NCBI RefSeq assembly: GCF_026229185.1
Contig: NZ_JAGGJA010000001.1
Location: 372,001 to 436,000, forward strand
From: Fodinibius salsisoli
GTDB taxonomy: Bacteria; Bacteroidota; Rhodothermia; Balneolales; Balneolaceae
Direction: 5' to 3'
Length of the DNA: 64,000 nt
Positions within the stretch are counted from its first letter, which is position 1; each line of letters begins with the position of its first letter. Below the pieces are notes generated by a model. That model was not told the origin of the DNA. It ran no database searches and saw nothing but the letters and a program-made list of their open reading frames with translations. The position numbers and the translations under genes are program-made. Positions 1 to 64,000 of the stretch are shown here, piece after piece.

Positions 1-164
1 TGGATCTGCTGGGGAATTCGTATTACCTCGACAAATTATAGTTTTATCAACCAGTAAACGATCTATTTCTAATTTTACCTATATCCTGTTACATTGGATG
101 GGATTAAGGGATTTGAAACTTTGATAATGCCATTCATTATTTAATTTATCTTTATATCAATATT

Positions 165-1460
165 ATGAACACCATGCGCACTAAAAAACAATTTGTTGCA
201 ATACGACTGCTGGCTTCCTTTCTGATTGCTATCTGCTTTATCTCCGGATTTTCTGCGATCACCTATGGACAGTTCTCCACGGTTGAGCCGGAAGAAGTGG
301 GATTTTCTTCCGAACGCTTTGAAAGGCTTGACCAGCTGGTACAGCAGCAGATTGATGAACAGAAGATGGCTGGCATCAATACACTCGTACTTCGCCACGG
401 AAAGGCGGCCTATTTCAAGTCAGCCGGCATGATGAACATTGAAGAACAGTTTCCCATGCAGAAGGATGCCATTTTCAGGATTGCCTCTATGAGTAAAGCC
501 GTGACCAGTGTGGCCGTAATGATGCTCTATGAGGAGGGGAAATTTATACTCAACGACCCGGTTGCCGATTATATCCCGGCGTTTGAAGATCCTGTGGTAG
601 CCGTCCCTGACTCTTCCGATAAGGGGTATCATACCGTATCTGCAGAACGACCAATAACCGTTCGTCACCTGCTGACCCACACCTCGGGCCTAACATATGG
701 CTACGGCATCTCACAGGATGTGCATGAAGAGGCAGGGCTGACGGGCTGGTACTTTGCGGATCGCGAGCAACCCATCGGCGAACTGGTGAACCGTCTGGCC
801 GAGCTGCCGCTGAATTCTCAGCCCGGAGAGGAATGGCACTATGGCTATTCAACGGATGTACTGGGCTATTTTGTGGAGGTGGTGTCCGGCATGCCGCTGG
901 ACGAGTTTTTCAGAAAGCGCATCTTTGATCCGCTGGGCATGAAGGATACTCATTTTTACCTACCGCCTGAAAAGTCAGATCGACTGGCGCCGGTCTACGG
1001 CTTTAACGATCAGGGTTCGCTGGAGCTCATGGAGCCTACCAGCAGCACCGACTACATCCATGGACCCAGAACGACCTTCTCCGGGGGCGCAGGCCTGCTT
1101 TCGACGATCTCCGATTACGGGGTGTTCCTGCAGATGTTGCTCAACGGCGGCGAATTTAACGGCACACGGCTGCTAAGTCCCCAAACGGTAAAGCTGATGC
1201 ATGCGAATCACACCGGCGATAAATATGTGTGGGAGGATCTGGGCTTTGGTCTCGGTTTTAAGGTGGTAGAAGATCTTGGTGAATACGGGGAGTTGAGCTC
1301 GGTTGGGGCCTATGGCTGGGGTAGCGCCTACTACCCGATTTACTGGGTCGATCCCAAAACTGACATGGTCTGCCTGTTCCTGACCCAGCTGGTGCCAGCC
1401 GGTGACCTGCCCTTCCGGGATCTGTTTAAGAATATGGTCTACCAGGCGATAGTGGAATAA
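165..1460 (+). CDS. Serine hydrolase, beta-lactamase/penicillin-binding-protein-like (class C fold)
   Basis: A 431-residue exported serine hydrolase of the beta-lactamase-related family (esterase, D-aminopeptidase or PBP-like). Residues 1-35 form a signal peptide with a long hydrophobic stretch ending near YGQ. The SxxK motif is at S108-M-S-K111. The second motif is YST at 228-230, where the family usually has Y-x-N or Y-x-S. The ending GWGSAYYPIYWVDP resembles the last motif of this fold. Length fits the family. ATG 165 is used; ATG 174 is an alternative. The gene stands alone and the next gene differs sharply in base composition. The fold is clear; the substrate cannot be told and true beta-lactamase activity is not implied. 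Confidence 0.85.
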   Translation: MNTMRTKKQFVAIRLLASFLIAICFISGFSAITYGQFSTVEPEEVGFSSERFERLDQLVQQQIDEQKMAGINTLVLRHGKAAYFKSAGMMNIEEQFPMQKDAIFRIASMSKAVTSVAVMMLYEEGKFILNDPVADYIPAFEDPVVAVPDSSDKGYHTVSAERPITVRHLLTHTSGLTYGYGISQDVHEEAGLTGWYFADREQPIGELVNRLAELPLNSQPGEEWHYGYSTDVLGYFVEVVSGMPLDEFFRKRIFDPLGMKDTHFYLPPEKSDRLAPVYGFNDQGSLELMEPTSSTDYIHGPRTTFSGGAGLLSTISDYGVFLQMLLNGGEFNGTRLLSPQTVKLMHANHTGDKYVWEDLGFGLGFKVVEDLGEYGELSSVGAYGWGSAYYPIYWVDPKTDMVCLFLTQLVPAGDLPFRDLFKNMVYQAIVE

Positions 1461-1619
1461 TTTTTTTCTTATAATTAGCTTTTTGATTGATCGCGTGAAT
1501 TTTCAAACATGACGTTAAACATAATGCATTTTATTTTTTAAAGTTTATAGTTACATACTGGAAAATTGGTAAGTAATATTTAATCGGGTTTAAACAAATT
1601 TCAATCTCAATATTGAATC

Positions 1620-4067
1620 ATGTCAAGAGCATTTCTTTCTCATAGTAGTCACGATAAAGGTTTTATTGATGAGGTGGCCGATGAATTAGGAAGGGACAAT
1701 ATAGTGTATGATAAATATAGTTTTGAGGCAGGGGAGAAAACATTAGACGAGATTATTGAAGGAATGTCTTCCTCAGATATATTTATTCTTTTTTTAAGTG
1801 ACAAATCACTTCAATCGACATGGGTGAGAAGAGAAATCTTAATTGCGAAAACTTATTTTGATAGTGAAAAAATCGATAAGATATATCCTTTAATAATTGA
1901 TCGTGATGTTGATCACAAAGATAAAAGAATTCCGAATTGGTTAAATAAAGAATACAACTTAAAATTAGTGGCAAGGCCAGGAAAGGTTAAGAGTTTAATC
2001 AAGCAAAGGTTAAAGGAAATTTCTTGGAAAAAGCATCCAATATTGCGAGAAAAGGAAAATATCTTCGTTGGCAGAAATGATTTAGTAAAAGAATTTGAAT
2101 TAAGGGTCGATAACATAAATAGGCCAATACCTAAAGCTGCAATTGCTTCGGGATTAAAAAATATTGGGAGGAAGTCTTTTCTGAATTACAGCCTCGTAAA
2201 ATCAAGTATATTGACGAAGGATTCTTACGCTCCTTCTATAATTGATATTGATCCACATGAAAGCATTGAAGATTTTATACTTAAAGTATATGATCTAGGA
2301 TTCTCTAAAAAAAGAGACTTTAAATCTTTCATGTCAATGACAATCGAGGAAAAACAGGACTTGGCCGCTGATTTAGTAAGGGAAATTCAAGAAATAAATG
2401 AAATTTTATTTATTGAAGATGTTGGAGGTATTGTAAGACCCGGAGGTAGACTTGTTGATTGGTTTAGAGATTTATTGACAAATAATAAGTTGATAAATAA
2501 TAAATTTACTTTTGGAATAGCCTCAAAATTCAGAAGTAAAAAGCATATAATCGGGGATAAGGATAATATTTTTTATGTAGAAGTACCTGAATTATCCATT
2601 AATGAAAGAACGGGTTTATTTAGAAGATATTTAGACATTTTAGATGTGAACTTGTTAAGAGAAGATTTAAATATCTTTTTAGAAAGATTAACAGGGTTTC
2701 CAGAACAAATATTTTTTGCGGCAGATCTTATAGCTGAAGAAGGAAAAAGATATGCAAAAGAACATATCAACCTAATATCTGATTATAGCTCAGAGAAAGT
2801 TTCAACGATAATATCCAAATATGAAGATAATGATGAAGCATTAGAACTTTTAAGATTATTAGCTGAGTTTGATTTTGTAAGCTATGAATTTTTATTCCAA
2901 TTATTGGATAATGAAAAGAACTACACTGAATTAATTAATGAATTTATTAATATAGCAATTTGTGAGAATTTAGGGAGGGGGAAGGAATATATTCGATTAA
3001 ATGATACAGTCAAAGATTATATCATTCGGGGAGAGGGTTCTATTCTTCATAAGTATCGAGATAAATTAAAAAAGCACTTACAAGAATTTGTAAATAACGA
3101 AGATTTGTGGGTTGAGGATATATCAAACTTCTTTTATTCAATGAAAGAAGCGCTTAATAACGGTTTTAGTCCACCGGATAAATATCTGATACCTTCACAC
3201 TTCTTGAAAACAATGGTCGATAAATATCAGCGAGAAAGCCAATATGGAGAAGTAATACAATTAGCCGATAGGGTATTAAAGAATACCAAAAATTTAGATG
3301 AATCTATCAAAAGAGAGATAATTTATTGGTTATGTCTCTCTCTAGCCCGATTAAGAGATGATCGATTTTTAGAAGAAGTACAATATTTTCAAGGAAAAGA
3401 ATACAATTTTTTACTGGGTTTCTATTATAGAATGATAGGTAAGCATAGCTATTCAATTGATAGACATCTAAGTGTTTTAGATGAAGATCCAAATTTTCAA
3501 CGATCAAAAAGGGAGTTGGTTCAATCCTATATAAACATGGAAGATTATGAGGCAGCATTGACCCACGCAAAATCCAATTATGAAGGGGATAGAAATAATC
3601 CCTTTCATATTCAAGCATATTTCAAATGCCTAGTACATCAAGTAGATGAAAATACACATTCACTTAAAGTCTTAGAGAGATTAGTCGAAGAATTAAATGG
3701 TATAAAAACTAAAAAAGCAAGAGAGATGTATTTGACAATGAAATGCACATATGAATTAAAGGTTTTAGACGATCCCGATAAAGCACTTGCTACTATAGAA
3801 CAGGCCATAAACCAATTTCCTTATAGCAAATACCCACTTTTTAGGAAATTTGATGTTTTAGAAAAGCTGGAAGATACTGAAGGCATGAGTAGAATTATTA
3901 GAACATTAAAAAACATGTCTATTGATTACGGGCATTTATCCGTATTGAATGCTAGGGTTTTAGCAAATAGAGGTCAATATGATGCAGCTATTCTAGAAAT
4001 TGATAACTTGAATTATTATCCAGATAAGACTAAAGAAAGATTAAAGGAGCGGATGAAAAGTGGATAA
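1620..4067 (+). CDS. TIR domain - STAND-like NTPase - TPR-like protein, candidate anti-phage defence factor
   Basis: An 815-residue cytoplasmic multidomain protein. Residues 1-135 are a bacterial TIR domain: it opens with AFLSHSSHD, and W68-x3-E72 fits the W-x3-E glutamate motif of NAD-cleaving TIR domains. Residues 148-400 resemble a STAND/AAA NTPase: IFVGR at 148-152, a degenerate P-loop at 176-188 (SGLKNIGRKSFL, one residue longer than GxxxxGK[ST]) and a Walker-B-like ILFIED at 262-267. The C-terminal ~350 residues are helical and TPR-like, a plausible sensor. Family knowledge: TIR-STAND proteins often act in abortive anti-phage defence by NAD depletion. The gene is visibly AT-rich, with AT-biased codons unlike both neighbours, suggesting transfer. 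No partner gene lies beside it. Function is inferred. Confidence 0.8.
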   Translation: MSRAFLSHSSHDKGFIDEVADELGRDNIVYDKYSFEAGEKTLDEIIEGMSSSDIFILFLSDKSLQSTWVRREILIAKTYFDSEKIDKIYPLIIDRDVDHKDKRIPNWLNKEYNLKLVARPGKVKSLIKQRLKEISWKKHPILREKENIFVGRNDLVKEFELRVDNINRPIPKAAIASGLKNIGRKSFLNYSLVKSSILTKDSYAPSIIDIDPHESIEDFILKVYDLGFSKKRDFKSFMSMTIEEKQDLAADLVREIQEINEILFIEDVGGIVRPGGRLVDWFRDLLTNNKLINNKFTFGIASKFRSKKHIIGDKDNIFYVEVPELSINERTGLFRRYLDILDVNLLREDLNIFLERLTGFPEQIFFAADLIAEEGKRYAKEHINLISDYSSEKVSTIISKYEDNDEALELLRLLAEFDFVSYEFLFQLLDNEKNYTELINEFINIAICENLGRGKEYIRLNDTVKDYIIRGEGSILHKYRDKLKKHLQEFVNNEDLWVEDISNFFYSMKEALNNGFSPPDKYLIPSHFLKTMVDKYQRESQYGEVIQLADRVLKNTKNLDESIKREIIYWLCLSLARLRDDRFLEEVQYFQGKEYNFLLGFYYRMIGKHSYSIDRHLSVLDEDPNFQRSKRELVQSYINMEDYEAALTHAKSNYEGDRNNPFHIQAYFKCLVHQVDENTHSLKVLERLVEELNGIKTKKAREMYLTMKCTYELKVLDDPDKALATIEQAINQFPYSKYPLFRKFDVLEKLEDTEGMSRIIRTLKNMSIDYGHLSVLNARVLANRGQYDAAILEIDNLNYYPDKTKERLKERMKSG

Positions 4068-4146
4068 TTAGTCTCATAAAGTCTTTTCAGGAATCTTAAT
4101 AGTACACATTGGTAGTGCTAAAAGGGAAAAGTGATAGATAAGAGAA

Positions 4147-5211
4147 TCAGGCTTTGACTGCCTCTTTCTTGACGATTTCCGTTTGACCTTCTTTAGGAAT
4201 GATAAAATCGGCTTTCGGGATCCTGAGCTCTTTTCGGGCTGCTGTTAAATCTATTTTTGGGTCTTTCATGCCGTCATCAGCCATTGGAAAGGTGCCAAAA
4301 TGCATGGCAAAACTTTGCTCGGAGTTGACATCCTGATGCACTTGAAGAGCTTCTTCCGGTGAAATATGAATCGGGGCCATAAACCAACGCGGCTTGTAAG
4401 CACCAATAGGAATAAAGGAAGCATGCATAGGACCGAACTTTTCTCCGATCTTCTCGAAAAAATCTCCATAGCCGCTGTCGCCCGCAAAATAGATGTTGCC
4501 CAACGGTGTATGGAGCACATAGCCACACCAAAGGGTTTTGTTACGGTCGAACAGGCCACGACCCGAAAAATGGCGGGCCGGAACGGCGGTCAATGAAAAC
4601 TGGTCATCCAGCTGGTGGTAATCCCACCAATCCAGGCGAACGGTTCTGGAGATACCCTGATCATGCAGGAACTGCTCAACGCCCAGCGGGACCACAAATA
4701 AAGGATCATGAACCCGTTGCAAATCTTTCACCGTCTGCAGGTCCAGGTGATCGTAGTGATTGTGGCTGATAAGCACGGTGTCAATAGATGGCAGATCCTT
4801 AAACCTAATACCCGGCGGACGCATTCGTTTGGGGCCAATCCACTGGTAGGGGCTGGCTCTGTCGCTCCAGATGGGATCTGTAAGAATATTCTGCCCCTCC
4901 ATTTGCAGCAGAAAAGTAGAGTGATTGACAAAAGTAACCTTGAGATCTTCTCCGCTAACCCTTTCATCCGGCTTGGGATTATTTGGAAAGTCTTTTTCGG
5001 TAAAGGTATACCATGGCCCCTTTTCATTGCCCGAGAACCACCATTTGAGGACATCAAGATAATGATGCCCGTTAAGTTCTCCGGGATTAACAAACTTTTT
5101 ACCGTCAAAATGATTGGACTGATTTTCCGAATAGTGAGGAGCGCCAATAAGCTGTTCTACCACAAATAAAGCAATGGGAAGTACAGTAAATCCTAAAAAT
5201 ATCCAGACCAT
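4147..5211 (-). CDS. Metallo-beta-lactamase-fold hydrolase (UlaG / NAPE-PLD-like)
   Basis: A 354-residue metal-dependent hydrolase of the MBL fold. One N-terminal hydrophobic segment (about residues 1-20) suggests membrane anchoring or export. The metal-binding signature HNHYDH is present in LISHNHYDHLD. Further family motifs are YFAGDSGYG (Asp ligand) and a C-terminal MHFGTF (His ligand). The layout, including NHSTFLLQMEGQNILTDPIWSDRASP near residues 95-120, is typical of NAPE-PLD-like and UlaG-like proteins. It converges with the TIR gene and is separated from the divergent TonB receptor by a 316-bp gap. Substrate (phosphodiester or lactone) is not determined. Confidence 0.85.
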   Translation of the reverse strand: MVWIFLGFTVLPIALFVVEQLIGAPHYSENQSNHFDGKKFVNPGELNGHHYLDVLKWWFSGNEKGPWYTFTEKDFPNNPKPDERVSGEDLKVTFVNHSTFLLQMEGQNILTDPIWSDRASPYQWIGPKRMRPPGIRFKDLPSIDTVLISHNHYDHLDLQTVKDLQRVHDPLFVVPLGVEQFLHDQGISRTVRLDWWDYHQLDDQFSLTAVPARHFSGRGLFDRNKTLWCGYVLHTPLGNIYFAGDSGYGDFFEKIGEKFGPMHASFIPIGAYKPRWFMAPIHISPEEALQVHQDVNSEQSFAMHFGTFPMADDGMKDPKIDLTAARKELRIPKADFIIPKEGQTEIVKKEAVKA

Positions 5212-5527
5212 AGCAGCTTATCGTTATAACTTGTTCAATGCTTTATTTTAAAAGATAAGAACGAAAGAAAAAAATGAATGGTTTCAATTCAAAGTAAATA
5301 TTGCAGAATTATGTTTTATAAGTCGTTGGATTCTGTGGGCTAAAATTGGTAACATTGCGCCCGTTTATTGATTACACCATACAATAAGTAAAGTTGGATT
5401 AATATTGTAAAAAATAGTGGAATAATTAACAGAGAACCCGCTCTAATTATAAGCGGATTCTTTATTAGTTAACATTATGTGACAATATTTTATCACAATC
5501 TATAATTAATCACTTGTCAAAAGTTTT
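5212..5527. other. Divergent intergenic region before the TonB receptor
   Basis: This 316-bp AT-rich gap separates the divergent MBL hydrolase and TonB receptor genes and must hold both promoters. I see no ORF. The one clear structure is the hairpin at 5433-5461, listed separately. Confidence 0.6.
5433..5461 (+). terminator. Hairpin in the leader of the TonB receptor gene
   Basis: AGAACCCGCT pairs with AGCGGATTCT (one wobble position) around a 9-nt loop and is followed by TTATTAG. It lies about 65 bp upstream of the receptor start, so it may be a weak terminator or an attenuator in the leader rather than the end of a transcript. Confidence 0.35.
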
Positions 5528-8248
5528 ATGCTTTCGAGGAATCAATTTTCGGGATATCTATTCATAGCATTTCTATTTCTTTTTGTTCCGCTTACGACTT
5601 GGGCCCAGCAAGACGCTACGGTAAACGGAACTGTCATTGACCAGGCAAGCGGTGAGGTATTGCCAGGCGTCAACATACGACTTGTTGGCACTTCTACGGG
5701 TACGGTTACCAATCGTGATGGCTATTATGAATTGAACGTACCGACGGGTGACCTCCAGCTGCAATTCAGTTATATCGGATATGAAAGCCGGACCGAAACG
5801 ATCTCAGGATTAACCGCCGGCGAGGAGCAAACGCTGGATATAGAACTCGCTTCTTCCCTGTTATCCGGAGGCGAAATTGTAGTCACCGGTTCTCGTACCG
5901 GTGGACGCAGCAACCTGGAGTCGGCGGTGCCGGTTGATGTCATCACGGTTGAAGACCTAAATATCCAGGCTCCGCAAGTAGATGTCAGCCAGCTGCTGAC
6001 CTATGTAGCACCTTCGTTTCAATCCAACCGGCAGTCGGCAGCAGACGAGGCCGAACATATAGCACCTGCTTCCTTGCGAGGCATGGGACCCGACCAGGTG
6101 CTGGTGCTCATCAACGGTAAGCGTCGGCACCCAAGTTCCATTATTAACCTAATCGGTGGAAAACGGGGGACCGTAGGCACGGATCTTTCGGTCATTCCCA
6201 CCGCCTCTATTGATCGGATTGAAATTCTGCGCGATGGGGCCGCCGCCCAATACGGATCGGATGCGATTGCCGGAGTCATCAACATCATCCTTAAGCAGGA
6301 TACCGGCACGCTAACGGCCAGTGCCACGGCCGGCGTTTACCAGGAAGGCGATGGCGAGACGGCCAAGGCTGACCTTAACTATGGCTTTAATGTAGGAGAT
6401 GACGGCTACGTGAATATTACCGGCTCTTTTGTGAACCGGGAGTCAACCAATCGCACGGGAAATCATGACCTGCATGTCTTCACGCCGGGCTTTGCTTATG
6501 GTTCAGAAGAAGCCCGCGCCGAGGATAACGAAGAAATCCAGGAACGTGGTCTTACACGGGATGACTTCAAATTTCATATTGGGGATGCGGGCATTCAGAC
6601 GGCTTCTACCTTCTTTAACGCCGCTGTTCCGGTGGGTGACCAGGGGGCAGAACTCTACGCCTTTGGTGGACTGAGTAATAAGCAGGGCACCGGCTATCCA
6701 TTCCGCCGGCTGCCGGTCGAATCAAATAATGTGGAGGCCATTTATCCCAATGGGTTCCAGCCGCTGACGGAATCATCTATCGATGACCAGTCACTGGCGC
6801 TCGGTATCCGTGGACAGCTTGGCGACTGGAACGTGGACTTCAGCAACAGCTACGGCCGCAATGCTTTTGACTTCCGCCTGGAAAACAGCGTAAATGCCAG
6901 TATGCTGGCGGCCTCGCCCACCTCTTTTGATGTCGGCGGATTTGCCTTCAGCCAGAATGTGACGAACCTGACCTTTTCACGGCTCTTTGACCAGGCGCTA
7001 TCCGGCATTAACGTAGCACTGGGCTCAGAGTTTCGGGTGGACAGTTACCAAATTAACGCCGGGGAGGAAGCCTCCTACAGGAATTATGGCATCGGTCAGG
7101 TAATCGTCGACGGCGAGATCGTCCAGCGCGATACCTTGGGCCGTCCCGGCGGATCGCAGGGCTATCCCGGGTTCCGACCTTCTGATGAAGTGAGTGCCGA
7201 TCGAACCAATATTGCGGCTTTTGCCGATGTAGAAGTGAATTTGACCCCGCAACTGCTGGTGGCAGCCGCTGGTCGTTTTGAGCGATACAGTGACTTTGGC
7301 AACACCTTGAACGGCAAGCTCGCTGCCCGCTATTTATTTGGCGATGTGCTGACCCTGCGCGGGGCGATCAATACCGGTTTCCGGGCACCATCACTCCACC
7401 AGGTGTACTACAACAAGGTTTCCAGTGACTTTAATGACAATAACGAATTAGTGGAAGTTGGCACTTTCAGCAACGATAGTCGCCCCGCCGAACTGCTGGG
7501 CATCCCTGAGCTGGAAGAAGAAACCTCTACCAACTACAGCCTCGGCTTTACCCTAAGGCCGATCAAAAACGTGAAAGTAACCGCTGATCTTTACCAGATT
7601 AATGTTGAAGACCGCATCATTTTGACCAGCGAGTTTGACGTCGCCGATCTGCCGTCGGACATTTCAGCCGAATTCCGTGATCTGGGCGTACAGGCGGCCA
7701 ACTTTTTCACCAACGCTATCGACACACGAACGCGAGGTGTTGATGTGGTGGCCACCTATAATCAACCTTTTTCCAACGGCAACCAACTGAATCTCTCTCT
7801 GGGCGCAAATATTAATGACGTGCAGGTGCAGGGGGCCGTGCAGACGTCTCCGGAACTGCAGAACCAGGCAGATCTGTACCTGCAGCCGTGGGATCGGCTG
7901 GAGCTGGAGGACGGCGACCCGCAGAGCAAAATCACCGCTACGGCCCAATATGATATCGGTCGCCTGTCGGCCATGGTTCGCGGTGTTCGATTTGGAGAAG
8001 TCAGCCTAAATACGGGCGGGGCCTTTGGTGAGCCGCAGACGTATAGCGCTAAATTCGTAACCGATGTAAGCCTGACCTATGAAATCTTTGATGAGGTAGA
8101 TCTCACAGCCGGGGCCAATAATATTTTTGATATCTATCCCGACGAGCACCTGTATGCCAACAGCTATTTTAATGTCTTCAAGTATCCACCATCTCAACAA
8201 GGCTTTAATGGGGCTTACTACTTTACGAAGCTGACGTTTCGATATTAA
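5528..8248 (+). CDS. TonB-dependent receptor with carboxypeptidase-regulatory-like N-terminal domain
   Basis: A 906-residue outer-membrane active-transport receptor. Residues 1-26 are a signal peptide (ending TWAQ). Residues 28-112 form the carboxypeptidase-regulatory-like beta-sandwich common in Bacteroidota receptors (GTVIDQASGEVLPGVNI). Residues 115-255 form the plug, with the RIEILRDGAAAQYGSDAIAG motif. The rest is the barrel, ending in aromatic FTKLTFRY as usual for outer-membrane barrels. The permease 54 bp downstream is co-directional and may be co-transcribed, hinting at amino-acid or peptide uptake, but the ligand is not visible in sequence. Confidence 0.93.
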   Translation: MLSRNQFSGYLFIAFLFLFVPLTTWAQQDATVNGTVIDQASGEVLPGVNIRLVGTSTGTVTNRDGYYELNVPTGDLQLQFSYIGYESRTETISGLTAGEEQTLDIELASSLLSGGEIVVTGSRTGGRSNLESAVPVDVITVEDLNIQAPQVDVSQLLTYVAPSFQSNRQSAADEAEHIAPASLRGMGPDQVLVLINGKRRHPSSIINLIGGKRGTVGTDLSVIPTASIDRIEILRDGAAAQYGSDAIAGVINIILKQDTGTLTASATAGVYQEGDGETAKADLNYGFNVGDDGYVNITGSFVNRESTNRTGNHDLHVFTPGFAYGSEEARAEDNEEIQERGLTRDDFKFHIGDAGIQTASTFFNAAVPVGDQGAELYAFGGLSNKQGTGYPFRRLPVESNNVEAIYPNGFQPLTESSIDDQSLALGIRGQLGDWNVDFSNSYGRNAFDFRLENSVNASMLAASPTSFDVGGFAFSQNVTNLTFSRLFDQALSGINVALGSEFRVDSYQINAGEEASYRNYGIGQVIVDGEIVQRDTLGRPGGSQGYPGFRPSDEVSADRTNIAAFADVEVNLTPQLLVAAAGRFERYSDFGNTLNGKLAARYLFGDVLTLRGAINTGFRAPSLHQVYYNKVSSDFNDNNELVEVGTFSNDSRPAELLGIPELEEETSTNYSLGFTLRPIKNVKVTADLYQINVEDRIILTSEFDVADLPSDISAEFRDLGVQAANFFTNAIDTRTRGVDVVATYNQPFSNGNQLNLSLGANINDVQVQGAVQTSPELQNQADLYLQPWDRLELEDGDPQSKITATAQYDIGRLSAMVRGVRFGEVSLNTGGAFGEPQTYSAKFVTDVSLTYEIFDEVDLTAGANNIFDIYPDEHLYANSYFNVFKYPPSQQGFNGAYYFTKLTFRY

Positions 8249-8302
8249 TTGGGAGGGCAGCGAAGAGACTTAACGTAGACAATATGTCGGCAAAATAACT
8301 TT

Positions 8303-9640
8303 ATGGTCGAGACAAGCTCCGGTGCAAAAAAATCAGTGGGACTATTCACCGCAATTTCTATTGCGGTGGCCAATATGGTAGGAACCGGGGTCTTTACCAG
8401 CCTCGGCTACCAAGTGGTGGATATTAAGTCCATCTTTGCGCTTATTATGCTCTGGATTGTAGGAGGCATCGTTGCGCTCTGTGGAGCCTTGTCGTATGGA
8501 GAACTGGGGGCTGCCCTTCCGCGCTCGGGTGGTGAGTACCATCTGTTATCGGAAATCTATCACCCTTCTCTCGGATTTCTATCGGGCTGGGTATCCCTGA
8601 CTGCAGGATTTGCTGCCCCTACGGCTATAGCGGCCATTGCCTTGGGCGAATACACCCATGCGGTCTATCCATCCGTACCAGTCACCCACGCCGGTGCGTT
8701 GGCCGTTGTGCTGATAACAGCTGTGCATGGCAGTAGTATCCGGTGGGGAAACTACCTGCAGAATATCTCCACAGCTATTAAGGTGGCGGTTGTTCTCCTG
8801 TTTATCGTTCTGGGCTTCATGGCATCCGACCACCAACCCATCAGCTTGATGCCCACGCTTTCTGATTGGGAGATTTTGGCCAGCCCCTTTTTCGCGGTGG
8901 CCCTGGTGTACGTCTCTTATGCCTATACCGGCTGGAATGCAGCAGTATACATCGTAGGGGAAATAAAAAATCCACAAAAGAATCTGCCATGGGCCTTATT
9001 TATTGCAACCATCATGGTGACGGCACTCTATGCCGTGCTCAACTATGTATTCCTTCTGTTGGTACCCATTCCGGAGCTGGTGGGGAAGGTGGAAGTCGGC
9101 TTTGTGGCCGCAGAACATATGCTAGGTCCGGCAGCTGCGGATGTGCTGTCCATCCTTATCTCCGTATTGATGATTTCTACCATCAGTGCTATGGTTTTTA
9201 TTGGCGGACGTATTACACAGGTGATGGGGGAAGACTACCACGTGCTTAGTAAGCTGAGCAAACGTAATAAAAAACATATCCCCGTTAATGGGCTGTTATT
9301 TCAAGGAGTCTTGACCCTGCTTTTTCTCTATACTTCTTCGTTTGAGCAGGTGATGGTCTATGCTACCTTTTTGATGATCGGGATGAGCAGCCTGACCGTA
9401 GCCGGCGTGTATGTAATGCGATGGCGCCGACCCGACATGGAGCGTCCCTATAAAACGTGGGGCTACCCGGTAACCCCCGCACTATTCTTGTTGGCAAACA
9501 CCTTTATCATGGGCTATGTGGTTGTCGAACGCCCCTTTGAGTCGCTCGTAGGCCTGGGCATTATGATTGTTGGCATTTTTCTATACATGGCCAACAGAAA
9601 GTGGGGCTCATTTGGTGAAGATGTATTGTATGAGGAGTAG
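8303..9640 (+). CDS. APC-superfamily amino acid permease
   Basis: A 445-residue inner-membrane transporter with about 12 hydrophobic segments. The N-terminus ANMVGTGVFTSLGY is the substrate-binding TM1 motif of the APC superfamily (GxG between the two halves of a broken helix). YTGWNAAVYIVGEIKNPQKNLPWAL is the TM6-loop signature of amino-acid permeases. Length is normal. It lies 54 bp behind the TonB receptor on the same strand, so an outer- plus inner-membrane uptake pair is plausible (inference). Substrate is not determined. Confidence 0.9.
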   Translation: MVETSSGAKKSVGLFTAISIAVANMVGTGVFTSLGYQVVDIKSIFALIMLWIVGGIVALCGALSYGELGAALPRSGGEYHLLSEIYHPSLGFLSGWVSLTAGFAAPTAIAAIALGEYTHAVYPSVPVTHAGALAVVLITAVHGSSIRWGNYLQNISTAIKVAVVLLFIVLGFMASDHQPISLMPTLSDWEILASPFFAVALVYVSYAYTGWNAAVYIVGEIKNPQKNLPWALFIATIMVTALYAVLNYVFLLLVPIPELVGKVEVGFVAAEHMLGPAAADVLSILISVLMISTISAMVFIGGRITQVMGEDYHVLSKLSKRNKKHIPVNGLLFQGVLTLLFLYTSSFEQVMVYATFLMIGMSSLTVAGVYVMRWRRPDMERPYKTWGYPVTPALFLLANTFIMGYVVVERPFESLVGLGIMIVGIFLYMANRKWGSFGEDVLYEE

Positions 9641-9671
9641 TGAAAGCCTTTAACAGCTTAATAAATATTTT

Positions 9672-10544
9672 CTACAAAAGCTTTTCCAGATCTTCGATCC
9701 ACTTAACCCATTGCACATCACGTAGTTCTAATTGATCAATCAGGTGGCTATTACCGGACAGTAATAAATTTATATTAGGAAAAGAGGTCCGTAATTGATC
9801 GAGGTACTCCTGCGTATTTTCGGGTAAATCGTTATGGATCAAAAAGAAAAACAGGTGCTCGGGTTGGATATCTGCAACCGCGGACTTTAATGATTCCATT
9901 GGGACATTGGCACCCAGAAAAATTACTTTTTGGCCGGAAAGTCGGATGAGATGGTTAGCAAAAAGTAAACCGATATCGTGAAATTCATTTTCAGGAAGGA
10001 AAAGTACCCAAGTATCCCCTTCCGGTGGTGATGGAGGAAGAGCATCAATGGCCGTAAAGAGTTTTTGCCGAACCAGATTGCTAATAAAATGTTCGCAAGC
10101 AGGGGGGATTCTATTACTTGTCCACAAAAGGCCCAAACGCTTCAACATTGGATGAATTACCATCATGTAAGCGCTTTTTATATCATATCGAAGCAAACAA
10201 TGAGAAAATATCTTCTCAAAGTAGGCTTCATCATAATTGATACCTGCAGATATTAACTGAGAAACAAAATAGTTGTCCGTCTCGTCTTCGTTTTTTTCTT
10301 GTTGGCGTTTTAAAACCAGCTCGAAAAGTTTTTCATCGGAGTAGGAGCATAACTCTGATATCTTATGGCTCTCTTTGATGCTTACAATATTCAGTAATCT
10401 CCGTAATTGGGAGTTATCGTAATATCTCGTATTCCCTTCTGACCGATTGGGTTCTACAGCGTTATAACGATTTTCCCATGCCCTTAAAGTATTAGGCTTA
10501 ATACCCGTGAACTGAGATATTTGAGATATAGAGAATTTATCCAT
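9672..10544 (-). CDS. MerR-family regulator with cobalamin-binding domain (CarH/LitR-like)
   Basis: A 290-residue regulator. Residues 1-70 are a MerR winged helix (ISQISQFTGIKPNTLRAWENRY). Residues 90-170 form the helical cap with the W-x9-EH motif of CarH photoreceptors: W141, E151, H152. Residues 175-290 form the B12-binding Rossmann domain with E187-x-H189-x-x-G192, the CarH version of the cobalamin motif, where the His is the lower cobalt ligand. The residue right after W141 is Thr; as I recall, in Thermus CarH it is the His that binds cobalt after photolysis. No carotenoid genes are in the window; the neighbour is a FAS1 lipoprotein. Cobalamin binding is likely; light sensing is open. 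Confidence 0.85.
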   Translation of the reverse strand: MDKFSISQISQFTGIKPNTLRAWENRYNAVEPNRSEGNTRYYDNSQLRRLLNIVSIKESHKISELCSYSDEKLFELVLKRQQEKNEDETDNYFVSQLISAGINYDEAYFEKIFSHCLLRYDIKSAYMMVIHPMLKRLGLLWTSNRIPPACEHFISNLVRQKLFTAIDALPPSPPEGDTWVLFLPENEFHDIGLLFANHLIRLSGQKVIFLGANVPMESLKSAVADIQPEHLFFFLIHNDLPENTQEYLDQLRTSFPNINLLLSGNSHLIDQLELRDVQWVKWIEDLEKLL

Positions 10545-10546
10545 CT

Positions 10547-10574
10547 GTATAAGTTTTGACTAAAGTATTTATAC
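10547..10574. promoter_or_regulatory. Inverted repeat upstream of the MerR/B12 regulator gene
   Basis: GTATAA and TTATAC form an inverted repeat with a 16-bp spacer, starting three bases upstream of the regulator's start codon. MerR-type regulators bind such inverted repeats, so an autoregulatory site is possible. The arms are short and AT-rich, so chance cannot be excluded. Confidence 0.3.
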
Positions 10575-10703
10575 CTTATCAATAATCCAAAACCTTCAGC
10601 ATGCTCCGTTTATGGCATTGCCACTAAAAAGCATGTATATATCCCTTCTCCATTTTTTTATCAGACGGCCTGAAAGCAGAAGGAATGGGCAAAAAATATT
10701 AAA

Positions 10704-10734
10704 ATGAGCAGCCTTCACAAGGAAAACTGCTCAT
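10704..10734 (-). terminator. Rho-independent terminator of the FAS1 lipoprotein gene
   Basis: ATGAGCAG and CTGCTCAT form a perfect 8-bp stem. On the minus strand it is followed by a T-rich tail (TTTTAATATTTTTT). It lies 36 bp past the stop codon of the FAS1 gene, so that gene ends here and the MerR gene is a separate unit. Confidence 0.75.
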
Positions 10735-10769
10735 ATCTGTCGTTAGATGTGTATAAAAGTGCTTATAAT

Positions 10770-11684
10770 TTATGGCATTAATACACCATCAATAACATGT
10801 ATGACCCCATTCGTTCCCTCCTGATCTGCTTCGACTACCTGGAAAGTATTACCTTGCTGATCGGTAAGAGAAACAGTACCACTGCCATCCACTTCGATCG
10901 TCAGCTCAGTGCCATTAACCGTCTCAACCGATTGGCTCGACATTAAATCTCCAGAAAGAACCTTACCCGGAATTACGTGGTAGGTTAACACATTCTGCAA
11001 TTCTTCCTGAGAAAGACCAGATAAATCTACCCCTTCAAAAGAAGCATTGTTTGGAGCAAAAACGGTGAATGGACCGTCGCCTTGAAGAGTAGATGCTAAT
11101 CCGGCTTGCACGACCGCATCCTCAACAGTTTGCAAATCATATCGTTTGGCGACAATGCCAACTAAATCCAAATAGCTATCAGGTAAGACTACCTGGTCAA
11201 TGACATGAATAACTCCGTTTGAGGCCTCTACATCAGCAGCCACAACCGAAGCACTACCGTTGACCATCACACTACCATCTGCAGCGGTAACAAATAAGTT
11301 ACCGCCTGCAACGGCCTCAACGGATTGTTCAGCCGACAAGTCGGCAGCCCTTATTTCAGATCCGGCAATAACATGATAACTTAAAATTTCAGCCAGCTGC
11401 TCATTAGATAAACTTTCTAATAAGCCTTCTGGCAAGGCTTCAAAAGCATCATTGGTAGGAGCAAAGACAGTAAAAGGTCCGTTGCCCTGCAGGGTAGAAG
11501 CCAGTCCCGCATCCGTAACAGCTGAGACGAGAATGCTGAAATCATCATTGGATTGTGCGACTTCAACGATATTTCCAGGTCCTTGCGGAGCTGTAGGGCC
11601 ATCGTCATCACCGCAGGCTTGAAATACCAGTATTGAAAGAAGTAAGACAAAGCCATTTAAAAGATATTTTTGAAAAGATTGCAT
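10770..11684 (-). CDS. Lipoprotein with two fasciclin (FAS1) domains
   Basis: A 304-residue surface lipoprotein. Residues 1-24 are a lipoprotein signal with lipobox FQAC followed by acidic GDDDGP. Two FAS1 domains follow, at about 40-170 and 173-304. Each holds the paired FAS1 motifs: GNGPFTVFAPTNDAF / YHVIAGSEI in the first and GDGPFTVFAPNNASF / YHVIPGKVL in the second, each ending in NGVIHVID. FAS1 domains mediate adhesion or ligand binding. In Bacteroidota, FAS1 genes often sit beside CarH-type regulators, as here. It is transcribed divergently from the second TonB receptor across a 193-bp promoter region. Confidence 0.92.
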   Translation of the reverse strand: MQSFQKYLLNGFVLLLSILVFQACGDDDGPTAPQGPGNIVEVAQSNDDFSILVSAVTDAGLASTLQGNGPFTVFAPTNDAFEALPEGLLESLSNEQLAEILSYHVIAGSEIRAADLSAEQSVEAVAGGNLFVTAADGSVMVNGSASVVAADVEASNGVIHVIDQVVLPDSYLDLVGIVAKRYDLQTVEDAVVQAGLASTLQGDGPFTVFAPNNASFEGVDLSGLSQEELQNVLTYHVIPGKVLSGDLMSSQSVETVNGTELTIEVDGSGTVSLTDQQGNTFQVVEADQEGTNGVIHVIDGVLMP

Positions 11685-11877
11685 AGTTGTATAGGTTTAT
11701 TTAAAATTATCTATACAATAATTAACTCTTATTCTCAGGACTATCGTTCCATAACAGAAGATTTGTTTCAACCTTGTTACTTTTCGATAGGTCAGAGGAA
11801 CACTTTCTCTTGCACATCGGCGTGAATAATTTTTGTAGTAACAGAAAGCTCAATACCATTTTTAAAACAGACAATCA

Positions 11878-14292
11878 GTGATCAAAAAAGATAACCTTAT
11901 TTCAACTAAGCTGGGCATCATAACAATATTTAAAATACTGGTTGTTACAGTAGCATTTCTTATCCCAAAAGATGTAACTGCTCAAAGTTCAGCCTCTCTC
12001 TCTGGTTTTATTACCGACCAACAAACAGGGCAGGTTCTGCCCGGAGCAACCGTTCAGCTTAAAGAAACAAATAAGGGGACAGCCTCGGATAGCAGTGGGT
12101 ATTTCCAATTAAATAATATCCGTCCGGGTTCCTACACCTTAGTAGTCAGTTATATTGGCTATCAATCGGTCAGCAAATACAATGTGATAGTAAATTCGGG
12201 CAGTAACCCGGATATGAATATCAGCCTGAAGCCCTCGGTCAATGAGCTTGGAAAGATCAGCGTGGCAGCAGATCCATATGAACAACCTCCTGAAACCCCA
12301 CTTTCCCGGCGAAAACTATCGCGGGTAGAAATTGCTTCCTACCCCGGTGGTAATAATGATATTGCTAAAGTCGTGCAGTCATTGCCGGGGGTATCAGGTT
12401 CAGTCGGAGGCTTTCGTAACGATGTGATCATTCGGGGTGGGGCTCCCAGTGAAAATGTGTATTATCTGGATGATATAGAAATTCCCGTCATTAATCACTT
12501 TGCAACACAGGGAAGCGCAGGTGGGCCTGTTGGGCTGCTTAATGTATCTTTCTTTGAGGGCGTAAACCTCAGCACCAGCTCTTTTCCGGCTAACTATGAT
12601 AATGTACTCTCCGGGGTGTTGCAGTTTAACCAACGCAATGGGAATACCCGAGACTTTGGTGCCAACATGCGTATAGGGGCCAGCGAAGCAGCGCTCACGC
12701 TCGAAGGACCTCTATTCAAGTCCGATAAAGAAAAATATTCTAACACCACCTTTATTGCATCAGTGCGGCGTTCCTACCTACAGCTTTTATTTCAGTTAAT
12801 CGACTTACCTTTTTTACCGGACTACTGGGACTATCAATATAAGGTCAATCATAAAATCGATAAGTATAATGAAATTTATATAACGGGGATCGGGGCTATT
12901 GATGATTTCAGGATTAACAAGCCAGATAATATAACCGCCGAGCAGCAGTCCACGCTTGATCAGGTGCCGGTTATAAAGCAGTGGAGCAGTACTGGCGGAA
13001 TTAGCTGGAAACACCGGTTTAGAAGTAGCGACGGATACCTGCAAACGAGCCTGAGTACCAGCGCTTTTGATAATGATTTTAGACGCTACAGAGACAATGA
13101 GAATAAGAAGGGCTTGTTGCAACGTACTGAAAGTCGCGAATGGACAACCGCGATCAGGAGTCAGTACAAGCAATTTTGGGGAGACTGGACCGCATCAGCT
13201 GGCCTCGTTGCTGAGCACAATAACTATTCAGCGCAAAGTTTACGTGTTGTAGACGACGTTCAATTTCATACCAAACTCAATTTTCTACGATATGGGCTGT
13301 CGGGCCAACTTACCCGTAAATGGTACGATGAACGGCTATCAACCTCTCTGGGTATGCGAGTAGATGGCAATACATTTATGGTTGGGGGCAAGGAGTTCTG
13401 GAAGAACTTCTCCCCACGCCTGGCAATATCATATAACCTCGATCCTGCTGGTCGGTGGAGCATCAACAGTTCAGTTGGTCGATATTTTAAAATTCCACCA
13501 AGCACTATTTTAGGCTTTAAAAACAGTTCAGGCGATTTCGTCAACCAACACACAAAATATATTCGCAGCGACCACTTGGTTGCAGGCGTCACTTACAGTC
13601 CGCGAACATCCACACAGTTTTCTCTGGAAGGGTTCTGGAAACGCTATGACGACTACCCGGTGTCGATTGCCGATAGCGTATCACTGGCAAATTTGGGTGC
13701 AAACTTTGAAATCTTTGGCAACGAATCGGTTAAGAGTGTTGGCAAAGGCCGTTCCTACGGTCTCGAATTCACCTACCAGCAGAAACTTCGCGATAATTTT
13801 TATGGATTGTTGGCTTACACCTTGTACTGGAGTGAATTTACCGGTTTCAATACTGATCGCTACTATCCTTCGCGCTGGGATAACCGCCACCTGCTTACTT
13901 TTACCGGTGGATATAAACTCCCCAAAAATTGGGAGATAGGAACACGTATTCGCGTTTTAGGTGGAGCACCCTATCCCTCCCTGAATAGAGAAGCCACTGA
14001 AGTGACTTACCCCACCCTTTCCTTTGATTATAGCTCCTTGAATGAAAATCGTCTGGATATGTTTAACACATTAGATGTGCGCATAGACAAAAAATGGAAT
14101 TTTAAGAAGTGGTCACTAAATGTCTTCCTGGAAGTCACGAATGTGTTGGGCAGTAACATTCCCAAGCCGCCGGAGTTCGGCCTCCAACGCAACCAAATGG
14201 GCAGGCCTGTTGAACCCCGGAAGATTGTTCAAATCAAGGATCTTGATAACAGCAGTACTTTGCCGACTATTGGGGTTGTTATTGATATTTAG
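11878..14292 (+). CDS. TonB-dependent receptor with carboxypeptidase-regulatory-like domain (second)
   Basis: An 804-residue outer-membrane receptor read from a GTG start; no ATG precedes the signal peptide (residues 1-36, ending VTAQ). Residues 38-122 are the carboxypeptidase-regulatory-like domain (GFITDQQTGQVLPGATVQL). The plug follows at about 140-240 (DVIIRGGAPSENVYYLDDI). The remainder is a 22-stranded-type barrel. It shares the domain plan of the receptor at 5.5 kb but is shorter and diverged. The 3' end converges on the S9 peptidase with a 24-bp gap. The ligand is unknown. Confidence 0.92.
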   Translation: MIKKDNLISTKLGIITIFKILVVTVAFLIPKDVTAQSSASLSGFITDQQTGQVLPGATVQLKETNKGTASDSSGYFQLNNIRPGSYTLVVSYIGYQSVSKYNVIVNSGSNPDMNISLKPSVNELGKISVAADPYEQPPETPLSRRKLSRVEIASYPGGNNDIAKVVQSLPGVSGSVGGFRNDVIIRGGAPSENVYYLDDIEIPVINHFATQGSAGGPVGLLNVSFFEGVNLSTSSFPANYDNVLSGVLQFNQRNGNTRDFGANMRIGASEAALTLEGPLFKSDKEKYSNTTFIASVRRSYLQLLFQLIDLPFLPDYWDYQYKVNHKIDKYNEIYITGIGAIDDFRINKPDNITAEQQSTLDQVPVIKQWSSTGGISWKHRFRSSDGYLQTSLSTSAFDNDFRRYRDNENKKGLLQRTESREWTTAIRSQYKQFWGDWTASAGLVAEHNNYSAQSLRVVDDVQFHTKLNFLRYGLSGQLTRKWYDERLSTSLGMRVDGNTFMVGGKEFWKNFSPRLAISYNLDPAGRWSINSSVGRYFKIPPSTILGFKNSSGDFVNQHTKYIRSDHLVAGVTYSPRTSTQFSLEGFWKRYDDYPVSIADSVSLANLGANFEIFGNESVKSVGKGRSYGLEFTYQQKLRDNFYGLLAYTLYWSEFTGFNTDRYYPSRWDNRHLLTFTGGYKLPKNWEIGTRIRVLGGAPYPSLNREATEVTYPTLSFDYSSLNENRLDMFNTLDVRIDKKWNFKKWSLNVFLEVTNVLGSNIPKPPEFGLQRNQMGRPVEPRKIVQIKDLDNSSTLPTIGVVIDI

Positions 14293-14316
14293 ATTGCAAC
14301 TGGAAATTATAAGGTT

Positions 14317-16413
14317 CTACCGGGATTGCAGATGCTCTTCAAAAAAGTCGAAAATACGACTATATTCGTCGTACCAGGCATCCGGATCTTCGAAACTGTG
14401 CCGTTCATCCGGGTACATCATCATGTCAAAATCCTTGTTTCCAGCTTCAATAAGCTCGTGAATATATTGAGCTACATCCTGGAATCCGACGTTGTTATCC
14501 TCAAGTCCGTGAAGCAGCAAAACGGGCTTTTTAAGCTGATCAACATAAGTGATCGGAGAACTGCGGGCATAGTTGGTAGAGTCAGTCTCGGGCTTACCCA
14601 ACCGCGGCAGGGTATACCAGGGATTGGTGTAGTAGTAATTATCCCAGTTGGTGACAGATCGTAGCGCAGCGGCAGCGTCAAAATAATCGGGAGCTACGCT
14701 GGTGGCATAAAGCGACATAAATCCACCGTAACTGCCGCCATAAATGCCAACTTGGGATGTGTCGGCCTGGGCGTAGTGCCCGGCCAGGTAGTTGATTCCA
14801 TCCACAATATCCTGGGTTTCGTATTTGCCCATCCAGTTGGTGACATCTTCGCGAAATTTGCGTCCATAGCCCGTGCTGTGTCGGTAATCTACCTCAATAA
14901 CGTAATATCCCCGGGCTGTGAGGTACTGGTGGAACATATATTCCCGGTGATAGTTATTGGACCATCCTTTGTAGACATTTTGCAGGGATCCTGCGCCATG
15001 GACAAAGACAACGACCGGGTATTTTTTGCCAGCCTGTTTGTTAAGAGGCTCCAGTACCGACATGGAGAGCTGCGTATCGCCATCCCGGCCGGTAAAACGG
15101 ATATAATCTTCCTGCTGCCAGTCGATGGCATTAAAACGATCGGGAATGGTATGGGTCAGGCGGGTTTCTTTCTTTGGATTCCTGAGATCAAGAGCATGAA
15201 GCTCCGAAGGCTGATTGAAATAGGTATAATTGTACACTAAGTGCCGATGATTTCGGCTCAGCTGGAAATCCTGCCGGTATCCGGTCTTCGACGTAAGTTT
15301 TTCGATATTGTCATCGGAAATATCGAGGGTGTAGACATGCCGTTCACCCGGATCAACTTCCGTGGAAGCAAAAACGATATGGTCTTTTCCGGTCCAGGCA
15401 GCCCAAGGTACCTCAAAATTACCCTTGGTATGCTGCTGCAGCTCACTGCCATCCGGATTGACGGTATAAATATGGTTCCACCCATCTTGCTCGGACTGAA
15501 ACATCAGCTTATTTCCTTCGGGGGCAAAAGCGAGATCCGTGCCGTAGATCCATCCCTCGGTAGAATCTTCAAAAACGGTAGTGCTATCATGCTCCTCCAG
15601 ATTAAAGACCAAAATGGATCGCTGTTTCATCGGCGCATCCCGTTGATCCACCGCCAGGTATTGTCCATCCGCGCTGATGCTGGTGCTCAAATAGCCCTTC
15701 TGCTGGTGTAATTTCTCCGTTTTATTAGAATCCAGGTAGGCTACCGAAAGTAGTCGTGTAGCTACTCCGCGTCGAGTGGCACCTGTTTCCACATACTGAT
15801 CCACATATTCCGGGAAGTAATATTCCTTGTAATCCGAAGTATCCCACTGCGAAAGCACCAGCTTATTATCACCGGCCCAGTCGACAATTGAATAGCCTGG
15901 TTCATCACTCTCCTTGCCTGTTACCTGTGTTAACATAGAAGTCTGAATATTTATGATCCATACATCACCATCTTGAACATAAGCAATGCGCCGGCTTTGC
16001 GGTCCCCAGGTGGGATCATATTCAGAGGTTTTAGACTTCACGAGCCGGGTTTTATTGCTGAAATCTGGGTTAGCTATCCAAAGGTCTCCATCTTGGGCAT
16101 AAACAACCCTCCTGTTATTGGGTGCAAGAGCAAAATCAGCCTTAAATTGATCGTCAGCTTTTTGCTTGTCATTTCCTTTTAGACTCACACTGTAATGCTC
16201 TTCCTCAATATAGGCTGAGTCGTTAGATTGGTAATAAACCCGGCGCATGTTGGGTGAAAAAGTCGAGAAGTCCGGGCGATTGCCTGCCAAAAGGGGCTCA
16301 TAAAAAATGGACTTCAGGCTGAGGGTGTCTACACCGGCTTGTCCCTGGGATAATGATGGAATCAGGACAAACAGCAGCAGAAAAAATTTAAAACGTTTCA
16401 TCGATGTAATCAT
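14317..16413 (-). CDS. S9 family prolyl oligopeptidase / dipeptidyl peptidase
   Basis: A 698-residue exported serine peptidase. The signal peptide covers about residues 1-25 (from MKRFKFFLLLF; the second Met may be the true start). Residues 40-450 form a beta-propeller rich in W-T/D-G repeats typical of DPP4/WD40-like blades. The C-terminal alpha/beta-hydrolase domain has the triad Ser561 (GIYGGSYGGF), Asp639 (HGLEDNNV) and His672 (DERHSF). These proteins cleave short peptides, often after proline, in the periplasm. The M3 and M1 peptidases nearby suggest a peptide-scavenging lifestyle (inference). Confidence 0.93.
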   Translation of the reverse strand: MITSMKRFKFFLLLFVLIPSLSQGQAGVDTLSLKSIFYEPLLAGNRPDFSTFSPNMRRVYYQSNDSAYIEEEHYSVSLKGNDKQKADDQFKADFALAPNNRRVVYAQDGDLWIANPDFSNKTRLVKSKTSEYDPTWGPQSRRIAYVQDGDVWIINIQTSMLTQVTGKESDEPGYSIVDWAGDNKLVLSQWDTSDYKEYYFPEYVDQYVETGATRRGVATRLLSVAYLDSNKTEKLHQQKGYLSTSISADGQYLAVDQRDAPMKQRSILVFNLEEHDSTTVFEDSTEGWIYGTDLAFAPEGNKLMFQSEQDGWNHIYTVNPDGSELQQHTKGNFEVPWAAWTGKDHIVFASTEVDPGERHVYTLDISDDNIEKLTSKTGYRQDFQLSRNHRHLVYNYTYFNQPSELHALDLRNPKKETRLTHTIPDRFNAIDWQQEDYIRFTGRDGDTQLSMSVLEPLNKQAGKKYPVVVFVHGAGSLQNVYKGWSNNYHREYMFHQYLTARGYYVIEVDYRHSTGYGRKFREDVTNWMGKYETQDIVDGINYLAGHYAQADTSQVGIYGGSYGGFMSLYATSVAPDYFDAAAALRSVTNWDNYYYTNPWYTLPRLGKPETDSTNYARSSPITYVDQLKKPVLLLHGLEDNNVGFQDVAQYIHELIEAGNKDFDMMMYPDERHSFEDPDAWYDEYSRIFDFFEEHLQSR

Positions 16414-17147
16414 TGGTTTTGGATGGTATTGCCTTGGAAGTAAATAAAGGCCATCCAGAAGGGCAAGCGTTCTCCTGTCGATTTTATGAGGTTTAACAGG
16501 GAGGGTTATCTATGGGATGCTCCTTTAAGTTCTAATCCTAAAATTTGCAGAAACTTCGGACCCGCGCCATGGCTCACCTTTCTTAGACCAGAGATTTGAG
16601 TCTCCCTTAACAAAGGGAGTGCCGCCTAAGACGGGAGGGATGTGTTTTCCGGATACCAGAAGGTTCTGGGCTTAGAAGATTAGCATCTTTGCTTGTAATG
16701 GATTGTATGCTGTTTTGACTTCCCTACAAGCAGGGAAGGGAGGTCGCAAGCTGCTTTAATATACGACCAGGATCATTTCCAGTCGTCTGCAGGAATTTTT
16801 TACAGAGAGGATGAAGGATAGGAAATAGCCTGTGAATACAAGACACTTACGGCCTTAAATTTTTGGCGGAACCAAGCGAGTGGGGCGAGGTGCGCCCGCA
16901 GAAATTCACACCGGTCGGGTCTTGACTTGAGGCCGAAGGAGTAGAAGGACCATTGAATTTATGCAGCACCGAAACGAATGAGCACCGCCAAGAAGTTTTC
17001 AGCCTTGAGTTTTTACTAGGCTTTTGGGTCAAACCAAAAGGTGGAAAAGCATCTATTGATAAAATCAAACGATTCTTTGGTTCTATTTTTGACCATAACT
17101 TTCCGTATATTACTCGTTAAATTTTTAAGCATTTATCTCACAAAGCC
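16414..17147. other. Long intergenic region with repeat remnants, no convincing gene
   Basis: This 734-bp gap between the divergent S9 and M3 peptidase genes has no ORF with recognisable protein features. It holds several short inverted repeats: CTCCCTT-aacaa-AGGGAG near 16601 and CCCTACAAGCAGGGA near 16722. It also holds one copy of a dispersed structured repeat (16850-17042). A 73-codon minus-strand ORF at 16847-17068 lies within the repeat and is probably spurious. Confidence 0.6.
16850..17042. repeat. Dispersed structured repeat, copy 1
   Basis: This copy shares TTCACACCGGT (16905-16915) and GAAGGACCATTGAA (16944-16957) with 34465-34475 and 34503-34516, at spacings of 39 and 38 bp. Here AAATTCA pairs with TGAATTT; in the other copy the arms read ATTTCA and TGAAAT, so pairing is kept while sequence changes. 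Both copies end in a hairpin, here CTTTTGG/CCAAAAG at 17021-17040. It looks like a dispersed palindromic element. Boundaries are approximate. Confidence 0.6.
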
Positions 17148-19286
17148 ATGAGATTACAATCTCTTCTATTGATACTGATGGCAGGTAGCCTTATGCTATC
17201 GGCCTGTAACAAATCCCAGAGTCAAAGTAGCGACATGAGCGACAACCCATTTTTTTCTGAAAGCGCCCTTCCCTTTCACGCCCCTGACTTCGACGCCATA
17301 AAGATTGAGCATTACCGCCCGGCTTTTGAAGCGGGTATAGGGGAAGAGCTCAAGGAAATGGAGAAAATTGCGACTAATCCCGAAGCACCTACTTTTGAGA
17401 ATACCATCGTAGCGATGGAAAAAAGCGGGCGTCTGCTAAGCCGAACTTCTTCGGTCTTTTATAATCTTACCTCCTCTCATACTAACGACCAAATTCAGGA
17501 AATCCAGAAGGAGATGGCCCCAAAACTGGCGGCTCATTCTGATAACATCCTGCTCAATGCCGAACTCTACGACCGTGTAAAGTCCCTTTACGAGAAGCGC
17601 GATGAGCTGGATCTGAATGAGGCACAAATGAAGCTTCTCAAAGATACCCATCGCGATTTTGTACGCGCCGGTGCACAACTTACAGAAAAAGAGCAGCAAC
17701 GGATGCGCGAAATTAATGAACGCATCTCTTCGCTGACCACCGAATTCCAGGAAAACCTGCTGGCCCTGACCAAAGAACGATCGGTGTTGGTGGATGATGC
17801 CAATAAATTGGATGGATTCAGTGATGATCGTATTGCTGCAGCCAAAGAAGCGGCTACTGAACGGGGGTATGAAGATCAGTACCTGTTAAGCATCTCCAAT
17901 ACCACGCGCGTTCCGGTGCTGAAGGAACTGAATAACCGCGACTTGCGCGAACGCCTCTGGAAAGCCTCTGCTTACCGGGGCATTGGCAAGGAGGGCGGTA
18001 TTGACAATCAACCGATCATCCTGGAGCTGGTAAAACTACGCGCCGAACAGGCCAAGCTGCTGGGATATGAAAATTATGCGGCCTATAAACTGGATCCCCA
18101 AACCGCCCAAACACCGGAAAACGCGCTGGACATGCTGAAAGATCTCGTTCCCCCGGTGATAGCCAATTCCACGGAAGAACAGTCAGCCATTAAGGAAATG
18201 ATGGAGAAGGATGGTATTGAAAGTGAAGTACAGCCGTGGGACTGGAATTATTATGCCGAAAAGGTGCGTCAGGATAGGTATAATATCGATCAATCGAAGG
18301 TGCGTCCCTACTTCGAACTGAACCGGGTGCTGAAAGACGGGGTCTTCTATACCATGAACAAGCTGTTCGGCATCACTCTCGAGGAACGCAATGATCTGCC
18401 GGTTTACCATCCGGATGTGCGTGTCTTCAACGTCTATGACGAAGACGGCTCACAGATCGGCCTCTTTTATGCCGACTTCTTTGAACGCGAGTCCAAGCGC
18501 GGCGGGGCGTGGATGAACTCTTTTGTGTCGCAGTCGCACCTGTTGGACCATAAACCGGTAATCGTCAATGTGCTGAATATCCCGAAACCGGCCGAAGGCG
18601 ACCCTGCGCTTATCAGCTTCGACAATGTAACAACGATGTTCCATGAAATGGGTCACGCGGTACACGGGTTGCTCTCTGACGTTGAGTATCCTTCGCAGGG
18701 CGGTACCTCGGTACCCCGGGACTTTGTAGAGTTCCCCTCGACTTTCGAGGAAGACTGGGCCATCCAGCCGGGAGTACTTGAAAACTATGCCGTACATTAT
18801 GAAACGAGGGAACAAATTCCACAGGAATTGCTGGATAAGGTAATTGAAGCCAGCAACTTTAACCAAGGCTTTGATACCCAAGAGTACCTGGCAGCCACTT
18901 TGCTGGATATGGAGTGGCATCTGCTGGGAACAGAAGAAATTCCAGAGGACGTGCAAAACTTTGAACAGCAGGCCTTGGCCAAATATAATTTGGATATGGA
19001 AGCCATTCATCCGCGATATAAATCACCCTATTTCGCGCATATTTTTTCCGGCGGTTACGCGGCTAATTACTATGCTTACATCTGGAGTGAAGTCCTGGCC
19101 GCCGATGCCTTTGCCTATATGCAAGAGAACGGAGGACTGGAAAGTGAAAACGGTGATCGTTTCCGCAAGTATATTCTTTCGCAGGGCGGCAGCGACGAAG
19201 CGATGGAGCTTTACCAGGAGTACCGCGGTCAAGAGCCCGAAGTGAAGCACCTGCTCAAACGACGGGGCCTCGACGCCGGGGAATAA
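17148..19286 (+). CDS. M3 family zinc oligopeptidase (Dcp-like), lipoprotein
   Basis: A 712-residue peptidyl-dipeptidase or oligopeptidase of family M3. The N-terminus has a lipoprotein signal with lipobox LSAC (Cys20), so it is predicted to be anchored in the envelope, unlike cytoplasmic E. coli Dcp/OpdA. The zinc motif HEMGH is at 499-503 (His499, Glu500, His503), within MFHEMGHAVHGLL. The C-terminal motif YAANYYAYIWSEVLAADAF is typical of the family. Length is normal. No operon partner is visible; long non-coding regions flank both sides. Confidence 0.93.
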   Translation: MRLQSLLLILMAGSLMLSACNKSQSQSSDMSDNPFFSESALPFHAPDFDAIKIEHYRPAFEAGIGEELKEMEKIATNPEAPTFENTIVAMEKSGRLLSRTSSVFYNLTSSHTNDQIQEIQKEMAPKLAAHSDNILLNAELYDRVKSLYEKRDELDLNEAQMKLLKDTHRDFVRAGAQLTEKEQQRMREINERISSLTTEFQENLLALTKERSVLVDDANKLDGFSDDRIAAAKEAATERGYEDQYLLSISNTTRVPVLKELNNRDLRERLWKASAYRGIGKEGGIDNQPIILELVKLRAEQAKLLGYENYAAYKLDPQTAQTPENALDMLKDLVPPVIANSTEEQSAIKEMMEKDGIESEVQPWDWNYYAEKVRQDRYNIDQSKVRPYFELNRVLKDGVFYTMNKLFGITLEERNDLPVYHPDVRVFNVYDEDGSQIGLFYADFFERESKRGGAWMNSFVSQSHLLDHKPVIVNVLNIPKPAEGDPALISFDNVTTMFHEMGHAVHGLLSDVEYPSQGGTSVPRDFVEFPSTFEEDWAIQPGVLENYAVHYETREQIPQELLDKVIEASNFNQGFDTQEYLAATLLDMEWHLLGTEEIPEDVQNFEQQALAKYNLDMEAIHPRYKSPYFAHIFSGGYAANYYAYIWSEVLAADAFAYMQENGGLESENGDRFRKYILSQGGSDEAMELYQEYRGQEPEVKHLLKRRGLDAGE

Positions 19287-19412
19287 TTTCCCCCTCTCCC
19301 CTTTAGGGAAATCCTCTCAGTTCCTGGCAACAGTCGGGACGAGAGGGGGAGGGCTGTTTTCATTACAAAACAGCCACCTCTCATTCCCAATTCGAAGGTA
19401 CTACTTGCCCCA

Positions 19413-19630
19413 GAGGCTGTCCCAAAAGTCACATTCAACAATCAGATTCCTAAAAGATAAGGCCTATGGTTCCAATCGATCAATCCTCCTGTCCTCCTTC
19501 TCCAAGGAGGAATTCTTAGATTACTATCTCTGCCATAAAATCCCTCTTGGAGAAGAGGGATTTAGGGAGATTGATATACCTTAATTATTTAGGCTCCAAT
19601 TTCCTCGATTCAAATTTTTAAGACAGTCTC
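19413..19630. mobile_element. MITE-like element with imperfect terminal inverted repeats
   Basis: GAGGCTGTCCCAAAA at the left end and TTTTAAGACAGTCTC at the right end match as inverted repeats at 12 of 15 positions. They enclose about 218 bp with no ORF. Such G-A-G-x-C-T-G-T-C ends occur on many small IS-derived elements in Bacteroidota. No clear target-site duplication is seen. A second repeat (19480-19574) is nested inside. Confidence 0.4.
19480..19574. repeat. Dispersed palindromic repeat, family 2, copy 1
   Basis: The copy runs from TCAATCCTCCTGTCCT to GGGATTTAGGGAGATTGA. Almost the same ends flank 29767-29932 (TCAATCCTCCTGACCT and GGGATTCAGGGAGATTGA). Internal stems are CTCCAAGGAGG and CCCTCTTGGAGAAGAGGG. 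It is a non-coding interspersed palindrome. Confidence 0.6.
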
Positions 19631-19797
19631 ATATTTTCCGAGCCCTGTTATAACTTTCCTTTTATACCAAATGTACGCTACATTGTAATCGCAAAACATC
19701 GAAGCTCTTCCTCAAATTTTTACACGCATTTGGCCTTCACTTTTTGTAGGTTTAAGACTTGATTTTATATGTAACTTAAGCGTAAGAAAAGCTCTAC

Positions 19798-21765
19798 ATG
19801 TCTGACAATTACCGCGCACTTACTCGCACATACCGACCGACCTCATTCGATGATATTGTTTCGCAGAAGCATGTAAGCAATACGCTTAAAAATGCCATCA
19901 AACAGAACCGACTGGCCCATGCTTATATGTTTTGCGGTCCCCGGGGCGTTGGCAAAACAACCATGGCTCGGGTACTGGCACGGACCGTAAATGAAATCGG
20001 TCAACAGGTAGATGGTGAATCGCTCAATAAGACGTTGAACGTTGTTGAGATTGATGCTGCTTCCAATAACAGCGTGGATGACATCCGTGATCTCCGGGAA
20101 CGGGTTCGCATTCCGCCTCAGAATGGCCGCTACAAGGTGTACATCATTGATGAGGTGCATATGCTCAGTAAGTCGGCCTTCAACGCCCTGTTGAAGACGC
20201 TGGAAGAGCCCCCCGACCACATTATCTTTATTTTTGCGACTACGGAACCACACAAAGTGTTGCCGACAATTCTTTCGCGCGTGCAACGGTTCGATTTTAA
20301 GCGCATCGGCATCGATAATATTGTAGAGCACCTCAGCAAAGTCGCCGATGATGAAGGCATTAATATCGACAATGAGTCGTTGCATGTAATTGCTAAAAAA
20401 GCCGATGGAGCCCTCCGGGATGCTCTCGGCCTGCTGGACCAGGCAATTTCGTTCTGTGGAGATGACATCCAGCATGAGGAGTTGCTGCGTGCCCTGAATG
20501 TGGTAAGCACCGAGCGGATGTTTGATTTCATGAAGGCTGTAGAACAGCAGGATGCCAGCCAAGGACTGGAGCTGATCAATGACTTGCTCCACGAAGGCTA
20601 TGACATCCAGGAATACCTGGTGGGCCTTACCGAACATATTCGCAATCTCTACGTAGCCCAGAAATCCGATAAGATGCACCTGGTGGAAGCCTCACCGGAT
20701 ACGAAAAGACGATACAAAGAAGCTGCTACAGCTTTTTCAGAGGATGACCTGATGCGTATGCTTCACTTAGTGAGTGAAGCCCAGTATAAAATCAGAGATG
20801 CTCACCAACCCAAAATCCAGTTCGAAATTACGCTGCTGAAGCTCATTCATATGGAACGCAGCCAAAAACTCGATACGCTGGTCAATGAGCTGCAGCAGTT
20901 AAAAAAAAAGCTCAGTAGTCACGACGAGCTGACCATTGAAGCAGAGCCTGTAGAAGGAGAATCCTCTTCTGAGGCTCCACCTTCTACCAACGGTACATCA
21001 TCTTCACAGAGCCATCCAACAGAAGAAACCAAAGCTGCGGAAAAGCCTGAACCAACGGCCCAAGAAGAACCGGACCCTGAGCCTGAAGCTCCACAGCCTG
21101 TTGATATTGAAAGTAATGGCCAGGCTCCCAAAGTTCAGGAAGAAGTTGGGCAGACGGAAGAGCAACCACAAGAGGACACTCAGCCTGATGTTTCCGAAGC
21201 GGGTAACACTCCAGCACCTCCGCCCCAGGATGCGCCTGCTACAAATGAGACACAACAGGAAGAAGAAAGCTTTGACCAGATCTTCGACGGCGCTTCTTTG
21301 GGAAATCGATCATCTTCGGGCAGTACCTCAGCGGCCGTATCACAAACAGAAACCGCCGTTGAAGAAGCACCAAAGCGAGCGCCCAAAGATGTCACACTTG
21401 ATGAAATAAATGAACATTGGGAAGCTTTCATTGGCGATCTCAGGAAAGAAGTTCCACAAATGCTCTACTTCCAGATGCAGCGCGTAAAGCCTGTGAAACT
21501 CCAAAATGGAGACTTATTGCTGCGCTGCAATGATGATTTTGCTAAAAAAATTGTGGAAGAAAATAAACGACAGCTGGGTAAAATATTAGCCCAACAGGTA
21601 GATGCATTTTTGAATATTGACTGCAAGGTGCACAAAACCGAAAAAGATCCCGAAAAATCGATGAGTCCATACGAGCGATTCAAAAAGTTACAGGAACGGG
21701 ATCCCACCATAAAAACACTGGTTGAGCTTTTTGGTGCCGAACTCGATTACAACTTAAATCAATAA
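19798..21765 (+). CDS. dnaX: DNA polymerase III subunit gamma/tau
   Basis: A 655-residue clamp-loader ATPase. The AAA+ core covers about residues 1-360: Walker A GPRGVGKTT at 47-55, Walker B VYIIDEVHML, and the sensor-1 region IFIFATTEPHKVLPTILSRVQRF. Between ARTVN and VVEIDAAS the usual four-Cys zinc module is missing; only about 16 residues replace it and no Cys is present. Residues 390-530 are a Pro/Glu/Gln-rich linker. The C-terminal ~120 residues are a tau-like domain ending near LFGAELDYNLNQ. ybaB and recR follow on the same strand, a widely conserved replication/repair block. Confidence 0.95.
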   Translation: MSDNYRALTRTYRPTSFDDIVSQKHVSNTLKNAIKQNRLAHAYMFCGPRGVGKTTMARVLARTVNEIGQQVDGESLNKTLNVVEIDAASNNSVDDIRDLRERVRIPPQNGRYKVYIIDEVHMLSKSAFNALLKTLEEPPDHIIFIFATTEPHKVLPTILSRVQRFDFKRIGIDNIVEHLSKVADDEGINIDNESLHVIAKKADGALRDALGLLDQAISFCGDDIQHEELLRALNVVSTERMFDFMKAVEQQDASQGLELINDLLHEGYDIQEYLVGLTEHIRNLYVAQKSDKMHLVEASPDTKRRYKEAATAFSEDDLMRMLHLVSEAQYKIRDAHQPKIQFEITLLKLIHMERSQKLDTLVNELQQLKKKLSSHDELTIEAEPVEGESSSEAPPSTNGTSSSQSHPTEETKAAEKPEPTAQEEPDPEPEAPQPVDIESNGQAPKVQEEVGQTEEQPQEDTQPDVSEAGNTPAPPPQDAPATNETQQEEESFDQIFDGASLGNRSSSGSTSAAVSQTETAVEEAPKRAPKDVTLDEINEHWEAFIGDLRKEVPQMLYFQMQRVKPVKLQNGDLLLRCNDDFAKKIVEENKRQLGKILAQQVDAFLNIDCKVHKTEKDPEKSMSPYERFKKLQERDPTIKTLVELFGAELDYNLNQ

Positions 21766-21798
21766 CGAACAGAATGAACGGAAGGGTATTTCCGTTTA

Positions 21799-22176
21799 AT
21801 GAATACGAATTTAAACTCAAAACAGCATATTCTTATGAATAACATGGCAGATATGTTCGGGAAGTTTTCCGAACTTCAATCAAAAGTAGAAGAAGCAAAG
21901 CAAGAGCTCTCCAAGTTAGAAGTAGAAGCCGAAGCTGGTGGCGGCATGGTGAAAGTGAAAGCCAACGGTGACCGAAAAATCCTGAGCATTGAACTGGATA
22001 AGGATGTCATCGACCCTGAAGATGCCGAAATGCTTGAAGATCTCGTAGTTGCAGGAGTTAACAAAGCGCTGGATAAAGCCGAAGAAGCAGCCCAGGAGCG
22101 CATGCAGGATACGTACAAAGACATGATTCCCGGCGGCGGCATCCCAGGAATGGATCTAAGCAAATTGGGACTTTAA
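21799..22176 (+). CDS. YbaB/EbfC family nucleoid-associated protein
   Basis: A small DNA-binding protein of the YbaB/EbfC family, 125 residues from ATG 21799. The first 12 residues are unlike the family; starts at ATG 21835 or 21844 (MNNMADMFGKFSELQ) give the usual ~110 residues and are more likely. The family core is visible: SKVEEAKQELSKLEVEAEAGGGMVKVKANGDRKILSIELD is a coiled-coil arm followed by the beta-sheet, and the C-terminus is Gly/Pro-rich. It sits between dnaX (33-bp gap) and recR, the standard order. Confidence 0.93.
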   Translation: MNTNLNSKQHILMNNMADMFGKFSELQSKVEEAKQELSKLEVEAEAGGGMVKVKANGDRKILSIELDKDVIDPEDAEMLEDLVVAGVNKALDKAEEAAQERMQDTYKDMIPGGGIPGMDLSKLGL

Positions 22177-22183
22177 TCAATTG

Positions 22184-22225
22184 TTGAATGATGAATGTTG
22201 GATTTACGATTCATTCATCATTCAA
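22184..22225. repeat. Perfect 14-bp inverted repeat between ybaB and recR
   Basis: TTGAATGATGAATG and CATTCATCATTCAA pair perfectly around a 14-nt loop in the 72-bp gap. There is no T-run after it, so it may be an mRNA-stabilising or attenuating hairpin or a palindromic repeat. The bases after it (AATTCATAATTCAACATTCAT) are further imperfect copies of the same short word. Confidence 0.6.
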
Positions 22226-22248
22226 AATTCATAATTCAACATTCATAA

Positions 22249-22857
22249 ATGGAAGGTACGTCTGAAATACTTGAGCAGGCTATCGAGCAGTTAGCCAAAT
22301 TACCCGGGACCGGCCGAAAGTCGGCTCGCCGCATTGCTCTTTATCTGCTCAAACAAAATGAAGAATCCGTCGTTAAGCTCGCCGATGCCCTGGTAAGTCT
22401 TAAACAGTCTATTACCCGCTGTTCTTCCTGTGGCGTCATCAGCGATGGCGATCCCTGTTCCATTTGCAGCAATGTCAAACGCGAGACGGGCAAGATCTGC
22501 GTAGTTGAAGAATCCCAGGATGTCTTCCTGATTGAAAAAACCAACGAATTTCGGGGACGATATCACGTACTGGGTGGGGTTATCTCTCCACTGGATAACA
22601 TCGGTCCTGACGATATCCGTATAAAATCCTTAATGCATCGAATCAATGATGAGGATGAATCTATCGACGAAATTATCCTTGCCTTAAATCCGGATTCCGA
22701 AGGTGAGGCTACCGCCTATTACATTAACAAGCTGCTGAAGCCTTACGAGGAAATTGAGGTTACCCGCATTGCTTATGGCATTCCCATGGGAACTGAACTC
22801 GAATTTATCGATGAAGCAACCCTTAGCCGCGCTTTTGCCAGCCGGAATACTTTTTAA
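22249..22857 (+). CDS. recR: Recombination protein RecR
   Basis: A 202-residue recombination mediator that works with RecO/RecF to load RecA at gaps. The N-terminal helix-hairpin-helix is LAKLPGTGRKSARRIALYLL (residues 16-35). The C4 zinc finger is CSSCGVISDGDPCSIC. The Toprim domain starts at ICVVEESQDVFLIEKT and includes ALNPDSEGEATAYYI. Length is normal. It ends a dnaX-ybaB-recR run and is followed by a hairpin terminator. Confidence 0.97.
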   Translation: MEGTSEILEQAIEQLAKLPGTGRKSARRIALYLLKQNEESVVKLADALVSLKQSITRCSSCGVISDGDPCSICSNVKRETGKICVVEESQDVFLIEKTNEFRGRYHVLGGVISPLDNIGPDDIRIKSLMHRINDEDESIDEIILALNPDSEGEATAYYINKLLKPYEEIEVTRIAYGIPMGTELEFIDEATLSRAFASRNTF

Positions 22858-22878
22858 AAATTGAAAACTCTACGCTGA

Positions 22879-22910
22879 GCATTAGGAATTATCATCTTAT
22901 TTCCTAATGC
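22879..22910 (+). terminator. Hairpin after recR
   Basis: GCATTAGGAA and TTCCTAATGC form a perfect 10-bp stem around a 12-nt loop, 21 bp past the recR stop. The downstream bases (TTGGGTTTAATTCC) are only moderately T-rich. It probably ends the dnaX-ybaB-recR transcript. Confidence 0.55.
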
Positions 22911-22941
22911 TTGGGTTTAATTCCTAATTAATTTATCATCT

Positions 22942-24828
22942 ATGAAGATTAAAGCCACGATTCTCTGTATCCTCTTCTTATCTGTTGCACTAACCGGCTA
23001 CAGCCAGGGCAAGGACTACTGGCAACAAGAAGCTGAGTATAAAATGGATATTGACGTAGATGCAGAAGCCCATCAGTTTTCAGGAACCCAGGAACTCACC
23101 TACCATAATAATTCCCCGGATACCCTTCGGCGTGTGTTTTATCACCTGTACTTTAATGCTTTTCAGCCCGGCAGCATGATGGACGTCCGCTCCCGAACCA
23201 TAGAAGATCCCGACAGCCGGGTTGGTGACCGCATCTCCAAACTTCCCAAAGATGAAATCGGCTATCATCATATCAACAGCCTAACCCAGGATGGTGAAGT
23301 GGTAGACTATACGGTGGATGGCACGATACTGGAAGTAACGCTTGACCAGCCTATTCTTCCCGGTGAGGAAACGACTTTCAATATGGCATTTGAAAGCCAG
23401 GTTCCACGACAAATTCGTCGTTCAGGATGGGCCAACAAGGAAGGTGTGGAGTTTTCGATGAGTCAGTGGTATCCAAAACTCTCGGAGTATGATAACGATG
23501 GCTGGCATCCGAATCCTTATATCGGGCGCGAATTTCACGGCGTGTGGGGTAGTTTTGATGTAAAGATTTCTATTGACAGTTCCTACGTGATGGGCGCCAC
23601 CGGCCATTTGCAGAATGCCGATGAAATTGGTCATGGCTACGCAGAAGAGTATGAACGCCCCGACGATGGCAAACTTACCTGGCACTGGCAGGCCGACAAG
23701 GTACACGATTTTATGTGGGGCGCCGATCCTGATTTTACCCACACTACGGCCCAGGTACCAAACGGACCCAAACTGCACTTCCTTTATCAACAGGATACGG
23801 TAGCGGTGAATGCCGATCGATATTCACAGCAGCAATTGACCCAAAACTGGGAACAGCTGCCCGAATACACGGTTAAGGCGTTCCAGTTTATGAGCGAAAA
23901 CTTCGGGAAGTATCCCTATGATAAGTTTACGGTTATCCAGGGTGGAGACGGCGGCATGGAGTATCCCATGGGAACGCTGATTACCGGAAACCGTTCGCTG
24001 GGCAGCCTGGTAGGTGTGACGGTTCACGAATTTGTTCATATGTGGTACTATGGCGTACTTGCCACGAATGAAAGCCGCTATCCCTGGATGGACGAAGGCT
24101 TCACTACCTACACTTCAGCACTAACGATGGATCACCTGTTCAATAATGGTCAGAGTGAAAACCCTCACGAAGGATCCTACAGCAGATATTTGGGGATGCA
24201 ACGGGCTGAACGTTTCGAAGCCCTCGATACGCATGCAGATCATTACGAAACGAATGCAGCTTATGGTGCCGCTTCTTACTCCACCGGATCGGTATTCTTA
24301 AATCAGCTCCGTTATATCGTTGGTACCGAAGCCTTTAACAAAGGGATGAAGCGCTACTTTCATACCTGGAAATTCAAGCATCCGGATGGTCGCGATTTCC
24401 TGCGGACAATGGAAAAAGAATCGGATATGGTGCTTGACTGGTATTACCAATACTTTATTGAGACAACAAAGACCATCGATTACGGCATTAGCTCCGTGCT
24501 GTCCAACGGCAATGAGACCTTTGTAACGCTCGAACGCCACGACCTCACGCCCATGCCCATCGACTTGATGGTAACTTATGAGGATGGTAGCCAAGAGCTC
24601 TTTTACATCCCGCTTCGCATTATGCGGAACGAAAAAATGGCTGAATCCGACACGCCCCGTACGGTCAAGGCAGACTGGCCCTGGGTGAATCCCACTTACA
24701 CACTGGGCATTGATGGGGCTGCCTCCCAGATTAAAACTATTGAGATTGACCCATCCATGCGGTTAGCCGATATCAACCGGGAAAATAATGTTATCAACAT
24801 GGAAGAACGTATGAACGTGGCCGAATAG
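22942..24828 (+). CDS. M1 family zinc aminopeptidase
   Basis: A 628-residue exported metallopeptidase. The signal peptide is residues 1-20 (ending GYSQG). The gluzincin motif is HEFVH at 362-366, with the third zinc ligand Glu385 in WMDEGFTTY, exactly the H-E-x2-H-x18-E layout of family M1. The exopeptidase loop is seen as GGMEYPMGTLITG (G-x-M-E-x region). It probably trims N-terminal residues of peptides in the periplasm. It stands alone between two hairpin terminators. Confidence 0.94.
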   Translation: MKIKATILCILFLSVALTGYSQGKDYWQQEAEYKMDIDVDAEAHQFSGTQELTYHNNSPDTLRRVFYHLYFNAFQPGSMMDVRSRTIEDPDSRVGDRISKLPKDEIGYHHINSLTQDGEVVDYTVDGTILEVTLDQPILPGEETTFNMAFESQVPRQIRRSGWANKEGVEFSMSQWYPKLSEYDNDGWHPNPYIGREFHGVWGSFDVKISIDSSYVMGATGHLQNADEIGHGYAEEYERPDDGKLTWHWQADKVHDFMWGADPDFTHTTAQVPNGPKLHFLYQQDTVAVNADRYSQQQLTQNWEQLPEYTVKAFQFMSENFGKYPYDKFTVIQGGDGGMEYPMGTLITGNRSLGSLVGVTVHEFVHMWYYGVLATNESRYPWMDEGFTTYTSALTMDHLFNNGQSENPHEGSYSRYLGMQRAERFEALDTHADHYETNAAYGAASYSTGSVFLNQLRYIVGTEAFNKGMKRYFHTWKFKHPDGRDFLRTMEKESDMVLDWYYQYFIETTKTIDYGISSVLSNGNETFVTLERHDLTPMPIDLMVTYEDGSQELFYIPLRIMRNEKMAESDTPRTVKADWPWVNPTYTLGIDGAASQIKTIEIDPSMRLADINRENNVINMEERMNVAE

Positions 24829-24857
24829 CTTCCATACCCGCATATTTTAGACTCAAA

Positions 24858-24894
24858 AAAAGCCTCGCAGAAGTTATGCGGGGCTTTTCTTTTT
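24858..24894 (+). terminator. Rho-independent terminator after the M1 peptidase
   Basis: AAAGCCTCGCA pairs with TGCGGGGCTTT (one G-T position) around a short loop and runs into TTCTTTTT. It lies about 30 bp past the stop codon and is a standard intrinsic terminator. Confidence 0.85.
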
Positions 24895-24981
24895 GATATA
24901 CGCTCTTGTTCGATAGCTGGTAAAATAAGGAAAAAAGTAGCATATTAGTTATTCATAAAAGAGAATTTTACTGTTTTTCAG

Positions 24982-25794
24982 ATGGAAATGGTTTTTACAC
25001 CCAAAGGGCGACTTTCCACGTATGTGAGGATGATGTGGCTCAATGATGGATATACTCCGTCCAGTTCCAAAGAACGCGTTCTTCCATCGACGGCCTGTCA
25101 ACTTATCATCAATCTTGCGGGTGCTCCATTCCGTCATTTTGATAAAAGCAATCCTGACAAGGAGTATTGTTACGATTCCGCCGTTCTTACGGGCATCCGC
25201 TCTCACCATATCTTCCTGGATTCGTATTCACGGATTTCAACAATCGGTGTAATCTTTAGAACCGGGGCTATACCCGCCTTGTTTGGTATTCCTGCGTATG
25301 AGTTGCATAATCAAGTAGTGTCGTTAAAAAATGTGCTCAATACAGAAACGAGCAGGCTATTGGGAACGCTGGAAGAGGCCGCCGATCCAAACCAAAAGAT
25401 TCGCATTGTTGCCAACTTTTTAATGGACTTGCTGGATAAAGACGTTAAACCTAATCCGGCGATTCAGCACTCCGTTCATCTGATCAGCAAGACTCATGGC
25501 ACAACTCCCATTGCAGAAATTCGGGATCACATTGGATATAGCCGCCGGCATTTTTCCCACCTTTTCAAAAAACTAATCGGCCTTACGCCCAAGCAGTACG
25601 CCCGGCTATCTCGCTTTCAGCATGCCCTTGATATAATCCATCAGTGTAATATTTCGGACTGGACTCGCTTCGCTCTTGGGCTGGGTTATTACGACCAATC
25701 GCACTTTATCCATGATTTTCAGTCTTTTTCCGACCTCTCTCCGGACGAATATCGACGTTATAAGCCTAAACAAAAGAATCATATCCCGATGTAG
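24982..25794 (+). CDS. AraC-family transcriptional regulator (DUF6597-type N-terminus), first copy
   Basis: A 270-residue regulator. The N-terminal ~150 residues match the DUF6597-type sensor (opening PKGRLSTYVRMMWLNDG, with SRISTIGVIFRTGAIPALFGIP in the middle). The C-terminal ~100 residues are the two-helix-turn-helix AraC domain (ISKTHGTTPIAEIRDHIGYS, then HFSHLFKKLIGLTPKQYARL and LGYYDQSHFIHDF). A paralogue with the same plan lies at 28.4 kb. Seven bases past the stop lies a 19-bp site (25801-25819) shared with the paralogue's downstream region and followed by a VOC gene, suggesting the regulator acts on its neighbour. Confidence 0.9.
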   Translation: MEMVFTPKGRLSTYVRMMWLNDGYTPSSSKERVLPSTACQLIINLAGAPFRHFDKSNPDKEYCYDSAVLTGIRSHHIFLDSYSRISTIGVIFRTGAIPALFGIPAYELHNQVVSLKNVLNTETSRLLGTLEEAADPNQKIRIVANFLMDLLDKDVKPNPAIQHSVHLISKTHGTTPIAEIRDHIGYSRRHFSHLFKKLIGLTPKQYARLSRFQHALDIIHQCNISDWTRFALGLGYYDQSHFIHDFQSFSDLSPDEYRRYKPKQKNHIPM

Positions 25795-25800
25795 GGTAGC

Positions 25801-25819
25801 AATATCACATTTTTACAAT
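25801..25819 (+). promoter_or_regulatory. Candidate AraC-regulator site, copy X
   Basis: AATATCACATTTTTACAAT. It matches 29231-29249 and 44725-44743 at 15 of 19 positions common to all three. It ends 69 bp before the VOC gene start at 25889, where an activator site next to a promoter would sit. Confidence 0.5.
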
Positions 25820-25888
25820 ACTCTTTGGTGTCGGTATGTTATTCTGAGTATACAATCACAGAATAATAGCAAATAAGAAGATAAAGTA

Positions 25889-26236
25889 ATGTCGATCCGA
25901 AGAATTGTACCCAATACTGCCTCCGATCATCCGGCCCAAAACAAAGAGTTCTATACTTCATTTCTCGGCCTGGATATCGCGATGAAAAGAGAAGAAATCA
26001 TCATCTTTGCTGAGCCGGGGAGTCCAACAACCCAGATTAGCTTAATCCGTCCCCAAACCGATATTCCTCATCCGGATGTAAGTATAGAGGTGGACAATGT
26101 GGATGCTATGTTTGAACGTGCGGTAAACCAAGGCCGAGAAGTGATCTATCCCATAACCGATGAACCATGGGGTGTTCGTCGCTTTTTTGTAGAGGATCCG
26201 AATGGAACTGTTATTAATATTTTGAGCCATTTATAA
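25889..26236 (+). CDS. VOC family protein (glyoxalase/bleomycin-resistance fold)
   Basis: A 115-residue single-domain VOC protein with two beta-alpha-beta-beta-beta modules. Family features are NKEFYTSFLGLDIAM near the start, VSIEVDNVDAMFERAVNQGREV in the middle and the C-terminal FFVEDPNGTVINILSHL, which carries the usual D-P-x-G-x-x-x-x turn. VOC proteins bind metals or sequester electrophiles and drugs; no specific substrate can be read. A candidate AraC site lies 69 bp upstream. Confidence 0.88.
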   Translation: MSIRRIVPNTASDHPAQNKEFYTSFLGLDIAMKREEIIIFAEPGSPTTQISLIRPQTDIPHPDVSIEVDNVDAMFERAVNQGREVIYPITDEPWGVRRFFVEDPNGTVINILSHL

Positions 26237-26489
26237 AAATGAACAAAGTGTTTTGAGTATGTGCGAAGGAAAAACCAATATCGATCCAAATGATTAAGTA
26301 AATAAATGGGATCCGGTAATCATGGGAAAAACAATTTGAAAATACCAGGGATTCAAAGCAAAGAAGAAGTAATAGTTTTAACCAGAACAATATCTTCGAT
26401 TCCCCGGTGACTTTTTTTGTGCGTTTTTTTGTCATTAAAAAAAATGCACAAATCAATAATGATAAAATTAACATAACTCACAATTTGCT

Positions 26490-26870
26490 ATGAACAACCC
26501 AGCTATGAGATATATCGTCAATAATGTGGATGAAGCCATCAAATTCTATACCCAACTGCTGGGCTTTGAGGTACAAATGCATCCCGCACCGGGTTTTGCA
26601 GCGCTTAGCAAGGATGGTCTTAGACTACTGCTCAATCAGCCGGGAGCTGGTGGGGCAGGCCGTGATATGCCCGATGGACAGTCGCCGGAGCCCGGGGGCT
26701 GGAACCGAATACAGCTGTCGGTTGATGATTTGGAAGCATTATGTTCGAAGCTAAAGTCGGAGGGCGCTACTTTTCGAAATGAAATCGTCGAAGGGAAAGG
26801 GGGAAAGCAGGTATTATTGCAAGATCCCTCGGGTAACTTGGTCGAACTCTTTGAGGCCGTCGTTCAATAA
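26490..26870 (+). CDS. VOC family protein
   Basis: A 126-residue VOC-fold protein. Family marks are DEAIKFYTQLLGFEVQMHPAPGFAALSKDGLRLLL and the C-terminal VLLQDPSGNLVELFE, whose final Glu is the usual metal ligand. It resembles glyoxalase I / bleomycin-resistance type proteins. It lies 253 bp behind the previous VOC gene; that gap holds no convincing gene. The specific substrate is unknown. Confidence 0.9.
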   Translation: MNNPAMRYIVNNVDEAIKFYTQLLGFEVQMHPAPGFAALSKDGLRLLLNQPGAGGAGRDMPDGQSPEPGGWNRIQLSVDDLEALCSKLKSEGATFRNEIVEGKGGKQVLLQDPSGNLVELFEAVVQ

Positions 26871-27001
26871 AGTGAGTTACGAAGTTGTTCAGTCCTGTAT
26901 CTACCACACAGGCTAATCTATCTAAATAGCCCTGTTTCATAAGCAGCCTCAGATCAGTATATTTGTTTTTGCAATAGACGATTGAACAAGCAAGAGCAGA
27001 T

Positions 27002-27703
27002 ATGGACAATATTAAGGTTATCGCTTTTGATGCAGATGATACCCTGTGGGCTAATGAGCCTATCTTCCAGAGTGCAGAAGAGCAGTGCAAACAACTTTTG
27101 GAAGAATATGTGGAGCCCAAGGTGCTATCAGAGAAGCTCTATGAAACCGAAATTAAAAACCTTAACCTGTTTGGTTATGGTATCAAGGGATTTACGTTAT
27201 CGCTCATTGAGACGGCCATAGAGCTATCCGGTGACAAGGTGAACGGCGAAGAAATTCAAAAAATTATTGATCTCGGCAAAGAGATGATTCAACACCCGGT
27301 AGAACTGTTGCCGGGCGTTGAAGAAACGTTGAAAACACTGGAAGAAGACTATACCCTGATGATCCTGACCAAAGGCGATCTTTTCGACCAGGAGAGCAAG
27401 ATTGCCCGCTCGGGACTGGATCCACATTTCCGGTGGATAGAAATAGTCAGTGAAAAAAATGAATCGGTCTACAACCAAATTCTCAGACGCTATGACCTCC
27501 ATCCCTCTGAATTCCTGATGGTGGGCAACTCCCTTAAATCAGATGTTTTACCGGTCAAAGGGGTCGGGGCACACGCTATCCATATTCCCTTTCATGTAAC
27601 GTGGGACCACGAGTCGGTGGACCTTTCCGAGACCGAGTCCAACGGTTACCACCAGCTGGATGACATTTCACTCGTTCCGAAATTTATAAAGTCAGAAAGT
27701 TAG
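27002..27703 (+). CDS. HAD-superfamily hydrolase
   Basis: A 233-residue phosphatase-like protein. Motif I is FDADDTLW with nucleophile Asp10 and acid Asp12. Motif II is LILTKGD (T/S), motif III is the Lys in SEKNE, and motif IV is FLMVGNSLKSDVLP. The cap between motifs I and II is the C1 helical type. It may act on phosphometabolites or nucleotides. The Nudix gene begins one base after its stop, so the two are co-transcribed. Confidence 0.9.
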   Translation: MDNIKVIAFDADDTLWANEPIFQSAEEQCKQLLEEYVEPKVLSEKLYETEIKNLNLFGYGIKGFTLSLIETAIELSGDKVNGEEIQKIIDLGKEMIQHPVELLPGVEETLKTLEEDYTLMILTKGDLFDQESKIARSGLDPHFRWIEIVSEKNESVYNQILRRYDLHPSEFLMVGNSLKSDVLPVKGVGAHAIHIPFHVTWDHESVDLSETESNGYHQLDDISLVPKFIKSES

Positions 27704-27704
27704 T

Positions 27705-28202
27705 ATGGAAGTGGATGAGGGAATTAAACGGAATGCCGTACTTTGTGTATTAGCTTGCGATCAACAGTATTTGCTACTAAAACGATTCCGAAATCCCAAC
27801 AAAGGACTATTTACCCCCATCGGCGGTAAGTTGGATCCCCATGAAAATCCCCGGCAGGCCGCCATCCGGGAAACCTACGAAGAGACCGGCATCGAACTGG
27901 TTGATCTGACCTACTGCGGTACGCTGGTCGAGACCTCACCCACTGACTACAACTGGAACAGCTATGTGTATACCTCCGAAATTAGCTTCCGGGAACCCCC
28001 TGATTGTGATGAAGGCATACTGCATTGGATTAGCCGTGGGGAACTTACGGAGATACCCACACCGGTAACAGATCGGTATATCTACCAGTTTATAGCGGAT
28101 GACCGTCCGTTTATGCTTAATGCTGATTACGATGAGAACCTGCAGATGCTGTCGCTACGTGAAGAAATTCAAACCGAACTTCTAATCAGCAATAGTTTAT
28201 AA
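27705..28202 (+). CDS. Nudix hydrolase (MutT / 8-oxo-dGTP diphosphatase-like)
   Basis: A 165-residue Nudix enzyme. The Nudix box starts at GGKLDPHENPRQAAIRETYE and ends EETGIEL, matching G-x5-E-x7-RE-U-x-EE-x-G-U. The N-terminal VLCVLACDQQYLLLKRFRNP and the length fit MutT-like housekeeping nucleotide pyrophosphatases. It starts one base after the HAD gene, so both act from one transcript, consistent with nucleotide clean-up (inference). Substrate is not proven. Confidence 0.9.
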   Translation: MEVDEGIKRNAVLCVLACDQQYLLLKRFRNPNKGLFTPIGGKLDPHENPRQAAIRETYEETGIELVDLTYCGTLVETSPTDYNWNSYVYTSEISFREPPDCDEGILHWISRGELTEIPTPVTDRYIYQFIADDRPFMLNADYDENLQMLSLREEIQTELLISNSL

Positions 28203-28205
28203 AGA

Positions 28206-28335
28206 GGTTTCGCAAAACCACCTCATCTTGTCATTCTGGACTCGTTTCAGAATCTCATTTACCTATGACAGCCTTCCAAAGGAGATCCTGAATCCCGAAT
28301 TCTCGGGAAGATGACAAGTCAAGCTTTGCAAAGCC
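28206..28335. repeat. Interspersed palindromic repeat
   Basis: A non-coding inverted-repeat element after the Nudix gene. CTTGTCATTCT (28227-28237) pairs with AGATGACAAG (28309-28318). The wording TCATTCTGGACTCGTTTCAG ... GATCCTGAATCCCG resembles interspersed repeats common in Bacteroidota. It is flanked by small palindromes: GGTTTCGCAAAACC (28207-28220) and the perfect GCTTTGCAAAGC (28323-28334). Confidence 0.55.
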
Positions 28336-28421
28336 TTCGTCAATTATCTCTTGAAGCTTATGCGGTTTTTGTTAATTTGCTACCAGTTGCTGAACCATGA
28401 CTGCAACCCGCAAACCCTTTT

Positions 28422-29228
28422 ATGGCTGTAACCTACACTACCATACCGCCACCGGATCATTTGTCAACCTACGTACGGTTCTTCTGGATTTTAGAGAGTA
28501 ATGGACCCTATGTTCATCGCCAGTTGGCGGATATCTCCCCTGAGCTTATATTCCACTACAAAGGTAAGTTTGACAAAATTGGACCTGAAGGAGCACGAAC
28601 GCCCAGCTTCCGTTCTGGCATACACGGACAATCCAATACTATAAGTCGCTTTACCATTGACCGGGAGTTTGGGATCTTCGGAGTATATTTGTATCCCTAT
28701 GCCATACCGCCGCTGCTACAGATGGAGAGCACGGAAATTATCGGCCGGATGCCAGACTTATCGACGTTATGGAGTAAAGAAGGCTCCCTTCTGGAAGAAC
28801 AAATGTGCACGGCTGCCGACAATCAGCAGCGACTTCAGATTATTACCGATTTTTTGAGTCAGAAGCTTCTAAACAGGGAGAATAACCATCCTGCCATATT
28901 TAACTCCGTACAATATATTCTTAAAACCAAAGGAATCCTCACGGTGGAAACATTAGCCTCTAAGTGCGGACTTTCCCAACGACAGTTTGGCCGGTTATTT
29001 AAGCAGTATACAGGCTTCACTCCTAAGCTTTTTTCAAGGATCACCCGATTCCATGCGGCCACTAAGCGTTATGAAAACGGTTATAACCAGTCGCTTACTG
29101 AAGTAGCTTTGGATTGCGGGTATTACGATCAGTCCCATTTTATACAGGACTTTAAAACATTTGCGGGCTGCCTGCCCAGCGTCTTCTTTTCCGGAGAAGC
29201 TGAGGGCACGGAATGGCGCGATGCATAA
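28422..29228 (+). CDS. AraC-family transcriptional regulator (DUF6597-type N-terminus), second copy
   Basis: A 268-residue regulator of the same plan as the one at 25 kb. The N-terminus reads PPDHLSTYVRFFWILESNGP and FGVYLYPYAIPPLLQM. The C-terminal AraC domain has TKGILTVETLASKCGLSQRQ, FGRLFKQYTGFTPKLFSRI and LDCGYYDQSHFIQDF. As with the first copy, a 19-bp site lies just past the stop (29231-29249) and a VOC gene follows. This repeated layout suggests two diverged regulator-target pairs. Confidence 0.9.
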   Translation: MAVTYTTIPPPDHLSTYVRFFWILESNGPYVHRQLADISPELIFHYKGKFDKIGPEGARTPSFRSGIHGQSNTISRFTIDREFGIFGVYLYPYAIPPLLQMESTEIIGRMPDLSTLWSKEGSLLEEQMCTAADNQQRLQIITDFLSQKLLNRENNHPAIFNSVQYILKTKGILTVETLASKCGLSQRQFGRLFKQYTGFTPKLFSRITRFHAATKRYENGYNQSLTEVALDCGYYDQSHFIQDFKTFAGCLPSVFFSGEAEGTEWRDA

Positions 29229-29230
29229 GA

Positions 29231-29249
29231 AATGTCGGATTTTTACAAT
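29231..29249 (+). promoter_or_regulatory. Candidate AraC-regulator site, copy Y
   Basis: AATGTCGGATTTTTACAAT. It is the second copy of the site at 25801-25819 and 44725-44743. It starts 2 bp past the AraC stop codon and ends 59 bp before the chosen VOC start at 29309. Confidence 0.5.
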
Positions 29250-29308
29250 TGTGTTACTTCCCTATGGGACATTTTTTACCAAACGAAACGCTAAAAAAAC
29301 TCAACGTT

Positions 29309-29692
29309 ATGGCCAGCAAAAACCAAAATCCTGAATATTATCGCACGGTTATGCCTTACCTGATACTAGAAAATGCGGAGGCATTCTTAGATTTCACACA
29401 AACGGTATTTGATGCAGAAATAAAAATGAAGCATGAAGATGAGAAAGGGCTCAGGCATGCCGAAATCGTGATGGGCGACAGCACCATTATGGTAGGGCAG
29501 AGTGGTGGTCCCTGGGATCCACAGCCGGCTGGGCTCTATATCAATGTATCCTCGGCTGATGATACCTACCAAAAAGCATTGGATGCAGGAGCTACTACGG
29601 TTATGGAGCTTTCCAACGAAAACTACGGCCGATCCGGTGGAGTGTTAGATCCTTTTGGAAATACCTGGTGGATCACCTCTGTGCAAGACTGA
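29309..29692 (+). CDS. VOC family protein (PhnB-like)
   Basis: A 127-residue VOC-fold protein from ATG 29309 (MASKNQNPEYYRTVMPYLIL). The frame is open back to 29213, but that would overlap the AraC gene and cover the candidate regulatory site, so the internal start is preferred. Family marks are AEAFLDFTQTVFDAEI, AEIVMGDSTIMVGQ and SGGVLDPFGNTWWITSV. It is close to the PhnB/YjdN type. Specific activity is unknown. Confidence 0.87.
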   Translation: MASKNQNPEYYRTVMPYLILENAEAFLDFTQTVFDAEIKMKHEDEKGLRHAEIVMGDSTIMVGQSGGPWDPQPAGLYINVSSADDTYQKALDAGATTVMELSNENYGRSGGVLDPFGNTWWITSVQD

Positions 29693-30020
29693 GCAGTTAA
29701 CTAATTGATTAATAACCCTTTCTGGGGTTAAAATCGTGTCATACTATAAAATATAGAAGACTACGGTCAATCCTCCTGACCTTACCGACAGTAGTCGGTA
29801 CAAGCTATTCTCCAAGGAAGAACTTGTTGCTGAGGAAGGGGTGCTGTATACTGCCAAAGGAGCAGCTACTGGAAGTCCTTCCCCGACAGTCGTCGGGACA
29901 GGCTTTGGCGAAGCGGGATTCAGGGAGATTGACTTACTTCAATAGGCTACTGTATATAAAGAAGCTAATCCTATTCTAACCCCTAAAAGCGTAAATTAAA
30001 ATATTGAAGGGATAAATATT
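29693..30020. other. Intergenic region with family 2 repeat
   Basis: This 328-bp gap between two VOC genes is mostly a dispersed palindromic repeat (29767-29932). No ORF is convincing. The last ~90 bp are AT-rich and hold the promoter of the next VOC gene. Confidence 0.6.
29767..29932. repeat. Dispersed palindromic repeat, family 2, copy 2
   Basis: The ends TCAATCCTCCTGACCT and GGGATTCAGGGAGATTGA match the copy at 19480-19574. This copy is about 70 bp longer and has two extra small hairpins, CCGACAGTAGTCGG (29786-29799) and CCGACAGTCGTCGG (29883-29896), so it may be nested with a shorter palindromic unit. Confidence 0.6.
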
Positions 30021-30491
30021 ATGAATGATGCTAATAAAAAACCAATAGTTACTATTCATGAAGTGTTCATCTACTTATGTGTGGATGATCCCCAGGCAGC
30101 AATCGACTTTTACCGCACCGTATTTGGAGCTGAGGAGCAGTTTCGCCTGACGGAACCCAGTGGTAAGATAGGACATGCCGAGCTTAAGTTAGGTCCCGCA
30201 ACTATTATGCTGGCTGGAGAGTATCCCGAATATGATATCCATAGTCCCAGGCACTATGGAGGTACCGGAGTTAGGATCCACCTGCATGTGGATGATGTGG
30301 ACTCCCTGGCTCAACGCGCCGTTGACGCCGGGGCCGAGATGCTCCGGGAGCCGACCGATGAACCTCATGGCGAGCGTCAGTGCAAGCTGCGCGATCCCTT
30401 TGGCCACGAGTGGCTGCTGGGGCACTCCATCGAAGAGGTTTCTCCGGAAGAGATGCAGCGCCGCTTTACCGAATCCTTTCAAAATGTATGA
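30021..30491 (+). CDS. VOC family protein
   Basis: A 156-residue VOC-fold protein. Family marks are VFIYLCVDDPQAAIDFYRTV at the start, HAELKLGPATIMLAGEYPE, IHLHVDDVDSLAQRAVDAG and CKLRDPFGHEWLLGHS. The layout is close to PhnB/YjdN-like proteins. It stands alone after a repeat-rich gap. It is one of about ten VOC genes in this window. Specific activity is unknown. Confidence 0.9.
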   Translation: MNDANKKPIVTIHEVFIYLCVDDPQAAIDFYRTVFGAEEQFRLTEPSGKIGHAELKLGPATIMLAGEYPEYDIHSPRHYGGTGVRIHLHVDDVDSLAQRAVDAGAEMLREPTDEPHGERQCKLRDPFGHEWLLGHSIEEVSPEEMQRRFTESFQNV

Positions 30492-30615
30492 CCTCTTGTC
30501 TTTCAAAAGAGTGAGAAATTCCATTGCTTGCTCATGCAACTATATAATGAAAGTCCTCCACACACCATAAATACTTCTTTTAATATATTTAGTTGCACAC
30601 ATAAATAAATTGACC

Positions 30616-30780
30616 CTACTTCTTTTTTAATTCTTTCGGCCCACTATAAGGTAGAGCTTCTTTGTATTCGGGGTAAAAACACGTTGTTAAAGTTATTGGT
30701 GAATCATCATGCAGAGACTGACCCCATTTTTGAAAAGCGCGAGAACTGCGAACATCAATGACGCATGCCGAAAAGCTCAT
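30616..30780 (-). pseudogene. Short ORF, possible C-terminal remnant of an unidentified protein
   Basis: 54 codons from ATG, open for 17 codons further upstream to a TAG. The product (MSFSACVIDVRSSRAFQKWG ... CFYPEYKEALPYSGPKELKK) has protein-like composition and ends naturally in Lys residues, so it reads like the tail of a longer protein whose 5' part is gone. I do not recognise the family. It could also be a real small protein or chance. Confidence 0.3.
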
Positions 30781-30824
30781 GGATACGTATCTACAATAGA
30801 CAAAACCGCCGTTTAGAGCACGCT

Positions 30825-30926
30825 GTAACTATATACTGTTTATAGTTATAACTATGAACACCTTATACTTATAAGGGTAAGCACCTTATAGTTACAACTA
30901 TCTACTCCTTATACTTATAACTATAA
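30825..30926. repeat. Array of AT-rich palindromes and short direct repeats
   Basis: TAACTATA...TATAGTTA is a perfect 8-bp inverted repeat; TAGTTATAACTA is a perfect palindrome. Three direct units follow about 22 bp apart: CACCTTATACTTATAAG, CACCTTATAGTTACAA and CTCCTTATACTTATAA. The spacing is about two helical turns. It could be an operator array or a structured AT-rich repeat. Confidence 0.5.
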
Positions 30927-30928
30927 AA

Positions 30929-30960
30929 GGGCTATACACCTAAGGATTGACATATAGCCC
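30929..30960 (-). terminator. Terminator of the DUF4469 gene
   Basis: GGGCTATA and TATAGCCC form a perfect 8-bp stem around a 16-nt loop. Read on the minus strand it lies 22 bp past the stop codon and is followed by CTTTTATAG. Confidence 0.6.
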
Positions 30961-30982
30961 TGATAGTTTATTTAATTGAGGG

Positions 30983-31681
30983 TTATGGTACAACAACGGT
31001 AGAGTTTAACCGTCCACTTCGTACCGATTTGGTATTTTGGAGTATCGTCCGCACTTCTACCGAATATTCCCCGCTGGGCAGGCTTTCGGGGATCATCACG
31101 ATGAGGTTGGCAGGCTTGTTACGGATATAGGTATCCGAACGGGTAGAAGTGCCATCATCTGCAATAAAGAAGACGCCCTGGTCGGTAGCTTCCGGATCGA
31201 CCTTTAGCAGGCGGCCCGTAATTTTAGCCACGCCCCCTGGTGTCAGGGTCTCGTTGGTGGTATCGCTGGCGACATCCTCAAAAAGCTTAAGTGCTGGTTC
31301 GGGACGGTCGGCCTCAATCTTCTCGACCTCGATATTCTGGGCGGCCCGTTTTACACGCGGCCCCGGATTCATGTTGAGCCGCACGTAATGGCGCGACTCA
31401 TCATAGCGGTCAGTCAAATCATTAAACACGCCAGGCATAGAACCGGTTACCCGCATGATGGAGGTATTGACGCTGTCTCCGCCCTCAAGCACTTTTTCAA
31501 TTGCAGCTTCGTATTCTTCAATCACCGAAAGGGCTTCAGCCTTGGTTACCGTTGATCCCCGGCTAATCATGAGATCAATGATATCTTCAATCTCGTGGCT
31601 CTCCTGATCCTGCACAATAGCCATATAATCATTAGGGTCTGTAGTTAAGTAGTTCGGATATAGAGCATATTTTAAGCTCAT
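30983..31681 (-). CDS. HU-like DNA-binding domain protein with C-terminal DUF4469
   Basis: A 232-residue protein. The N-terminal half (residues 1-125) resembles the HU-like DNA-binding domain of this family: it opens MSLKYALYPNYLTTDPNDYM, followed by IIDLMISRGSTVTKAEALSVIEEYE. The C-terminal half (about 135-232) matches DUF4469, an Ig-like beta domain (TPGGVAKITGRLLKVDPEA, then NLIVMIPESLPSGEYSVEVR). Such genes are common in Bacteroidota; their role is poorly known. It has its own terminator and a ~200-bp upstream gap. Confidence 0.85.
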   Translation of the reverse strand: MSLKYALYPNYLTTDPNDYMAIVQDQESHEIEDIIDLMISRGSTVTKAEALSVIEEYEAAIEKVLEGGDSVNTSIMRVTGSMPGVFNDLTDRYDESRHYVRLNMNPGPRVKRAAQNIEVEKIEADRPEPALKLFEDVASDTTNETLTPGGVAKITGRLLKVDPEATDQGVFFIADDGTSTRSDTYIRNKPANLIVMIPESLPSGEYSVEVRTILQNTKSVRSGRLNSTVVVP

Positions 31682-31809
31682 AGCTTTCTTGATTTAGTTA
31701 GTATTTAGCAGGGGACATTCTATGGTCTATTATAATCCCCATTATATAGTAGGACCGAAAAAGAGGGGAATCCTTACAAATTAATTTAAAAAAGGTCTAT
31801 TTTTCCAAA

Positions 31810-31850
31810 CAAAAAAGCCCTACATCGCCGGAGAGACGATACAGGGCTGT
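31810..31850 (-). terminator. Terminator of the S41 protease gene
   Basis: AGCCCTACATCG pairs with CGATACAGGGCT (10 of 12 pairs, two-base internal loop). On the minus strand a run of six T residues follows. It lies about 40 bp past the stop codon of the S41 gene. Confidence 0.8.
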
Positions 31851-31890
31851 ATTTAAAAAGTATTTTCAAGGAGCTACGGGGTGCGTTAGG

Positions 31891-33474
31891 CTATTGTTCA
31901 GAACCATCTGGCACCATAAAGGGCTCGATGTACATGGTTTGACCGTGGGGGCGTAGGTTCTGGATGCCATCCTTTATCTGTACTTCCTGAAGAACAGTAG
32001 GCGCTGCACGTCGTTTAGCCGGCTGGCCGGTGATAATGGCAATGGCACGGGCCAGCAGTGGCTCATCTGTATCACCAATAGCAGGTTTGTTAAGCAGATT
32101 CTCTAACGTAACTTCGGGAACGTTGTATTCACCGGTAGGATTGAAGGCATTGACCGTGATTGTGTTTCCATTATATTGAGTGGTGTATTCATAAGGATAG
32201 GTTTCTCCGTCAGCGTTAATAAACTGCAATACAATGGGTTGGATAGCTACTTTATGCTCTTCATTAGCTTCAGAGACATCTAAGTAGGGAACAGGGGAAT
32301 CGGTAAGCAGTAAGGACCCCACATCTTTACCTGACGTCAGGGTCCCGATAACTTCTACATTAATATTATGGGCACGCAAGCCGTTCATTAGGGCTTCACT
32401 GGCCGAAGCGGTACCGGCAGAGGTTAACACATAGATGGTATTTAGGGACAGGTTGTTGATGGGCTCCGAGTTCATAAAGCCGCCTTGTGCATCCGTTTCA
32501 AACTCTCCATCGCTGTTTTGGAGGGGTACTTCGTCCAAAAAGTACACGCTTCGGTCCCGCTGTTGCGAGCGCTTTTGATTATAGGTAAACCGGGCAAATT
32601 CGTCGTTGCTGCCCAATCCAGAGACCAAGCTGGATAACAGCTGGCTGGTCAGAACGGAACCGCCGCCGTTGTACCGAAGGTCGAGCACCAGCTCATCAAT
32701 ATTTTCGCTTTTAAATTCCCCAAACACCTCATTAAGCCGCTGATGTGAATTCCCCTGGAAAGCGTTATACATCAAGTATCCAATTTGAACACCGGTGGTA
32801 TCAATGACTTCATGGTGGTACACAGGATCTTCAATAACCTGCCTTGAAGCAATCGTAACGGTAGAATCTGTAGGAAAAGAGAGGCCCCCATTGCTGGTAT
32901 CGATATGGGCCATCGTCAATTCATGCGCGTTATTATTTGTCAAGAGGTCAAGGTAGTTATTTACATTCAGGTCGGTGCCATCAACGGCGGTAAACAGGTC
33001 AAGACGTTTTAAACCTGCCTCATCAGCGGGAGAATCCGGAATAACATACCGGACGTAGCCAACCAAGTCTCCTGCTGCGGGGGTTGATTCATAGAAAAAG
33101 TTGTAATTAAAGCCCAAGGCTGCATACACGCCGTCGCGTTCATCCTGGTACTCTTCGTAATCGTCAATAAAAAAGGAAAAGCGGTCGTCTTGGTACAACA
33201 AATCTTCATAAAGTGCTTCAGCATCGCTGTAATCCAACAAATACTGGTTAAACTCAGCACTATCATCATCAAAGCTGTCATCAAGATCTGGCACATTGTC
33301 TTGCCAGTAGTACCAATAATTCATAGCATTCCAGACAAACTTTTTTTCGGCAGAGGCTTCTTCTCCCTGGTTGGGGTTGGGATCTGGATTTGTGTTGGTC
33401 GGAGAGTCGTCACCACAGCCCCAAATAAAGAAGACCATAAGTAAGGCGACCCATAAATAATGTGATTTTTTCAT
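31891..33474 (-). CDS. S41 family C-terminal-processing-like protease, lipoprotein
   Basis: About 527 residues. The frame opens at 33507, but the Met at 33474 begins a proper lipoprotein signal (MKKSHYLWVALLMVFFIWGC, then GDD), so that start is preferred. A PDZ-like region is seen (YVRYVIPDSPADEAGLKRLD). The S41 catalytic core includes ELVLDLRYNGGGSVLTSQLL, the nucleophile region YVLTSAGTASASEAL and the Lys in GTLTSGKDVGS. It is probably a periplasmic or outer-membrane-anchored protease. The C-terminal ~100 residues lack known motifs. Confidence 0.9.
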   Translation of the reverse strand: MKKSHYLWVALLMVFFIWGCGDDSPTNTNPDPNPNQGEEASAEKKFVWNAMNYWYYWQDNVPDLDDSFDDDSAEFNQYLLDYSDAEALYEDLLYQDDRFSFFIDDYEEYQDERDGVYAALGFNYNFFYESTPAAGDLVGYVRYVIPDSPADEAGLKRLDLFTAVDGTDLNVNNYLDLLTNNNAHELTMAHIDTSNGGLSFPTDSTVTIASRQVIEDPVYHHEVIDTTGVQIGYLMYNAFQGNSHQRLNEVFGEFKSENIDELVLDLRYNGGGSVLTSQLLSSLVSGLGSNDEFARFTYNQKRSQQRDRSVYFLDEVPLQNSDGEFETDAQGGFMNSEPINNLSLNTIYVLTSAGTASASEALMNGLRAHNINVEVIGTLTSGKDVGSLLLTDSPVPYLDVSEANEEHKVAIQPIVLQFINADGETYPYEYTTQYNGNTITVNAFNPTGEYNVPEVTLENLLNKPAIGDTDEPLLARAIAIITGQPAKRRAAPTVLQEVQIKDGIQNLRPHGQTMYIEPFMVPDGSEQ

Positions 33475-33691
33475 AATATCGATATTTTCTCTAACTGCCT
33501 TTGCCATTTAACGAATGATCGTGCATTTTTATTTAATACGATAGATAATAAGTCACAGATTTCAAATCAGTGTGCAAAATTTTTACTGATACTATACGTT
33601 TATCAATCTCGCTATGATAAAATAGTATACTTTATTTTAACTTCGTACCGTAGCACTTGTTCATTATAATAATCTCATAATCCTTGCTTCT

Positions 33692-34111
33692 ATGAAAATA
33701 ACTATAATTATGGCCCTTTCGTTTTTTTTATTGCAGGGATGTTCCTCATCAGAGAATATGACTGATGAAGAAAGCATGAAAGTAGTGTACGCAACCTATA
33801 AAAAATGGTCTGAACCCTCTCCTGTGGGATCAGATGTACCGGAAAGGGGAACAGATTTAACCCTGAGTGTTCAGCATTGGCCGGAGGAATATACGCCTCA
33901 ATACATTATTTATGAAAAGCGACAGTCGCATGGCGCTGAGATCGCCAATAAGGCCGGGGTTACGGTGTTTATTGAGGCGCGTATTATGAAGACCTCGTCG
34001 GTAATCCAAGGGACGGCCGAGGCGGTGGACCTTTCTGATCGGCTGGTCTATACCAATGCGGAAGGCGATACCAGCTTTGTAGAAATTGAGGAATGGAACC
34101 GCGAAGAGTAA
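33692..34111 (+). CDS. Small lipoprotein of unknown function
   Basis: A 139-residue lipoprotein. The signal MKITIIMALSFFLLQGC has lipobox LQGC, followed by SSSENM. The mature part is acidic and beta-rich (TDLTLSVQHWPEEYTPQYII, then GVTVFIEARIMKTSSVIQG). I do not recognise a family. It is transcribed divergently from the S41 protease gene across a ~190-bp gap and is followed by a repeat-rich non-coding region. Confidence 0.75.
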   Translation: MKITIIMALSFFLLQGCSSSENMTDEESMKVVYATYKKWSEPSPVGSDVPERGTDLTLSVQHWPEEYTPQYIIYEKRQSHGAEIANKAGVTVFIEARIMKTSSVIQGTAEAVDLSDRLVYTNAEGDTSFVEIEEWNREE

Positions 34112-34663
34112 CTTTTACCGCTTTTGTATCGACATTCCGAATGCACCTAACCAACAAGCTGGAAGGTGGTGATATTAAATTTCTACCTCAATTTTCTATC
34201 ACCTTTTGCCGTGTCCCGTCCATACGGGGGCTTGACCCATCCGAAGGATCGGAACCAGCGATCTGGGCTCATAAAAACTCTCCCGAGTACTCGGGATAAC
34301 TCCTCGGTGCTGACAGATTTCATTGTCGCTGATAACGGTTTCCAGTCAGCCCCCTCGTCATACAGAAATTCTTCCGGTGGTTCTTGTCCCTTTGAATCAA
34401 AATAAAACTTTCTTCTCCGGCCTAACGAATCATGGGCGGAGGCTCGAAGGATGATCTGGATCATTTCACACCGGTGCTATTTGGGAAACTGTTCCGTAAT
34501 GGGAAGGACCATTGAAATGATCCCATCCGAGACCGGAGCGGGCCATGATTCTCCGCCGGTGAGTTTTTTGGTTACTTTTTTGCTCATTCAAAAAAGTAAT
34601 AGAAGTGCGGCATTGTGTTAAAATAGAGCAATAGTTCTCTATCGTCTTTTGGCCGCCCTTAAA
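34112..34663. other. Repeat-rich intergenic region
   Basis: This 552-bp gap between the lipoprotein gene and the DUF72 gene (convergent) holds a copy of the dispersed structured repeat (34440-34600) and smaller inverted repeats, such as AAGGTGGTGAT / ATCACCTT near 34161-34206. ORFs here overlap on both strands and look like accidents of the repeat. Confidence 0.6.
34440..34600. repeat. Dispersed structured repeat, copy 2
   Basis: GGATCATTTCA (34459-34469) pairs perfectly with TGAAATGATCC (34513-34523). The loop side carries CACACCGGT and GAAGGACCAT, shared with copy 1 at 16905-16957. The 3' end is an 11-bp hairpin, TTACTTTTTTG / CAAAAAAGTAA (34572-34599). Stem sequence differs between the copies but pairing is kept. 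Confidence 0.65.
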
Positions 34664-35557
34664 CTAAAACAAGTTGCCCTGTTCATCGCCGCCGACGACC
34701 GGAATGGACAGATCCGTACCCACTTCTTCATTCATCTGTTGAATAAAATGGGCTGCCAATGCGGGTGACTTCTTTTCCTTATTCTGGTGCACAAAAAAGT
34801 GAATGTTTTTCAATCCCTGCTCATTCCATGCCTGTAGTCGTTGAGCCCACTCATCCAGGCGGGGTACATCGGTAGGATGGTTGGCACCCACATAGCGGAT
34901 AAAGGCTTCGTTGTTGGTAAGGCGCATATGCAGCAAGTCGCGCCGGCCGGCGGTATCCACCAGCACATTGGCAATGTTATTTTCTTCCAGTAGACCGTAC
35001 AATTCGTCGGCTACAATGTCATCATCAAACCAGTCGGGGTGGCGAAACTCTATCGCCAGCGGGATGCCTTCGGGCCAGTGCTCCAAAAACGACTGTACAC
35101 GGTCAAAGAATTTGGGCTTAAAGTTACCGCGTAGCTGCAGGAAGATCGTGCCCAGCTTCTCTTTGAAATGCACAATGCTGTCAATAAAATTATCGGTAGC
35201 ATCTTCGATGCCATTGAGCCACTTAAGGTGACTGATATATCGGTTTACTTTGGGAAAGAACTTAAAGTTTTCCGGTACCTTGTCGTGCCACTCTTTAATT
35301 TGATCAGCATCGAAGGTATTATAAAACGTGGCGTTGAGTTCTACAGAATTAAACTGCGAACCATAATAGGTAAGCTCATCGCCGGCTCCATCCGGATAAA
35401 AATTATTTAAATCCTTTTTGTTCCATTTGGCGCATCCCACATACAAATCAGGCGTTCCTTTTGATCCTTTGTCCGAAAGAACGGTTGCTGTTTCAGGATG
35501 GTCTACCGGAAGTGAATAATCAATGTTACCGGGGGTATCTGTGCTGCCAAATTTCAT
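34664..35557 (-). CDS. DUF72 domain-containing protein (TIM-barrel-like)
   Basis: A 297-residue protein of the DUF72 family (YecE-like TIM barrel). Family motifs seen are LYVGCAKWNKKDLNNFYP near residue 37, YGSQFNSVELNATFYN, FKFFPKVNRYISH, FLQLRGNFKPKF, AIEFRHPDWF and ANVLVDTAGRRDLLHMRLTN. The function of the family is not established. The first ~35 residues are an extension before the conserved core. It converges with the lipoprotein gene across repeats. Confidence 0.92.
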   Translation of the reverse strand: MKFGSTDTPGNIDYSLPVDHPETATVLSDKGSKGTPDLYVGCAKWNKKDLNNFYPDGAGDELTYYGSQFNSVELNATFYNTFDADQIKEWHDKVPENFKFFPKVNRYISHLKWLNGIEDATDNFIDSIVHFKEKLGTIFLQLRGNFKPKFFDRVQSFLEHWPEGIPLAIEFRHPDWFDDDIVADELYGLLEENNIANVLVDTAGRRDLLHMRLTNNEAFIRYVGANHPTDVPRLDEWAQRLQAWNEQGLKNIHFFVHQNKEKKSPALAAHFIQQMNEEVGTDLSIPVVGGDEQGNLF

Positions 35558-35640
35558 AACGGTGGATTAAGCAGGTTGGGGTTGATACAATTGAGCCAGA
35601 AAGTTATTTATATTTTTGATCATTTTCGAGTAGCAGATCG

Positions 35641-35742
35641 GTACCTAATATCCTGTGGAACGAAGATAAAGATACCACATCACCGGCTTTTAAAAGCGAA
35701 ATATGGATACCAGTTAAAGAAAGTAACATGTTTAGCAGTTAA
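35641..35742 (+). pseudogene. Possible remnant of a GyrI-like effector-binding protein
   Basis: The frame from 35641 reads [19 protein letters not shown] then [14 protein letters not shown] and a stop. E-I-W-I-P-V-K is the usual ending of GyrI-like small-molecule-binding domains. Nothing upstream in frame continues the domain, so it would be a 3' fragment. A competing frame in the same place (35576-35785) has no recognisable features. Followed by a plus-strand terminator at 35789. Confidence 0.25.
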
Positions 35743-35788
35743 AAATCATCCTATATATGATGGAGGACCTGATTATATGATATAGTAG

Positions 35789-35821
35789 ATCCGCAAATTT
35801 TTTAAAACTTTGCGGATTTTA
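35789..35821 (+). terminator. Intrinsic terminator
   Basis: ATCCGCAAA and TTTGCGGAT form a perfect 9-bp stem, followed by TTTAATTC on the plus strand. There is no clear intact plus-strand gene before it, which supports a remnant gene at 35.6-35.7 kb. Confidence 0.6.
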
Positions 35822-35860
35822 ATTCAACTCATATTAACATGTATAGCTGCTTTTGTATGC

Positions 35861-36925
35861 TTAAAAAAGTTCAACCCCCAGCGTTCCGCCGATCCACCAG
35901 CGTAACTCGTTGCTGCCCGATGAATGTTTGTAAATAGTGTAGGGCAGGTGTTGAGTAGATAACTCCTCATCGGTGATCAACAGGTTGACACTGGGACCAA
36001 TAAACAGCCGTACATTCCGGGTGTAGGCGTGTACATAGTGCATCCGCCACTGGATGTGGTTGCTGGTTTCGGACGTCCATTTTCCGTCATAATTCAGGTG
36101 ATAATTCATGATATCCGTTTCTAATCCCTTGCCTTTTTGATTAAAGGAATAGTGGTAACCGAGGCCGAGACCTACCTGCCACAGGTCATCGCCATAGAAT
36201 GGATTATAGCCGATGCTGAGCACATTGTAGACTTCTTTGGTGCCGATCCGCATCCCACCGTTGACAAATCCGGTTTCGCTGCCCCATATGTCTACATCAA
36301 ATCGCCCGTTCCTGACAAAGCTGAGAAGTCCGATCGGTGTTCCTCCATCATTTTCTCCCACGATGTTAATAATTCCGATCTGGGTTCCTTCCTGCCGGTT
36401 GGCAGTGTTGATGACACCGAATTGCGTTCCCATCTGGTTGTTTGCCACATTAATAGGGGCGAATGCCACACCTTTTATTTCACCTGCTACATTAAGTCCG
36501 CCGGCCATCAATAAACCGCGGGTATGCTTGCCTACAATATTGGCGGCACCGGCCAGTGATATTCCGCCTGTAAACGTATCCGAAATATTGAGTGCTCCTG
36601 ACAGCAGTAGTCCCCTCGCCTGTTGTCCATTATAGTTAACAGCTCCCGACATCTGCAATCCGCTGATATCGTACCGGTTGCCGTTAAAAACAGATCCCAA
36701 CTCAATGCCGTGGAACGCTCCGTTATAGCCTCCTATGATATTGAAGGAAATCCGGGAGGTAGAATACGAGTCAGAGGTACTTAATCCGGGTACAAAAGAG
36801 ACCTGGAAGGTGCTTTCTTTGTCCGGCTTTTGATCGGTGGATTGAGCTACTGCGGAATAACAAAATCCGAAAATTATAAATAGTAGGGTGATGCTGTGCG
36901 AGATGAAAGTGCGAGCTGATTTCAT
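35861..36925 (-). CDS. Exported protein with Gly/Asn surface repeats (LA_2272-like)
   Basis: A 354-residue exported protein with a signal peptide (residues 1-28, ending SAVAQ). Residues 75-215 are about eight degenerate ~20-residue repeats with the pattern G-x-x-x-[SA]-G-x-x-N, for example ISGLQMSGAVNYNGQQARG, LLLSGALNISDTFTGG, LLMAGGLNVAGEIKG and TQFGVINTANRQEG. This resembles the surface-repeat proteins named after LA_2272. The C-terminal ~110 residues look like outer-membrane beta-strands (WQVGLGLGYHYSF) and end in GVELF. Probably outer-membrane or surface-exposed; function unknown. Confidence 0.7.
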   Translation of the reverse strand: MKSARTFISHSITLLFIIFGFCYSAVAQSTDQKPDKESTFQVSFVPGLSTSDSYSTSRISFNIIGGYNGAFHGIELGSVFNGNRYDISGLQMSGAVNYNGQQARGLLLSGALNISDTFTGGISLAGAANIVGKHTRGLLMAGGLNVAGEIKGVAFAPINVANNQMGTQFGVINTANRQEGTQIGIINIVGENDGGTPIGLLSFVRNGRFDVDIWGSETGFVNGGMRIGTKEVYNVLSIGYNPFYGDDLWQVGLGLGYHYSFNQKGKGLETDIMNYHLNYDGKWTSETSNHIQWRMHYVHAYTRNVRLFIGPSVNLLITDEELSTQHLPYTIYKHSSGSNELRWWIGGTLGVELF

Positions 36926-37209
36926 AGCTTTATTAATTCTTCTCCTGAAAAATTGTTGATTGGAGTTTATGCCTGATGTATGCTGAATTAACAGCTGTAC
37001 ATATTTACAGAAAAATGTTCTGCCAAAACCAGCTGCTTAACAGGTAATACTACACCCGACAACAAGGCAATAACTATCTTCAGCAAGAATAATTTTCATC
37101 TGATTTGAAGATGGAGGGAGGCGACTGCTTTTAACACTACAGGTGGGACTTTTTGCACAACATTAATTGTTCTCCTTCTCTAAAACCATAGTCAAAAGAT
37201 AACGCAGCC

Positions 37210-38565
37210 ATGGATACAGATAATATAGTTGCCGGCATCAAAAAGAGGAATCCTCATCAGCCTACTTTTTACCAAGCTGTAGCCGAGGTTCTTGATTCTA
37301 TAAAACCGGTTCTGGATAAAGATGGGCAATACAAGGAGCATAAAATTATTGAACGTCTTGTCGAACCCGACCGGATCATCAGTTTTAAAGTCACCTGGCA
37401 GGACGATGACGGGGAAATTCACGTCAACCGGGGCTATCGCGTGCAAATGAACAGTGCCCTGGGGCCCTACAAAGGTGGCCTACGGTACGATCCGTCCGTA
37501 AACCAGGATATCCTGAAGTTTCTGGCCTTCGAGCAAACCTTTAAGAATGCGCTGACCGGCATTCCGCTGGGGTCGGGCAAAGGGGGATCTGACTTCAATC
37601 CAAAAGGGAAATCAGATGATGAAATTATGCGATTTTGCCAGAGCTTCATGTCAGAACTGTACCGGTATATTGGTCCGGATGTGGATGTACCCGCCGGCGA
37701 CATAGGGGTCGGCTCTCGCGAAATCGGCTACCTGTTCGGTGCATACAAAAAGTTAAAGAACGAATTCAGCGGGGTATTGACGGGTAAAGGGGTAAACTGG
37801 GGCGGCAGCCTGATCCGTACTGAGGCTACCGGCTATGGACTCATCTTTTTTGCTCTCAACATGTTAGCTGAGCAGAATGAATCCCTAAAAGGAAAGAAAT
37901 GCCTGGTATCGGGGGCAGGGAATGTAGCTCAGTATGCTATTGAAAAGATTATCCAGGAAGGCAGTATGCCGGTTACCGTATCGGACTCTGACGGCTTTAT
38001 TTATGATGATGAAAGCATCAACGAGGAAAAACTGGAATTCATCAAACGACTAAAAAATGAGCAAAGAGGTCGCATTAAAGAGTATGCCGACGAATTTTCG
38101 AGTGGCGAGTATACCGAGGTGGATGGGAACTCCGATTCGAACCCCCTGTGGGATATTGAAGCCGACTGCGCCTTCCCCTGTGCCACCCAGAACGAAGTAC
38201 AGGAAAAGGACGCCCGGCACTTAGTGGATCATGGTATCCAACTCATTGCTGAGGGGGCCAACATGCCGTTAACACCCGAGGCCCTAGAGGTTATTCGGAA
38301 TGCTGATGTGCTATACGCGCCGGGCAAAGCGACCAATGCGGGCGGGGTAGCGATCTCCGGGCTGGAAATGACGCAGAATAAGATGGGCGTGTACTGGTCC
38401 CGCGACCGGGTGAGCTCTGAGCTGCAAGAAATCATGCGCGAGATCCATGAAAAATGTATAGAAGCAGCCAGTGAATATGATTTGGGTACCGATTACCTTG
38501 CCGGGGCTAATATCGCCGGATTTAAAAAAGTAGCTCAATCCATGATTGCCCAAGGCGTGGTATAA
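37210..38565 (+). CDS. gdhA: NADP-specific glutamate dehydrogenase (class I hexameric)
   Basis: A 451-residue enzyme interconverting glutamate and 2-oxoglutarate plus ammonium, normally assimilatory. Family marks are GPYKGGLRYDPSVNQDILKF, the catalytic-lysine region PLGSGKGGSDFNPKGKS, DVDVPAGDIGVGSREIGYLF and the Rossmann motif SGAGNVAQYA. Length and the DIGVGSREIG loop fit the NADP-type S50-I subfamily of E. coli GdhA. It is transcribed alone after a 284-bp promoter region and converges with the VOC gene at 38.6 kb. Confidence 0.96.
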   Translation: MDTDNIVAGIKKRNPHQPTFYQAVAEVLDSIKPVLDKDGQYKEHKIIERLVEPDRIISFKVTWQDDDGEIHVNRGYRVQMNSALGPYKGGLRYDPSVNQDILKFLAFEQTFKNALTGIPLGSGKGGSDFNPKGKSDDEIMRFCQSFMSELYRYIGPDVDVPAGDIGVGSREIGYLFGAYKKLKNEFSGVLTGKGVNWGGSLIRTEATGYGLIFFALNMLAEQNESLKGKKCLVSGAGNVAQYAIEKIIQEGSMPVTVSDSDGFIYDDESINEEKLEFIKRLKNEQRGRIKEYADEFSSGEYTEVDGNSDSNPLWDIEADCAFPCATQNEVQEKDARHLVDHGIQLIAEGANMPLTPEALEVIRNADVLYAPGKATNAGGVAISGLEMTQNKMGVYWSRDRVSSELQEIMREIHEKCIEAASEYDLGTDYLAGANIAGFKKVAQSMIAQGVV

Positions 38566-38586
38566 GCGAAAAGTGGCATCCGACTT

Positions 38587-38976
38587 CTAATCCCACATGC
38601 CTTGGGGTACAATCTCCAGGGCATGCCCGTCGGGATCTCGGAAGTAAAAGGAATAGTAGTCCTCAAACCAGTGCTGTTCATGCTCGATAGTAATTCCCCA
38701 GCATTGAACCTGCTCTTTCATGGCTTTATACTCACTTTGTGGTACCTCAAAGGCAATATGGAGGTTGCCTTCTCCATGATGCGGCGGTAGTTTGTCATCC
38801 TGTTGGGTTGCACCGGACAAAAAGCATAGCAATACCGAGGAGCCCACTTTGAAAAAGACATGGCGCCCTTCTTCTTTGGCTATCATCTTAAAACCAAGCT
38901 TTTCTTTGTAGAAAGTTTCTGTACGTTCTAAATTCTGCACATACAGGCTGGTCTCTTTGATCTGTGTAATATTCAT
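38587..38976 (-). CDS. VOC family protein, last gene of the eight-gene operon
   Basis: A 129-residue VOC-fold protein (MNITQIKETSLYVQNLERTE, then FYKEKLGFKMI). Other marks are LHIAFEVPQSEYKAMKEQV and the C-terminal YYSFYFRDPDGHALEIVPQ with the usual final Glu ligand. It resembles glyoxalase/FosX-like proteins. It lies 27 bp behind the SDR gene and closes a minus-strand run from 43.2 to 38.6 kb. Confidence 0.9.
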   Translation of the reverse strand: MNITQIKETSLYVQNLERTETFYKEKLGFKMIAKEEGRHVFFKVGSSVLLCFLSGATQQDDKLPPHHGEGNLHIAFEVPQSEYKAMKEQVQCWGITIEHEQHWFEDYYSFYFRDPDGHALEIVPQGMWD

Positions 38977-39003
38977 TACGGCCTTTTTGTCTGCTCTTTT
39001 TCG

Positions 39004-39768
39004 TCATTCTGCTTCACTTACCTCTAATGTAATACCTTCTTCGGCCAGTTGTTCGGTTGATTTTAACTGGATGGACCGGCCATGCTTGTCGCTTATATCC
39101 CCGGATGCCAAATGAGAAGCATAGACGCCCGTAGCTTCCCCCGGAATTGCACTACTTGGTTGTGTTTTATGGTTGCGAATATATGCGAAGTTAATCAGTT
39201 CGGTCACCGTTACCGGACTGTCGTCCAGCTCCTGGGCCATAACCTTGAACATCATCTGTTGCCCTGCGGTGGCTGAAGAGACGAGTCCCGCGCCCATACC
39301 TTCAGGAGAACTCAACGCCAACGGACCATTAATAAAGACATACTGACCTTTGCCACGCTCTCTGAACCGTTTCAGAAAAGTTTGGGCCGTTACAAAATGA
39401 GCCATCAAATAATCATTAATAACTTCGCAAAAAGTATCTACAGAGACATCAATCATTGAGGGAGCCCCTTGAAAACGTCCTAATGATGCAATAGCCGCAT
39501 CGGGTTGCCCAACCTGCTTAGCGATTTTATTTAAAAGCGATTTGGAGGTGGATGGATCTCCTATATTACCGACCATGGTATGAAGCTGTTCAACAGATGT
39601 TTTATCCAGATCATGATTTATAATGTCATTCAATTGTTGAAGGCTATCCTTTGAACGAGAGGGTACCACCACAGTAGCCTGCCGCTTTAAAAGCTCTTTA
39701 ACAATAAAAGATCCTACATTTCCAGTTCCTCCTGCTACGACAACAATCTTATCTTTCAGTGATTCCAT
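39004..39768 (-). CDS. SDR family NAD(P)-binding oxidoreductase
   Basis: A 254-residue Rossmann-fold protein. The nucleotide-binding motif is VVAGGTGNVGSFIVKELL (G-x3-G-x-G type, residues 11-28). The core continues with VVVPSRSKDSLQQL and AIASLGRFQGAP. The catalytic Tyr-x3-Lys is not obvious in its usual place (SATAGQQMMFKVMAQEL), so it may be a divergent or non-catalytic SDR. It sits between the NAT and VOC genes in the operon. Confidence 0.85.
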   Translation of the reverse strand: MESLKDKIVVVAGGTGNVGSFIVKELLKRQATVVVPSRSKDSLQQLNDIINHDLDKTSVEQLHTMVGNIGDPSTSKSLLNKIAKQVGQPDAAIASLGRFQGAPSMIDVSVDTFCEVINDYLMAHFVTAQTFLKRFRERGKGQYVFINGPLALSSPEGMGAGLVSSATAGQQMMFKVMAQELDDSPVTVTELINFAYIRNHKTQPSSAIPGEATGVYASHLASGDISDKHGRSIQLKSTEQLAEEGITLEVSEAE

Positions 39769-39828
39769 AATCGTATAAGGTTTTTAGATTATAACTTATT
39801 GATTTATCAGGGGCCTTTGCAAAGCTCC

Positions 39829-40662
39829 CTATAAGACAGTTTCCTGGTGACCCGTTTTTTGCTTCAGGGTCGATCTTAGCTTTTCTACATTCGGTAGAGC
39901 GAGTTTAAATTCATTTTCGAGCACAATCCGTAATTCATTGGCCGTTTCAAGGGTTTGCTCCTCGGTTGGGCCCTCCAAATGGTGGATCTTAAACGTATTG
40001 CCAGATAACACATAACGACGCCCCGGAGCGGTTCGGGCTGCTATCAGATCATTCACGAAATGGGATTCCGGGTGATGAGAGAGGTACCAGCTGGTGAGTT
40101 CGTAGTCCGGCTGATAATGTTCCTGCAGACCAAACTGGTAAAGCGCCTTCCATTCTTCTTTTATCTGTATCTGTAACAGGTATTCTTCCTCTTTTTGAAC
40201 AAGCCGATAGGGCTCATGTGGGGTCTGTTGAACCATATCCGGCTCCAGCAACATTGGGGCTGAAAGCGTCGATCCGCCAAAACCCACATCTGCGATATAG
40301 CTTCTACCTTCCACCTGAACTAACAGGAGCATATGTCCGCGGGGTGTCATCTCCTCTTCCGATTTATTCCACCGAACCCGGGCGGCCAGCCCCTTCACTT
40401 CAAAACCAATCTGTTGCAACACATTGCGGAACAGTAGGTTCTGTTCAAAACAGTAGCCGCCCCGTTGGTTTTGGATCATCTTGTCTTCCAGCGATTGCAA
40501 ATCCAACTTCACCGGCAATGCCAGTAGTGGATTAAGATTCTCGAATGGGATGGCTTCCGTGTGCTTCTCATGGAGAATGCGTAACGTATCCAGGGTGGGC
40601 GTTGGTGTTCCTTCATATCCAATTCGTTCGAAATAGTTGTCCAGATTTATTGCTGACATCAT
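39829..40662 (-). CDS. Arylamine N-acetyltransferase
   Basis: A 277-residue NAT that moves acetyl groups from acetyl-CoA to arylamines or hydrazines. The Cys-His-Asp triad is Cys71 (RGGYCFEQN), His110 (RGHMLLLV) and Asp125 (YIADVGFGG), the standard NAT spacing. The N-terminus (LDNYFERIGYEGTPTPTLDT, then EAIPFENLNPLL) is typical. The start codon overlaps the stop of the FMN reductase gene by 4 bp, indicating translational coupling. With an FMN reductase upstream, a nitro-/amino-aromatic detoxification pair is plausible (inference). Confidence 0.95.
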   Translation of the reverse strand: MMSAINLDNYFERIGYEGTPTPTLDTLRILHEKHTEAIPFENLNPLLALPVKLDLQSLEDKMIQNQRGGYCFEQNLLFRNVLQQIGFEVKGLAARVRWNKSEEEMTPRGHMLLLVQVEGRSYIADVGFGGSTLSAPMLLEPDMVQQTPHEPYRLVQKEEEYLLQIQIKEEWKALYQFGLQEHYQPDYELTSWYLSHHPESHFVNDLIAARTAPGRRYVLSGNTFKIHHLEGPTEEQTLETANELRIVLENEFKLALPNVEKLRSTLKQKTGHQETVL

Positions 40663-41249
40663 GCAGCCTCCTCATTAATATTAAAACGCAAAGCATCATC
40701 AATCTTTTTCTGATATAAGGCATCGGCAAACCACAGGAATTCATCCAGAAATTTTTGTCCCGAACTTTCTATTTTATCACTCTTCGGGCAATAGTTTTCA
40801 TCAAAGGAACGATGAACCCGGGGCACCAGCCATTTTAACGGCATCGGAAAAGCGCCTATACTCAAAATTATTTGCTGAAGGTGTCGTGATGCATTGATAC
40901 CACCCATTTTACCTGACGAAGTAGCCACAGCACCAATAGGTTTCTTCTGCAACTCACTCCAGAAATAGTCTAACGTATTTTTGAGCACACCCGAGATGCT
41001 GCCATGATATTCTGGTGTAATAAAAATGAGAGCATCGGCCTCGTTCATCCGTTGGCTTATCTTGGAAGCCTGCGTGAGACTGTCTGGATGATTTTGGAGC
41101 TTTTCTTCAAATATGGGCAGCGAAGTTTCAGCCAGATCAATCAGATCACTTTTGATATCTCGATCCTGAAGTTCATTATGCAGGTAATAGGCAGCTTTAT
41201 GTGTTTGTCTTCCCTTTCTAGCGCTGCCCAAAATTATAGCAACTTTCAT
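40659..41249 (-). CDS. NADPH-dependent FMN reductase / flavodoxin-fold oxidoreductase
   Basis: A 196-residue flavoprotein. The N-terminal phosphate-binding loop is IILGSARKGRQTHKAAYYL, and the second flavin loop is ITPEYHGSISGVLKNTLDYF (P-E-Y-x-G/H-x2-G/S-x-LKN). It probably reduces FMN, quinones, azo or nitro compounds with NAD(P)H. It is coupled to the NAT gene by a 4-bp overlap and lies 24 bp behind the double DUF6506 gene. Confidence 0.92.
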   Translation of the reverse strand: MKVAIILGSARKGRQTHKAAYYLHNELQDRDIKSDLIDLAETSLPIFEEKLQNHPDSLTQASKISQRMNEADALIFITPEYHGSISGVLKNTLDYFWSELQKKPIGAVATSSGKMGGINASRHLQQIILSIGAFPMPLKWLVPRVHRSFDENYCPKSDKIESSGQKFLDEFLWFADALYQKKIDDALRFNINEEAA

Positions 41250-41273
41250 AATATCAAATGTTTGTGGTTTGTG

Positions 41274-41870
41274 TTATGATTTATCGGGGAACCCGAATCC
41301 AGCATAGAATCCAAAAGTTGCAATGCCTATGGGAACATCCCCATTGGTTACTTCATGGATAGTATCCGCAGTTTCAAAATCGAACCCGCCATATAGTTCA
41401 ATAAGTGTAGCACCATCTTCGGCTACCTTGCTGGCCAGCCTGACGGCCTGCAGGGTATCACTAACAGCTACGTAAGTCACTTGACCACCCTCATACCGTT
41501 CTTCTATGCGGTCGGTTTGTGGATCAGCATGTTCGTCCAGGATAATGAATACTTCCTTTTCTTCTGTCTGGTTAGCTGTGGATTGGTACCGTTCTTTCAG
41601 TTTTGCGATATCGATGAGTACCTCAAAAGGATAAGTCACCAGTCCCACGGGAATATCATCCTCCACGACCGAACGAACAGCGGAAATCCAACCAAGGCCT
41701 GTGCCTCCACAAAGTTCGATGGATGCCACTCCCTTGTCTTTGGTTAACGTACCGGCAAGTTCTGCTGCTGAGGATGGGTTGGGCGCATAGGCAATGTAGT
41801 TATGATTCAGAGCGCGAAGTTCGGAGTATTCTCCAGCAAAAATAAGGGCTCTGCTTCTGTTCTTATCCAT
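41274..41870 (-). CDS. Tandem DUF6506 protein (two fused copies)
   Basis: A 198-residue protein made of two similar halves. Half one (~25-85) reads YIAYAPNPSSAAELAGTL, ASIELCGGTGLG and IPVGLVTYPF. Half two (~125-195) reads VTYVAVSDTLQAVRLASKV, TLIELYGGFDFE and VPIGIATFGF. The shared pattern is [YA]-x-A/V-x-P/S-x-A-A-x-L, then x-I-E-L-x-G-G, then V-P-[VI]-G-[LI]-x-T. DUF6506 proteins I know of are about half this length, so this is an internal duplication. Function is unknown; the operon context suggests a stress or redox role. Confidence 0.75.
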   Translation of the reverse strand: MDKNRSRALIFAGEYSELRALNHNYIAYAPNPSSAAELAGTLTKDKGVASIELCGGTGLGWISAVRSVVEDDIPVGLVTYPFEVLIDIAKLKERYQSTANQTEEKEVFIILDEHADPQTDRIEERYEGGQVTYVAVSDTLQAVRLASKVAEDGATLIELYGGFDFETADTIHEVTNGDVPIGIATFGFYAGFGFPDKS

Positions 41871-41899
41871 AGCTTTTCAAGTATTAATAGTTATTTATT

Positions 41900-42316
41900 T
41901 TAGGATTCCGGACGCGTAGGTTGCACACGCAGCATCGGTTTATATGCAGGCAAGTAGGCTACCAACAGATATAAATTGAGTACAGCTGCTACTACACCGG
42001 GTACAATACTGGCGGGAGCCAGCGACAGATGGAAACCGATGATATTTACGATTACGGGCACCAGCAGAATGAGCGCCAGTGGAACGAACCGGTTAGCAAG
42101 GAGTGAAATGCCGGCGAAAAGCTGTACCGCAAAAACAAGCGGCATCATATACCCGGATTGGACCAGGGCACCCATAAACTGAGCCGCTTGCTCGGGCATG
42201 GCTGGCTGAGGCAAGAAATGGAAAAATCCATTGAGGCCGAAAACGAAGAACATAAATCCTAACAAAAATCGGCTTACTGTTACTACTTTCTTGGGAAATA
42301 ATGAGTGGTTAAGCAT
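41900..42316 (-). CDS. DoxX-like integral membrane protein
   Basis: A 138-residue protein with four hydrophobic segments. The N-terminal half reads SRFLLGFMFFVFGLNGFFHF then MPEQAAQFMGALVQSGYMMP, close to the protein at 60.8 kb (LMFINAGLNKFFNYMPVP, MPEQATTMFNAMMQIGW), so the two are paralogues. DoxX-like proteins are linked to redox and thiol stress in other bacteria; no activity can be read here. It lies between RidA and DUF6506 in the operon. Confidence 0.85.
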   Translation of the reverse strand: MLNHSLFPKKVVTVSRFLLGFMFFVFGLNGFFHFLPQPAMPEQAAQFMGALVQSGYMMPLVFAVQLFAGISLLANRFVPLALILLVPVIVNIIGFHLSLAPASIVPGVVAAVLNLYLLVAYLPAYKPMLRVQPTRPES

Positions 42317-42369
42317 AATAGGTAGATACTATTTGGTAATTAAAATTAATTAAGAGGTTAACTTTAAAA

Positions 42370-42813
42370 TTAGTCTTGGTTCTTATCCTGCTGCTTGGCA
42401 GCGATGGCTTCTACTTCAAACAACATACCTTCTACAGCCAGCCGTGATACAGGAATGAGGCTTTGGGTTGGAAATTTCTTGTCTGACCAATGGTTTAGAG
42501 ACTCTTCAATGAGCACCCGGTGTTTATCCTTATTGTGGTTAACCACCAGCGTAGTAAGCTTCACAACATCCTGCATAGAGCTATTTTGGGAAGCAAGCGC
42601 CAGCCTTAGATTTTCAAAGGCCTGATGCACCTGGCTTCGGAAGTTGGCAATAGTATCTTGCTGGTGCTGCCCGCCGCCTTGTCCGGCTACATAGATCATG
42701 GTACTGTTGGGCGGTACGGTAGCTATATGCGAGTAGCCGAAGTCCGTAGGATCATATAATGTTGTTGGGTTGGATATTTCGTGCTTCTTCTGTTCAGCTT
42801 GATTGGTGTTCAT
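42370..42813 (-). CDS. RidA family protein (YjgF/YER057c/UK114)
   Basis: A 147-residue protein of the RidA family, which deaminates reactive enamines/imines in its archetypes. Family marks are DFGYSHIATVPPNSTMIYVAGQ, the trimer-core NLRLALASQNSSMQDVVKLT and the C-terminal TQSLIPVSRLAVEGMLFEVEAI with the conserved Arg of the active site (SR-L). It starts 22 bp after the monooxygenase gene and precedes the DoxX-like gene. Confidence 0.9.
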   Translation of the reverse strand: MNTNQAEQKKHEISNPTTLYDPTDFGYSHIATVPPNSTMIYVAGQGGGQHQQDTIANFRSQVHQAFENLRLALASQNSSMQDVVKLTTLVVNHNKDKHRVLIEESLNHWSDKKFPTQSLIPVSRLAVEGMLFEVEAIAAKQQDKNQD

Positions 42814-42835
42814 AGTTTCTTGCGTATTCTCAGAG

Positions 42836-43174
42836 TTATATATTTTCTTTCATTATAGAGTAAACTCCACGATCGGCGGTAATACCGAGGCGTTCAAACA
42901 TTTCAGCAGGATCGAAATTCTCTTCCTCATACGCAGCCTTCACGGTCTTCTTAGCATTTTCCAGTGCTTCTGCGCTTTCCCACTCAGCTATCGTCATGCA
43001 AATTAGGTTGCCCGACTCATCCCTCCGCTGATACACCTCGTGCTTAATAAATCCGGGGAGCTTTTTGATGATATTCGGGTTTTTCCGCAGTCGTTTGGTG
43101 AACTCCTCAATTCCTTGCTTTGGAACTGTAAACTTGTCAATGTGGATGCGTTTTTCTGGTTGACCCATGGGCAT
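42836..43174 (-). CDS. Antibiotic biosynthesis monooxygenase (ABM) domain protein, first gene of the operon
   Basis: A 112-residue ferredoxin-like-fold protein: RIHIDKFTVPKQGIEEFTKR, then KLPGFIKHEVYQRRDESG and MTIAEWESAEALENAKKTV. This is the ABM/YgiN layout, a small cofactor-free monooxygenase or heme/quinone-handling fold. It is the first gene after the sodA terminator, so the eight-gene operon (43.2 to 38.6 kb) has its own promoter or is read through from sodA. Confidence 0.87.
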   Translation of the reverse strand: MPMGQPEKRIHIDKFTVPKQGIEEFTKRLRKNPNIIKKLPGFIKHEVYQRRDESGNLICMTIAEWESAEALENAKKTVKAAYEEENFDPAEMFERLGITADRGVYSIMKENI

Positions 43175-43187
43175 AATATCAGAGATT

Positions 43188-43221
43188 AAACCTCCGGGGA
43201 TTTTGAATTCCCCGGAGGTTT
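43188..43221 (-). terminator. Terminator of sodA
   Basis: AAACCTCCGGGGA and TCCCCGGAGGTTT form a perfect 13-bp stem around an 8-nt loop. On the minus strand it follows the sodA stop codon by about 20 bp and ends in TTTAATCT. It separates sodA from the downstream eight-gene operon. Confidence 0.88.
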
Positions 43222-43241
43222 CGGAATTACAGTTTTAGTCG

Positions 43242-43847
43242 TTAAGCTTCTTGGTAGTTTACCTCTACAGCATCCCAGTCTACGACCTTCCAGAACGCCT
43301 CGACATAGCTACCGCGCTTATTTTGATAGTTGAGATAGTAGGCGTGCTCCCAGACATCAAGCCCCAGGATCGGTGTGCCCTGCGTACCTGCGACATCCAT
43401 CAATGGATTGTCCTGATTAGCTGTAGATGTAATCACCAACTCATCATCAGCAGTCACGACCAGCCAGGCCCATCCCGAACCAAATTGACTGCCGGCTGCA
43501 TCCGCAAATTGTTCTTTAAAGGCCTCAAACGAGCCGAACGCCTGATCAATAGCTTCCGCTAACGCTCCTTCAGGTGCCTCTTTTCCTTCAGGAGCCAAAA
43601 TACTCCAGAAAAGACGGTGGTTATAATATCCACCACCGTTGTTACGGACAGCATCCGAATGTTCAGATGCATTGGAGAGGACCTCCTCAATGGAGGCATC
43701 CTCCAACTTAGTACCTGCTATAGCATTATTGAATTTGTTGGTGTATCCCTGATGGTGTTTGGTGTGATGGATCTCCATTGTTTGGGCATCGATAACGGGT
43801 TCCAGGGCGTCGTATTCGAATGAAAGTGTTGGAAGTTGGTAACTCAT
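43242..43847 (-). CDS. sodA: Superoxide dismutase (Mn/Fe type)
   Basis: A 201-residue superoxide dismutase without a signal peptide, so cytoplasmic. Metal ligands are His27 (MEIHHTKHH), His77 (YYNHRLFW), Asp164 and His168 ([12 protein letters not shown]). Gln156 in GTQGTP and the overall pattern point to the manganese or cambialistic type. It faces a SufR-like regulator across a 200-bp region with a duplicated 17-bp motif, which suggests redox or iron control of sodA. A strong terminator follows. Confidence 0.95.
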
Positions 43848-43917
43848 AATTGATCTTTAGTTTCAAGTATTGTTCCTGTTCACCCGCTAATCTAAAAATT
43901 CTCGCTATTAAACCAAA

Positions 43918-43938
43918 TAAATGCTTTGTTTATTGTGA
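43918..43938. promoter_or_regulatory. Direct repeat motif, copy 1 (sodA-regulator intergenic)
   Basis: TAAATGCTTTGTTTATT followed by GTGA. The same 17 bp recur at 44031-44047, followed by ATGA. The word has AATAAA/TTTATT inverted ends, as a dimeric winged-helix protein might bind. This copy lies 71 bp upstream of the sodA start. Confidence 0.6.
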
Positions 43939-44030
43939 TAATTTCTTTTTATGCGGTCGATAAATAATTGCAAAGGGGCTTTTAATTTCTTTTTGAAGGC
44001 TTATTCAGTACTTTGAAAAAGTTGTCCAAT

Positions 44031-44051
44031 TAAATGCTTTGTTTATTATGA
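44031..44051. promoter_or_regulatory. Direct repeat motif, copy 2 (overlaps the regulator start)
   Basis: TAAATGCTTTGTTTATT followed by ATGA, where ATG is the chosen start codon of the SufR-like gene. A repressor bound here would block its own transcription or translation start. Confidence 0.6.
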
Positions 44052-44674
44052 AAAATGAATTGCCAAGTCATGAACGCGCCGTCTGGATTCTGAAGACCCG
44101 GGGGGCTCAGCCTCTTTCTGCTATCGCGGAAGAGATGGATGTGACCAAAGAGGGGGCTCGATTTCATCTTCTGAAGTTGGAAAAAGAAGGATTAGTGCAG
44201 TCGCAGTCGAAAGCAGAGGGACGTGGCCGGCCTAAAAAAATTTGGTCACTCACAGAAAAAGGACATGCCCGGTTCCCTGATCGACATGCAAATATGACTG
44301 TCAACCTTATAGCCATGATGCGACAAACACTGGGGGATGAAGCCGTTCAAGACGTTATCAATGCGAACGAAAAGCGTACGCTGGCTGAATACGAGGAGGA
44401 GCTCAAAGAATGCGATACCCTGGAAGGAAAAGTGGCTAAACTGACGGAAATCCGAAGCCGGGAAGGCTATATGGCCGAGTACCAGGAGAAAGAGGATAGT
44501 TTCCTGTTTGTTGAAAATCACTGCCCCATCTGTGCAGCTGCTGAAACATGCCAACAATTCTGCCAGGCTGAACTTAATATTTTTGAAGAGGTGCTGGGAG
44601 AGGAGGTCGATATTCAACGAGAGGAACACATCATAAAGGGAGCGCGGCGCTGTGCCTACCGTATTGCCAAATAA
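44048..44674 (+). CDS. SufR-like winged-helix transcriptional regulator with Cys motif
   Basis: A 208-residue regulator from ATG 44048 (a TTG at 44039 in frame adds three residues). Residues 5-70 are a winged helix (GAQPLSAIAEEMDVTKEGAR, then FHLLKLEKEGLVQ). The C-terminal part holds a Cys cluster: HCPICAAAETCQQFC, then a last Cys in GARRCAYRI. This C-x2-C-x5-C-x3-C...C layout is that of SufR-like regulators, which bind an Fe-S cluster or metal. The gene faces sodA; the shared 17-bp repeats suggest it controls both itself and sodA (inference). Confidence 0.85.
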   Translation: MKNELPSHERAVWILKTRGAQPLSAIAEEMDVTKEGARFHLLKLEKEGLVQSQSKAEGRGRPKKIWSLTEKGHARFPDRHANMTVNLIAMMRQTLGDEAVQDVINANEKRTLAEYEEELKECDTLEGKVAKLTEIRSREGYMAEYQEKEDSFLFVENHCPICAAAETCQQFCQAELNIFEEVLGEEVDIQREEHIIKGARRCAYRIAK

Positions 44675-44724
44675 TGACAGCGGTGACTTTTCGATATCTA
44701 GGAAGGCCTCTCATAGATCAAAAA

Positions 44725-44743
44725 AATGTCGCATTTGTACAAT
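44725..44743 (+). promoter_or_regulatory. Candidate AraC-regulator site, copy Z
   Basis: AATGTCGCATTTGTACAAT. Third copy of the site found at 25801 and 29231. It lies between the SufR-like gene and the small gene at 44885, 141 bp upstream of the latter, farther than the other copies. Confidence 0.4.
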
Positions 44744-44884
44744 TTGGTATGGTCATTGATAGCTAAATTGGGGTAATACCCTGTTACAAATGCTATAAGG
44801 ATAACTTTTCAGATTATTGACATAGGGTTGTCAGTTCGAGCATTTATCATTGAAAAAAGACAACTATTGGTGTAAATACGATCT

Positions 44885-45130
44885 ATGATGGGAAATAACA
44901 TTATCGCGGATAACCTGAAGGTTCTGGTCTTTAAATCAAACATTGATACTCCGGCTAAGGTCAATCATATTCAAGGCACTTTGCTTGATGATGATTACAT
45001 TTACCAAGTAGATGTGGATTTAGAAGATTGTGACAATGTGTTAAGGGTAGAATGTCATCCTCGAAGTAGTGCACAACGTATGATTGAACAGCTACATAAA
45101 GCCGGCTTCACCGGGGCTCGATTAATGTGA
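44885..45130 (+). CDS. Small protein of unknown function (DCDNVLR family), paralogue 1
   Basis: An 81-residue protein (or 80 from the second Met). The middle reads YQVDVDLEDCDNVLRVECHP and the end has a helix followed by a strand (MIEQLHKAGFTGARLM). The product at 58.8 kb has SFDLDDCDNVLRIEYNAPEA and a matching C-terminal helix and strand, so the two are paralogues. The size and the beta-beta-alpha-beta pattern suggest a ferredoxin-like or HMA-like fold without the metal-binding CxxC. I do not recognise the family. The gene precedes the DUF1772 gene by 31 bp. Confidence 0.75.
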   Translation: MMGNNIIADNLKVLVFKSNIDTPAKVNHIQGTLLDDDYIYQVDVDLEDCDNVLRVECHPRSSAQRMIEQLHKAGFTGARLM

Positions 45131-45161
45131 ACTGGAAAAAAAACTTTTTAAAAGCATTTCT

Positions 45162-45650
45162 ATGGAAACGATAAAGCTGATTATCCTTATTGGTATGGTA
45201 ACCTTTACGGGACTTACGGCCGGACTGTTTTTTGCCTGGTCGTGCTCGGTAATGCCCGGATTATCCCGGGTCCCAGACAGGGTGTTTATAACAGCTATGC
45301 AATCCATGAATCGAGCGATTCAAAATCCACTCTTTTTTAGCATTTTCTTCGGTGCAGCCCTGCTTCTTCCGCTATCGTCATACCTATTCCATGGTGTTGC
45401 ATTGGTTTTTGAGTTATTGGTCGGCGCCACCATTGTCTACTGGGTCGGCGTCATAGGCGTAACTATTTCTGGTAATGTACCACTTAATAACAAGCTTGAA
45501 AGTTTTCAGTTAGCCTCAGTTTCCGAAGATGACATGTTTAAGATTCGCGAGGGATTTGAATCTCGCTGGAACCGATTAAACCATGTACGAACAATTGCTT
45601 CTACCGTAACGCTGGTGCTGACCATTACCGCAACCCTTCTTTTGCATTAG
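45162..45650 (+). CDS. DUF1772 (anthrone-oxygenase-like) membrane protein
   Basis: A 162-residue protein with four hydrophobic segments. Family marks are FTGLTAGLFFAWSCSVMPGL near the start, FITAMQSMNRAIQNPLFF and the later VTISGNVPLNNKLESFQL, a typical DUF1772 pattern (G-N-V-P-L-N). The family is named for a tentative anthrone oxygenase role, which I do not infer here. It lies 31 bp behind the small DCDNVLR gene, on the same strand. Confidence 0.88.
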   Translation: METIKLIILIGMVTFTGLTAGLFFAWSCSVMPGLSRVPDRVFITAMQSMNRAIQNPLFFSIFFGAALLLPLSSYLFHGVALVFELLVGATIVYWVGVIGVTISGNVPLNNKLESFQLASVSEDDMFKIREGFESRWNRLNHVRTIASTVTLVLTITATLLLH

Positions 45651-45745
45651 CAATTTTAAAATCCATTGACAAAGGGAGCTGCACAATTCCTTGGCTTAAT
45701 CTACAGGCCAGCAAGGAAGCTGTCGGGAGTAATGTTTTAGAATTT

Positions 45746-45763
45746 CCCCGGAATTTTCCGGGG
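45746..45763. terminator. Palindrome between converging genes
   Basis: CCCCGGAATTTTCCGGGG is a compact hairpin (CCCCGGAA / TTCCGGGG) in the 180-bp gap between converging DUF1772 and DoxX genes. No T-run follows, so a role as a bidirectional terminator is possible but weak. Confidence 0.35.
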
Positions 45764-45830
45764 AGCCAAGTTTAGGTTATGTGTTCATAGTAGAAGTAAT
45801 TTTGTGTTGACTAAAGTGACATTAATAGCT

Positions 45831-46232
45831 CTATCTAAGGACCAATTTAAACTTCTCATCTGTCCAGAGAATGACCAGTGGCATGGTACAGACCAGCAAC
45901 GAATTCAAATAAACGGAGAATGGATGATGATAACTCATATGGACGGTGAAGGCGCCTATCGCAAATGGCCATAACAAGAAGAGCGATATTATTTTGAGGG
46001 GCCGGTAGTAAAGACCAGCAATAATGCCTATTACACCAAGGGTTTCGGCAAGCCCTATGAGAAATGTAATAGTGGTTCCAAAGCCCATGCTGGCCATTCC
46101 CTCCATCATACTGGGAACACCCAAAATCTTGTAGGGTCCGGCATAGCCAAAAATATAAATGACAATAGCTAATGCAATCCAATGAACTGCTTTTCTTAAT
46201 GATTGTGGAACGGATATTTTCTGACTTTTCAT
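45831..46232 (-). CDS. DoxX-family membrane protein
   Basis: A 133-residue protein with four hydrophobic segments: WIALAIVIYIFGYAGPYKIL, then MGFGTTITFLIGLAETLGVI, PLKIISLFLLWPFAIGAF and NSLLVCTMPLVILW. The plan fits DoxX-like proteins. It is divergent from an HxlR regulator; the 223-bp gap carries two palindromes (46295 and 46322), so this gene is the likely target of that regulator. Confidence 0.85.
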   Translation of the reverse strand: MKSQKISVPQSLRKAVHWIALAIVIYIFGYAGPYKILGVPSMMEGMASMGFGTTITFLIGLAETLGVIGIIAGLYYRPLKIISLFLLWPFAIGAFTVHMSYHHPFSVYLNSLLVCTMPLVILWTDEKFKLVLR

Positions 46233-46294
46233 AATGTGTGCTTATTTACGTTTAGCGTTTTCTGTGGCTAAACCTATCCGTTTTAAAAGTCGTA

Positions 46295-46308
46295 TGTAAG
46301 TACTTACA
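46295..46308. promoter_or_regulatory. Perfect 14-bp palindrome, candidate HxlR operator 1
   Basis: TGTAAGTACTTACA is identical to its reverse complement. It lies in the divergent promoter region between the DoxX gene and the HxlR gene. HxlR-type dimers bind such palindromes. Confidence 0.6.
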
Positions 46309-46321
46309 GAGTTTATAACTC

Positions 46322-46337
46322 CTTACAATTTTGTAAG
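46322..46337. promoter_or_regulatory. Inverted repeat, candidate HxlR operator 2
   Basis: CTTACA-ATTT-TGTAAG has perfect 6-bp arms and shares the half-site TGTAAG with operator 1. The centres of the two sites are 28 bp apart. Confidence 0.5.
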
Positions 46338-46455
46338 TTTTGGCTCCAGAGCATGTAAACAGTGAATACCATTTTAAGTTGAATGGTTTGGGCGATTATT
46401 TTGATTATGTAACTGACAGAAGTTTTTGAACACTTGGAAATAGTTAATAATAGCT

Positions 46456-46824
46456 ATGAGAAAAAAGAACTCAACCAATTGGATTAATGAAAAAAAGATA
46501 ACCGCCAATTGCGGGATGGGCTACACGCTGAACTTAATTGGCGGGCGGTGGAAGGCCGGGATCCTATGGGCTATTGTAGAGAAGGGGACCCTGAGATTCA
46601 GCGAAATTCGAGATCAGCTTTCCGGCATCTCAGAACGTATGCTTGCCAAACAGCTGGATGAACTGGAAGAAGATGAGCTTATCAACCGTATCGTCTACCC
46701 GGAAGTGCCCCCACGCGTTGAATATGAGCTGACCAAGCTGGGTGTATCCATGCGTCCCATGCTGCAGCAGATGTCCGAATGGGGAGAGATGCATCAAAAA
46801 CAAACGGAAGAGGCCGCTCAGTAG
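46456..46824 (+). CDS. HxlR-family transcriptional regulator, first copy
   Basis: A 122-residue winged-helix regulator. The conserved N-terminal Cys and core are NCGMGYTLNLIGGRWKAGIL, then LRFSEIRDQLSGISERML. HxlR proteins of this kind sense electrophiles or redox stress through a conserved Cys near this position. It is divergent from a DoxX-family gene, and the two palindromes between them are probable binding sites. A hairpin follows the gene. Confidence 0.92.
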   Translation: MRKKNSTNWINEKKITANCGMGYTLNLIGGRWKAGILWAIVEKGTLRFSEIRDQLSGISERMLAKQLDELEEDELINRIVYPEVPPRVEYELTKLGVSMRPMLQQMSEWGEMHQKQTEEAAQ

Positions 46825-46853
46825 CTAAATGATATCACATTCCTATTTTAATA

Positions 46854-46874
46854 CCTCAGGGCAGAGCCCCGAGG
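46854..46874 (+). terminator. Terminator-like hairpin after the first HxlR gene
   Basis: CCTCAGGGC pairs with GCCCCGAGG (one mismatch) and is followed by ATTATTTATT. It lies about 30 bp past the HxlR stop. Confidence 0.6.
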
Positions 46875-46965
46875 ATTATTTATTCTTAATAAGATAGAAT
46901 TCTGGCAAATAGTACACTAACTATAGCTGATATCACTCATCCGATGAGCAGGAAATATCGAAAAC

Positions 46966-47841
46966 TTAGATTAGGATAAACGAAACCCCGAGCGATAGCA
47001 CTTGTAACATCTGAACCTCTTCCGAGAAATCGTCATCATACACCAGTTCAAACCGGAGCGAGGTATTCATAAAACTGTTGATCTTTCCGGTAAGCTGATT
47101 TGAAAAATATATGTCCGTGCTTGAAATAGCCCGATTGACGTTGGTAAAACTTTCTAAGCTCGAGCTGAGTACAAAGTTTTTAACAATGGGATGTTCATAG
47201 CTGGCCCCAAGGGTAATGCCTGCTTCATTTCTGATGTTTGACCCTTCATCTAACCCATAGACTGTTGCCAGATTATCATCCGTCACAATGGTCTGTTGCA
47301 TTCCCAAACCAGCTTCAAAACTATAAATATCATTGGGTACATAGGCTAAGCCTGCATTCTGGGAAAAATAAGCCGGCGCCATAAATTTTGATATCAATAC
47401 ATCTCCTCCCTCAGGACCAGCACCATATTCGAAGCCTTTGTCGAATTGTGTTCTGAAATCAATATTTCCGAACAGAGAAAAGTCACTTTCTTCTTTTGCA
47501 AGATTGTAAAGGAACCGATTTTTAAGTAATAGCAGGTCATCAGTTTTTCGCGTCCCTTGATCTTCAATTTTTGATTTCCCATACCGGGTACTCAAAAGAG
47601 AGCCATAAGAAAACCGACCTTCTCGATACTTGCCGGTGATGGCTGAATGTGCATTTCCACTAATATTATTAACCCCTCCTTTAGCCCAATTCGAGTAGGA
47701 AGCTTGTGAGCCATTCAATCCTGCTACCCAGCTGTAATCCCACCCGGAAAGGGTGTCGCTAAATGTAATCTCTTGAGCCTTTAGTTGGTTGGTACTTGCT
47801 GCAATGGCAATAATAAAAATTAATAGAAGCGTTTTTTTCAT
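46966..47841 (-). CDS. DUF3078 outer-membrane protein
   Basis: A 291-residue exported protein with a signal peptide (residues 1-22, ending LKAQ). The opening of the mature part is typical of DUF3078: GWDYSWVAGLNGSQASYSNW then AKGGVNNISGNA. The rest is rich in amphipathic beta-strands, ending VLSLGVSFILI. Such proteins are predicted beta-barrels of unknown role in Bacteroidota. Upstream (47941-47979) lies a large imperfect palindrome. Confidence 0.9.
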   Translation of the reverse strand: MKKTLLLIFIIAIAASTNQLKAQEITFSDTLSGWDYSWVAGLNGSQASYSNWAKGGVNNISGNAHSAITGKYREGRFSYGSLLSTRYGKSKIEDQGTRKTDDLLLLKNRFLYNLAKEESDFSLFGNIDFRTQFDKGFEYGAGPEGGDVLISKFMAPAYFSQNAGLAYVPNDIYSFEAGLGMQQTIVTDDNLATVYGLDEGSNIRNEAGITLGASYEHPIVKNFVLSSSLESFTNVNRAISSTDIYFSNQLTGKINSFMNTSLRFELVYDDDFSEEVQMLQVLSLGVSFILI

Positions 47842-47940
47842 CTTACTAATATTTGTATATGTGACTATTATCGTTGATAGGATTTACTGAAATAAAATTT
47901 GATAAAATATTATCTGCCTGTAAATATAAACTTTATTAGG

Positions 47941-47979
47941 AGGTATCGTTAATACTAATTGATGGTAGTATTGATACCT
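47941..47979. repeat. Large imperfect palindrome between the DUF3078 and GlxA-like genes
   Basis: AGGTATC ... AATACTA ... TAGTATT ... GATACCT form an interrupted inverted repeat of about 39 bp. It lies roughly 100 bp upstream of DUF3078 and 150 bp past the GlxA-like stop. It could be an operator or a weak terminator; sequence alone does not decide. Confidence 0.4.
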
Positions 47980-48128
47980 ATTTTATGTCCCCTAATATGC
48001 CTATATATTATAATGGAGGTTAGCAAAATTAGTTCCTCGTAAATAGACTGTGTGAACCAAAGGAATATTTTAGCCGTTCCAATTTTTAGATAATGAGAAA
48101 CAAGATGACTGAGAAAAGCTAAGTAATT

Positions 48129-49112
48129 TTAGACCGCCACTGCTTCTTTGTTATATTTCTCACGGTATTCCACCGGCGTCAATCCCGTTATACGACTAAA
48201 TAAATTGCGGAAGGACTTTGTATCTGAATAGCCCACATCATACATCACCTGGGAAACATTTTTGCGACTGGTTTCCAACTCTCGCTTGGCCGCTTCCACT
48301 TTTACTCGCTGCTTGTATTCCGTTACCGTGTTATGGGTAGCCTTTTTAAACCGGCGCTCCAGGGTTCGTCGACTCATGGCCAGTTCGTCAGCGATGTTAT
48401 CAACCCGAATTTTCTCCTGGTAGTGACTTTCGATATACTGCTGGGCCTTTTTAATTGCTTCATCCTCGTGATCTTTTTGTCCCTCGAAAATGATAAAATC
48501 CGACTGGCTTTCCCGGCTGATATCCAGAGAAAACGCTTTTGAGGCCATAATGGCTTCTTCGCGACCGGCATACTTTTCGATAAGGTGCAGCAACAGATCC
48601 GTGAATGCATAGGCTCCACCGCTAGTATAGATGCCGTCTTCCTCTGTCATAATTTTTTCATCCACCAGATTAACATTGGGATACATCTGTTTAAAGTTTT
48701 GGGCATGCATCCAGTGGGTGGCACACTGCTTGCCATCAAGCAGACCGGTTTCCGCCAGGAAAAACGCTCCCACACACATGGTTGCTACTTCAGCACCCTT
48801 TCTGTACTGATCGATTATCCATGGCACAAACTCCTTATTCTGTTCATACCCTTTTTGCGGATCATCGTGAATGGCTGGAATGATCATCAAATCTGTCTTA
48901 TCCACATCCTTCAGCAGGCAGTCCGGCCGTGCCGAAAATAGCCCGGTCGATTGCGGAACCTCTTTGTCAAGCCCCACCAGGTGCACATCAAAAACGGGCG
49001 GCTTACCCATATCAGCACGTATTCCGTTCACCTGATTAAAAATCTGGTGCGTGCCTGCAATATTGACTAAGCTGGTGTGTCCCCTCGGGATAAGTATAGA
49101 TATGTGTGTCAT
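48129..49112 (-). CDS. GlxA-like transcriptional regulator (DJ-1/PfpI domain + AraC HTH)
   Basis: A 327-residue regulator. Residues 1-190 are a DJ-1/PfpI amidotransferase-like domain with Cys113 at the nucleophile elbow (ATMCVGAFFLAETGLLDG). Residues 225-322 are an AraC domain with two helix-turn-helix units (IRVDNIADELAMSRRTLERR, then VMYDVGYSDTKSFRNLFSRI). Such regulators sense small molecules and control stress or catabolic genes. The divergent DinB gene carries copy A of an AraC-type direct-repeat element, which also occurs before the DUF899 and SRPBCC genes; this regulator is the best local candidate for binding it (inference). Confidence 0.9.
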   Translation of the reverse strand: MTHISILIPRGHTSLVNIAGTHQIFNQVNGIRADMGKPPVFDVHLVGLDKEVPQSTGLFSARPDCLLKDVDKTDLMIIPAIHDDPQKGYEQNKEFVPWIIDQYRKGAEVATMCVGAFFLAETGLLDGKQCATHWMHAQNFKQMYPNVNLVDEKIMTEEDGIYTSGGAYAFTDLLLHLIEKYAGREEAIMASKAFSLDISRESQSDFIIFEGQKDHEDEAIKKAQQYIESHYQEKIRVDNIADELAMSRRTLERRFKKATHNTVTEYKQRVKVEAAKRELETSRKNVSQVMYDVGYSDTKSFRNLFSRITGLTPVEYREKYNKEAVAV

Positions 49113-49159
49113 GGCCTTGAATCTTAAGTAATAGTTATCTGCATTTTACAGAATCAGTT

Positions 49160-49200
49160 TGTCGTATTCAACCCGTGAGGTTGGCGCATTTACACCCCGC
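49160..49200 (+). promoter_or_regulatory. AraC-type regulatory element, copy A
   Basis: An element of about 40 bp with half-site TCGTATT at 49162 and a second half-site GCGCATT 22 bp later, inside TGTCG ... GTTGGCGCATTTACACC. Copies B (54995) and C (55877) keep the same spacing. It ends 68 bp before the DinB start, between the GlxA-like regulator and DinB. Confidence 0.6.
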
Positions 49201-49268
49201 AACATAGTGCCAGGAGTTATACATTAATATTGAAAGCCAAGAGAAGTTTAAAAACAGGAAAGGGACTT

Positions 49269-49763
49269 ATGATGAAGAATCAACTTTTGACGCAATTCGA
49301 TTTACACCAACGCTTGTATAACAACGTGCTGGATGGGTTTACCGATACCGAAACCAATCAACGGCTTTATGATGATTCCAACATCAACCATGTAAAATAT
49401 TTGGCCGGACATATTTTGAACTCTCAGTACGGCATTGCCCTACTGGCGGATGCAACCTCCATTGTACCTAAGTGGAATAAGTTATTTGCCGGTGCCGGGC
49501 AGTCGGAGGCCAAAGATGACATCGATTATCCATCAATCAACGAGATAAAAACCGAATGGAACTCAGTTCATGATCCCATCCGGAATAAGCTGGTTAACCT
49601 AAGCCCAAAATTCCTGAGTCAAAAACCACCGGCACCGATGGATGACTTTGCAGATTCGCGCGGTGAACTTTGGGCCTTTCTCAATCATCATATTGCCTAC
49701 CACATCGGTCAAATAGGTATCCTGCGGCGGGGATTTGGGAAGCCACCCATGAGTTTTGATTAA
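49269..49763 (+). CDS. DinB-family protein (four-helix, metal-binding)
   Basis: A 164-residue DinB/YfiT-like protein from ATG 49269 (MMKNQLLTQFDLHQRLYNNV); the frame is open to 49230, but those extra residues are unlike the family. Family marks are the metal-binding His residues in NHVKYLAGHIL and HHIAYHIGQIGILRR. Such proteins are often thiol- or toxin-related transferases. It follows regulatory copy A and precedes two PhnB-like VOC genes. Confidence 0.85.
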   Translation: MMKNQLLTQFDLHQRLYNNVLDGFTDTETNQRLYDDSNINHVKYLAGHILNSQYGIALLADATSIVPKWNKLFAGAGQSEAKDDIDYPSINEIKTEWNSVHDPIRNKLVNLSPKFLSQKPPAPMDDFADSRGELWAFLNHHIAYHIGQIGILRRGFGKPPMSFD

Positions 49764-49876
49764 GCAAAAAGCTATGAATATGAAGCCGTCAGCTTTTAGT
49801 GTATTCATACTGAAAGCTAATGGCTGATCGCTAAAATTACACTTAGTATTAACAACCATTACCAAATAATAAAATC

Positions 49877-50302
49877 ATGAAATCAGTAAATCCATATCTC
49901 AACTTTGACGGAAATTGCGAAGAAGCCTTTAAATTCTATCAATCTGTATTTGGCGGTGAGCTCGATATCGTTCGCTTTAAAGATATGGGCGATAACATGG
50001 GAGCATCGGGCGACGACCTGGATAAAATTGCTAATGCAGGGCTACCTATCGGCGGGGGCACTATGCTCTTGGGCTCAGATGTTATGGGCTCGTGGGGACA
50101 GTCGTATGATCCCGGCAACAATTTTTATATCAATCTTGAAGCGGAAAGTTTGGACGAAACAAAACGATTGTTCCATGATCTGTCGGATGGTGGAGAAGTA
50201 GAAATGCCGCTCGAAGAACCCGAATGGGCGGAACTGTTTGGCATGGTTATCGACAAGTATGGTACCCGCTGGATGGTGTACTATCCCGGAAATAAAGCGT
50301 AG
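49877..50302 (+). CDS. VOC family protein (PhnB/YjdN-like)
   Basis: A 141-residue PhnB-like VOC protein. It opens MKSVNPYLNFDGNCEEAFKF then YQSVFGGELDIV, the classic PhnB start, and ends with MVIDKYGTRWMVYY. The middle GNNFYINLEAESLDETKRLF shows the second module. The protein at 50369 has the same plan, and the two are tandem paralogues in one run after DinB. Confidence 0.93.
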   Translation: MKSVNPYLNFDGNCEEAFKFYQSVFGGELDIVRFKDMGDNMGASGDDLDKIANAGLPIGGGTMLLGSDVMGSWGQSYDPGNNFYINLEAESLDETKRLFHDLSDGGEVEMPLEEPEWAELFGMVIDKYGTRWMVYYPGNKA

Positions 50303-50368
50303 AAGCTAATTTTAAAGATGCCAGTCAGCCTTTAAAAGACTAACTGACCTATAAAAAGAAAAGTTATC

Positions 50369-50791
50369 ATGATACAAGCGAATCCATATTTGACCTTTGG
50401 CGGCAACTGTCGTGAAGCCATGACCTTTTATCAAACTTGCTTTGGAGGTGAATTGACCTTCCAAACCATTGCCGAAACACCCATCGCCGACCAGTGTCCT
50501 GAGGGCATGCAAGATCAGATTATGCATTCCCTGCTTTCTAAAGGCGATTTTGTGTTAATGGCAACGGATATGACCCAAGCCGATGAAATCATCACAGGAA
50601 ATGACATGGCTATCTCTCTAAATTTTGATAACGAAAAGGAAATCAAGCGGTGCTTTGACGAGCTCTCCGATGGCGGTACTATCATCGAGCCACTGGAAGA
50701 AAAATCCTGGGGTGCCCTTTTTGGAGTAACAAACGATAAATTTGGAAAAGTGTGGATGCTAAATTTTGATAAAAAGGAAAAGCATAAATAA
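50369..50791 (+). CDS. VOC family protein (PhnB/YjdN-like)
   Basis: A 140-residue PhnB-like VOC protein opening MIQANPYLTFGGNCREAMTF then YQTCFGGELTFQ, similar to the previous gene. The C-terminal part GALFGVTNDKFGKVWMLNF is typical. It lies 66 bp behind its paralogue. YjdN/PhnB proteins are often misnamed for phosphonate metabolism; no phosphonate genes are here. Confidence 0.93.
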   Translation: MIQANPYLTFGGNCREAMTFYQTCFGGELTFQTIAETPIADQCPEGMQDQIMHSLLSKGDFVLMATDMTQADEIITGNDMAISLNFDNEKEIKRCFDELSDGGTIIEPLEEKSWGALFGVTNDKFGKVWMLNFDKKEKHK

Positions 50792-50851
50792 AAGAGCTTC
50801 TCAGGGCTATGAACGAAATTTTGATAACAATCCAACTCAAAAGAGGAAAAA

Positions 50852-51265
50852 ATGATTATGAAAACAAAACAAGTTTGGGCCAACCTGTCGGTAAAAGATC
50901 TGGAACGTACCCACAAGTTCTATACAAAGCTGGGATTTAAGCCCAATGGGGAATTTTCCAAAGAAAATGAACTGGTTAGCTTTTTGGTCGGTCAGGATGA
51001 ATTTGTGGTTCATTTTTTCTTGGAGGAAAGCTTGAAACCATCCATGGGTGGAGATATAGCGGATTTGGAGAACGGCAATGAAGTGATGTTTACCCTTTCC
51101 GCAGATAGCAAGGAAGAAGTGGATGAATGGGCGGAAGCAGTTAAAAAAGCAGGCGGCACCCTGTTTAGCAAGCCGCAGACAATAAAGGGGAATAAGCATT
51201 GGTATGGCTGTGGCTTTGCAGATTTAGACGGCCACAAATGGAATGTGTTTTATAACGGTAAATAA
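50852..51265 (+). CDS. VOC family protein (glyoxalase-like)
   Basis: A 137-residue VOC protein, or 135 from the Met at 50858. Family marks are QVWANLSVKDLERTHKFYTK, LGFKPNGEF and the C-terminal GCGFADLDGHKWNVFY. It is the third VOC gene in tandem, on the same strand, and is preceded by a purine-rich ribosome-binding site (AAAGAGGAAAAAATG). Confidence 0.92.
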   Translation: MIMKTKQVWANLSVKDLERTHKFYTKLGFKPNGEFSKENELVSFLVGQDEFVVHFFLEESLKPSMGGDIADLENGNEVMFTLSADSKEEVDEWAEAVKKAGGTLFSKPQTIKGNKHWYGCGFADLDGHKWNVFYNGK

Positions 51266-51312
51266 CATTTACCGGAAATACTCTGTCACTTTACAACTTA
51301 GGAGAAACCACT

Positions 51313-51987
51313 ATGAAAAACGAAAAAGAAGCACTACCCGAAATTGTATCACAAGAGGAATGGCAGGAAGCCCGTAACAAACTTCTTGCCAAAGAAAAAG
51401 AATTGACTCGGGAGCTGGATAAACTGGCTGCCGAACGCCGTCGCCTGCCCATGGTTCTTGTAGAAGAGGACTACACTTTCACTGGGCCTGAAGGAGATGT
51501 TACCCTGCTGGACCTTTTTCACGGTCGTCGGCAGCTTATCGTTTACTGCGCAATGCTTGAACCCGGCGCCTCGCCCTGTGAAGGCTGCTCCATGGTCATG
51601 GATAACATCGGTCATAACCTGGTACATGTAAATGCACGCGACACCACCTTTGTATTTACGTCACCGGCACCCCAAGAAGAAATCACTGAATTGCAGCAGC
51701 GGATGGACTGGGATGCCCCCTGGTACACGGACCAGGGTCGTCGTTTTGCTGATGATTTCGGTGCTGGCAAAGGGTTCGCGGTCAACGTTTTCATTCGTGA
51801 TGATGAAAATAATGTGTATCGCACCTACTTTACCACCGCGCGTGGCGGAGAATTGTTTGATACCAACTTCAGGCTGCTCGACCTCACGCCCTACGGACGG
51901 CAAGAAAACTGGGAGGATTCACCGGAAGGATGGCCACAAAGCGAGCCCTATACCTGGTGGAAACTTCATGATGAATATGAAGACTGA
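51313..51987 (+). CDS. DUF899 (thioredoxin-fold) protein, first copy
   Basis: A 224-residue DUF899 protein. It opens LPEIVSQEEWQEARNKLL, followed by KELTRELDKLAAERRRLPMV and the thioredoxin-like core with PCEGCSMVMDNIGH, where the usual CxxC is Cys-x2-Cys. The C-terminal LTPYGRQENWEDSPEGWPQS is typical. The ribosome-binding site AGGAGAAACCACT is strong. A paralogue lies at 55.1 kb. The function of DUF899 is unclear; a peroxiredoxin-like role is often assumed. Confidence 0.92.
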   Translation: MKNEKEALPEIVSQEEWQEARNKLLAKEKELTRELDKLAAERRRLPMVLVEEDYTFTGPEGDVTLLDLFHGRRQLIVYCAMLEPGASPCEGCSMVMDNIGHNLVHVNARDTTFVFTSPAPQEEITELQQRMDWDAPWYTDQGRRFADDFGAGKGFAVNVFIRDDENNVYRTYFTTARGGELFDTNFRLLDLTPYGRQENWEDSPEGWPQSEPYTWWKLHDEYED

Positions 51988-51998
51988 GAGGTGAAGCT

Positions 51999-52145
51999 AT
52001 GTGTCCTGCATGCATCGCTTTAATCATAGCCGGAGGTAGCTCGGCAGGAGGGCTGACGGCCTTCACAATAAAAAAAGCTCGTCAACAGCAATCTTCAAAA
52101 CAGAACAGAACCCAATCCAACGTAGAAAACAATCAGCATGAATAG
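51999..52145 (+). CDS. Small 48-residue membrane-like protein, MCPAC type
   Basis: A short ORF in the tightly packed run: MCPACIALIIAGGSSAGGLT, then AFTIKKARQQ and a polar tail. It has one hydrophobic segment and an N-terminal CPAC motif, which looks like a single-pass membrane or metal/thiol-binding peptide. It starts 11 bp after the DUF899 stop and overlaps the alpha/beta-hydrolase start by 8 bp, so co-translation is likely. I recall similar small MCPxC proteins elsewhere but cannot name a function. Confidence 0.65.
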   Translation: MCPACIALIIAGGSSAGGLTAFTIKKARQQQSSKQNRTQSNVENNQHE

Positions 52146-53022
52146 TCAATACGTTATTATCAGCGAAGAAACGACCAAAAATTGGCTATTTGTCTTACCA
52201 GTGGTCTTGTGGTTTGTTGCCTGTGCCCCAGCTTTTGCACAGACTGATAAGCCTGTTACTGGTTATGCTCCCATCAATGGGCTCAAGATGTATTATGAAA
52301 TTCACGGAACAGGAGGCACACCGCTGGTCTTGATCCATGGTGGCGGTTCAACTATCGAAACCAGTTTTGGGAATATCCTCCCATTTCTTGCTGACGATCG
52401 TAAAGTCATTGCAGTTGAACTGCAGGCCCACGGACGTACCAGTGACCGGGCAGGAGCTTTATCCTTCGAACAGGATGCAGATGATGTAGCCGGCCTGATG
52501 GCTCACCTTAATATCAAGAAAGCAAATTTTTTTGGCTTCAGTAATGGTGGTAATACGGCTATGCAAATTGGAATCAGGCATCCGGATGTGGTTAATAAAC
52601 TGATTGTTGCCTCAGCCCTTTATGAAAAAGAGGGATTAGTACCGGGTTTTTGGGAACAGATGAAAAAAGCAACACTGGAGAATATGCCTGCACCTTTAAA
52701 AACAGCCTATATACAAGTGGCCGCTGATATAAATAACCTGAAGGTTATGCACGATAAAGACAAGGAGCGGATGCTCACATTCCAGGATTGGCCGGATGAT
52801 GACCTGCGCTCCATAAAAGCAAGCACCCTGATTATGGTTGGAGACCGTGATATTATAACAGCTGAGCACGCCGTAAAAATGTCGCAGCTCATACCCGATG
52901 CACGACTGATGATATTACCGGGCACCCACGGTTCCTATATCGGAGAAGTCGTTACCACAAAAGAAAATAGCAAAATGCCTGAAATTACTGCTGAACTGAT
53001 CGATAAATTTCTAAATGAATAA
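52138..53022 (+). CDS. Alpha/beta hydrolase, exported
   Basis: A 294-residue alpha/beta-hydrolase fold protein. A signal peptide covers about residues 1-36 (hydrophobic WLFVLPVVLWFVACAPAFAQ). The oxyanion region is VLIHGGGST and the nucleophile elbow is GFSNGGNTA with the catalytic Ser. Candidates for the triad acid and base are Asp in MVGDRDII and His in LPGTHGSYI. Its start overlaps the 48-residue ORF, so it belongs to the same operon. Substrate unknown. Confidence 0.9.
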   Translation: MNSQYVIISEETTKNWLFVLPVVLWFVACAPAFAQTDKPVTGYAPINGLKMYYEIHGTGGTPLVLIHGGGSTIETSFGNILPFLADDRKVIAVELQAHGRTSDRAGALSFEQDADDVAGLMAHLNIKKANFFGFSNGGNTAMQIGIRHPDVVNKLIVASALYEKEGLVPGFWEQMKKATLENMPAPLKTAYIQVAADINNLKVMHDKDKERMLTFQDWPDDDLRSIKASTLIMVGDRDIITAEHAVKMSQLIPDARLMILPGTHGSYIGEVVTTKENSKMPEITAELIDKFLNE

Positions 53023-53118
53023 ACGATCAATAGTTGAAAAACCTATTTCGAGATAAGAACACAATTAGCGTCAATCATCATTTCTTATATCGAGCTGACG
53101 TTAAAAAATAACATTACC

Positions 53119-53511
53119 ATGATTATTAAGTCGAGCCAAGTTAGCATTCCGGTAAAAGACCTGGATGAAGCCAAAGAATTTTACACCGGAAAATTAGGAT
53201 TTGTTGTCCGGACAGAAATGGAATTTTCGCCGGGCTGGCGATATTTGACGGTGGCGCCATCCGAGAAAAGCGAAACAGTGCTTGAGCTTCAAAAAGTCAA
53301 TGATCCCGAAAGGCAGAAACGCATTGGAAAATCACCGGTCATGGCGCTTGTCATGTTTGAGACCGATGATATTGAGAAAGATTATCAAGTCATGAAAAAG
53401 CGGGGTGTCTCCTTTATGAATGCTCCTCGGGAAGTACCCGGCGGCAAAGGCGCAGCATTTGTAGATCTGTACGGCAATAAGCTTGACCTGTACCAGCCAA
53501 TGGACCATTAA
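53119..53511 (+). CDS. VOC family protein
   Basis: A 130-residue VOC protein (SSQVSIPVKDLDEAKEFYTG, then KLGFVVRTEMEFSPGWR). The C-terminal half ends AAFVDLYGNKLDLYQP, typical of the family. It resembles glyoxalase-like proteins seen beside HxlR and AraC genes. It may have its own promoter after a 96-bp gap. Specific substrate unknown. Confidence 0.91.
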   Translation: MIIKSSQVSIPVKDLDEAKEFYTGKLGFVVRTEMEFSPGWRYLTVAPSEKSETVLELQKVNDPERQKRIGKSPVMALVMFETDDIEKDYQVMKKRGVSFMNAPREVPGGKGAAFVDLYGNKLDLYQPMDH

Positions 53512-53593
53512 TGAAAAGTTGTCTTATAGCAACACATTTTTTGAAATCAAAGGCTTGTAATAAACGGAGTACAATTCAGCGTTGGACCTGACT

Positions 53594-53932
53594 TTACTCC
53601 TCGTCCATAGAGACCAACTTTTTATTATAGTCAAGCGCCAGATCTATCCAGTAGTTAAAATCAGCCTCGGACTGTATATTTTCTTCATTTACATACACCC
53701 ATCCTTTGTATTCCCGCTCTCTCATAATTACAGTCTGGCAGCCTTCTTTATCGATCACAGTTTCATGCATATCCGGGGCAATACGGCACATGATCCGATC
53801 AGCACCTGCTGTTACACACATTTTCCCATGAACCATAAACGCCAGTCCGCCAAACATTTTTTTCTCCTCAACGTCCCGCTGGTGGCCAAGCGCCTGCCGG
53901 ATTCTATCCGCCAATTTTTCGTTATAAGCCAT
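53594..53932 (-). CDS. TfoX/Sxy-family N-terminal domain protein
   Basis: A 112-residue protein matching the TfoX N-terminal domain: DVEEKKMFGGLAFMVHGKMC then RIAPDMHETVIDKEGC. In Haemophilus, TfoX induces competence, but short single-domain relatives like this one are widespread and unassigned. It lies 16 bp behind the NTF2-like gene on the same strand and is divergent from the second HxlR gene. Confidence 0.88.
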   Translation of the reverse strand: MAYNEKLADRIRQALGHQRDVEEKKMFGGLAFMVHGKMCVTAGADRIMCRIAPDMHETVIDKEGCQTVIMREREYKGWVYVNEENIQSEADFNYWIDLALDYNKKLVSMDEE

Positions 53933-53948
53933 ACTTGAAAGTTAAATG

Positions 53949-54329
53949 TTATGTTGGCGTATTCTCTTCAAAGGTAAGGGTGTCGAAAAATATGCGCAAT
54001 GAAGCAAGCTTCCCGTTCTTTGCCTCCCAGACTTCTGCTACATCTCCATTCATACTTACTCCGTTGGGAAACATCAGGTCATAATTCCCAACTACAAAAG
54101 CACTGTCTCCTTCAACAACCATTTTCTTAACGCGCATCGTTTGATATACTTTGGAAAATCGATTGATCACTTTTATGTAGGCGTCTTTTCCGATGGTCGG
54201 AGTGGTCTCGGTCATATCTCCCCCAATGTACTCAAAGTTCTCGGCAATGACCGACTCCCACCCGACCTTTTTTGCAAATCCCTCATAATATGTTTCCAGA
54301 AGCTTTCTTGTCGATTCTGAATTTCCCAT
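53949..54329 (-). CDS. NTF2-like (SnoaL-type) protein
   Basis: A 126-residue NTF2-fold protein. It opens with STRKLLETYYEGFAKKVGWE, followed by FEYIGGDMTETTPTIGKDAY and the typical beta-sheet FSKVYQTMRVKKMVVEGDSA. Such small folds act as ketosteroid-isomerase-like enzymes or binding proteins. It is transcribed with TfoX and divergently from the second HxlR gene. Confidence 0.85.
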   Translation of the reverse strand: MGNSESTRKLLETYYEGFAKKVGWESVIAENFEYIGGDMTETTPTIGKDAYIKVINRFSKVYQTMRVKKMVVEGDSAFVVGNYDLMFPNGVSMNGDVAEVWEAKNGKLASLRIFFDTLTFEENTPT

Positions 54330-54366
54330 TTTATTGTTTCGTATTAAATATTTAGTATTTATTTCT

Positions 54367-54422
54367 AAGTGCTTGCATTACACAAGTACAATAATTAAAG
54401 TCATTGCAAATTGCAAGTACTT
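54367..54422. promoter_or_regulatory. Candidate operator region of the second HxlR gene
   Basis: AAGTACTT (54415-54422) is a perfect 8-bp palindrome, and AAGTGCTT (54367-54374) differs from it by one base 48 bp away. A third related word, CAAGTACA, lies at 54383-54390. The half-site AAGT also occurs in the palindrome before the first HxlR gene (TGTAAGTACTTACA). Confidence 0.4.
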
Positions 54423-54437
54423 AAAACTATTGACAGC

Positions 54438-54842
54438 ATGAAAAAAGCCAGATCAAATTGTCCCATAAGTTGTTCTTTGGAGATATTCGGAGATAAATGG
54501 ACCCTGCTTATTCTCAGGGATGTTATGCTACGGGGAAAGTCTTCTTATGGAGAATTTTTAGAGTCAGAAGAAAAGATAGCAACGAATATCCTTGCAGACC
54601 GGCTAAAACTGCTTGAATCAGAAGGGGTTTTATCCAAAAAAGTATCCCCGGAGAATAAATCGAAATATATTTACAGTCTTACAGAAAAGGGGGTAGATCT
54701 TCTGCCTGTCATCATAGAGATTATGGACTGGGGAGCAAAGTATAACGCTAATTGTCCCCGCAGAGAGCTCGGCAAACGTATCGAAAAGGATAAAGCAGAA
54801 GTTATTGAGGAATATCTTGCAAAACTAAAAGGAGACGTCTAA
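54438..54842 (+). CDS. HxlR-family transcriptional regulator, second copy
   Basis: A 134-residue winged-helix regulator from ATG 54438. The frame is also open from a TTG at 54411, but that would read through a likely operator. Conserved marks are RSNCPISCSLEIFGDKWTLL and ILRDVMLRGKSSYGEFLESE. Two Cys near the N-terminus (CPISC) are unusual for the family and could be redox sensors. The AAGTACTT palindrome upstream is close to the first HxlR operator. Confidence 0.9.
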   Translation: MKKARSNCPISCSLEIFGDKWTLLILRDVMLRGKSSYGEFLESEEKIATNILADRLKLLESEGVLSKKVSPENKSKYIYSLTEKGVDLLPVIIEIMDWGAKYNANCPRRELGKRIEKDKAEVIEEYLAKLKGDV

Positions 54843-54994
54843 CAGAGAACTCTATCCATACCTATGTAATTCCTTCTGTGCTGAGACTCAAGGTGGATCA
54901 TATCCTCCAAAAGAAGAATTTAATTAAAAACTATCAGCTTCATACTCGTCCAGCTGTTCTCTCTTTAGCCCTTTATATCTTGGAACTCTCACAC

Positions 54995-55033
54995 TGTCGC
55001 AATTAGCCCGGAAGGTTGGCGTATTTCCACCGC
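54995..55033 (+). promoter_or_regulatory. AraC-type regulatory element, copy B
   Basis: Half-sites TCGCAATT (54997) and GCGTATTT (55019) are 22 bp apart, inside TGTCG ... GGTTGGCGTATTTCCACC. It ends 59 bp before the second DUF899 gene. Copies A and C are at 49160 and 55877. Confidence 0.6.
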
Positions 55034-55092
55034 ACATACCACCTGAAAAGGTGCTAACTTTATTTTGTAAATAATCACAAAATAGGGGAACT

Positions 55093-55866
55093 ATGAAAAC
55101 AAATACTATAACACTCCCGGAAATCACATCGCGGGAGAAGTGGTTGGATGCCCGCAAAAAACTCCTTAAAAAAGAAAAGCAACTGACCCAAGCCAGGGAT
55201 GCTGTGGCCGCTGAACGCCGCCGATTGCCCATGGTAAAAGTTGAAAAGGATTATCAGTTCAACGGACCTGAAGGTGAAGTTGAGCTGTTAGACCTGTTCA
55301 ATGGACGCCGGCAACTCATTATTTACCACTTTATGTTTGATCCGGACTGGGATAAAGGCTGTCCAAGCTGTTCTGCGTGGGCCGATCATATTGCCAGGGG
55401 GCATCTCAACCACATCAATTCCCGTTCCACCACGCTGGCATTAGTTTCAAGAGCACCATTCCATAAACTAAAGATATTTAAACAGCGGATGGAGTGGAAA
55501 ATTCCCTGGTACTCCTCCTACGGCAGTGACTTCAACTATGATTACCACGTAACAACCGACGAATCGGTGACGCCCGTGACGTACAACTATCGGGATAAAG
55601 CCACCCTGGAGCACTTAGGGCAACATTATCATGTGGAAGGAGAACAGCCCGGAATAAGTTGCTTTTTACGTGATGGAGAGCAGGTCTATCATACCTATTC
55701 AACTTATGGACGAGGAATGGAAGCGGTTGGGGGTGCCAACTACTTCCTCGATCTGACGGCCTTCGGCCGCCAAGAGGAATGGGAAGAACCCAAAGGCCGT
55801 GCCACCGGACTGGGAACCCCGGCCGGAAGCGGAAAAATTCGCTATCCCAATGAATATGACGAGTAA
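55093..55866 (+). CDS. DUF899 (thioredoxin-fold) protein, second copy
   Basis: A 257-residue DUF899 protein. It opens ITLPEITSREKWLDARKKLL and has the core KGCPSCSAWADHIARGHLNH with C-P-S-C. A ~35-residue insertion relative to the first copy lies around NYDYHVTTDESVTPVTYNYR. The C-terminal LTAFGRQEEWEEPKGRATGL fits the family. A site of type A/B/C lies upstream, and the SRPBCC gene with copy C follows. Confidence 0.92.
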   Translation: MKTNTITLPEITSREKWLDARKKLLKKEKQLTQARDAVAAERRRLPMVKVEKDYQFNGPEGEVELLDLFNGRRQLIIYHFMFDPDWDKGCPSCSAWADHIARGHLNHINSRSTTLALVSRAPFHKLKIFKQRMEWKIPWYSSYGSDFNYDYHVTTDESVTPVTYNYRDKATLEHLGQHYHVEGEQPGISCFLRDGEQVYHTYSTYGRGMEAVGGANYFLDLTAFGRQEEWEEPKGRATGLGTPAGSGKIRYPNEYDE

Positions 55867-55876
55867 CGTCTCATAT

Positions 55877-55915
55877 TGTCGCAATCGGCCCGTAAGGTTG
55901 GCGTATTTCCACCGC
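55877..55915 (+). promoter_or_regulatory. AraC-type regulatory element, copy C
   Basis: Half-sites TCGCAATC (55879) and GCGTATTT (55901) are 22 bp apart, inside TGTCG ... GGTTGGCGTATTTCCACC. It starts 10 bp past the DUF899 stop and ends 80 bp before the SRPBCC start at 55996. Confidence 0.6.
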
Positions 55916-55995
55916 GCAAGCTTCCTATCCATCAACTATACTACTTAACAGGATATACAAACGACGCACTTAATCTAAAAAACAGGGATAAAACC

Positions 55996-56484
55996 ATGAC
56001 CAATGAGAGCACGGAAGTAGCGAGCAAGGAAATCGTAATTAGCCGCACATTTGATACGCCGCGTCAAGACCTTTGGCAAGCGTGGACTCAACCTGATCAA
56101 ATAGAACAGTGGTGGGGACCGCGTGGATTTACAACCCGGGTAGATGAAATGAAGTTTGAGCGCGGCGGTAACTTCAAATATACGATGCTGGATGCGGACG
56201 CAAATGAGTACCCGTCAGTGGGTGTATTTCAAGAGATAACTGAGCCCCAACGTATTGTTGCAACTGACGAGTTTGGAGATTCTGCTAATAATGACCAGGC
56301 TGCCCCGGAAGGCTTGCCCACCGGTATGATTACAACGACCGCCTTTGATGAAGAAAATGGAAAAACAACCGTGACCATTTCCATTATGCACCAATCCGTG
56401 GCGGATCGCAAAAAACATGAAGGGATGGGCGTAGTGACCGGTTTTAACGAGCAGCTCGACAAACTTGAGGAATATTTAGGTTGA
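55996..56484 (+). CDS. SRPBCC (AHSA1-like START-fold) protein
   Basis: A 162-residue AHSA1/SRPBCC protein from ATG 55996. The frame runs back to a TTG at 55876, but that part lies in the regulatory element, so the internal start is preferred. Marks are VISRTFDTPRQDLWQAWTQP and QIEQWWGPRGFTTRVDEMKF, then FKYTMLDADANEYPSVGVF. Such proteins bind small hydrophobic ligands and often co-occur with ArsR/AraC regulators. The gene is preceded by regulatory copy C. Confidence 0.9.
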   Translation: MTNESTEVASKEIVISRTFDTPRQDLWQAWTQPDQIEQWWGPRGFTTRVDEMKFERGGNFKYTMLDADANEYPSVGVFQEITEPQRIVATDEFGDSANNDQAAPEGLPTGMITTTAFDEENGKTTVTISIMHQSVADRKKHEGMGVVTGFNEQLDKLEEYLG

Positions 56485-56556
56485 ACCTTAGTGTATTGGT
56501 TATCCGGTTAACTATTAACAAATAACCATTGACTTCAATAAACAGGGATTATCACC

Positions 56557-57462
56557 ATGACAACACAAAACACAAAGAACATAAGCACTTGCCTGTGGTT
56601 CGATGACCAGGCTGAGGACGTTGCTAACTTTTATGTTTCTATATTTGAGAACGCCAAAATATTACACACCATCCCTTATCTTGTTGAAACTCCATCAGAC
56701 AAGCCCGTCGGTAGTACGATGAGTGTGGACTTTGAACTGGAAGGCCTGCGATTTACTGCCCTGAACGGGGGGCCACTTTTTACCCCGAACCCTTCCATCT
56801 CTTTCTTTGTAAACTGTGACACCGAAGAAGAAGTAGATCGGCTTTGGGAAAAACTTTCGGATGGAGGAACTCCTTTAATGCCGCTGGATTCCTACCCCTT
56901 CAGTGATAAATACGGCTGGGTGCAGGACAAATATGGCATCTCCTGGCAAGTAATGATAGCAAATTGGGAACATGGTCAGCCGCCAACATTGGTACCATCT
57001 ATGATGTTCACCGGCCCGAATGCCGGCAAGGCCCAAAAAGCAATCGATTATTATCGATCAGTGTTTAAGGACTCACAAAAGGGTACGTTCTTTCCTTACG
57101 GCCCTGACCAGCCCCCAAATAAAGAAGGCACGGCTGCATACGCTGACTTCATGCTTGAAAACCAGTGGTTTGCCGCCATGGACAGTGCTCAAAATCATGA
57201 TTTCAATTTCAGTGAGGCCATTTCGCTTGTGGTACACTGCGAAACCCAACAAGAGATCGACTACCATTGGGAGAAACTCTCCGCTGATCCCAATGCCGAG
57301 CAGTGCGGCTGGCTGAAGGATAAGTTCGGCGTTTCGTGGCAGATTGTGCCGGCAGAAATGGGTACTATGTTTCAGGATGATGAGCAGGAGAAATCCAAAC
57401 GAGCGATGGAGGCTATGCTCAAAATGAAGAAACTGGATATTAAAATGTTGAAAAACGCTTAA
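56557..57462 (+). CDS. Two-domain VOC protein (PhnB-like, fused)
   Basis: A 301-residue protein with two PhnB-like VOC domains. The first (about 5-135) opens STCLWFDDQAEDVANFYVSI and ends DKYGISWQVMIANW. The second (about 145-270) opens PSMMFTGPNAGKAQKAIDYY and ends LKDKFGVSWQIVPAEM. Such double-domain proteins are annotated as 3-demethylubiquinone methyltransferase-like or PhnB-like, but no methyltransferase motif is visible. It follows the SRPBCC gene by about 70 bp. Confidence 0.92.
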   Translation: MTTQNTKNISTCLWFDDQAEDVANFYVSIFENAKILHTIPYLVETPSDKPVGSTMSVDFELEGLRFTALNGGPLFTPNPSISFFVNCDTEEEVDRLWEKLSDGGTPLMPLDSYPFSDKYGWVQDKYGISWQVMIANWEHGQPPTLVPSMMFTGPNAGKAQKAIDYYRSVFKDSQKGTFFPYGPDQPPNKEGTAAYADFMLENQWFAAMDSAQNHDFNFSEAISLVVHCETQQEIDYHWEKLSADPNAEQCGWLKDKFGVSWQIVPAEMGTMFQDDEQEKSKRAMEAMLKMKKLDIKMLKNA

Positions 57463-57565
57463 GAACTAAGGAGTTAGGACTCACCATTCAGAATAAAAAC
57501 TCTTGGTTTCTGAATCCTGAATTCGTTGCTTTAATACGTATGAATTTCTACTAATAGGATTAAAA

Positions 57566-58234
57566 ATGCAAAAATTACGTGTCGAAAGTTTTTCTATTTC
57601 TATTGATGGTTTTGGGGCCGGTCCAAACCAAAGCCTTGACAATCCTTTAGGGGAAGGGGCGGAAGACCTGCATCAGTGGTTTTTTCCTACTAAGACATTT
57701 CAACAAAGTAGTATGGGTAAGGATGAAGGTACCACGGGCACCGATAATGATTTTGCTTCCCGGGGATTTACCAACATCGGGGCATGGATTATGGGGCGGA
57801 ACATGTTTGGTCCTATACGTGGTCCATGGCCGGATGAAAAATGGAAGGGATGGTGGGGAGAAAACCCTCCATATCATGTCCCGGTTTTTGTTTTAACCAA
57901 TCACAAACGCCGGCCCATTGAAATGAAAGGGGGAACTACTTTTTACTTTGTAACCGAAGGCATTCATAACGCGCTTGATCGAGCGCGTGAAGCTGCCGGA
58001 GATAAGGACGTTAGACTTGGTGGTGGGGTTAGTACGATCCGGCAATATCTTACTGCTAAACTGATAGATGAGATGCATCTCGCCATTTCTCCTGTACTTT
58101 TAGGAAGAGGAGAGCATCTTTTCTCAGAAATTGATCTACCGGCGTTAGGCTATTTATGTACGGACCATGTAACAACAGACCAAGCCACACATGTAGTGAT
58201 AACAAAGGAGCTTGCGAATTCTTCTGGTAAATAA
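57566..58234 (+). CDS. Dihydrofolate-reductase-like (RibD C-terminal) protein, first
   Basis: A 222-residue protein of the RibD C-terminal/DHFR-fold group. It opens LRVESFSISIDGFGAGPNQS and has the NADPH-binding-type PVFVLTNHKRRPIEMKGGTT. The end is MHLAISPVLLGRGEHLFSEI. It may reduce a folate- or pterin-like or quinone substrate; none is readable. It precedes a second DHFR-like gene by 8 bp, so the two form a pair. Confidence 0.9.
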   Translation: MQKLRVESFSISIDGFGAGPNQSLDNPLGEGAEDLHQWFFPTKTFQQSSMGKDEGTTGTDNDFASRGFTNIGAWIMGRNMFGPIRGPWPDEKWKGWWGENPPYHVPVFVLTNHKRRPIEMKGGTTFYFVTEGIHNALDRAREAAGDKDVRLGGGVSTIRQYLTAKLIDEMHLAISPVLLGRGEHLFSEIDLPALGYLCTDHVTTDQATHVVITKELANSSGK

Positions 58235-58242
58235 ATAATGAT

Positions 58243-58800
58243 ATGCGAAAAATCATCTATGCCCAACTGGTTTCTGCCGACGGATACATCGAAGACGACG
58301 AAGGGAAAATCGATTGGACCGAACCGGGAGAAACGTTGCACCGTCACTTTAATGAGCTCGAAAAAAGTATTGCGATTAATTTCTATGGCAGAAGAATGTC
58401 CGAAACGATGGACTATTGGTTAACCGCCGATCAAAATCCGGATCTGAAAGACTATGAACGTGAATACGCCCGATTGTGGCAAAACACGCAACGAATGGTA
58501 TTTTCAAAAACCCTGGATAAGGTAGAGGGTAAGGCTCGGCTGTTGCGCGAAGTGGATCCGGAAGAAATTACAAAACTTAAAAGTAAGCCTGGAAAGAATA
58601 TGGCAGTTGGTGGCGCAAACCTTGCTTCAACCTTTATTAAATATGGTTTGATTGATGAATTTCGGCTGTATATCCATCCGATTGTGCTGGGCAAGGGTAA
58701 ACCCATGTTTCCAGAGAATGCCAACATTAATCTTGAGCTCCTCAAAACCCAGACTTTTCCCCGTGGAGTGGTTCTTTTGCAATATCAACCTAAGCACTAA
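58243..58800 (+). CDS. Dihydrofolate-reductase-like (RibD C-terminal) protein, second
   Basis: A 185-residue DHFR-fold protein. It opens MRKIIYAQLVSADGYIEDDE with GKIDWTEPGE, and has the family end DEFRLYIHPIVLGKGKPMFP. The middle contains MAVGGANLASTFIKYGLIDE. It follows its larger relative by 8 bp and precedes the small DCDNVLR gene by 9 bp, so the three are probably one transcript. Confidence 0.9.
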   Translation: MRKIIYAQLVSADGYIEDDEGKIDWTEPGETLHRHFNELEKSIAINFYGRRMSETMDYWLTADQNPDLKDYEREYARLWQNTQRMVFSKTLDKVEGKARLLREVDPEEITKLKSKPGKNMAVGGANLASTFIKYGLIDEFRLYIHPIVLGKGKPMFPENANINLELLKTQTFPRGVVLLQYQPKH

Positions 58801-58809
58801 CATTATTTC

Positions 58810-59031
58810 ATGGAAAGAATTGGCGTTTATCAAACCGATGTAAATGATCTATCAGAAGCAGATTCAATTTTGGATGAAATACGGCACAGGCTTCCCGGAA
58901 GCGATGCAAGCTTTGATTTAGACGACTGTGACAATGTTCTGCGTATTGAATACAATGCACCAGAGGCGGATAGCACAAAAGTTGTGAGTATACTGGAAGA
59001 CAATGGATATCAAATTAATCCCCTGCCCTGA
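58810..59031 (+). CDS. Small protein of unknown function (DCDNVLR family), paralogue 2
   Basis: A 73-residue protein similar to that at 44.9 kb: FDLDDCDNVLRIEYN against VDLEDCDNVLRVECH, and a C-terminal helix and strand (VVSILEDNGYQINPLP) against (MIEQLHKAGFTGARLM). The conserved Asp-Cys-Asp-Asn centre and the basic Arg are the shared core. Starts 9 bp past the DHFR-like gene. Family not recognised; function unknown. Confidence 0.75.
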   Translation: MERIGVYQTDVNDLSEADSILDEIRHRLPGSDASFDLDDCDNVLRIEYNAPEADSTKVVSILEDNGYQINPLP

Positions 59032-59117
59032 TTCTTACATTTCTTGACTGGTCTATTTTTAATTTCAAACATCATCCGGTTCCACCGAGACATTGAATGA
59101 CACAGAAAAGAGGCACT

Positions 59118-59504
59118 ATGGCAAAAATTACAGTTAGTGAAGATTGCGGCAACTCACCAAAAAAATTACACCTTAAGAAGTTTAATATTGCTTTTGTAAA
59201 AAATGACCGGACATTTATTAACCAGAACGTTACCGATGATATTAGCTGGAATATGGTCGGAGAAAAGCATCGCCAGGGCAAGGAACAGGTCGCTGCTGAA
59301 CTGAAAAAGATGAGAAGTATGGATATTACTGAGCTGGTAATCCACAATATTATTACTCATGGCTACAATGGCACCACCAATGGCCTGCTCAAGTTCAAAG
59401 GTGGGGTGACCCTTGCTTTTTGTGATGTATATACCTTTAGTTCGCCCAGAAATAATGCGAAAATTAAAGGAATAACTTCGTATGTGATTGAAGTAAAAGC
59501 GTAA
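59118..59504 (+). CDS. NTF2-like (SnoaL-type) protein
   Basis: A 128-residue NTF2-fold protein from ATG 59118 (MAKITVSEDCGNSPKKLHLK). The frame is open from 59097, but ATG 59118 has an AAGAGG ribosome-binding site just upstream. It contains a KNDRTFINQNVTDDISWNMV strand-helix typical of SnoaL-type folds, and GTTNGLLKFKGGVTLAFCDV. Function is unknown. It converges with the Dabb gene at 59.5 kb. Confidence 0.8.
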   Translation: MAKITVSEDCGNSPKKLHLKKFNIAFVKNDRTFINQNVTDDISWNMVGEKHRQGKEQVAAELKKMRSMDITELVIHNIITHGYNGTTNGLLKFKGGVTLAFCDVYTFSSPRNNAKIKGITSYVIEVKA

Positions 59505-59510
59505 TCCTTA

Positions 59511-59822
59511 TTAAGTATCAATCAGCTCTGTATCATAGACCTTTACATCTGCCCAAAGCGAATTGTATTGGTCAATGAAATCCAGGTGTTCCGGGTGCTC
59601 GGCATATGTTTCACAATCTTCTATGGTTTCGAACCAGGTGTAAATGGCATAGGCAAACGAATGATCGGTTACGTCGCGCTCTTTGGTATCTGCGGGCGTA
59701 CCCAGCTCAGCGTGATGTATTTCAGCTATTTGTAACAGCTCTTTGAGTCCTTCTTCGAACTGCTGTTTTTCTTTGGATGTAACATCTTCATTCAGGTAAA
59801 AATAGACGGTATGCTGTAGCAT
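59511..59822 (-). CDS. Dabb-type (stress-responsive alpha/beta barrel) protein
   Basis: A 103-residue protein of the Dabb ferredoxin-like fold: MLQHTVYFYLNEDVTSKEKQ then FEEGLKELLQIAEIHHAELG and the C-terminal YAEHPEHLDFIDQYNSLWAD. Plant relatives are stress-induced; bacterial ones are unassigned. It lies alone on the minus strand between two plus-strand genes. Confidence 0.87.
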   Translation of the reverse strand: MLQHTVYFYLNEDVTSKEKQQFEEGLKELLQIAEIHHAELGTPADTKERDVTDHSFAYAIYTWFETIEDCETYAEHPEHLDFIDQYNSLWADVKVYDTELIDT

Positions 59823-59985
59823 GTCTGTTGTATTTTTAGATTCATTTTGAATGATAACTCTATAAAGCCGTCATAAAATACACCTTGTAAACTATTTTGC
59901 AATAAGAATGTACTTGGTTTATATGTTTTCAGGCATTACTTTACTATCAGGTTAAATAACCAGGTAGTAAAATACAGAATCATTT

Positions 59986-60336
59986 ATGTCATCCGATCAA
60001 CTGAGTAATACTTTTTCAGCACTTGCTGATCCAACACGCCGGGCCATCCTGGCTAAGTTAACAACCGGTGAGAAAACCGTTTCTGACCTGGCCGAGCCAT
60101 TTGACATGACGATGCCTGCCATCACCAAGCATCTGAAAGTATTGGAAAAGGCACATTTAATTGAGCGCAGCAAGCAGGCACAATATCGGCCCTGCAAACT
60201 CCATCCAGAGCCACTCAAAGATATCGATGAGTGGATGGAGCAGTACCGCCAATTTTTTGAGGCGAGCTTTGACCGGCTGGATGACTATCTACAACAACTT
60301 CAATCAAAAAGTGAAGACATCAATGGGAATGAATAA
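59986..60336 (+). CDS. ArsR-family transcriptional regulator
   Basis: A 116-residue winged-helix regulator: SNTFSALADPTRRAILAKLT, then EKTVSDLAEPFDMTMPAITK and HLKVLEKAHLIERSK. It has no obvious metal-binding Cys in the helices, which fits the non-metal ArsR type that pairs with SRPBCC proteins. The gene overlaps the following SRPBCC start (ATGAATAA), so the two are translationally coupled. Confidence 0.93.
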   Translation: MSSDQLSNTFSALADPTRRAILAKLTTGEKTVSDLAEPFDMTMPAITKHLKVLEKAHLIERSKQAQYRPCKLHPEPLKDIDEWMEQYRQFFEASFDRLDDYLQQLQSKSEDINGNE

Positions 60337-60829
60337 AATGAATGTAGAGACCAAAGAACGGGAACTCATAATAGAACGTATTTTCGATGCTCCACCCGAA
60401 CTCGTTTTTGAAGCTTATTCCAGCTGTAACCATTTGAAACACTGGTGGGGACCCAAAGAGTGGCCCATGGAAGAATGTGAAATGGATTTCCGGGAAGGAG
60501 GCAAATGGCATTACTGCCTGCGCGGGCCGAATGAAGGAGATGAGTCGTGGGGCAAGGCAATCTACAAGGAGATTGATAAGCCGGGGAAGCTTGTATATGA
60601 GGATTACTTTTCGGATAAGGATGGCAACATCAATGAAGAGATGCCGGGGATGCTGATAACAGTTGTGTTTATTGAGCACGGAGGCAAAACCAAACTATCC
60701 AGTACTACACTTTTTGACAGCCCCGAAACACTCAAGAAGGTTGTGGAGATGGGAGCTGTTGAAGGAATGACCAGTTCGCTGGATCGACTGGATGAGTACC
60801 TGGCTCAACTCACGACCAACAATCAGTAA
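60329..60829 (+). CDS. SRPBCC (AHSA1-like) protein
   Basis: A 166-residue SRPBCC protein from ATG 60329; Met at 60338 or 60323 are alternatives. Marks are IIERIFDAPPELVFEAYSSC, HLKHWWGPKEWPMEECEMDF and KWHYCLRGPNEGDESWGKAI. The ArsR-SRPBCC pair is a common unit in which the regulator controls the ligand-binding protein. A DoxX-like gene follows by 18 bp. Confidence 0.9.
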   Translation: MNKMNVETKERELIIERIFDAPPELVFEAYSSCNHLKHWWGPKEWPMEECEMDFREGGKWHYCLRGPNEGDESWGKAIYKEIDKPGKLVYEDYFSDKDGNINEEMPGMLITVVFIEHGGKTKLSSTTLFDSPETLKKVVEMGAVEGMTSSLDRLDEYLAQLTTNNQ

Positions 60830-60847
60830 ACAAAGGAAAATACTATT

Positions 60848-61222
60848 ATGAAAAAGAAAATTCTATTCGTTGCCTGCCTGCTTTTTGGACTGATGTTCAT
60901 CAACGCAGGGCTGAACAAATTCTTCAACTACATGCCTGTGCCCGAAGATATGCCCGAACAAGCCACGACGATGTTCAACGCCATGATGCAAATAGGCTGG
61001 CTGATGCCGTTACTTGCCGTAGGTGAAATTGCGGGCGGTTTGCTTTTTATTATCCCGAAGACCAGGGCGCTGGCCGCGGTGATGCTGGTACCGATTATGG
61101 CAGGAATATTGTGTTCTCACTTTTATTTGGGAGAAGGATTTGTGATTCCGTTTGTGATGACAGCCGTCTTGGCCTGGGTGATTGTAGAAAACCGGGAAAA
61201 ATATCTACCGATGATTAAGTAA
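60848..61222 (+). CDS. DoxX-like integral membrane protein
   Basis: A 124-residue protein with four hydrophobic segments: ILFVACLLFGLMFINAGLNK, then MPEQATTMFNAMMQIGWLMP, LLAVGEIAGGLLFIIPKTRA and VMLVPIMAGILCSHFYLGEG. It is similar to the product at 41.9 kb. It sits between two SRPBCC genes in the ArsR operon and is probably an inner-membrane redox/stress protein (family knowledge), with no activity proven. Confidence 0.87.
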   Translation: MKKKILFVACLLFGLMFINAGLNKFFNYMPVPEDMPEQATTMFNAMMQIGWLMPLLAVGEIAGGLLFIIPKTRALAAVMLVPIMAGILCSHFYLGEGFVIPFVMTAVLAWVIVENREKYLPMIK

Positions 61223-61231
61223 TTATAAGAT

Positions 61232-61723
61232 ATGAGCAACAAAAATAATAACATTTCAGATACCAGGGATAGAGAAATCCGTCTGACACGCGAATTCGAT
61301 GCTCCTCGCGAACTCGTATTTAAAGCTTTTACGAATCCGAAGCATATTGGTCAATGGTGGGGACCTGATGGTTTTTCTACCACTACTGAAAGTATGAGTT
61401 TTAAAGTAGGCGGCGAATGGATTTTTACCATGCATGGACCCGATGGAACTGATTATCCTAACCATATTGTTTACACAGATATAAAAAAGCCGAAATATTT
61501 AAAATATGATCACTATGGTCATAAAGATCAGGAGGGCGATCCACCGCATTTTAAATCAACCATTACTTTTGAAAATTTAGGAGAGAAAACAAAGATCGAG
61601 ATGCAAATGTTCTTCCCCACTGCTGAAAAACGAAATGAAGCGGCTGAGTTTGGTGCCATAGAAGGAGGAAAGCAAACATTGAATCGATTAGCTGAATACC
61701 TTAAAGAACAGTCGGCCTCGTGA
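61232..61723 (+). CDS. SRPBCC (AHSA1-like) protein, second of the operon
   Basis: A 163-residue SRPBCC protein: IRLTREFDAPRELVFKAFTN, then HIGQWWGPDGFSTTTESMSF and EWIFTMHGPDGTDYPNHIVY. It is similar to the gene two places upstream. It lies 9 bp behind DoxX. Such tandem SRPBCC proteins in one operon suggest different ligands for the same regulator (inference). Confidence 0.92.
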   Translation: MSNKNNNISDTRDREIRLTREFDAPRELVFKAFTNPKHIGQWWGPDGFSTTTESMSFKVGGEWIFTMHGPDGTDYPNHIVYTDIKKPKYLKYDHYGHKDQEGDPPHFKSTITFENLGEKTKIEMQMFFPTAEKRNEAAEFGAIEGGKQTLNRLAEYLKEQSAS

Positions 61724-61775
61724 CGCTCAACCGGAACTGAACCAAAGTATAAATACCGAATTAACCAAGAAAACT

Positions 61776-62255
61776 ATGACAACCCTCGACCCAATTAAAC
61801 ATGATTACCAGCTTTTTTTGTCTAAATTACAGCTCCTGCTAACAGGATCCGGAATTAAATCGGGTCGGCCGACATTCCAATATGAAAGGGATCCAAAAGA
61901 AGAACAGTCATCGGATACGAATCAAGCTCTGCCGCGGGTAGGACGTGTCATTGTTTATATAGAGGAGAATCTAACCGAACAGCTCAGCCTTGAAAAGTTA
62001 GCGGAAGAAACACAACTCAGTAAATACCAGCTAATACGTCTATTCCGGAAAGAGCAAGATACTACTCCATGGAAATTTCTGATTGCCAAGAGAATTGAAA
62101 AAGTAAAGGAGCTCCTGAAAGAGGGAATGTCCCCTGGACAAGCTGCTGTTGAGGCCGGCTTTTACGATCAGAGTCACTTAAATAAGACCTTTCGGGAAAA
62201 AGTAGGACAGACGCCTAAAGAATACCAGGAGCAAAATTTTAAAAATCGAAATTAA
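61776..62255 (+). CDS. AraC-family HTH protein (HTH domain with short N-terminus)
   Basis: A 159-residue protein. The C-terminal ~100 residues are an AraC domain (LSLEKLAEETQLSKYQLIRL, then FRKEQDTTPWKFLIAKRIEK and AAVEAGFYDQSHLNKTFREK). The first ~50 residues lack a recognisable sensor domain, so it may be a truncated or constitutive regulator. It ends the ArsR-SRPBCC-DoxX-SRPBCC run, 52 bp behind the second SRPBCC gene. Confidence 0.85.
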   Translation: MTTLDPIKHDYQLFLSKLQLLLTGSGIKSGRPTFQYERDPKEEQSSDTNQALPRVGRVIVYIEENLTEQLSLEKLAEETQLSKYQLIRLFRKEQDTTPWKFLIAKRIEKVKELLKEGMSPGQAAVEAGFYDQSHLNKTFREKVGQTPKEYQEQNFKNRN

Positions 62256-62389
62256 ACTGAAATTCCTGAATATGAATGGTGCTTAAGTTTTTGGAGCCTG
62301 ACTTTTTCTTTTTTCTGCAATATTTTACAATACGTTCATTGAAAGATATTATAAGCTTGTATTCCATCTCGTTAATAAAACCTTAAACT

Positions 62390-62959
62390 ATGGAACAAGA
62401 AAAAAAGAACCGCCTTCATAAATCAGTAACCGAACGACTCTTTAAGTCTCGCATTGTCATTATCAACGGGGAAATTACTCAAGAACTGGTGGGCCGAGTG
62501 GCCGGAGAGTTATTAGCCCTGGCATCAGAATCCGATGAGCCCATCACGTTGTTTATTCATTCACAGGGTGGCCACGTGGATTCCGGACATGCTATTTATG
62601 ATGCTATTCGCTTCATTGATGCACGGGTCCGGATGGTTGGCAACGGATGGGTAGCCAGCGCCGGAGCTTTAATCTATGTGTCCGTTCCGCCCGAAGATCG
62701 CTACTGCCTGCCCAACACCCGCTTTTTACTACATCAACCGAGCGGAGGTGTGCAGGGTAGTGGAAGCGATATCGCTATTGAAGCAGAAGAAATCGTCAAA
62801 ATGCGTCAACGGTTGAATGAAATTCTTGCGGAAGCAACAGGCCAACCTCTCGAAAAAGTACAGGACGATACCCAGAGAAACTTCTGGCTCACTGCAGAAG
62901 AGGCCAAAGAATACGGATTGGTGGGCTCCATTGTTGAACATATCTCAGAGGTAAAATAG
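62390..62959 (+). CDS. ClpP-like protease subunit with Asn at the catalytic Asp position
   Basis: A 189-residue ClpP-fold protein. Ser90 lies in NGWVASAGALIYV and His115 in LLHQPSGGVQG, 25 residues apart as in E. coli ClpP (97 and 122). The third triad residue should be 49 positions on, at 164, where this protein has Asn (DTQRNFWLTAEEAKEYGL) instead of Asp. The ClpP core and the C-terminal AEEAKEYGLVGSIVEHI are otherwise intact. There is no adjacent clpX, so it is probably a paralogue, perhaps a regulatory or weakly active ring subunit. Function is inferred. Confidence 0.88.
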   Translation: MEQEKKNRLHKSVTERLFKSRIVIINGEITQELVGRVAGELLALASESDEPITLFIHSQGGHVDSGHAIYDAIRFIDARVRMVGNGWVASAGALIYVSVPPEDRYCLPNTRFLLHQPSGGVQGSGSDIAIEAEEIVKMRQRLNEILAEATGQPLEKVQDDTQRNFWLTAEEAKEYGLVGSIVEHISEVK

Positions 62960-63231
62960 ACTAGTAACACCAATCGTTTTAACTGAAGTTGGGGTCCCTC
63001 CAACGATAAAAATTAATAAGCTAAGCCAACAGTTTTGAGATACCTTTGGTGCCTGGCGTTTTCAACGCATTGTAAAGCGGGTGGACCTAACTTGTAATGA
63101 TTCGGAAAGTAAAATCGTCCTTAGAAATCGCTGGATAAATTTTCCAAATTTTAGGCTTTCAATTGTTGAATAATTCTTTTAGAATAGTTGTGTTTTAAAA
63201 GAATTTATTTTAAGTAATAATTGTAAAGTTT

Positions 63232-63663
63232 ATGAGTAAGGGCTCTGCTTGCCTTGGCATATGTAGTATCTTATTGGGTATCTTAGCTTTGGCAGGATGT
63301 GAGGTCACAGATGTACCGGAAGGAGGACCTCTGAACGTCAGTTTTAAAGTGGAAAAAAGTAATTATGAGATTGGTTCTTCCATTAAAACCATACTCAAGA
63401 ATGGCTCGGGGCTACGGATTACCTATAATCCCTGCTCCTCCACGCTAGTTCATAAAAATGAAGAAAGCTGGCAAGAAATGGACTCCTTTTTACTTTGTAC
63501 CTATGATCTAAAAAGTCTTGCTCCCGGTGACTCAGCTTCGTATCATATCGATCTAACGGACAACATGAACTTGCCAGAAGGCGTTTATAAAGTCAGAACC
63601 AACATAGAGGCCCAAGAAGAAAAAACGATTGCCACCCAATCTTTTAAGGTTACCGTTAATTAA
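63232..63663 (+). CDS. Lipoprotein with Ig-like domain, function unknown
   Basis: A 143-residue lipoprotein. The signal ICSILLGILALAGC has lipobox LAGC, followed by EVTDVP. The mature part is a beta-sandwich (VSFKVEKSNYEIGSSIKTIL, then LAPGDSASYHIDLTDNM and GVYKVRTNIEA), resembling small Ig-like bacterial domains. Two Cys (NPCSS and LLCTY) may form a disulfide. I do not recognise a specific family. The 3' end overlaps the converging NTF2-like gene by 8 bp. Confidence 0.7.
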   Translation: MSKGSACLGICSILLGILALAGCEVTDVPEGGPLNVSFKVEKSNYEIGSSIKTILKNGSGLRITYNPCSSTLVHKNEESWQEMDSFLLCTYDLKSLAPGDSASYHIDLTDNMNLPEGVYKVRTNIEAQEEKTIATQSFKVTVN

Positions 63664-64000
63664 CATTAACGGCTTGGGCCACCGCAAAACTATCTTCATA
63701 GAGCCGGTATCGGACAATTAGCCCGTTGCGCACCTCAAACTCAATGGCAAATTCGCTTTCAATAATTTGTCCTGTATCATTGACACGCGACTTTAAAGAT
63801 CCCAGAGCTACGGCTTGTTCGTCATCCACCAGGGTTGAACGGACCGAAAAGTCAATGGGTTCGATCTTCGTACGCAGATCACGAATAAAATTTGTGACCC
63901 CAACCCGTCCTTTGCGACGCCCAACCCAAGGCACATCCTCTGTATTTCCGGGAATATAAAAATCTACACTCTTGCTGAACAAGGATGCAATGGATGCGGG
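63656..64000 (-). CDS. NTF2-like (SnoaL-type) protein, 5' end beyond the window
   Basis: A partial minus-strand gene: the reading frame stays open to position 64000, so the N-terminus lies outside. The visible part has the NTF2/SnoaL pattern: SVDFYIPGNTEDVPWVGRRK, GRVGVTNFIRDLRTKI, SVRSTLVDDEQAVALGSLKS and ESEFAIEFEVRNGLIVRYRL, ending near SFAVAQAVNVN. Function unknown. Confidence 0.75.
   Translation of the reverse strand, partial: PASIASLFSKSVDFYIPGNTEDVPWVGRRKGRVGVTNFIRDLRTKIEPIDFSVRSTLVDDEQAVALGSLKSRVNDTGQIIESEFAIEFEVRNGLIVRYRLYEDSFAVAQAVNVN

Follow-up and report, generated by a model that had tools for sequence, protein, structure and literature searches.

SufR is the closest described system. 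According to PMC8593673, PMC13421787 and PMC7058544, it is a regulator that binds CAAC-N6-GTTG, holds a [4Fe-4S] cluster and is dedicated to suf. The 2021 review (PMC8593673) confines it to Cyanobacteria and some Actinobacteria, where it is dedicated to the suf locus, and the 2026 review (PMC13421787) adds ftrC as a target, a gene that is co-transcribed with suf. On the cluster ligands the two reviews disagree, with C-X12-C-X13-C-X14-C given in PMC8593673 and C164/C171/C206 in PMC13421787. According to PMC6034842, Rv1460 needs C203, C216 and C244, a set whose spacing we computed from these residue numbers as C203-X12-C216-X27-C244. The same paper describes, for cyanobacterial SufR, a high-affinity site before the target and a low-affinity site before sufR, and the sufR promoter of Streptomyces avermitilis carries a CAAC-N6-GTTG operator (as cited in PMC11995493). 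A connection between superoxide dismutase and Fe-S-based regulation is found in PMC12594620, where apo-IscR activity is raised in Escherichia coli without SodA and SodB. A SufR-family switch on sodA in Bacteroidota was not described in the literature searched, which consisted of open-licence papers only.

The locus studied here lies in a 64-kb stretch of DNA, the whole of which we call the window. There, sodA (43242..43847, − strand) and the gene of a SufR-superfamily winged-helix regulator of 208 aa (44048..44674, + strand) are divergent and 200 bp apart (43848-44047). The earlier note on this DNA had placed sodA beside a SufR-like regulator with a cysteine cluster, and both the neighbourhood and the cysteines (159, 162, 168, 172 and 202) are as it described them. 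SodA is an Fe/Mn superoxide dismutase (PF02777, E 1.8e-42; PF00081, E 1.9e-29); its best NCBIfam match is SOD [Mn] (PRK10925, E 1e-68, below the cut-off of that model), and it has an ANQD motif, which we take to mark the Mn type.

The best curated match of the regulator is SufR_cyano (TIGR02702, E 2.1e-33), the family of cyanobacterial SufR (Synechocystis sll0088), and the homology is nearly full length (residues 17-206 on model positions 12-208 of 208). With 115.8 bits vs 178.8 bits, the equivalog cut-off is missed, and the label "SufR-like" holds at the level of the superfamily. All of the 16 members of alignment A1 match TIGR02702 at E 1e-5 or better. A PadR match (PF03551, 28.5 bits vs a gathering threshold of 27) covers only residues 41-76, a part of the DNA-binding domain, and since a PadR C-terminal domain is absent from the regulator's Pfam match list, it was taken as a winged-helix match of a generic kind. 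The AlphaFold model (7 sequences; mean pLDDT 79.4, pTM 0.58) combines a winged helix with a C-terminal sheet domain; the Foldseek matches listed had low query TM-scores (0.28-0.35), most of them being winged-helix regulators, and a sequence search of solved structures with the regulator returned no SufR and nothing at E < 0.01. IscR and SoxR, Fe-S regulators of the responses to redox cycling and superoxide, resemble the proposed system in exerting Fe-S-based control of oxidative defence, but they come from other protein families (Rrf2 for IscR, MerR for SoxR), and the window regulator has only a weak, sub-threshold Rrf2 match in Pfam.

Relatives of the regulator were collected as 82 distinct orthologue loci. 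Ten of them (55-100% identity, in nine genomes) came from a scan of 92 Balneolaceae genomes, one was new among named records (five others duplicated Balneolaceae loci), six came from the phylum, two from the class, 62 were new from the largest family (f26) and one was new from another family. Because 65/82 loci belong to that one largest family, the counts given below are not independent. Left out of the 82 were 38 of the 48 Balneolaceae rows, which are SufR-like paralogues at 21-31% identity; for the 21 of these weak paralogues that were examined as loci (L018-L038), neither suf (searched with queries from L060) nor sodA was found within ~1.5 kb. Named close relatives occur in four Balneolaceae metagenome-assembled genomes, Gracilimonas mengyeensis and Membranihabitans maritimus. 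The regulator is uncommon, with matches in 11/394 genomes of the phylum at E 1e-30 and 4/396 genomes of one class at 1e-40; by family, it is present in 65/246 genomes of the largest and in 2/249 of another. In a tree of 40 rows, built from 29 of the 82 loci and 11 of the 38 excluded paralogues, the regulator clade stands apart from the paralogues with a support of 100/100.

A divergent sodA lies within 400 bp of the regulator in 65 of the 82 loci, and the remaining 17 are without a directly divergent sodA; in L055 and L056, sodA is ~2 kb off behind a gene for a GWxTD-domain protein, and the sodA match of L056 spans only 67 residues. The earlier note had called a sodA-linked SufR an unusual wiring. 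This is so against the literature searched, but within the clade the wiring is the usual one, with the reservation that one family contributes 65 of the 82 loci. Beyond sodA, a DUF2480 gene follows in 60/65 sodA-linked loci, and a piece of an FMN reductase gene was present in 61/65 (strand not checked). The FMN reductase gene of the window (40659-41249) lies outside the short locus that was used for the latter count.

Compared with the published ligand sets, the cysteines of the window regulator fit in part. Only C-X12-C of the set in the 2021 review is found, the residue that X13 would call for is not a cysteine, and the spacing of C164/C171/C206 is unmatched. The three cysteines that Rv1460 needs do have a parallel: C159-X12-C172-X29-C202 is present in 82/82 orthologues, and the last gap is longer by two residues. 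C168 is likewise invariant in 82/82 and C162 is found in 75/82, so that the window regulator has two conserved cysteines in addition to the SufR-like ones. These additional residues and the misfit to some of the ligand sets would also suit a regulator that binds the operators described below but senses quinones, thiol oxidation or a metal such as copper or zinc and holds no Fe-S cluster. We regard this as rather unlikely, given that the residues matching the Rv1460 set are kept without exception; further points on both sides come from the relatives and are taken up with them. An Fe-S cluster held by the C-terminal cysteines is the reading that we prefer.

The earlier note had drawn attention to a 17-bp direct repeat in the divergent region, and an exact search of the 64-kb window bears this out: TAAATGCTTTGTTTATT occurs twice, both times on the + strand, at 43918-43934 and 44031-44047. 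With up to three mismatches there are three matches in the window, a number reached by 0/100 dinucleotide shuffles, and the longest exact repeat of the intergenic region (43848-44047) is 17 nt compared to a maximum of 12 nt over 400 dinucleotide shuffles. Both copies are enclosed in a looser 29-nt direct repeat with 90% identity and 113-nt spacing (43913-43941 and 44026-44054). The second copy had been described as overlapping the start codon of the regulator. It abuts it instead, ending at 44047 directly before the ATG (44048-44050), which is spanned only by the 29-nt repeat. In the own genome, no 17-mer with 0-1 mismatch was found outside the two copies; with 2-3 mismatches there were 17 forward and 29 reverse matches (the two copies included), only somewhat more than the 15 and 19 of the reversed-pattern control. 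A functionless repeat that arose by chance or by a recent local duplication in AT-rich DNA would account for a 17-mer that is identical even in its spacer, but a repeat beyond anything in the shuffles, at sites conserved across several families, makes this extremely improbable.

The unit that is conserved in relatives is a 28-bp palindrome in the intergenic region, which reads AATAAAACAAC-N6-GTTGTTTTATT in the largest family and AATAAACAAA-N8-TTTGTTTATT in Balneolaceae. Scored with one or the other consensus, the best site lies above each of 60 shuffles of its own region in 63/65 sodA-linked loci and in 9/17 others, counts that lean towards the consensuses because part of these loci had served to derive them; the two sodA-linked loci whose best site does not exceed the shuffles are L095 and L191. 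The 72 sites with a signal comprise 50 different sequences. Depending on the arm pair, 55 to 72 of the 72 sites have complementary bases, a range that is favoured by the choice of sites with a palindromic consensus; spacer pairs are complementary in 76/216. In pair 4, A-T is found in 61 sites and T-A in 7, and in pair 11, C-G in 56 and G-C in 8. These symmetric double-sided changes depart from the consensus and therefore point to a dimer site, and we infer that the regulator would bind the palindrome as a dimer. The core is CAAC-N6-GTTG in most relatives (e.g., L061 and L063), as in the SufR literature cited above, and CAAG-N6-CTTG in others.

Each copy of the direct repeat holds the conserved half of this inverted repeat. 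Hence, the operator is the palindrome; an operator in the form of a direct repeat was considered and rejected, and what looks like one in the window consists of two right halves. The two copies that had been reported are real, but as a unit the direct repeat gives way to the 28-bp imperfect palindrome. Operator 1 (43907..43934, unstranded; ATTAAACCAAATAAATGCTTTGTTTATT) includes the first 17-mer, is conserved in relatives and agrees with the Balneolaceae consensus at 18/20 positions compared to a maximum of 16 in 300 shuffles, its arm pairs being complementary at 8/11. Operator 2 (44020..44047, unstranded; AGTTGTCCAATTAAATGCTTTGTTTATT) is a degenerate copy that includes the second 17-mer and abuts the ATG of the regulator; it has one perfect half-site (right half, 10/10), and as a whole, with 15/20 consensus positions, it is within the shuffle range (maximum 16). 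Both differ from cyanobacterial SufR sites in that the window palindrome has diverged and is without the CAAC/GTTG core, while its length of 28 bp is that of the palindrome in relatives. Since the window operator is imperfect, the strict palindrome pattern has no match in the own genome; in the pattern searches of that genome, the palindrome was seen at the sodA site only and nowhere else.

The layout as such, two divergent genes of which the target has the stronger site and the regulator the weaker, resembles that of the cyanobacterial system, although strong and weak are judged here by sequence only. A search with the whole 28-mer for the second operator stopped short of the ATG and missed the site in the largest family, and half-site counts were used instead, for which one of six words had to occur in a 39-nt stretch closing with the start codon. 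An exact half-site is present at the regulator start in 59/65 sodA-linked loci (61 with one mismatch) vs 13/574 control stretches taken between the sites. The earlier note had named in advance conservation next to orthologous sodA-regulator pairs as the check on the repeat, and this check came out in its favour, with the palindrome in 63/65 and the exact start half-site in 59/65; at least in L044, the same site accounts for both counts. Conservation of both copies in their exact form goes less far. Of the seven Balneolaceae-type regions, both sites are kept in four (the window, G011, G010 and G064), whereas G021 and G065 have only the sodA-proximal operator 1, and Membranihabitans has a single palindrome between both genes, at the ATG. 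The operators are 113 nt apart in the window, 133 in G011, 144 in G010 and 115 in G064 (start to start), and because this spacing varies, no helical phasing or looping between them is claimed.

In the largest family, the palindrome is tied to the regulator. With the exact pattern ATAAAACAA-N8-TTGTTTTAT (18 fixed bases), 197 genomes of the largest family were scanned, and exact palindromes were found in 26/37 regulator-positive vs 0/160 regulator-negative genomes (Fisher p 4e-24, ignoring kinship). All 26 sites lie 117-128 bp upstream of the regulator match. A one-mismatch site is present at the regulator in five more genomes of this family; one-mismatch sites elsewhere numbered 23, and the control with the reversed pattern gave 19. 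Every exact match in Balneolaceae (G011, G021, G063 and G065) falls at the locus of sodA and the regulator or at a rearranged version of it. When up to two mismatches are allowed, 19/92 genomes have a match; 8 of these are at this locus, and the other 11, in genomes that lack a close orthologue, correspond roughly to the control level. Orthology of the regulator, its pairing with a partner gene and the conservation of a symmetric operator are shown by these comparisons, as is, for the families scanned, the place of the operator beside the regulator.

Closer inspection of the sodA side revealed a candidate promoter (43887..43916, − strand; TTG, N19, TAGATTAG), a weak match read by eye. Its −33 TTG (43914-43916) lies inside operator 1 and its −7-like box TAGATTAG at 43887-43894, where the promoter consensus of Bacteroidota is a −33 TTG and a −7 TAnnTTTG. 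The pattern TTG-N17-21-TAN(N)TTTG on the sodA strand, with the TTG in the operator arm, is found in 35/39 sodA-linked regions (counted without a shuffle control; 7 Balneolaceae-type and 36 other regions, minus four without sodA), and in its strict form it is missing from four of these 39, namely the window, L011, L017 and L095. A scan for sigma-70 promoters gave 11 sites vs 11.8 expected and was uninformative. These sequences strongly suggest that in relatives the −33 element of the sodA promoter lies within the palindrome, and a natural reading is that a repressor would block RNA polymerase at sodA and at the regulator start. On the regulator side, a like box ends ~9 nt before the start-codon half-site in 16/36 of the other regions. 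The TTTG-containing sites themselves resemble a −7 box, and the second copy of the repeat ends at the ATG; the repeat could accordingly be an element for promoter function or translation start that the regulator gene has in duplicate, and not a repressor site. Such an element would, however, hardly account for symmetric double changes in both arms or for exact palindromes only beside the regulator in the family scanned, and separate TAnnTTTG boxes stand beside the sites in relatives, which makes this alternative very unlikely. Repressor sites remain our interpretation of the palindromes.

Just 3' of the sodA stop and before the gene of an ABM-domain protein, there is a strong RNA hairpin (43188..43221, − strand; MFE −25.2 kcal/mol, z −5.42 vs shuffles). 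It was not among the calls of a simple terminator scan and is likely a terminator or a transcript 3' end. Farther along the same strand, seven closely spaced genes (39004-43174) have the look of a detoxification operon: ABM monooxygenase, RidA-like, DoxX-like (below cut-off), DUF6506, FMN reductase, arylamine N-acetyltransferase and short-chain dehydrogenase. A single operon of sodA and these seven genes is not claimed, since the strong hairpin suggests that sodA is mostly transcribed alone. On the other side of the regulator, 45162-45650 encodes a membrane protein resembling anthrone oxygenases, with a further match to the model of ChrI, a helper in chryseobasin maturation (172 bits, below cut-off).

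Among the loci without a directly divergent sodA, the regulator has other partners. In seven loci (L065, L171, L179, L181, L182, L183 and L189), a small cupredoxin gene takes the place of sodA and the palindrome is CAAG-N6-CTTG, which in L182 is not above shuffles; azurin/plastocyanin (PF00127) was assigned by Pfam in L065, L171, L181, L182 and L189 and by sequence likeness in L179 and L183. The four azurin-linked rows of the tree form one group (100/99) nested among sodA-linked rows. In L060 (4018-7423), the orthologue is located beside sufA-sufB-sufC, with a weak CAAG-N6-CTTG site between them that is not above shuffles, and this orthologue may control suf in Bacteroidota. By the neighbours read, it is the only suf-adjacent locus (1/82), and its row is at an unresolved fork of the tree; the own sufB is on another contig (C33), apart from the window regulator. 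L062 and L117 have the regulator facing a DUF2480 gene without an adjacent sodA, and the DUF2480 protein, whose function is unknown, may belong to the same stress response. In L052 (G011), the operator faces a BNR-repeat gene, followed by FMN reductase and N-acetyltransferase genes, as if sodA had been replaced. L184 and L185 have the regulator away from sodA, and in L185 it follows a gene of the beta-lactamase family (PF00144); at the start codon, a half-site with one mismatch persists in both. The row of Membranihabitans (Saprospiraceae) joins the window row with a support of 92/94 (starred), and a transfer of its regulator is possible.

These partners bear on the nature of the signal. The azurin/plastocyanin partner in one clade and the FMN reductase gene piece near so many sodA loci are what one might expect if a metal, thiols or quinones were sensed without a cluster; against this, most relatives share their operator core with the [4Fe-4S] SufR, and one orthologue adjoins sufA-sufB-sufC. 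Taken together, the core of the operator in relatives, the arrangement of the sites, the cysteines that parallel Rv1460 and the sequence family agree with one another, and the regulator is therefore best described, from its sequence, as a member of the SufR superfamily that works like SufR. Target and equivalog score disagree with SufR, and for this reason it is not filed as SufR proper: cyanobacterial SufR targets sufBCDS, and in Actinobacteria (Rv1460; S. avermitilis) sufR is located in the suf operon, whereas the gene described here stands alone and is divergent from sodA.

In our model, to which we give a probability of about 0.8, the regulator would be a local, autoregulating SufR-family Fe-S repressor of the Mn-type sodA that acts via both operators and loses its hold on cluster damage. 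The earlier note had proposed an autoregulated sensor of iron-sulfur or oxidative state that controls sodA, and the comparison with relatives supports this well. The C-terminal cysteines would hold the Fe-S cluster, and a dimer on operator 1 would cover the −33 element of the divergent promoter of sodA and keep the Mn-type superoxide dismutase off. At operator 2, the weaker half-palindrome at its own start codon, the regulator would damp its own expression. Superoxide, oxidative stress or iron shortage would damage, reduce or remove the cluster and weaken the binding, and sodA and the regulator gene would then be derepressed. The type of cluster, repression, autoregulation and the signal are taken here by analogy from the SufR family, and DNA binding and cluster sensing by the regulator are presumed.

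More tentatively, and with less than even confidence, the regulator and its palindrome may be a portable single-target switch of Bacteroidota for superoxide defence that has been re-paired several times. Its main job would be sodA with DUF2480 and FMN reductase, and it would have been re-paired with azurin, DUF2480, the BNR-repeat gene and suf. Such a switch would take the place that SoxR/SoxS has in enterobacteria, with superoxide being sensed by cluster damage and answered by an iron-free Mn superoxide dismutase.

In sum, our data suggest that in some Bacteroidota a SufR-like switch controls sodA instead of the suf genes. In most members of this SufR-like clade, the SufR operator core and the two-site layout have been kept and the partner is a superoxide dismutase. 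If the model is true, it offers a testable answer to the question of how these bacteria induce sodA, and it would mean that a repressor of Fe-S biogenesis can be rewired into a sensor of superoxide.
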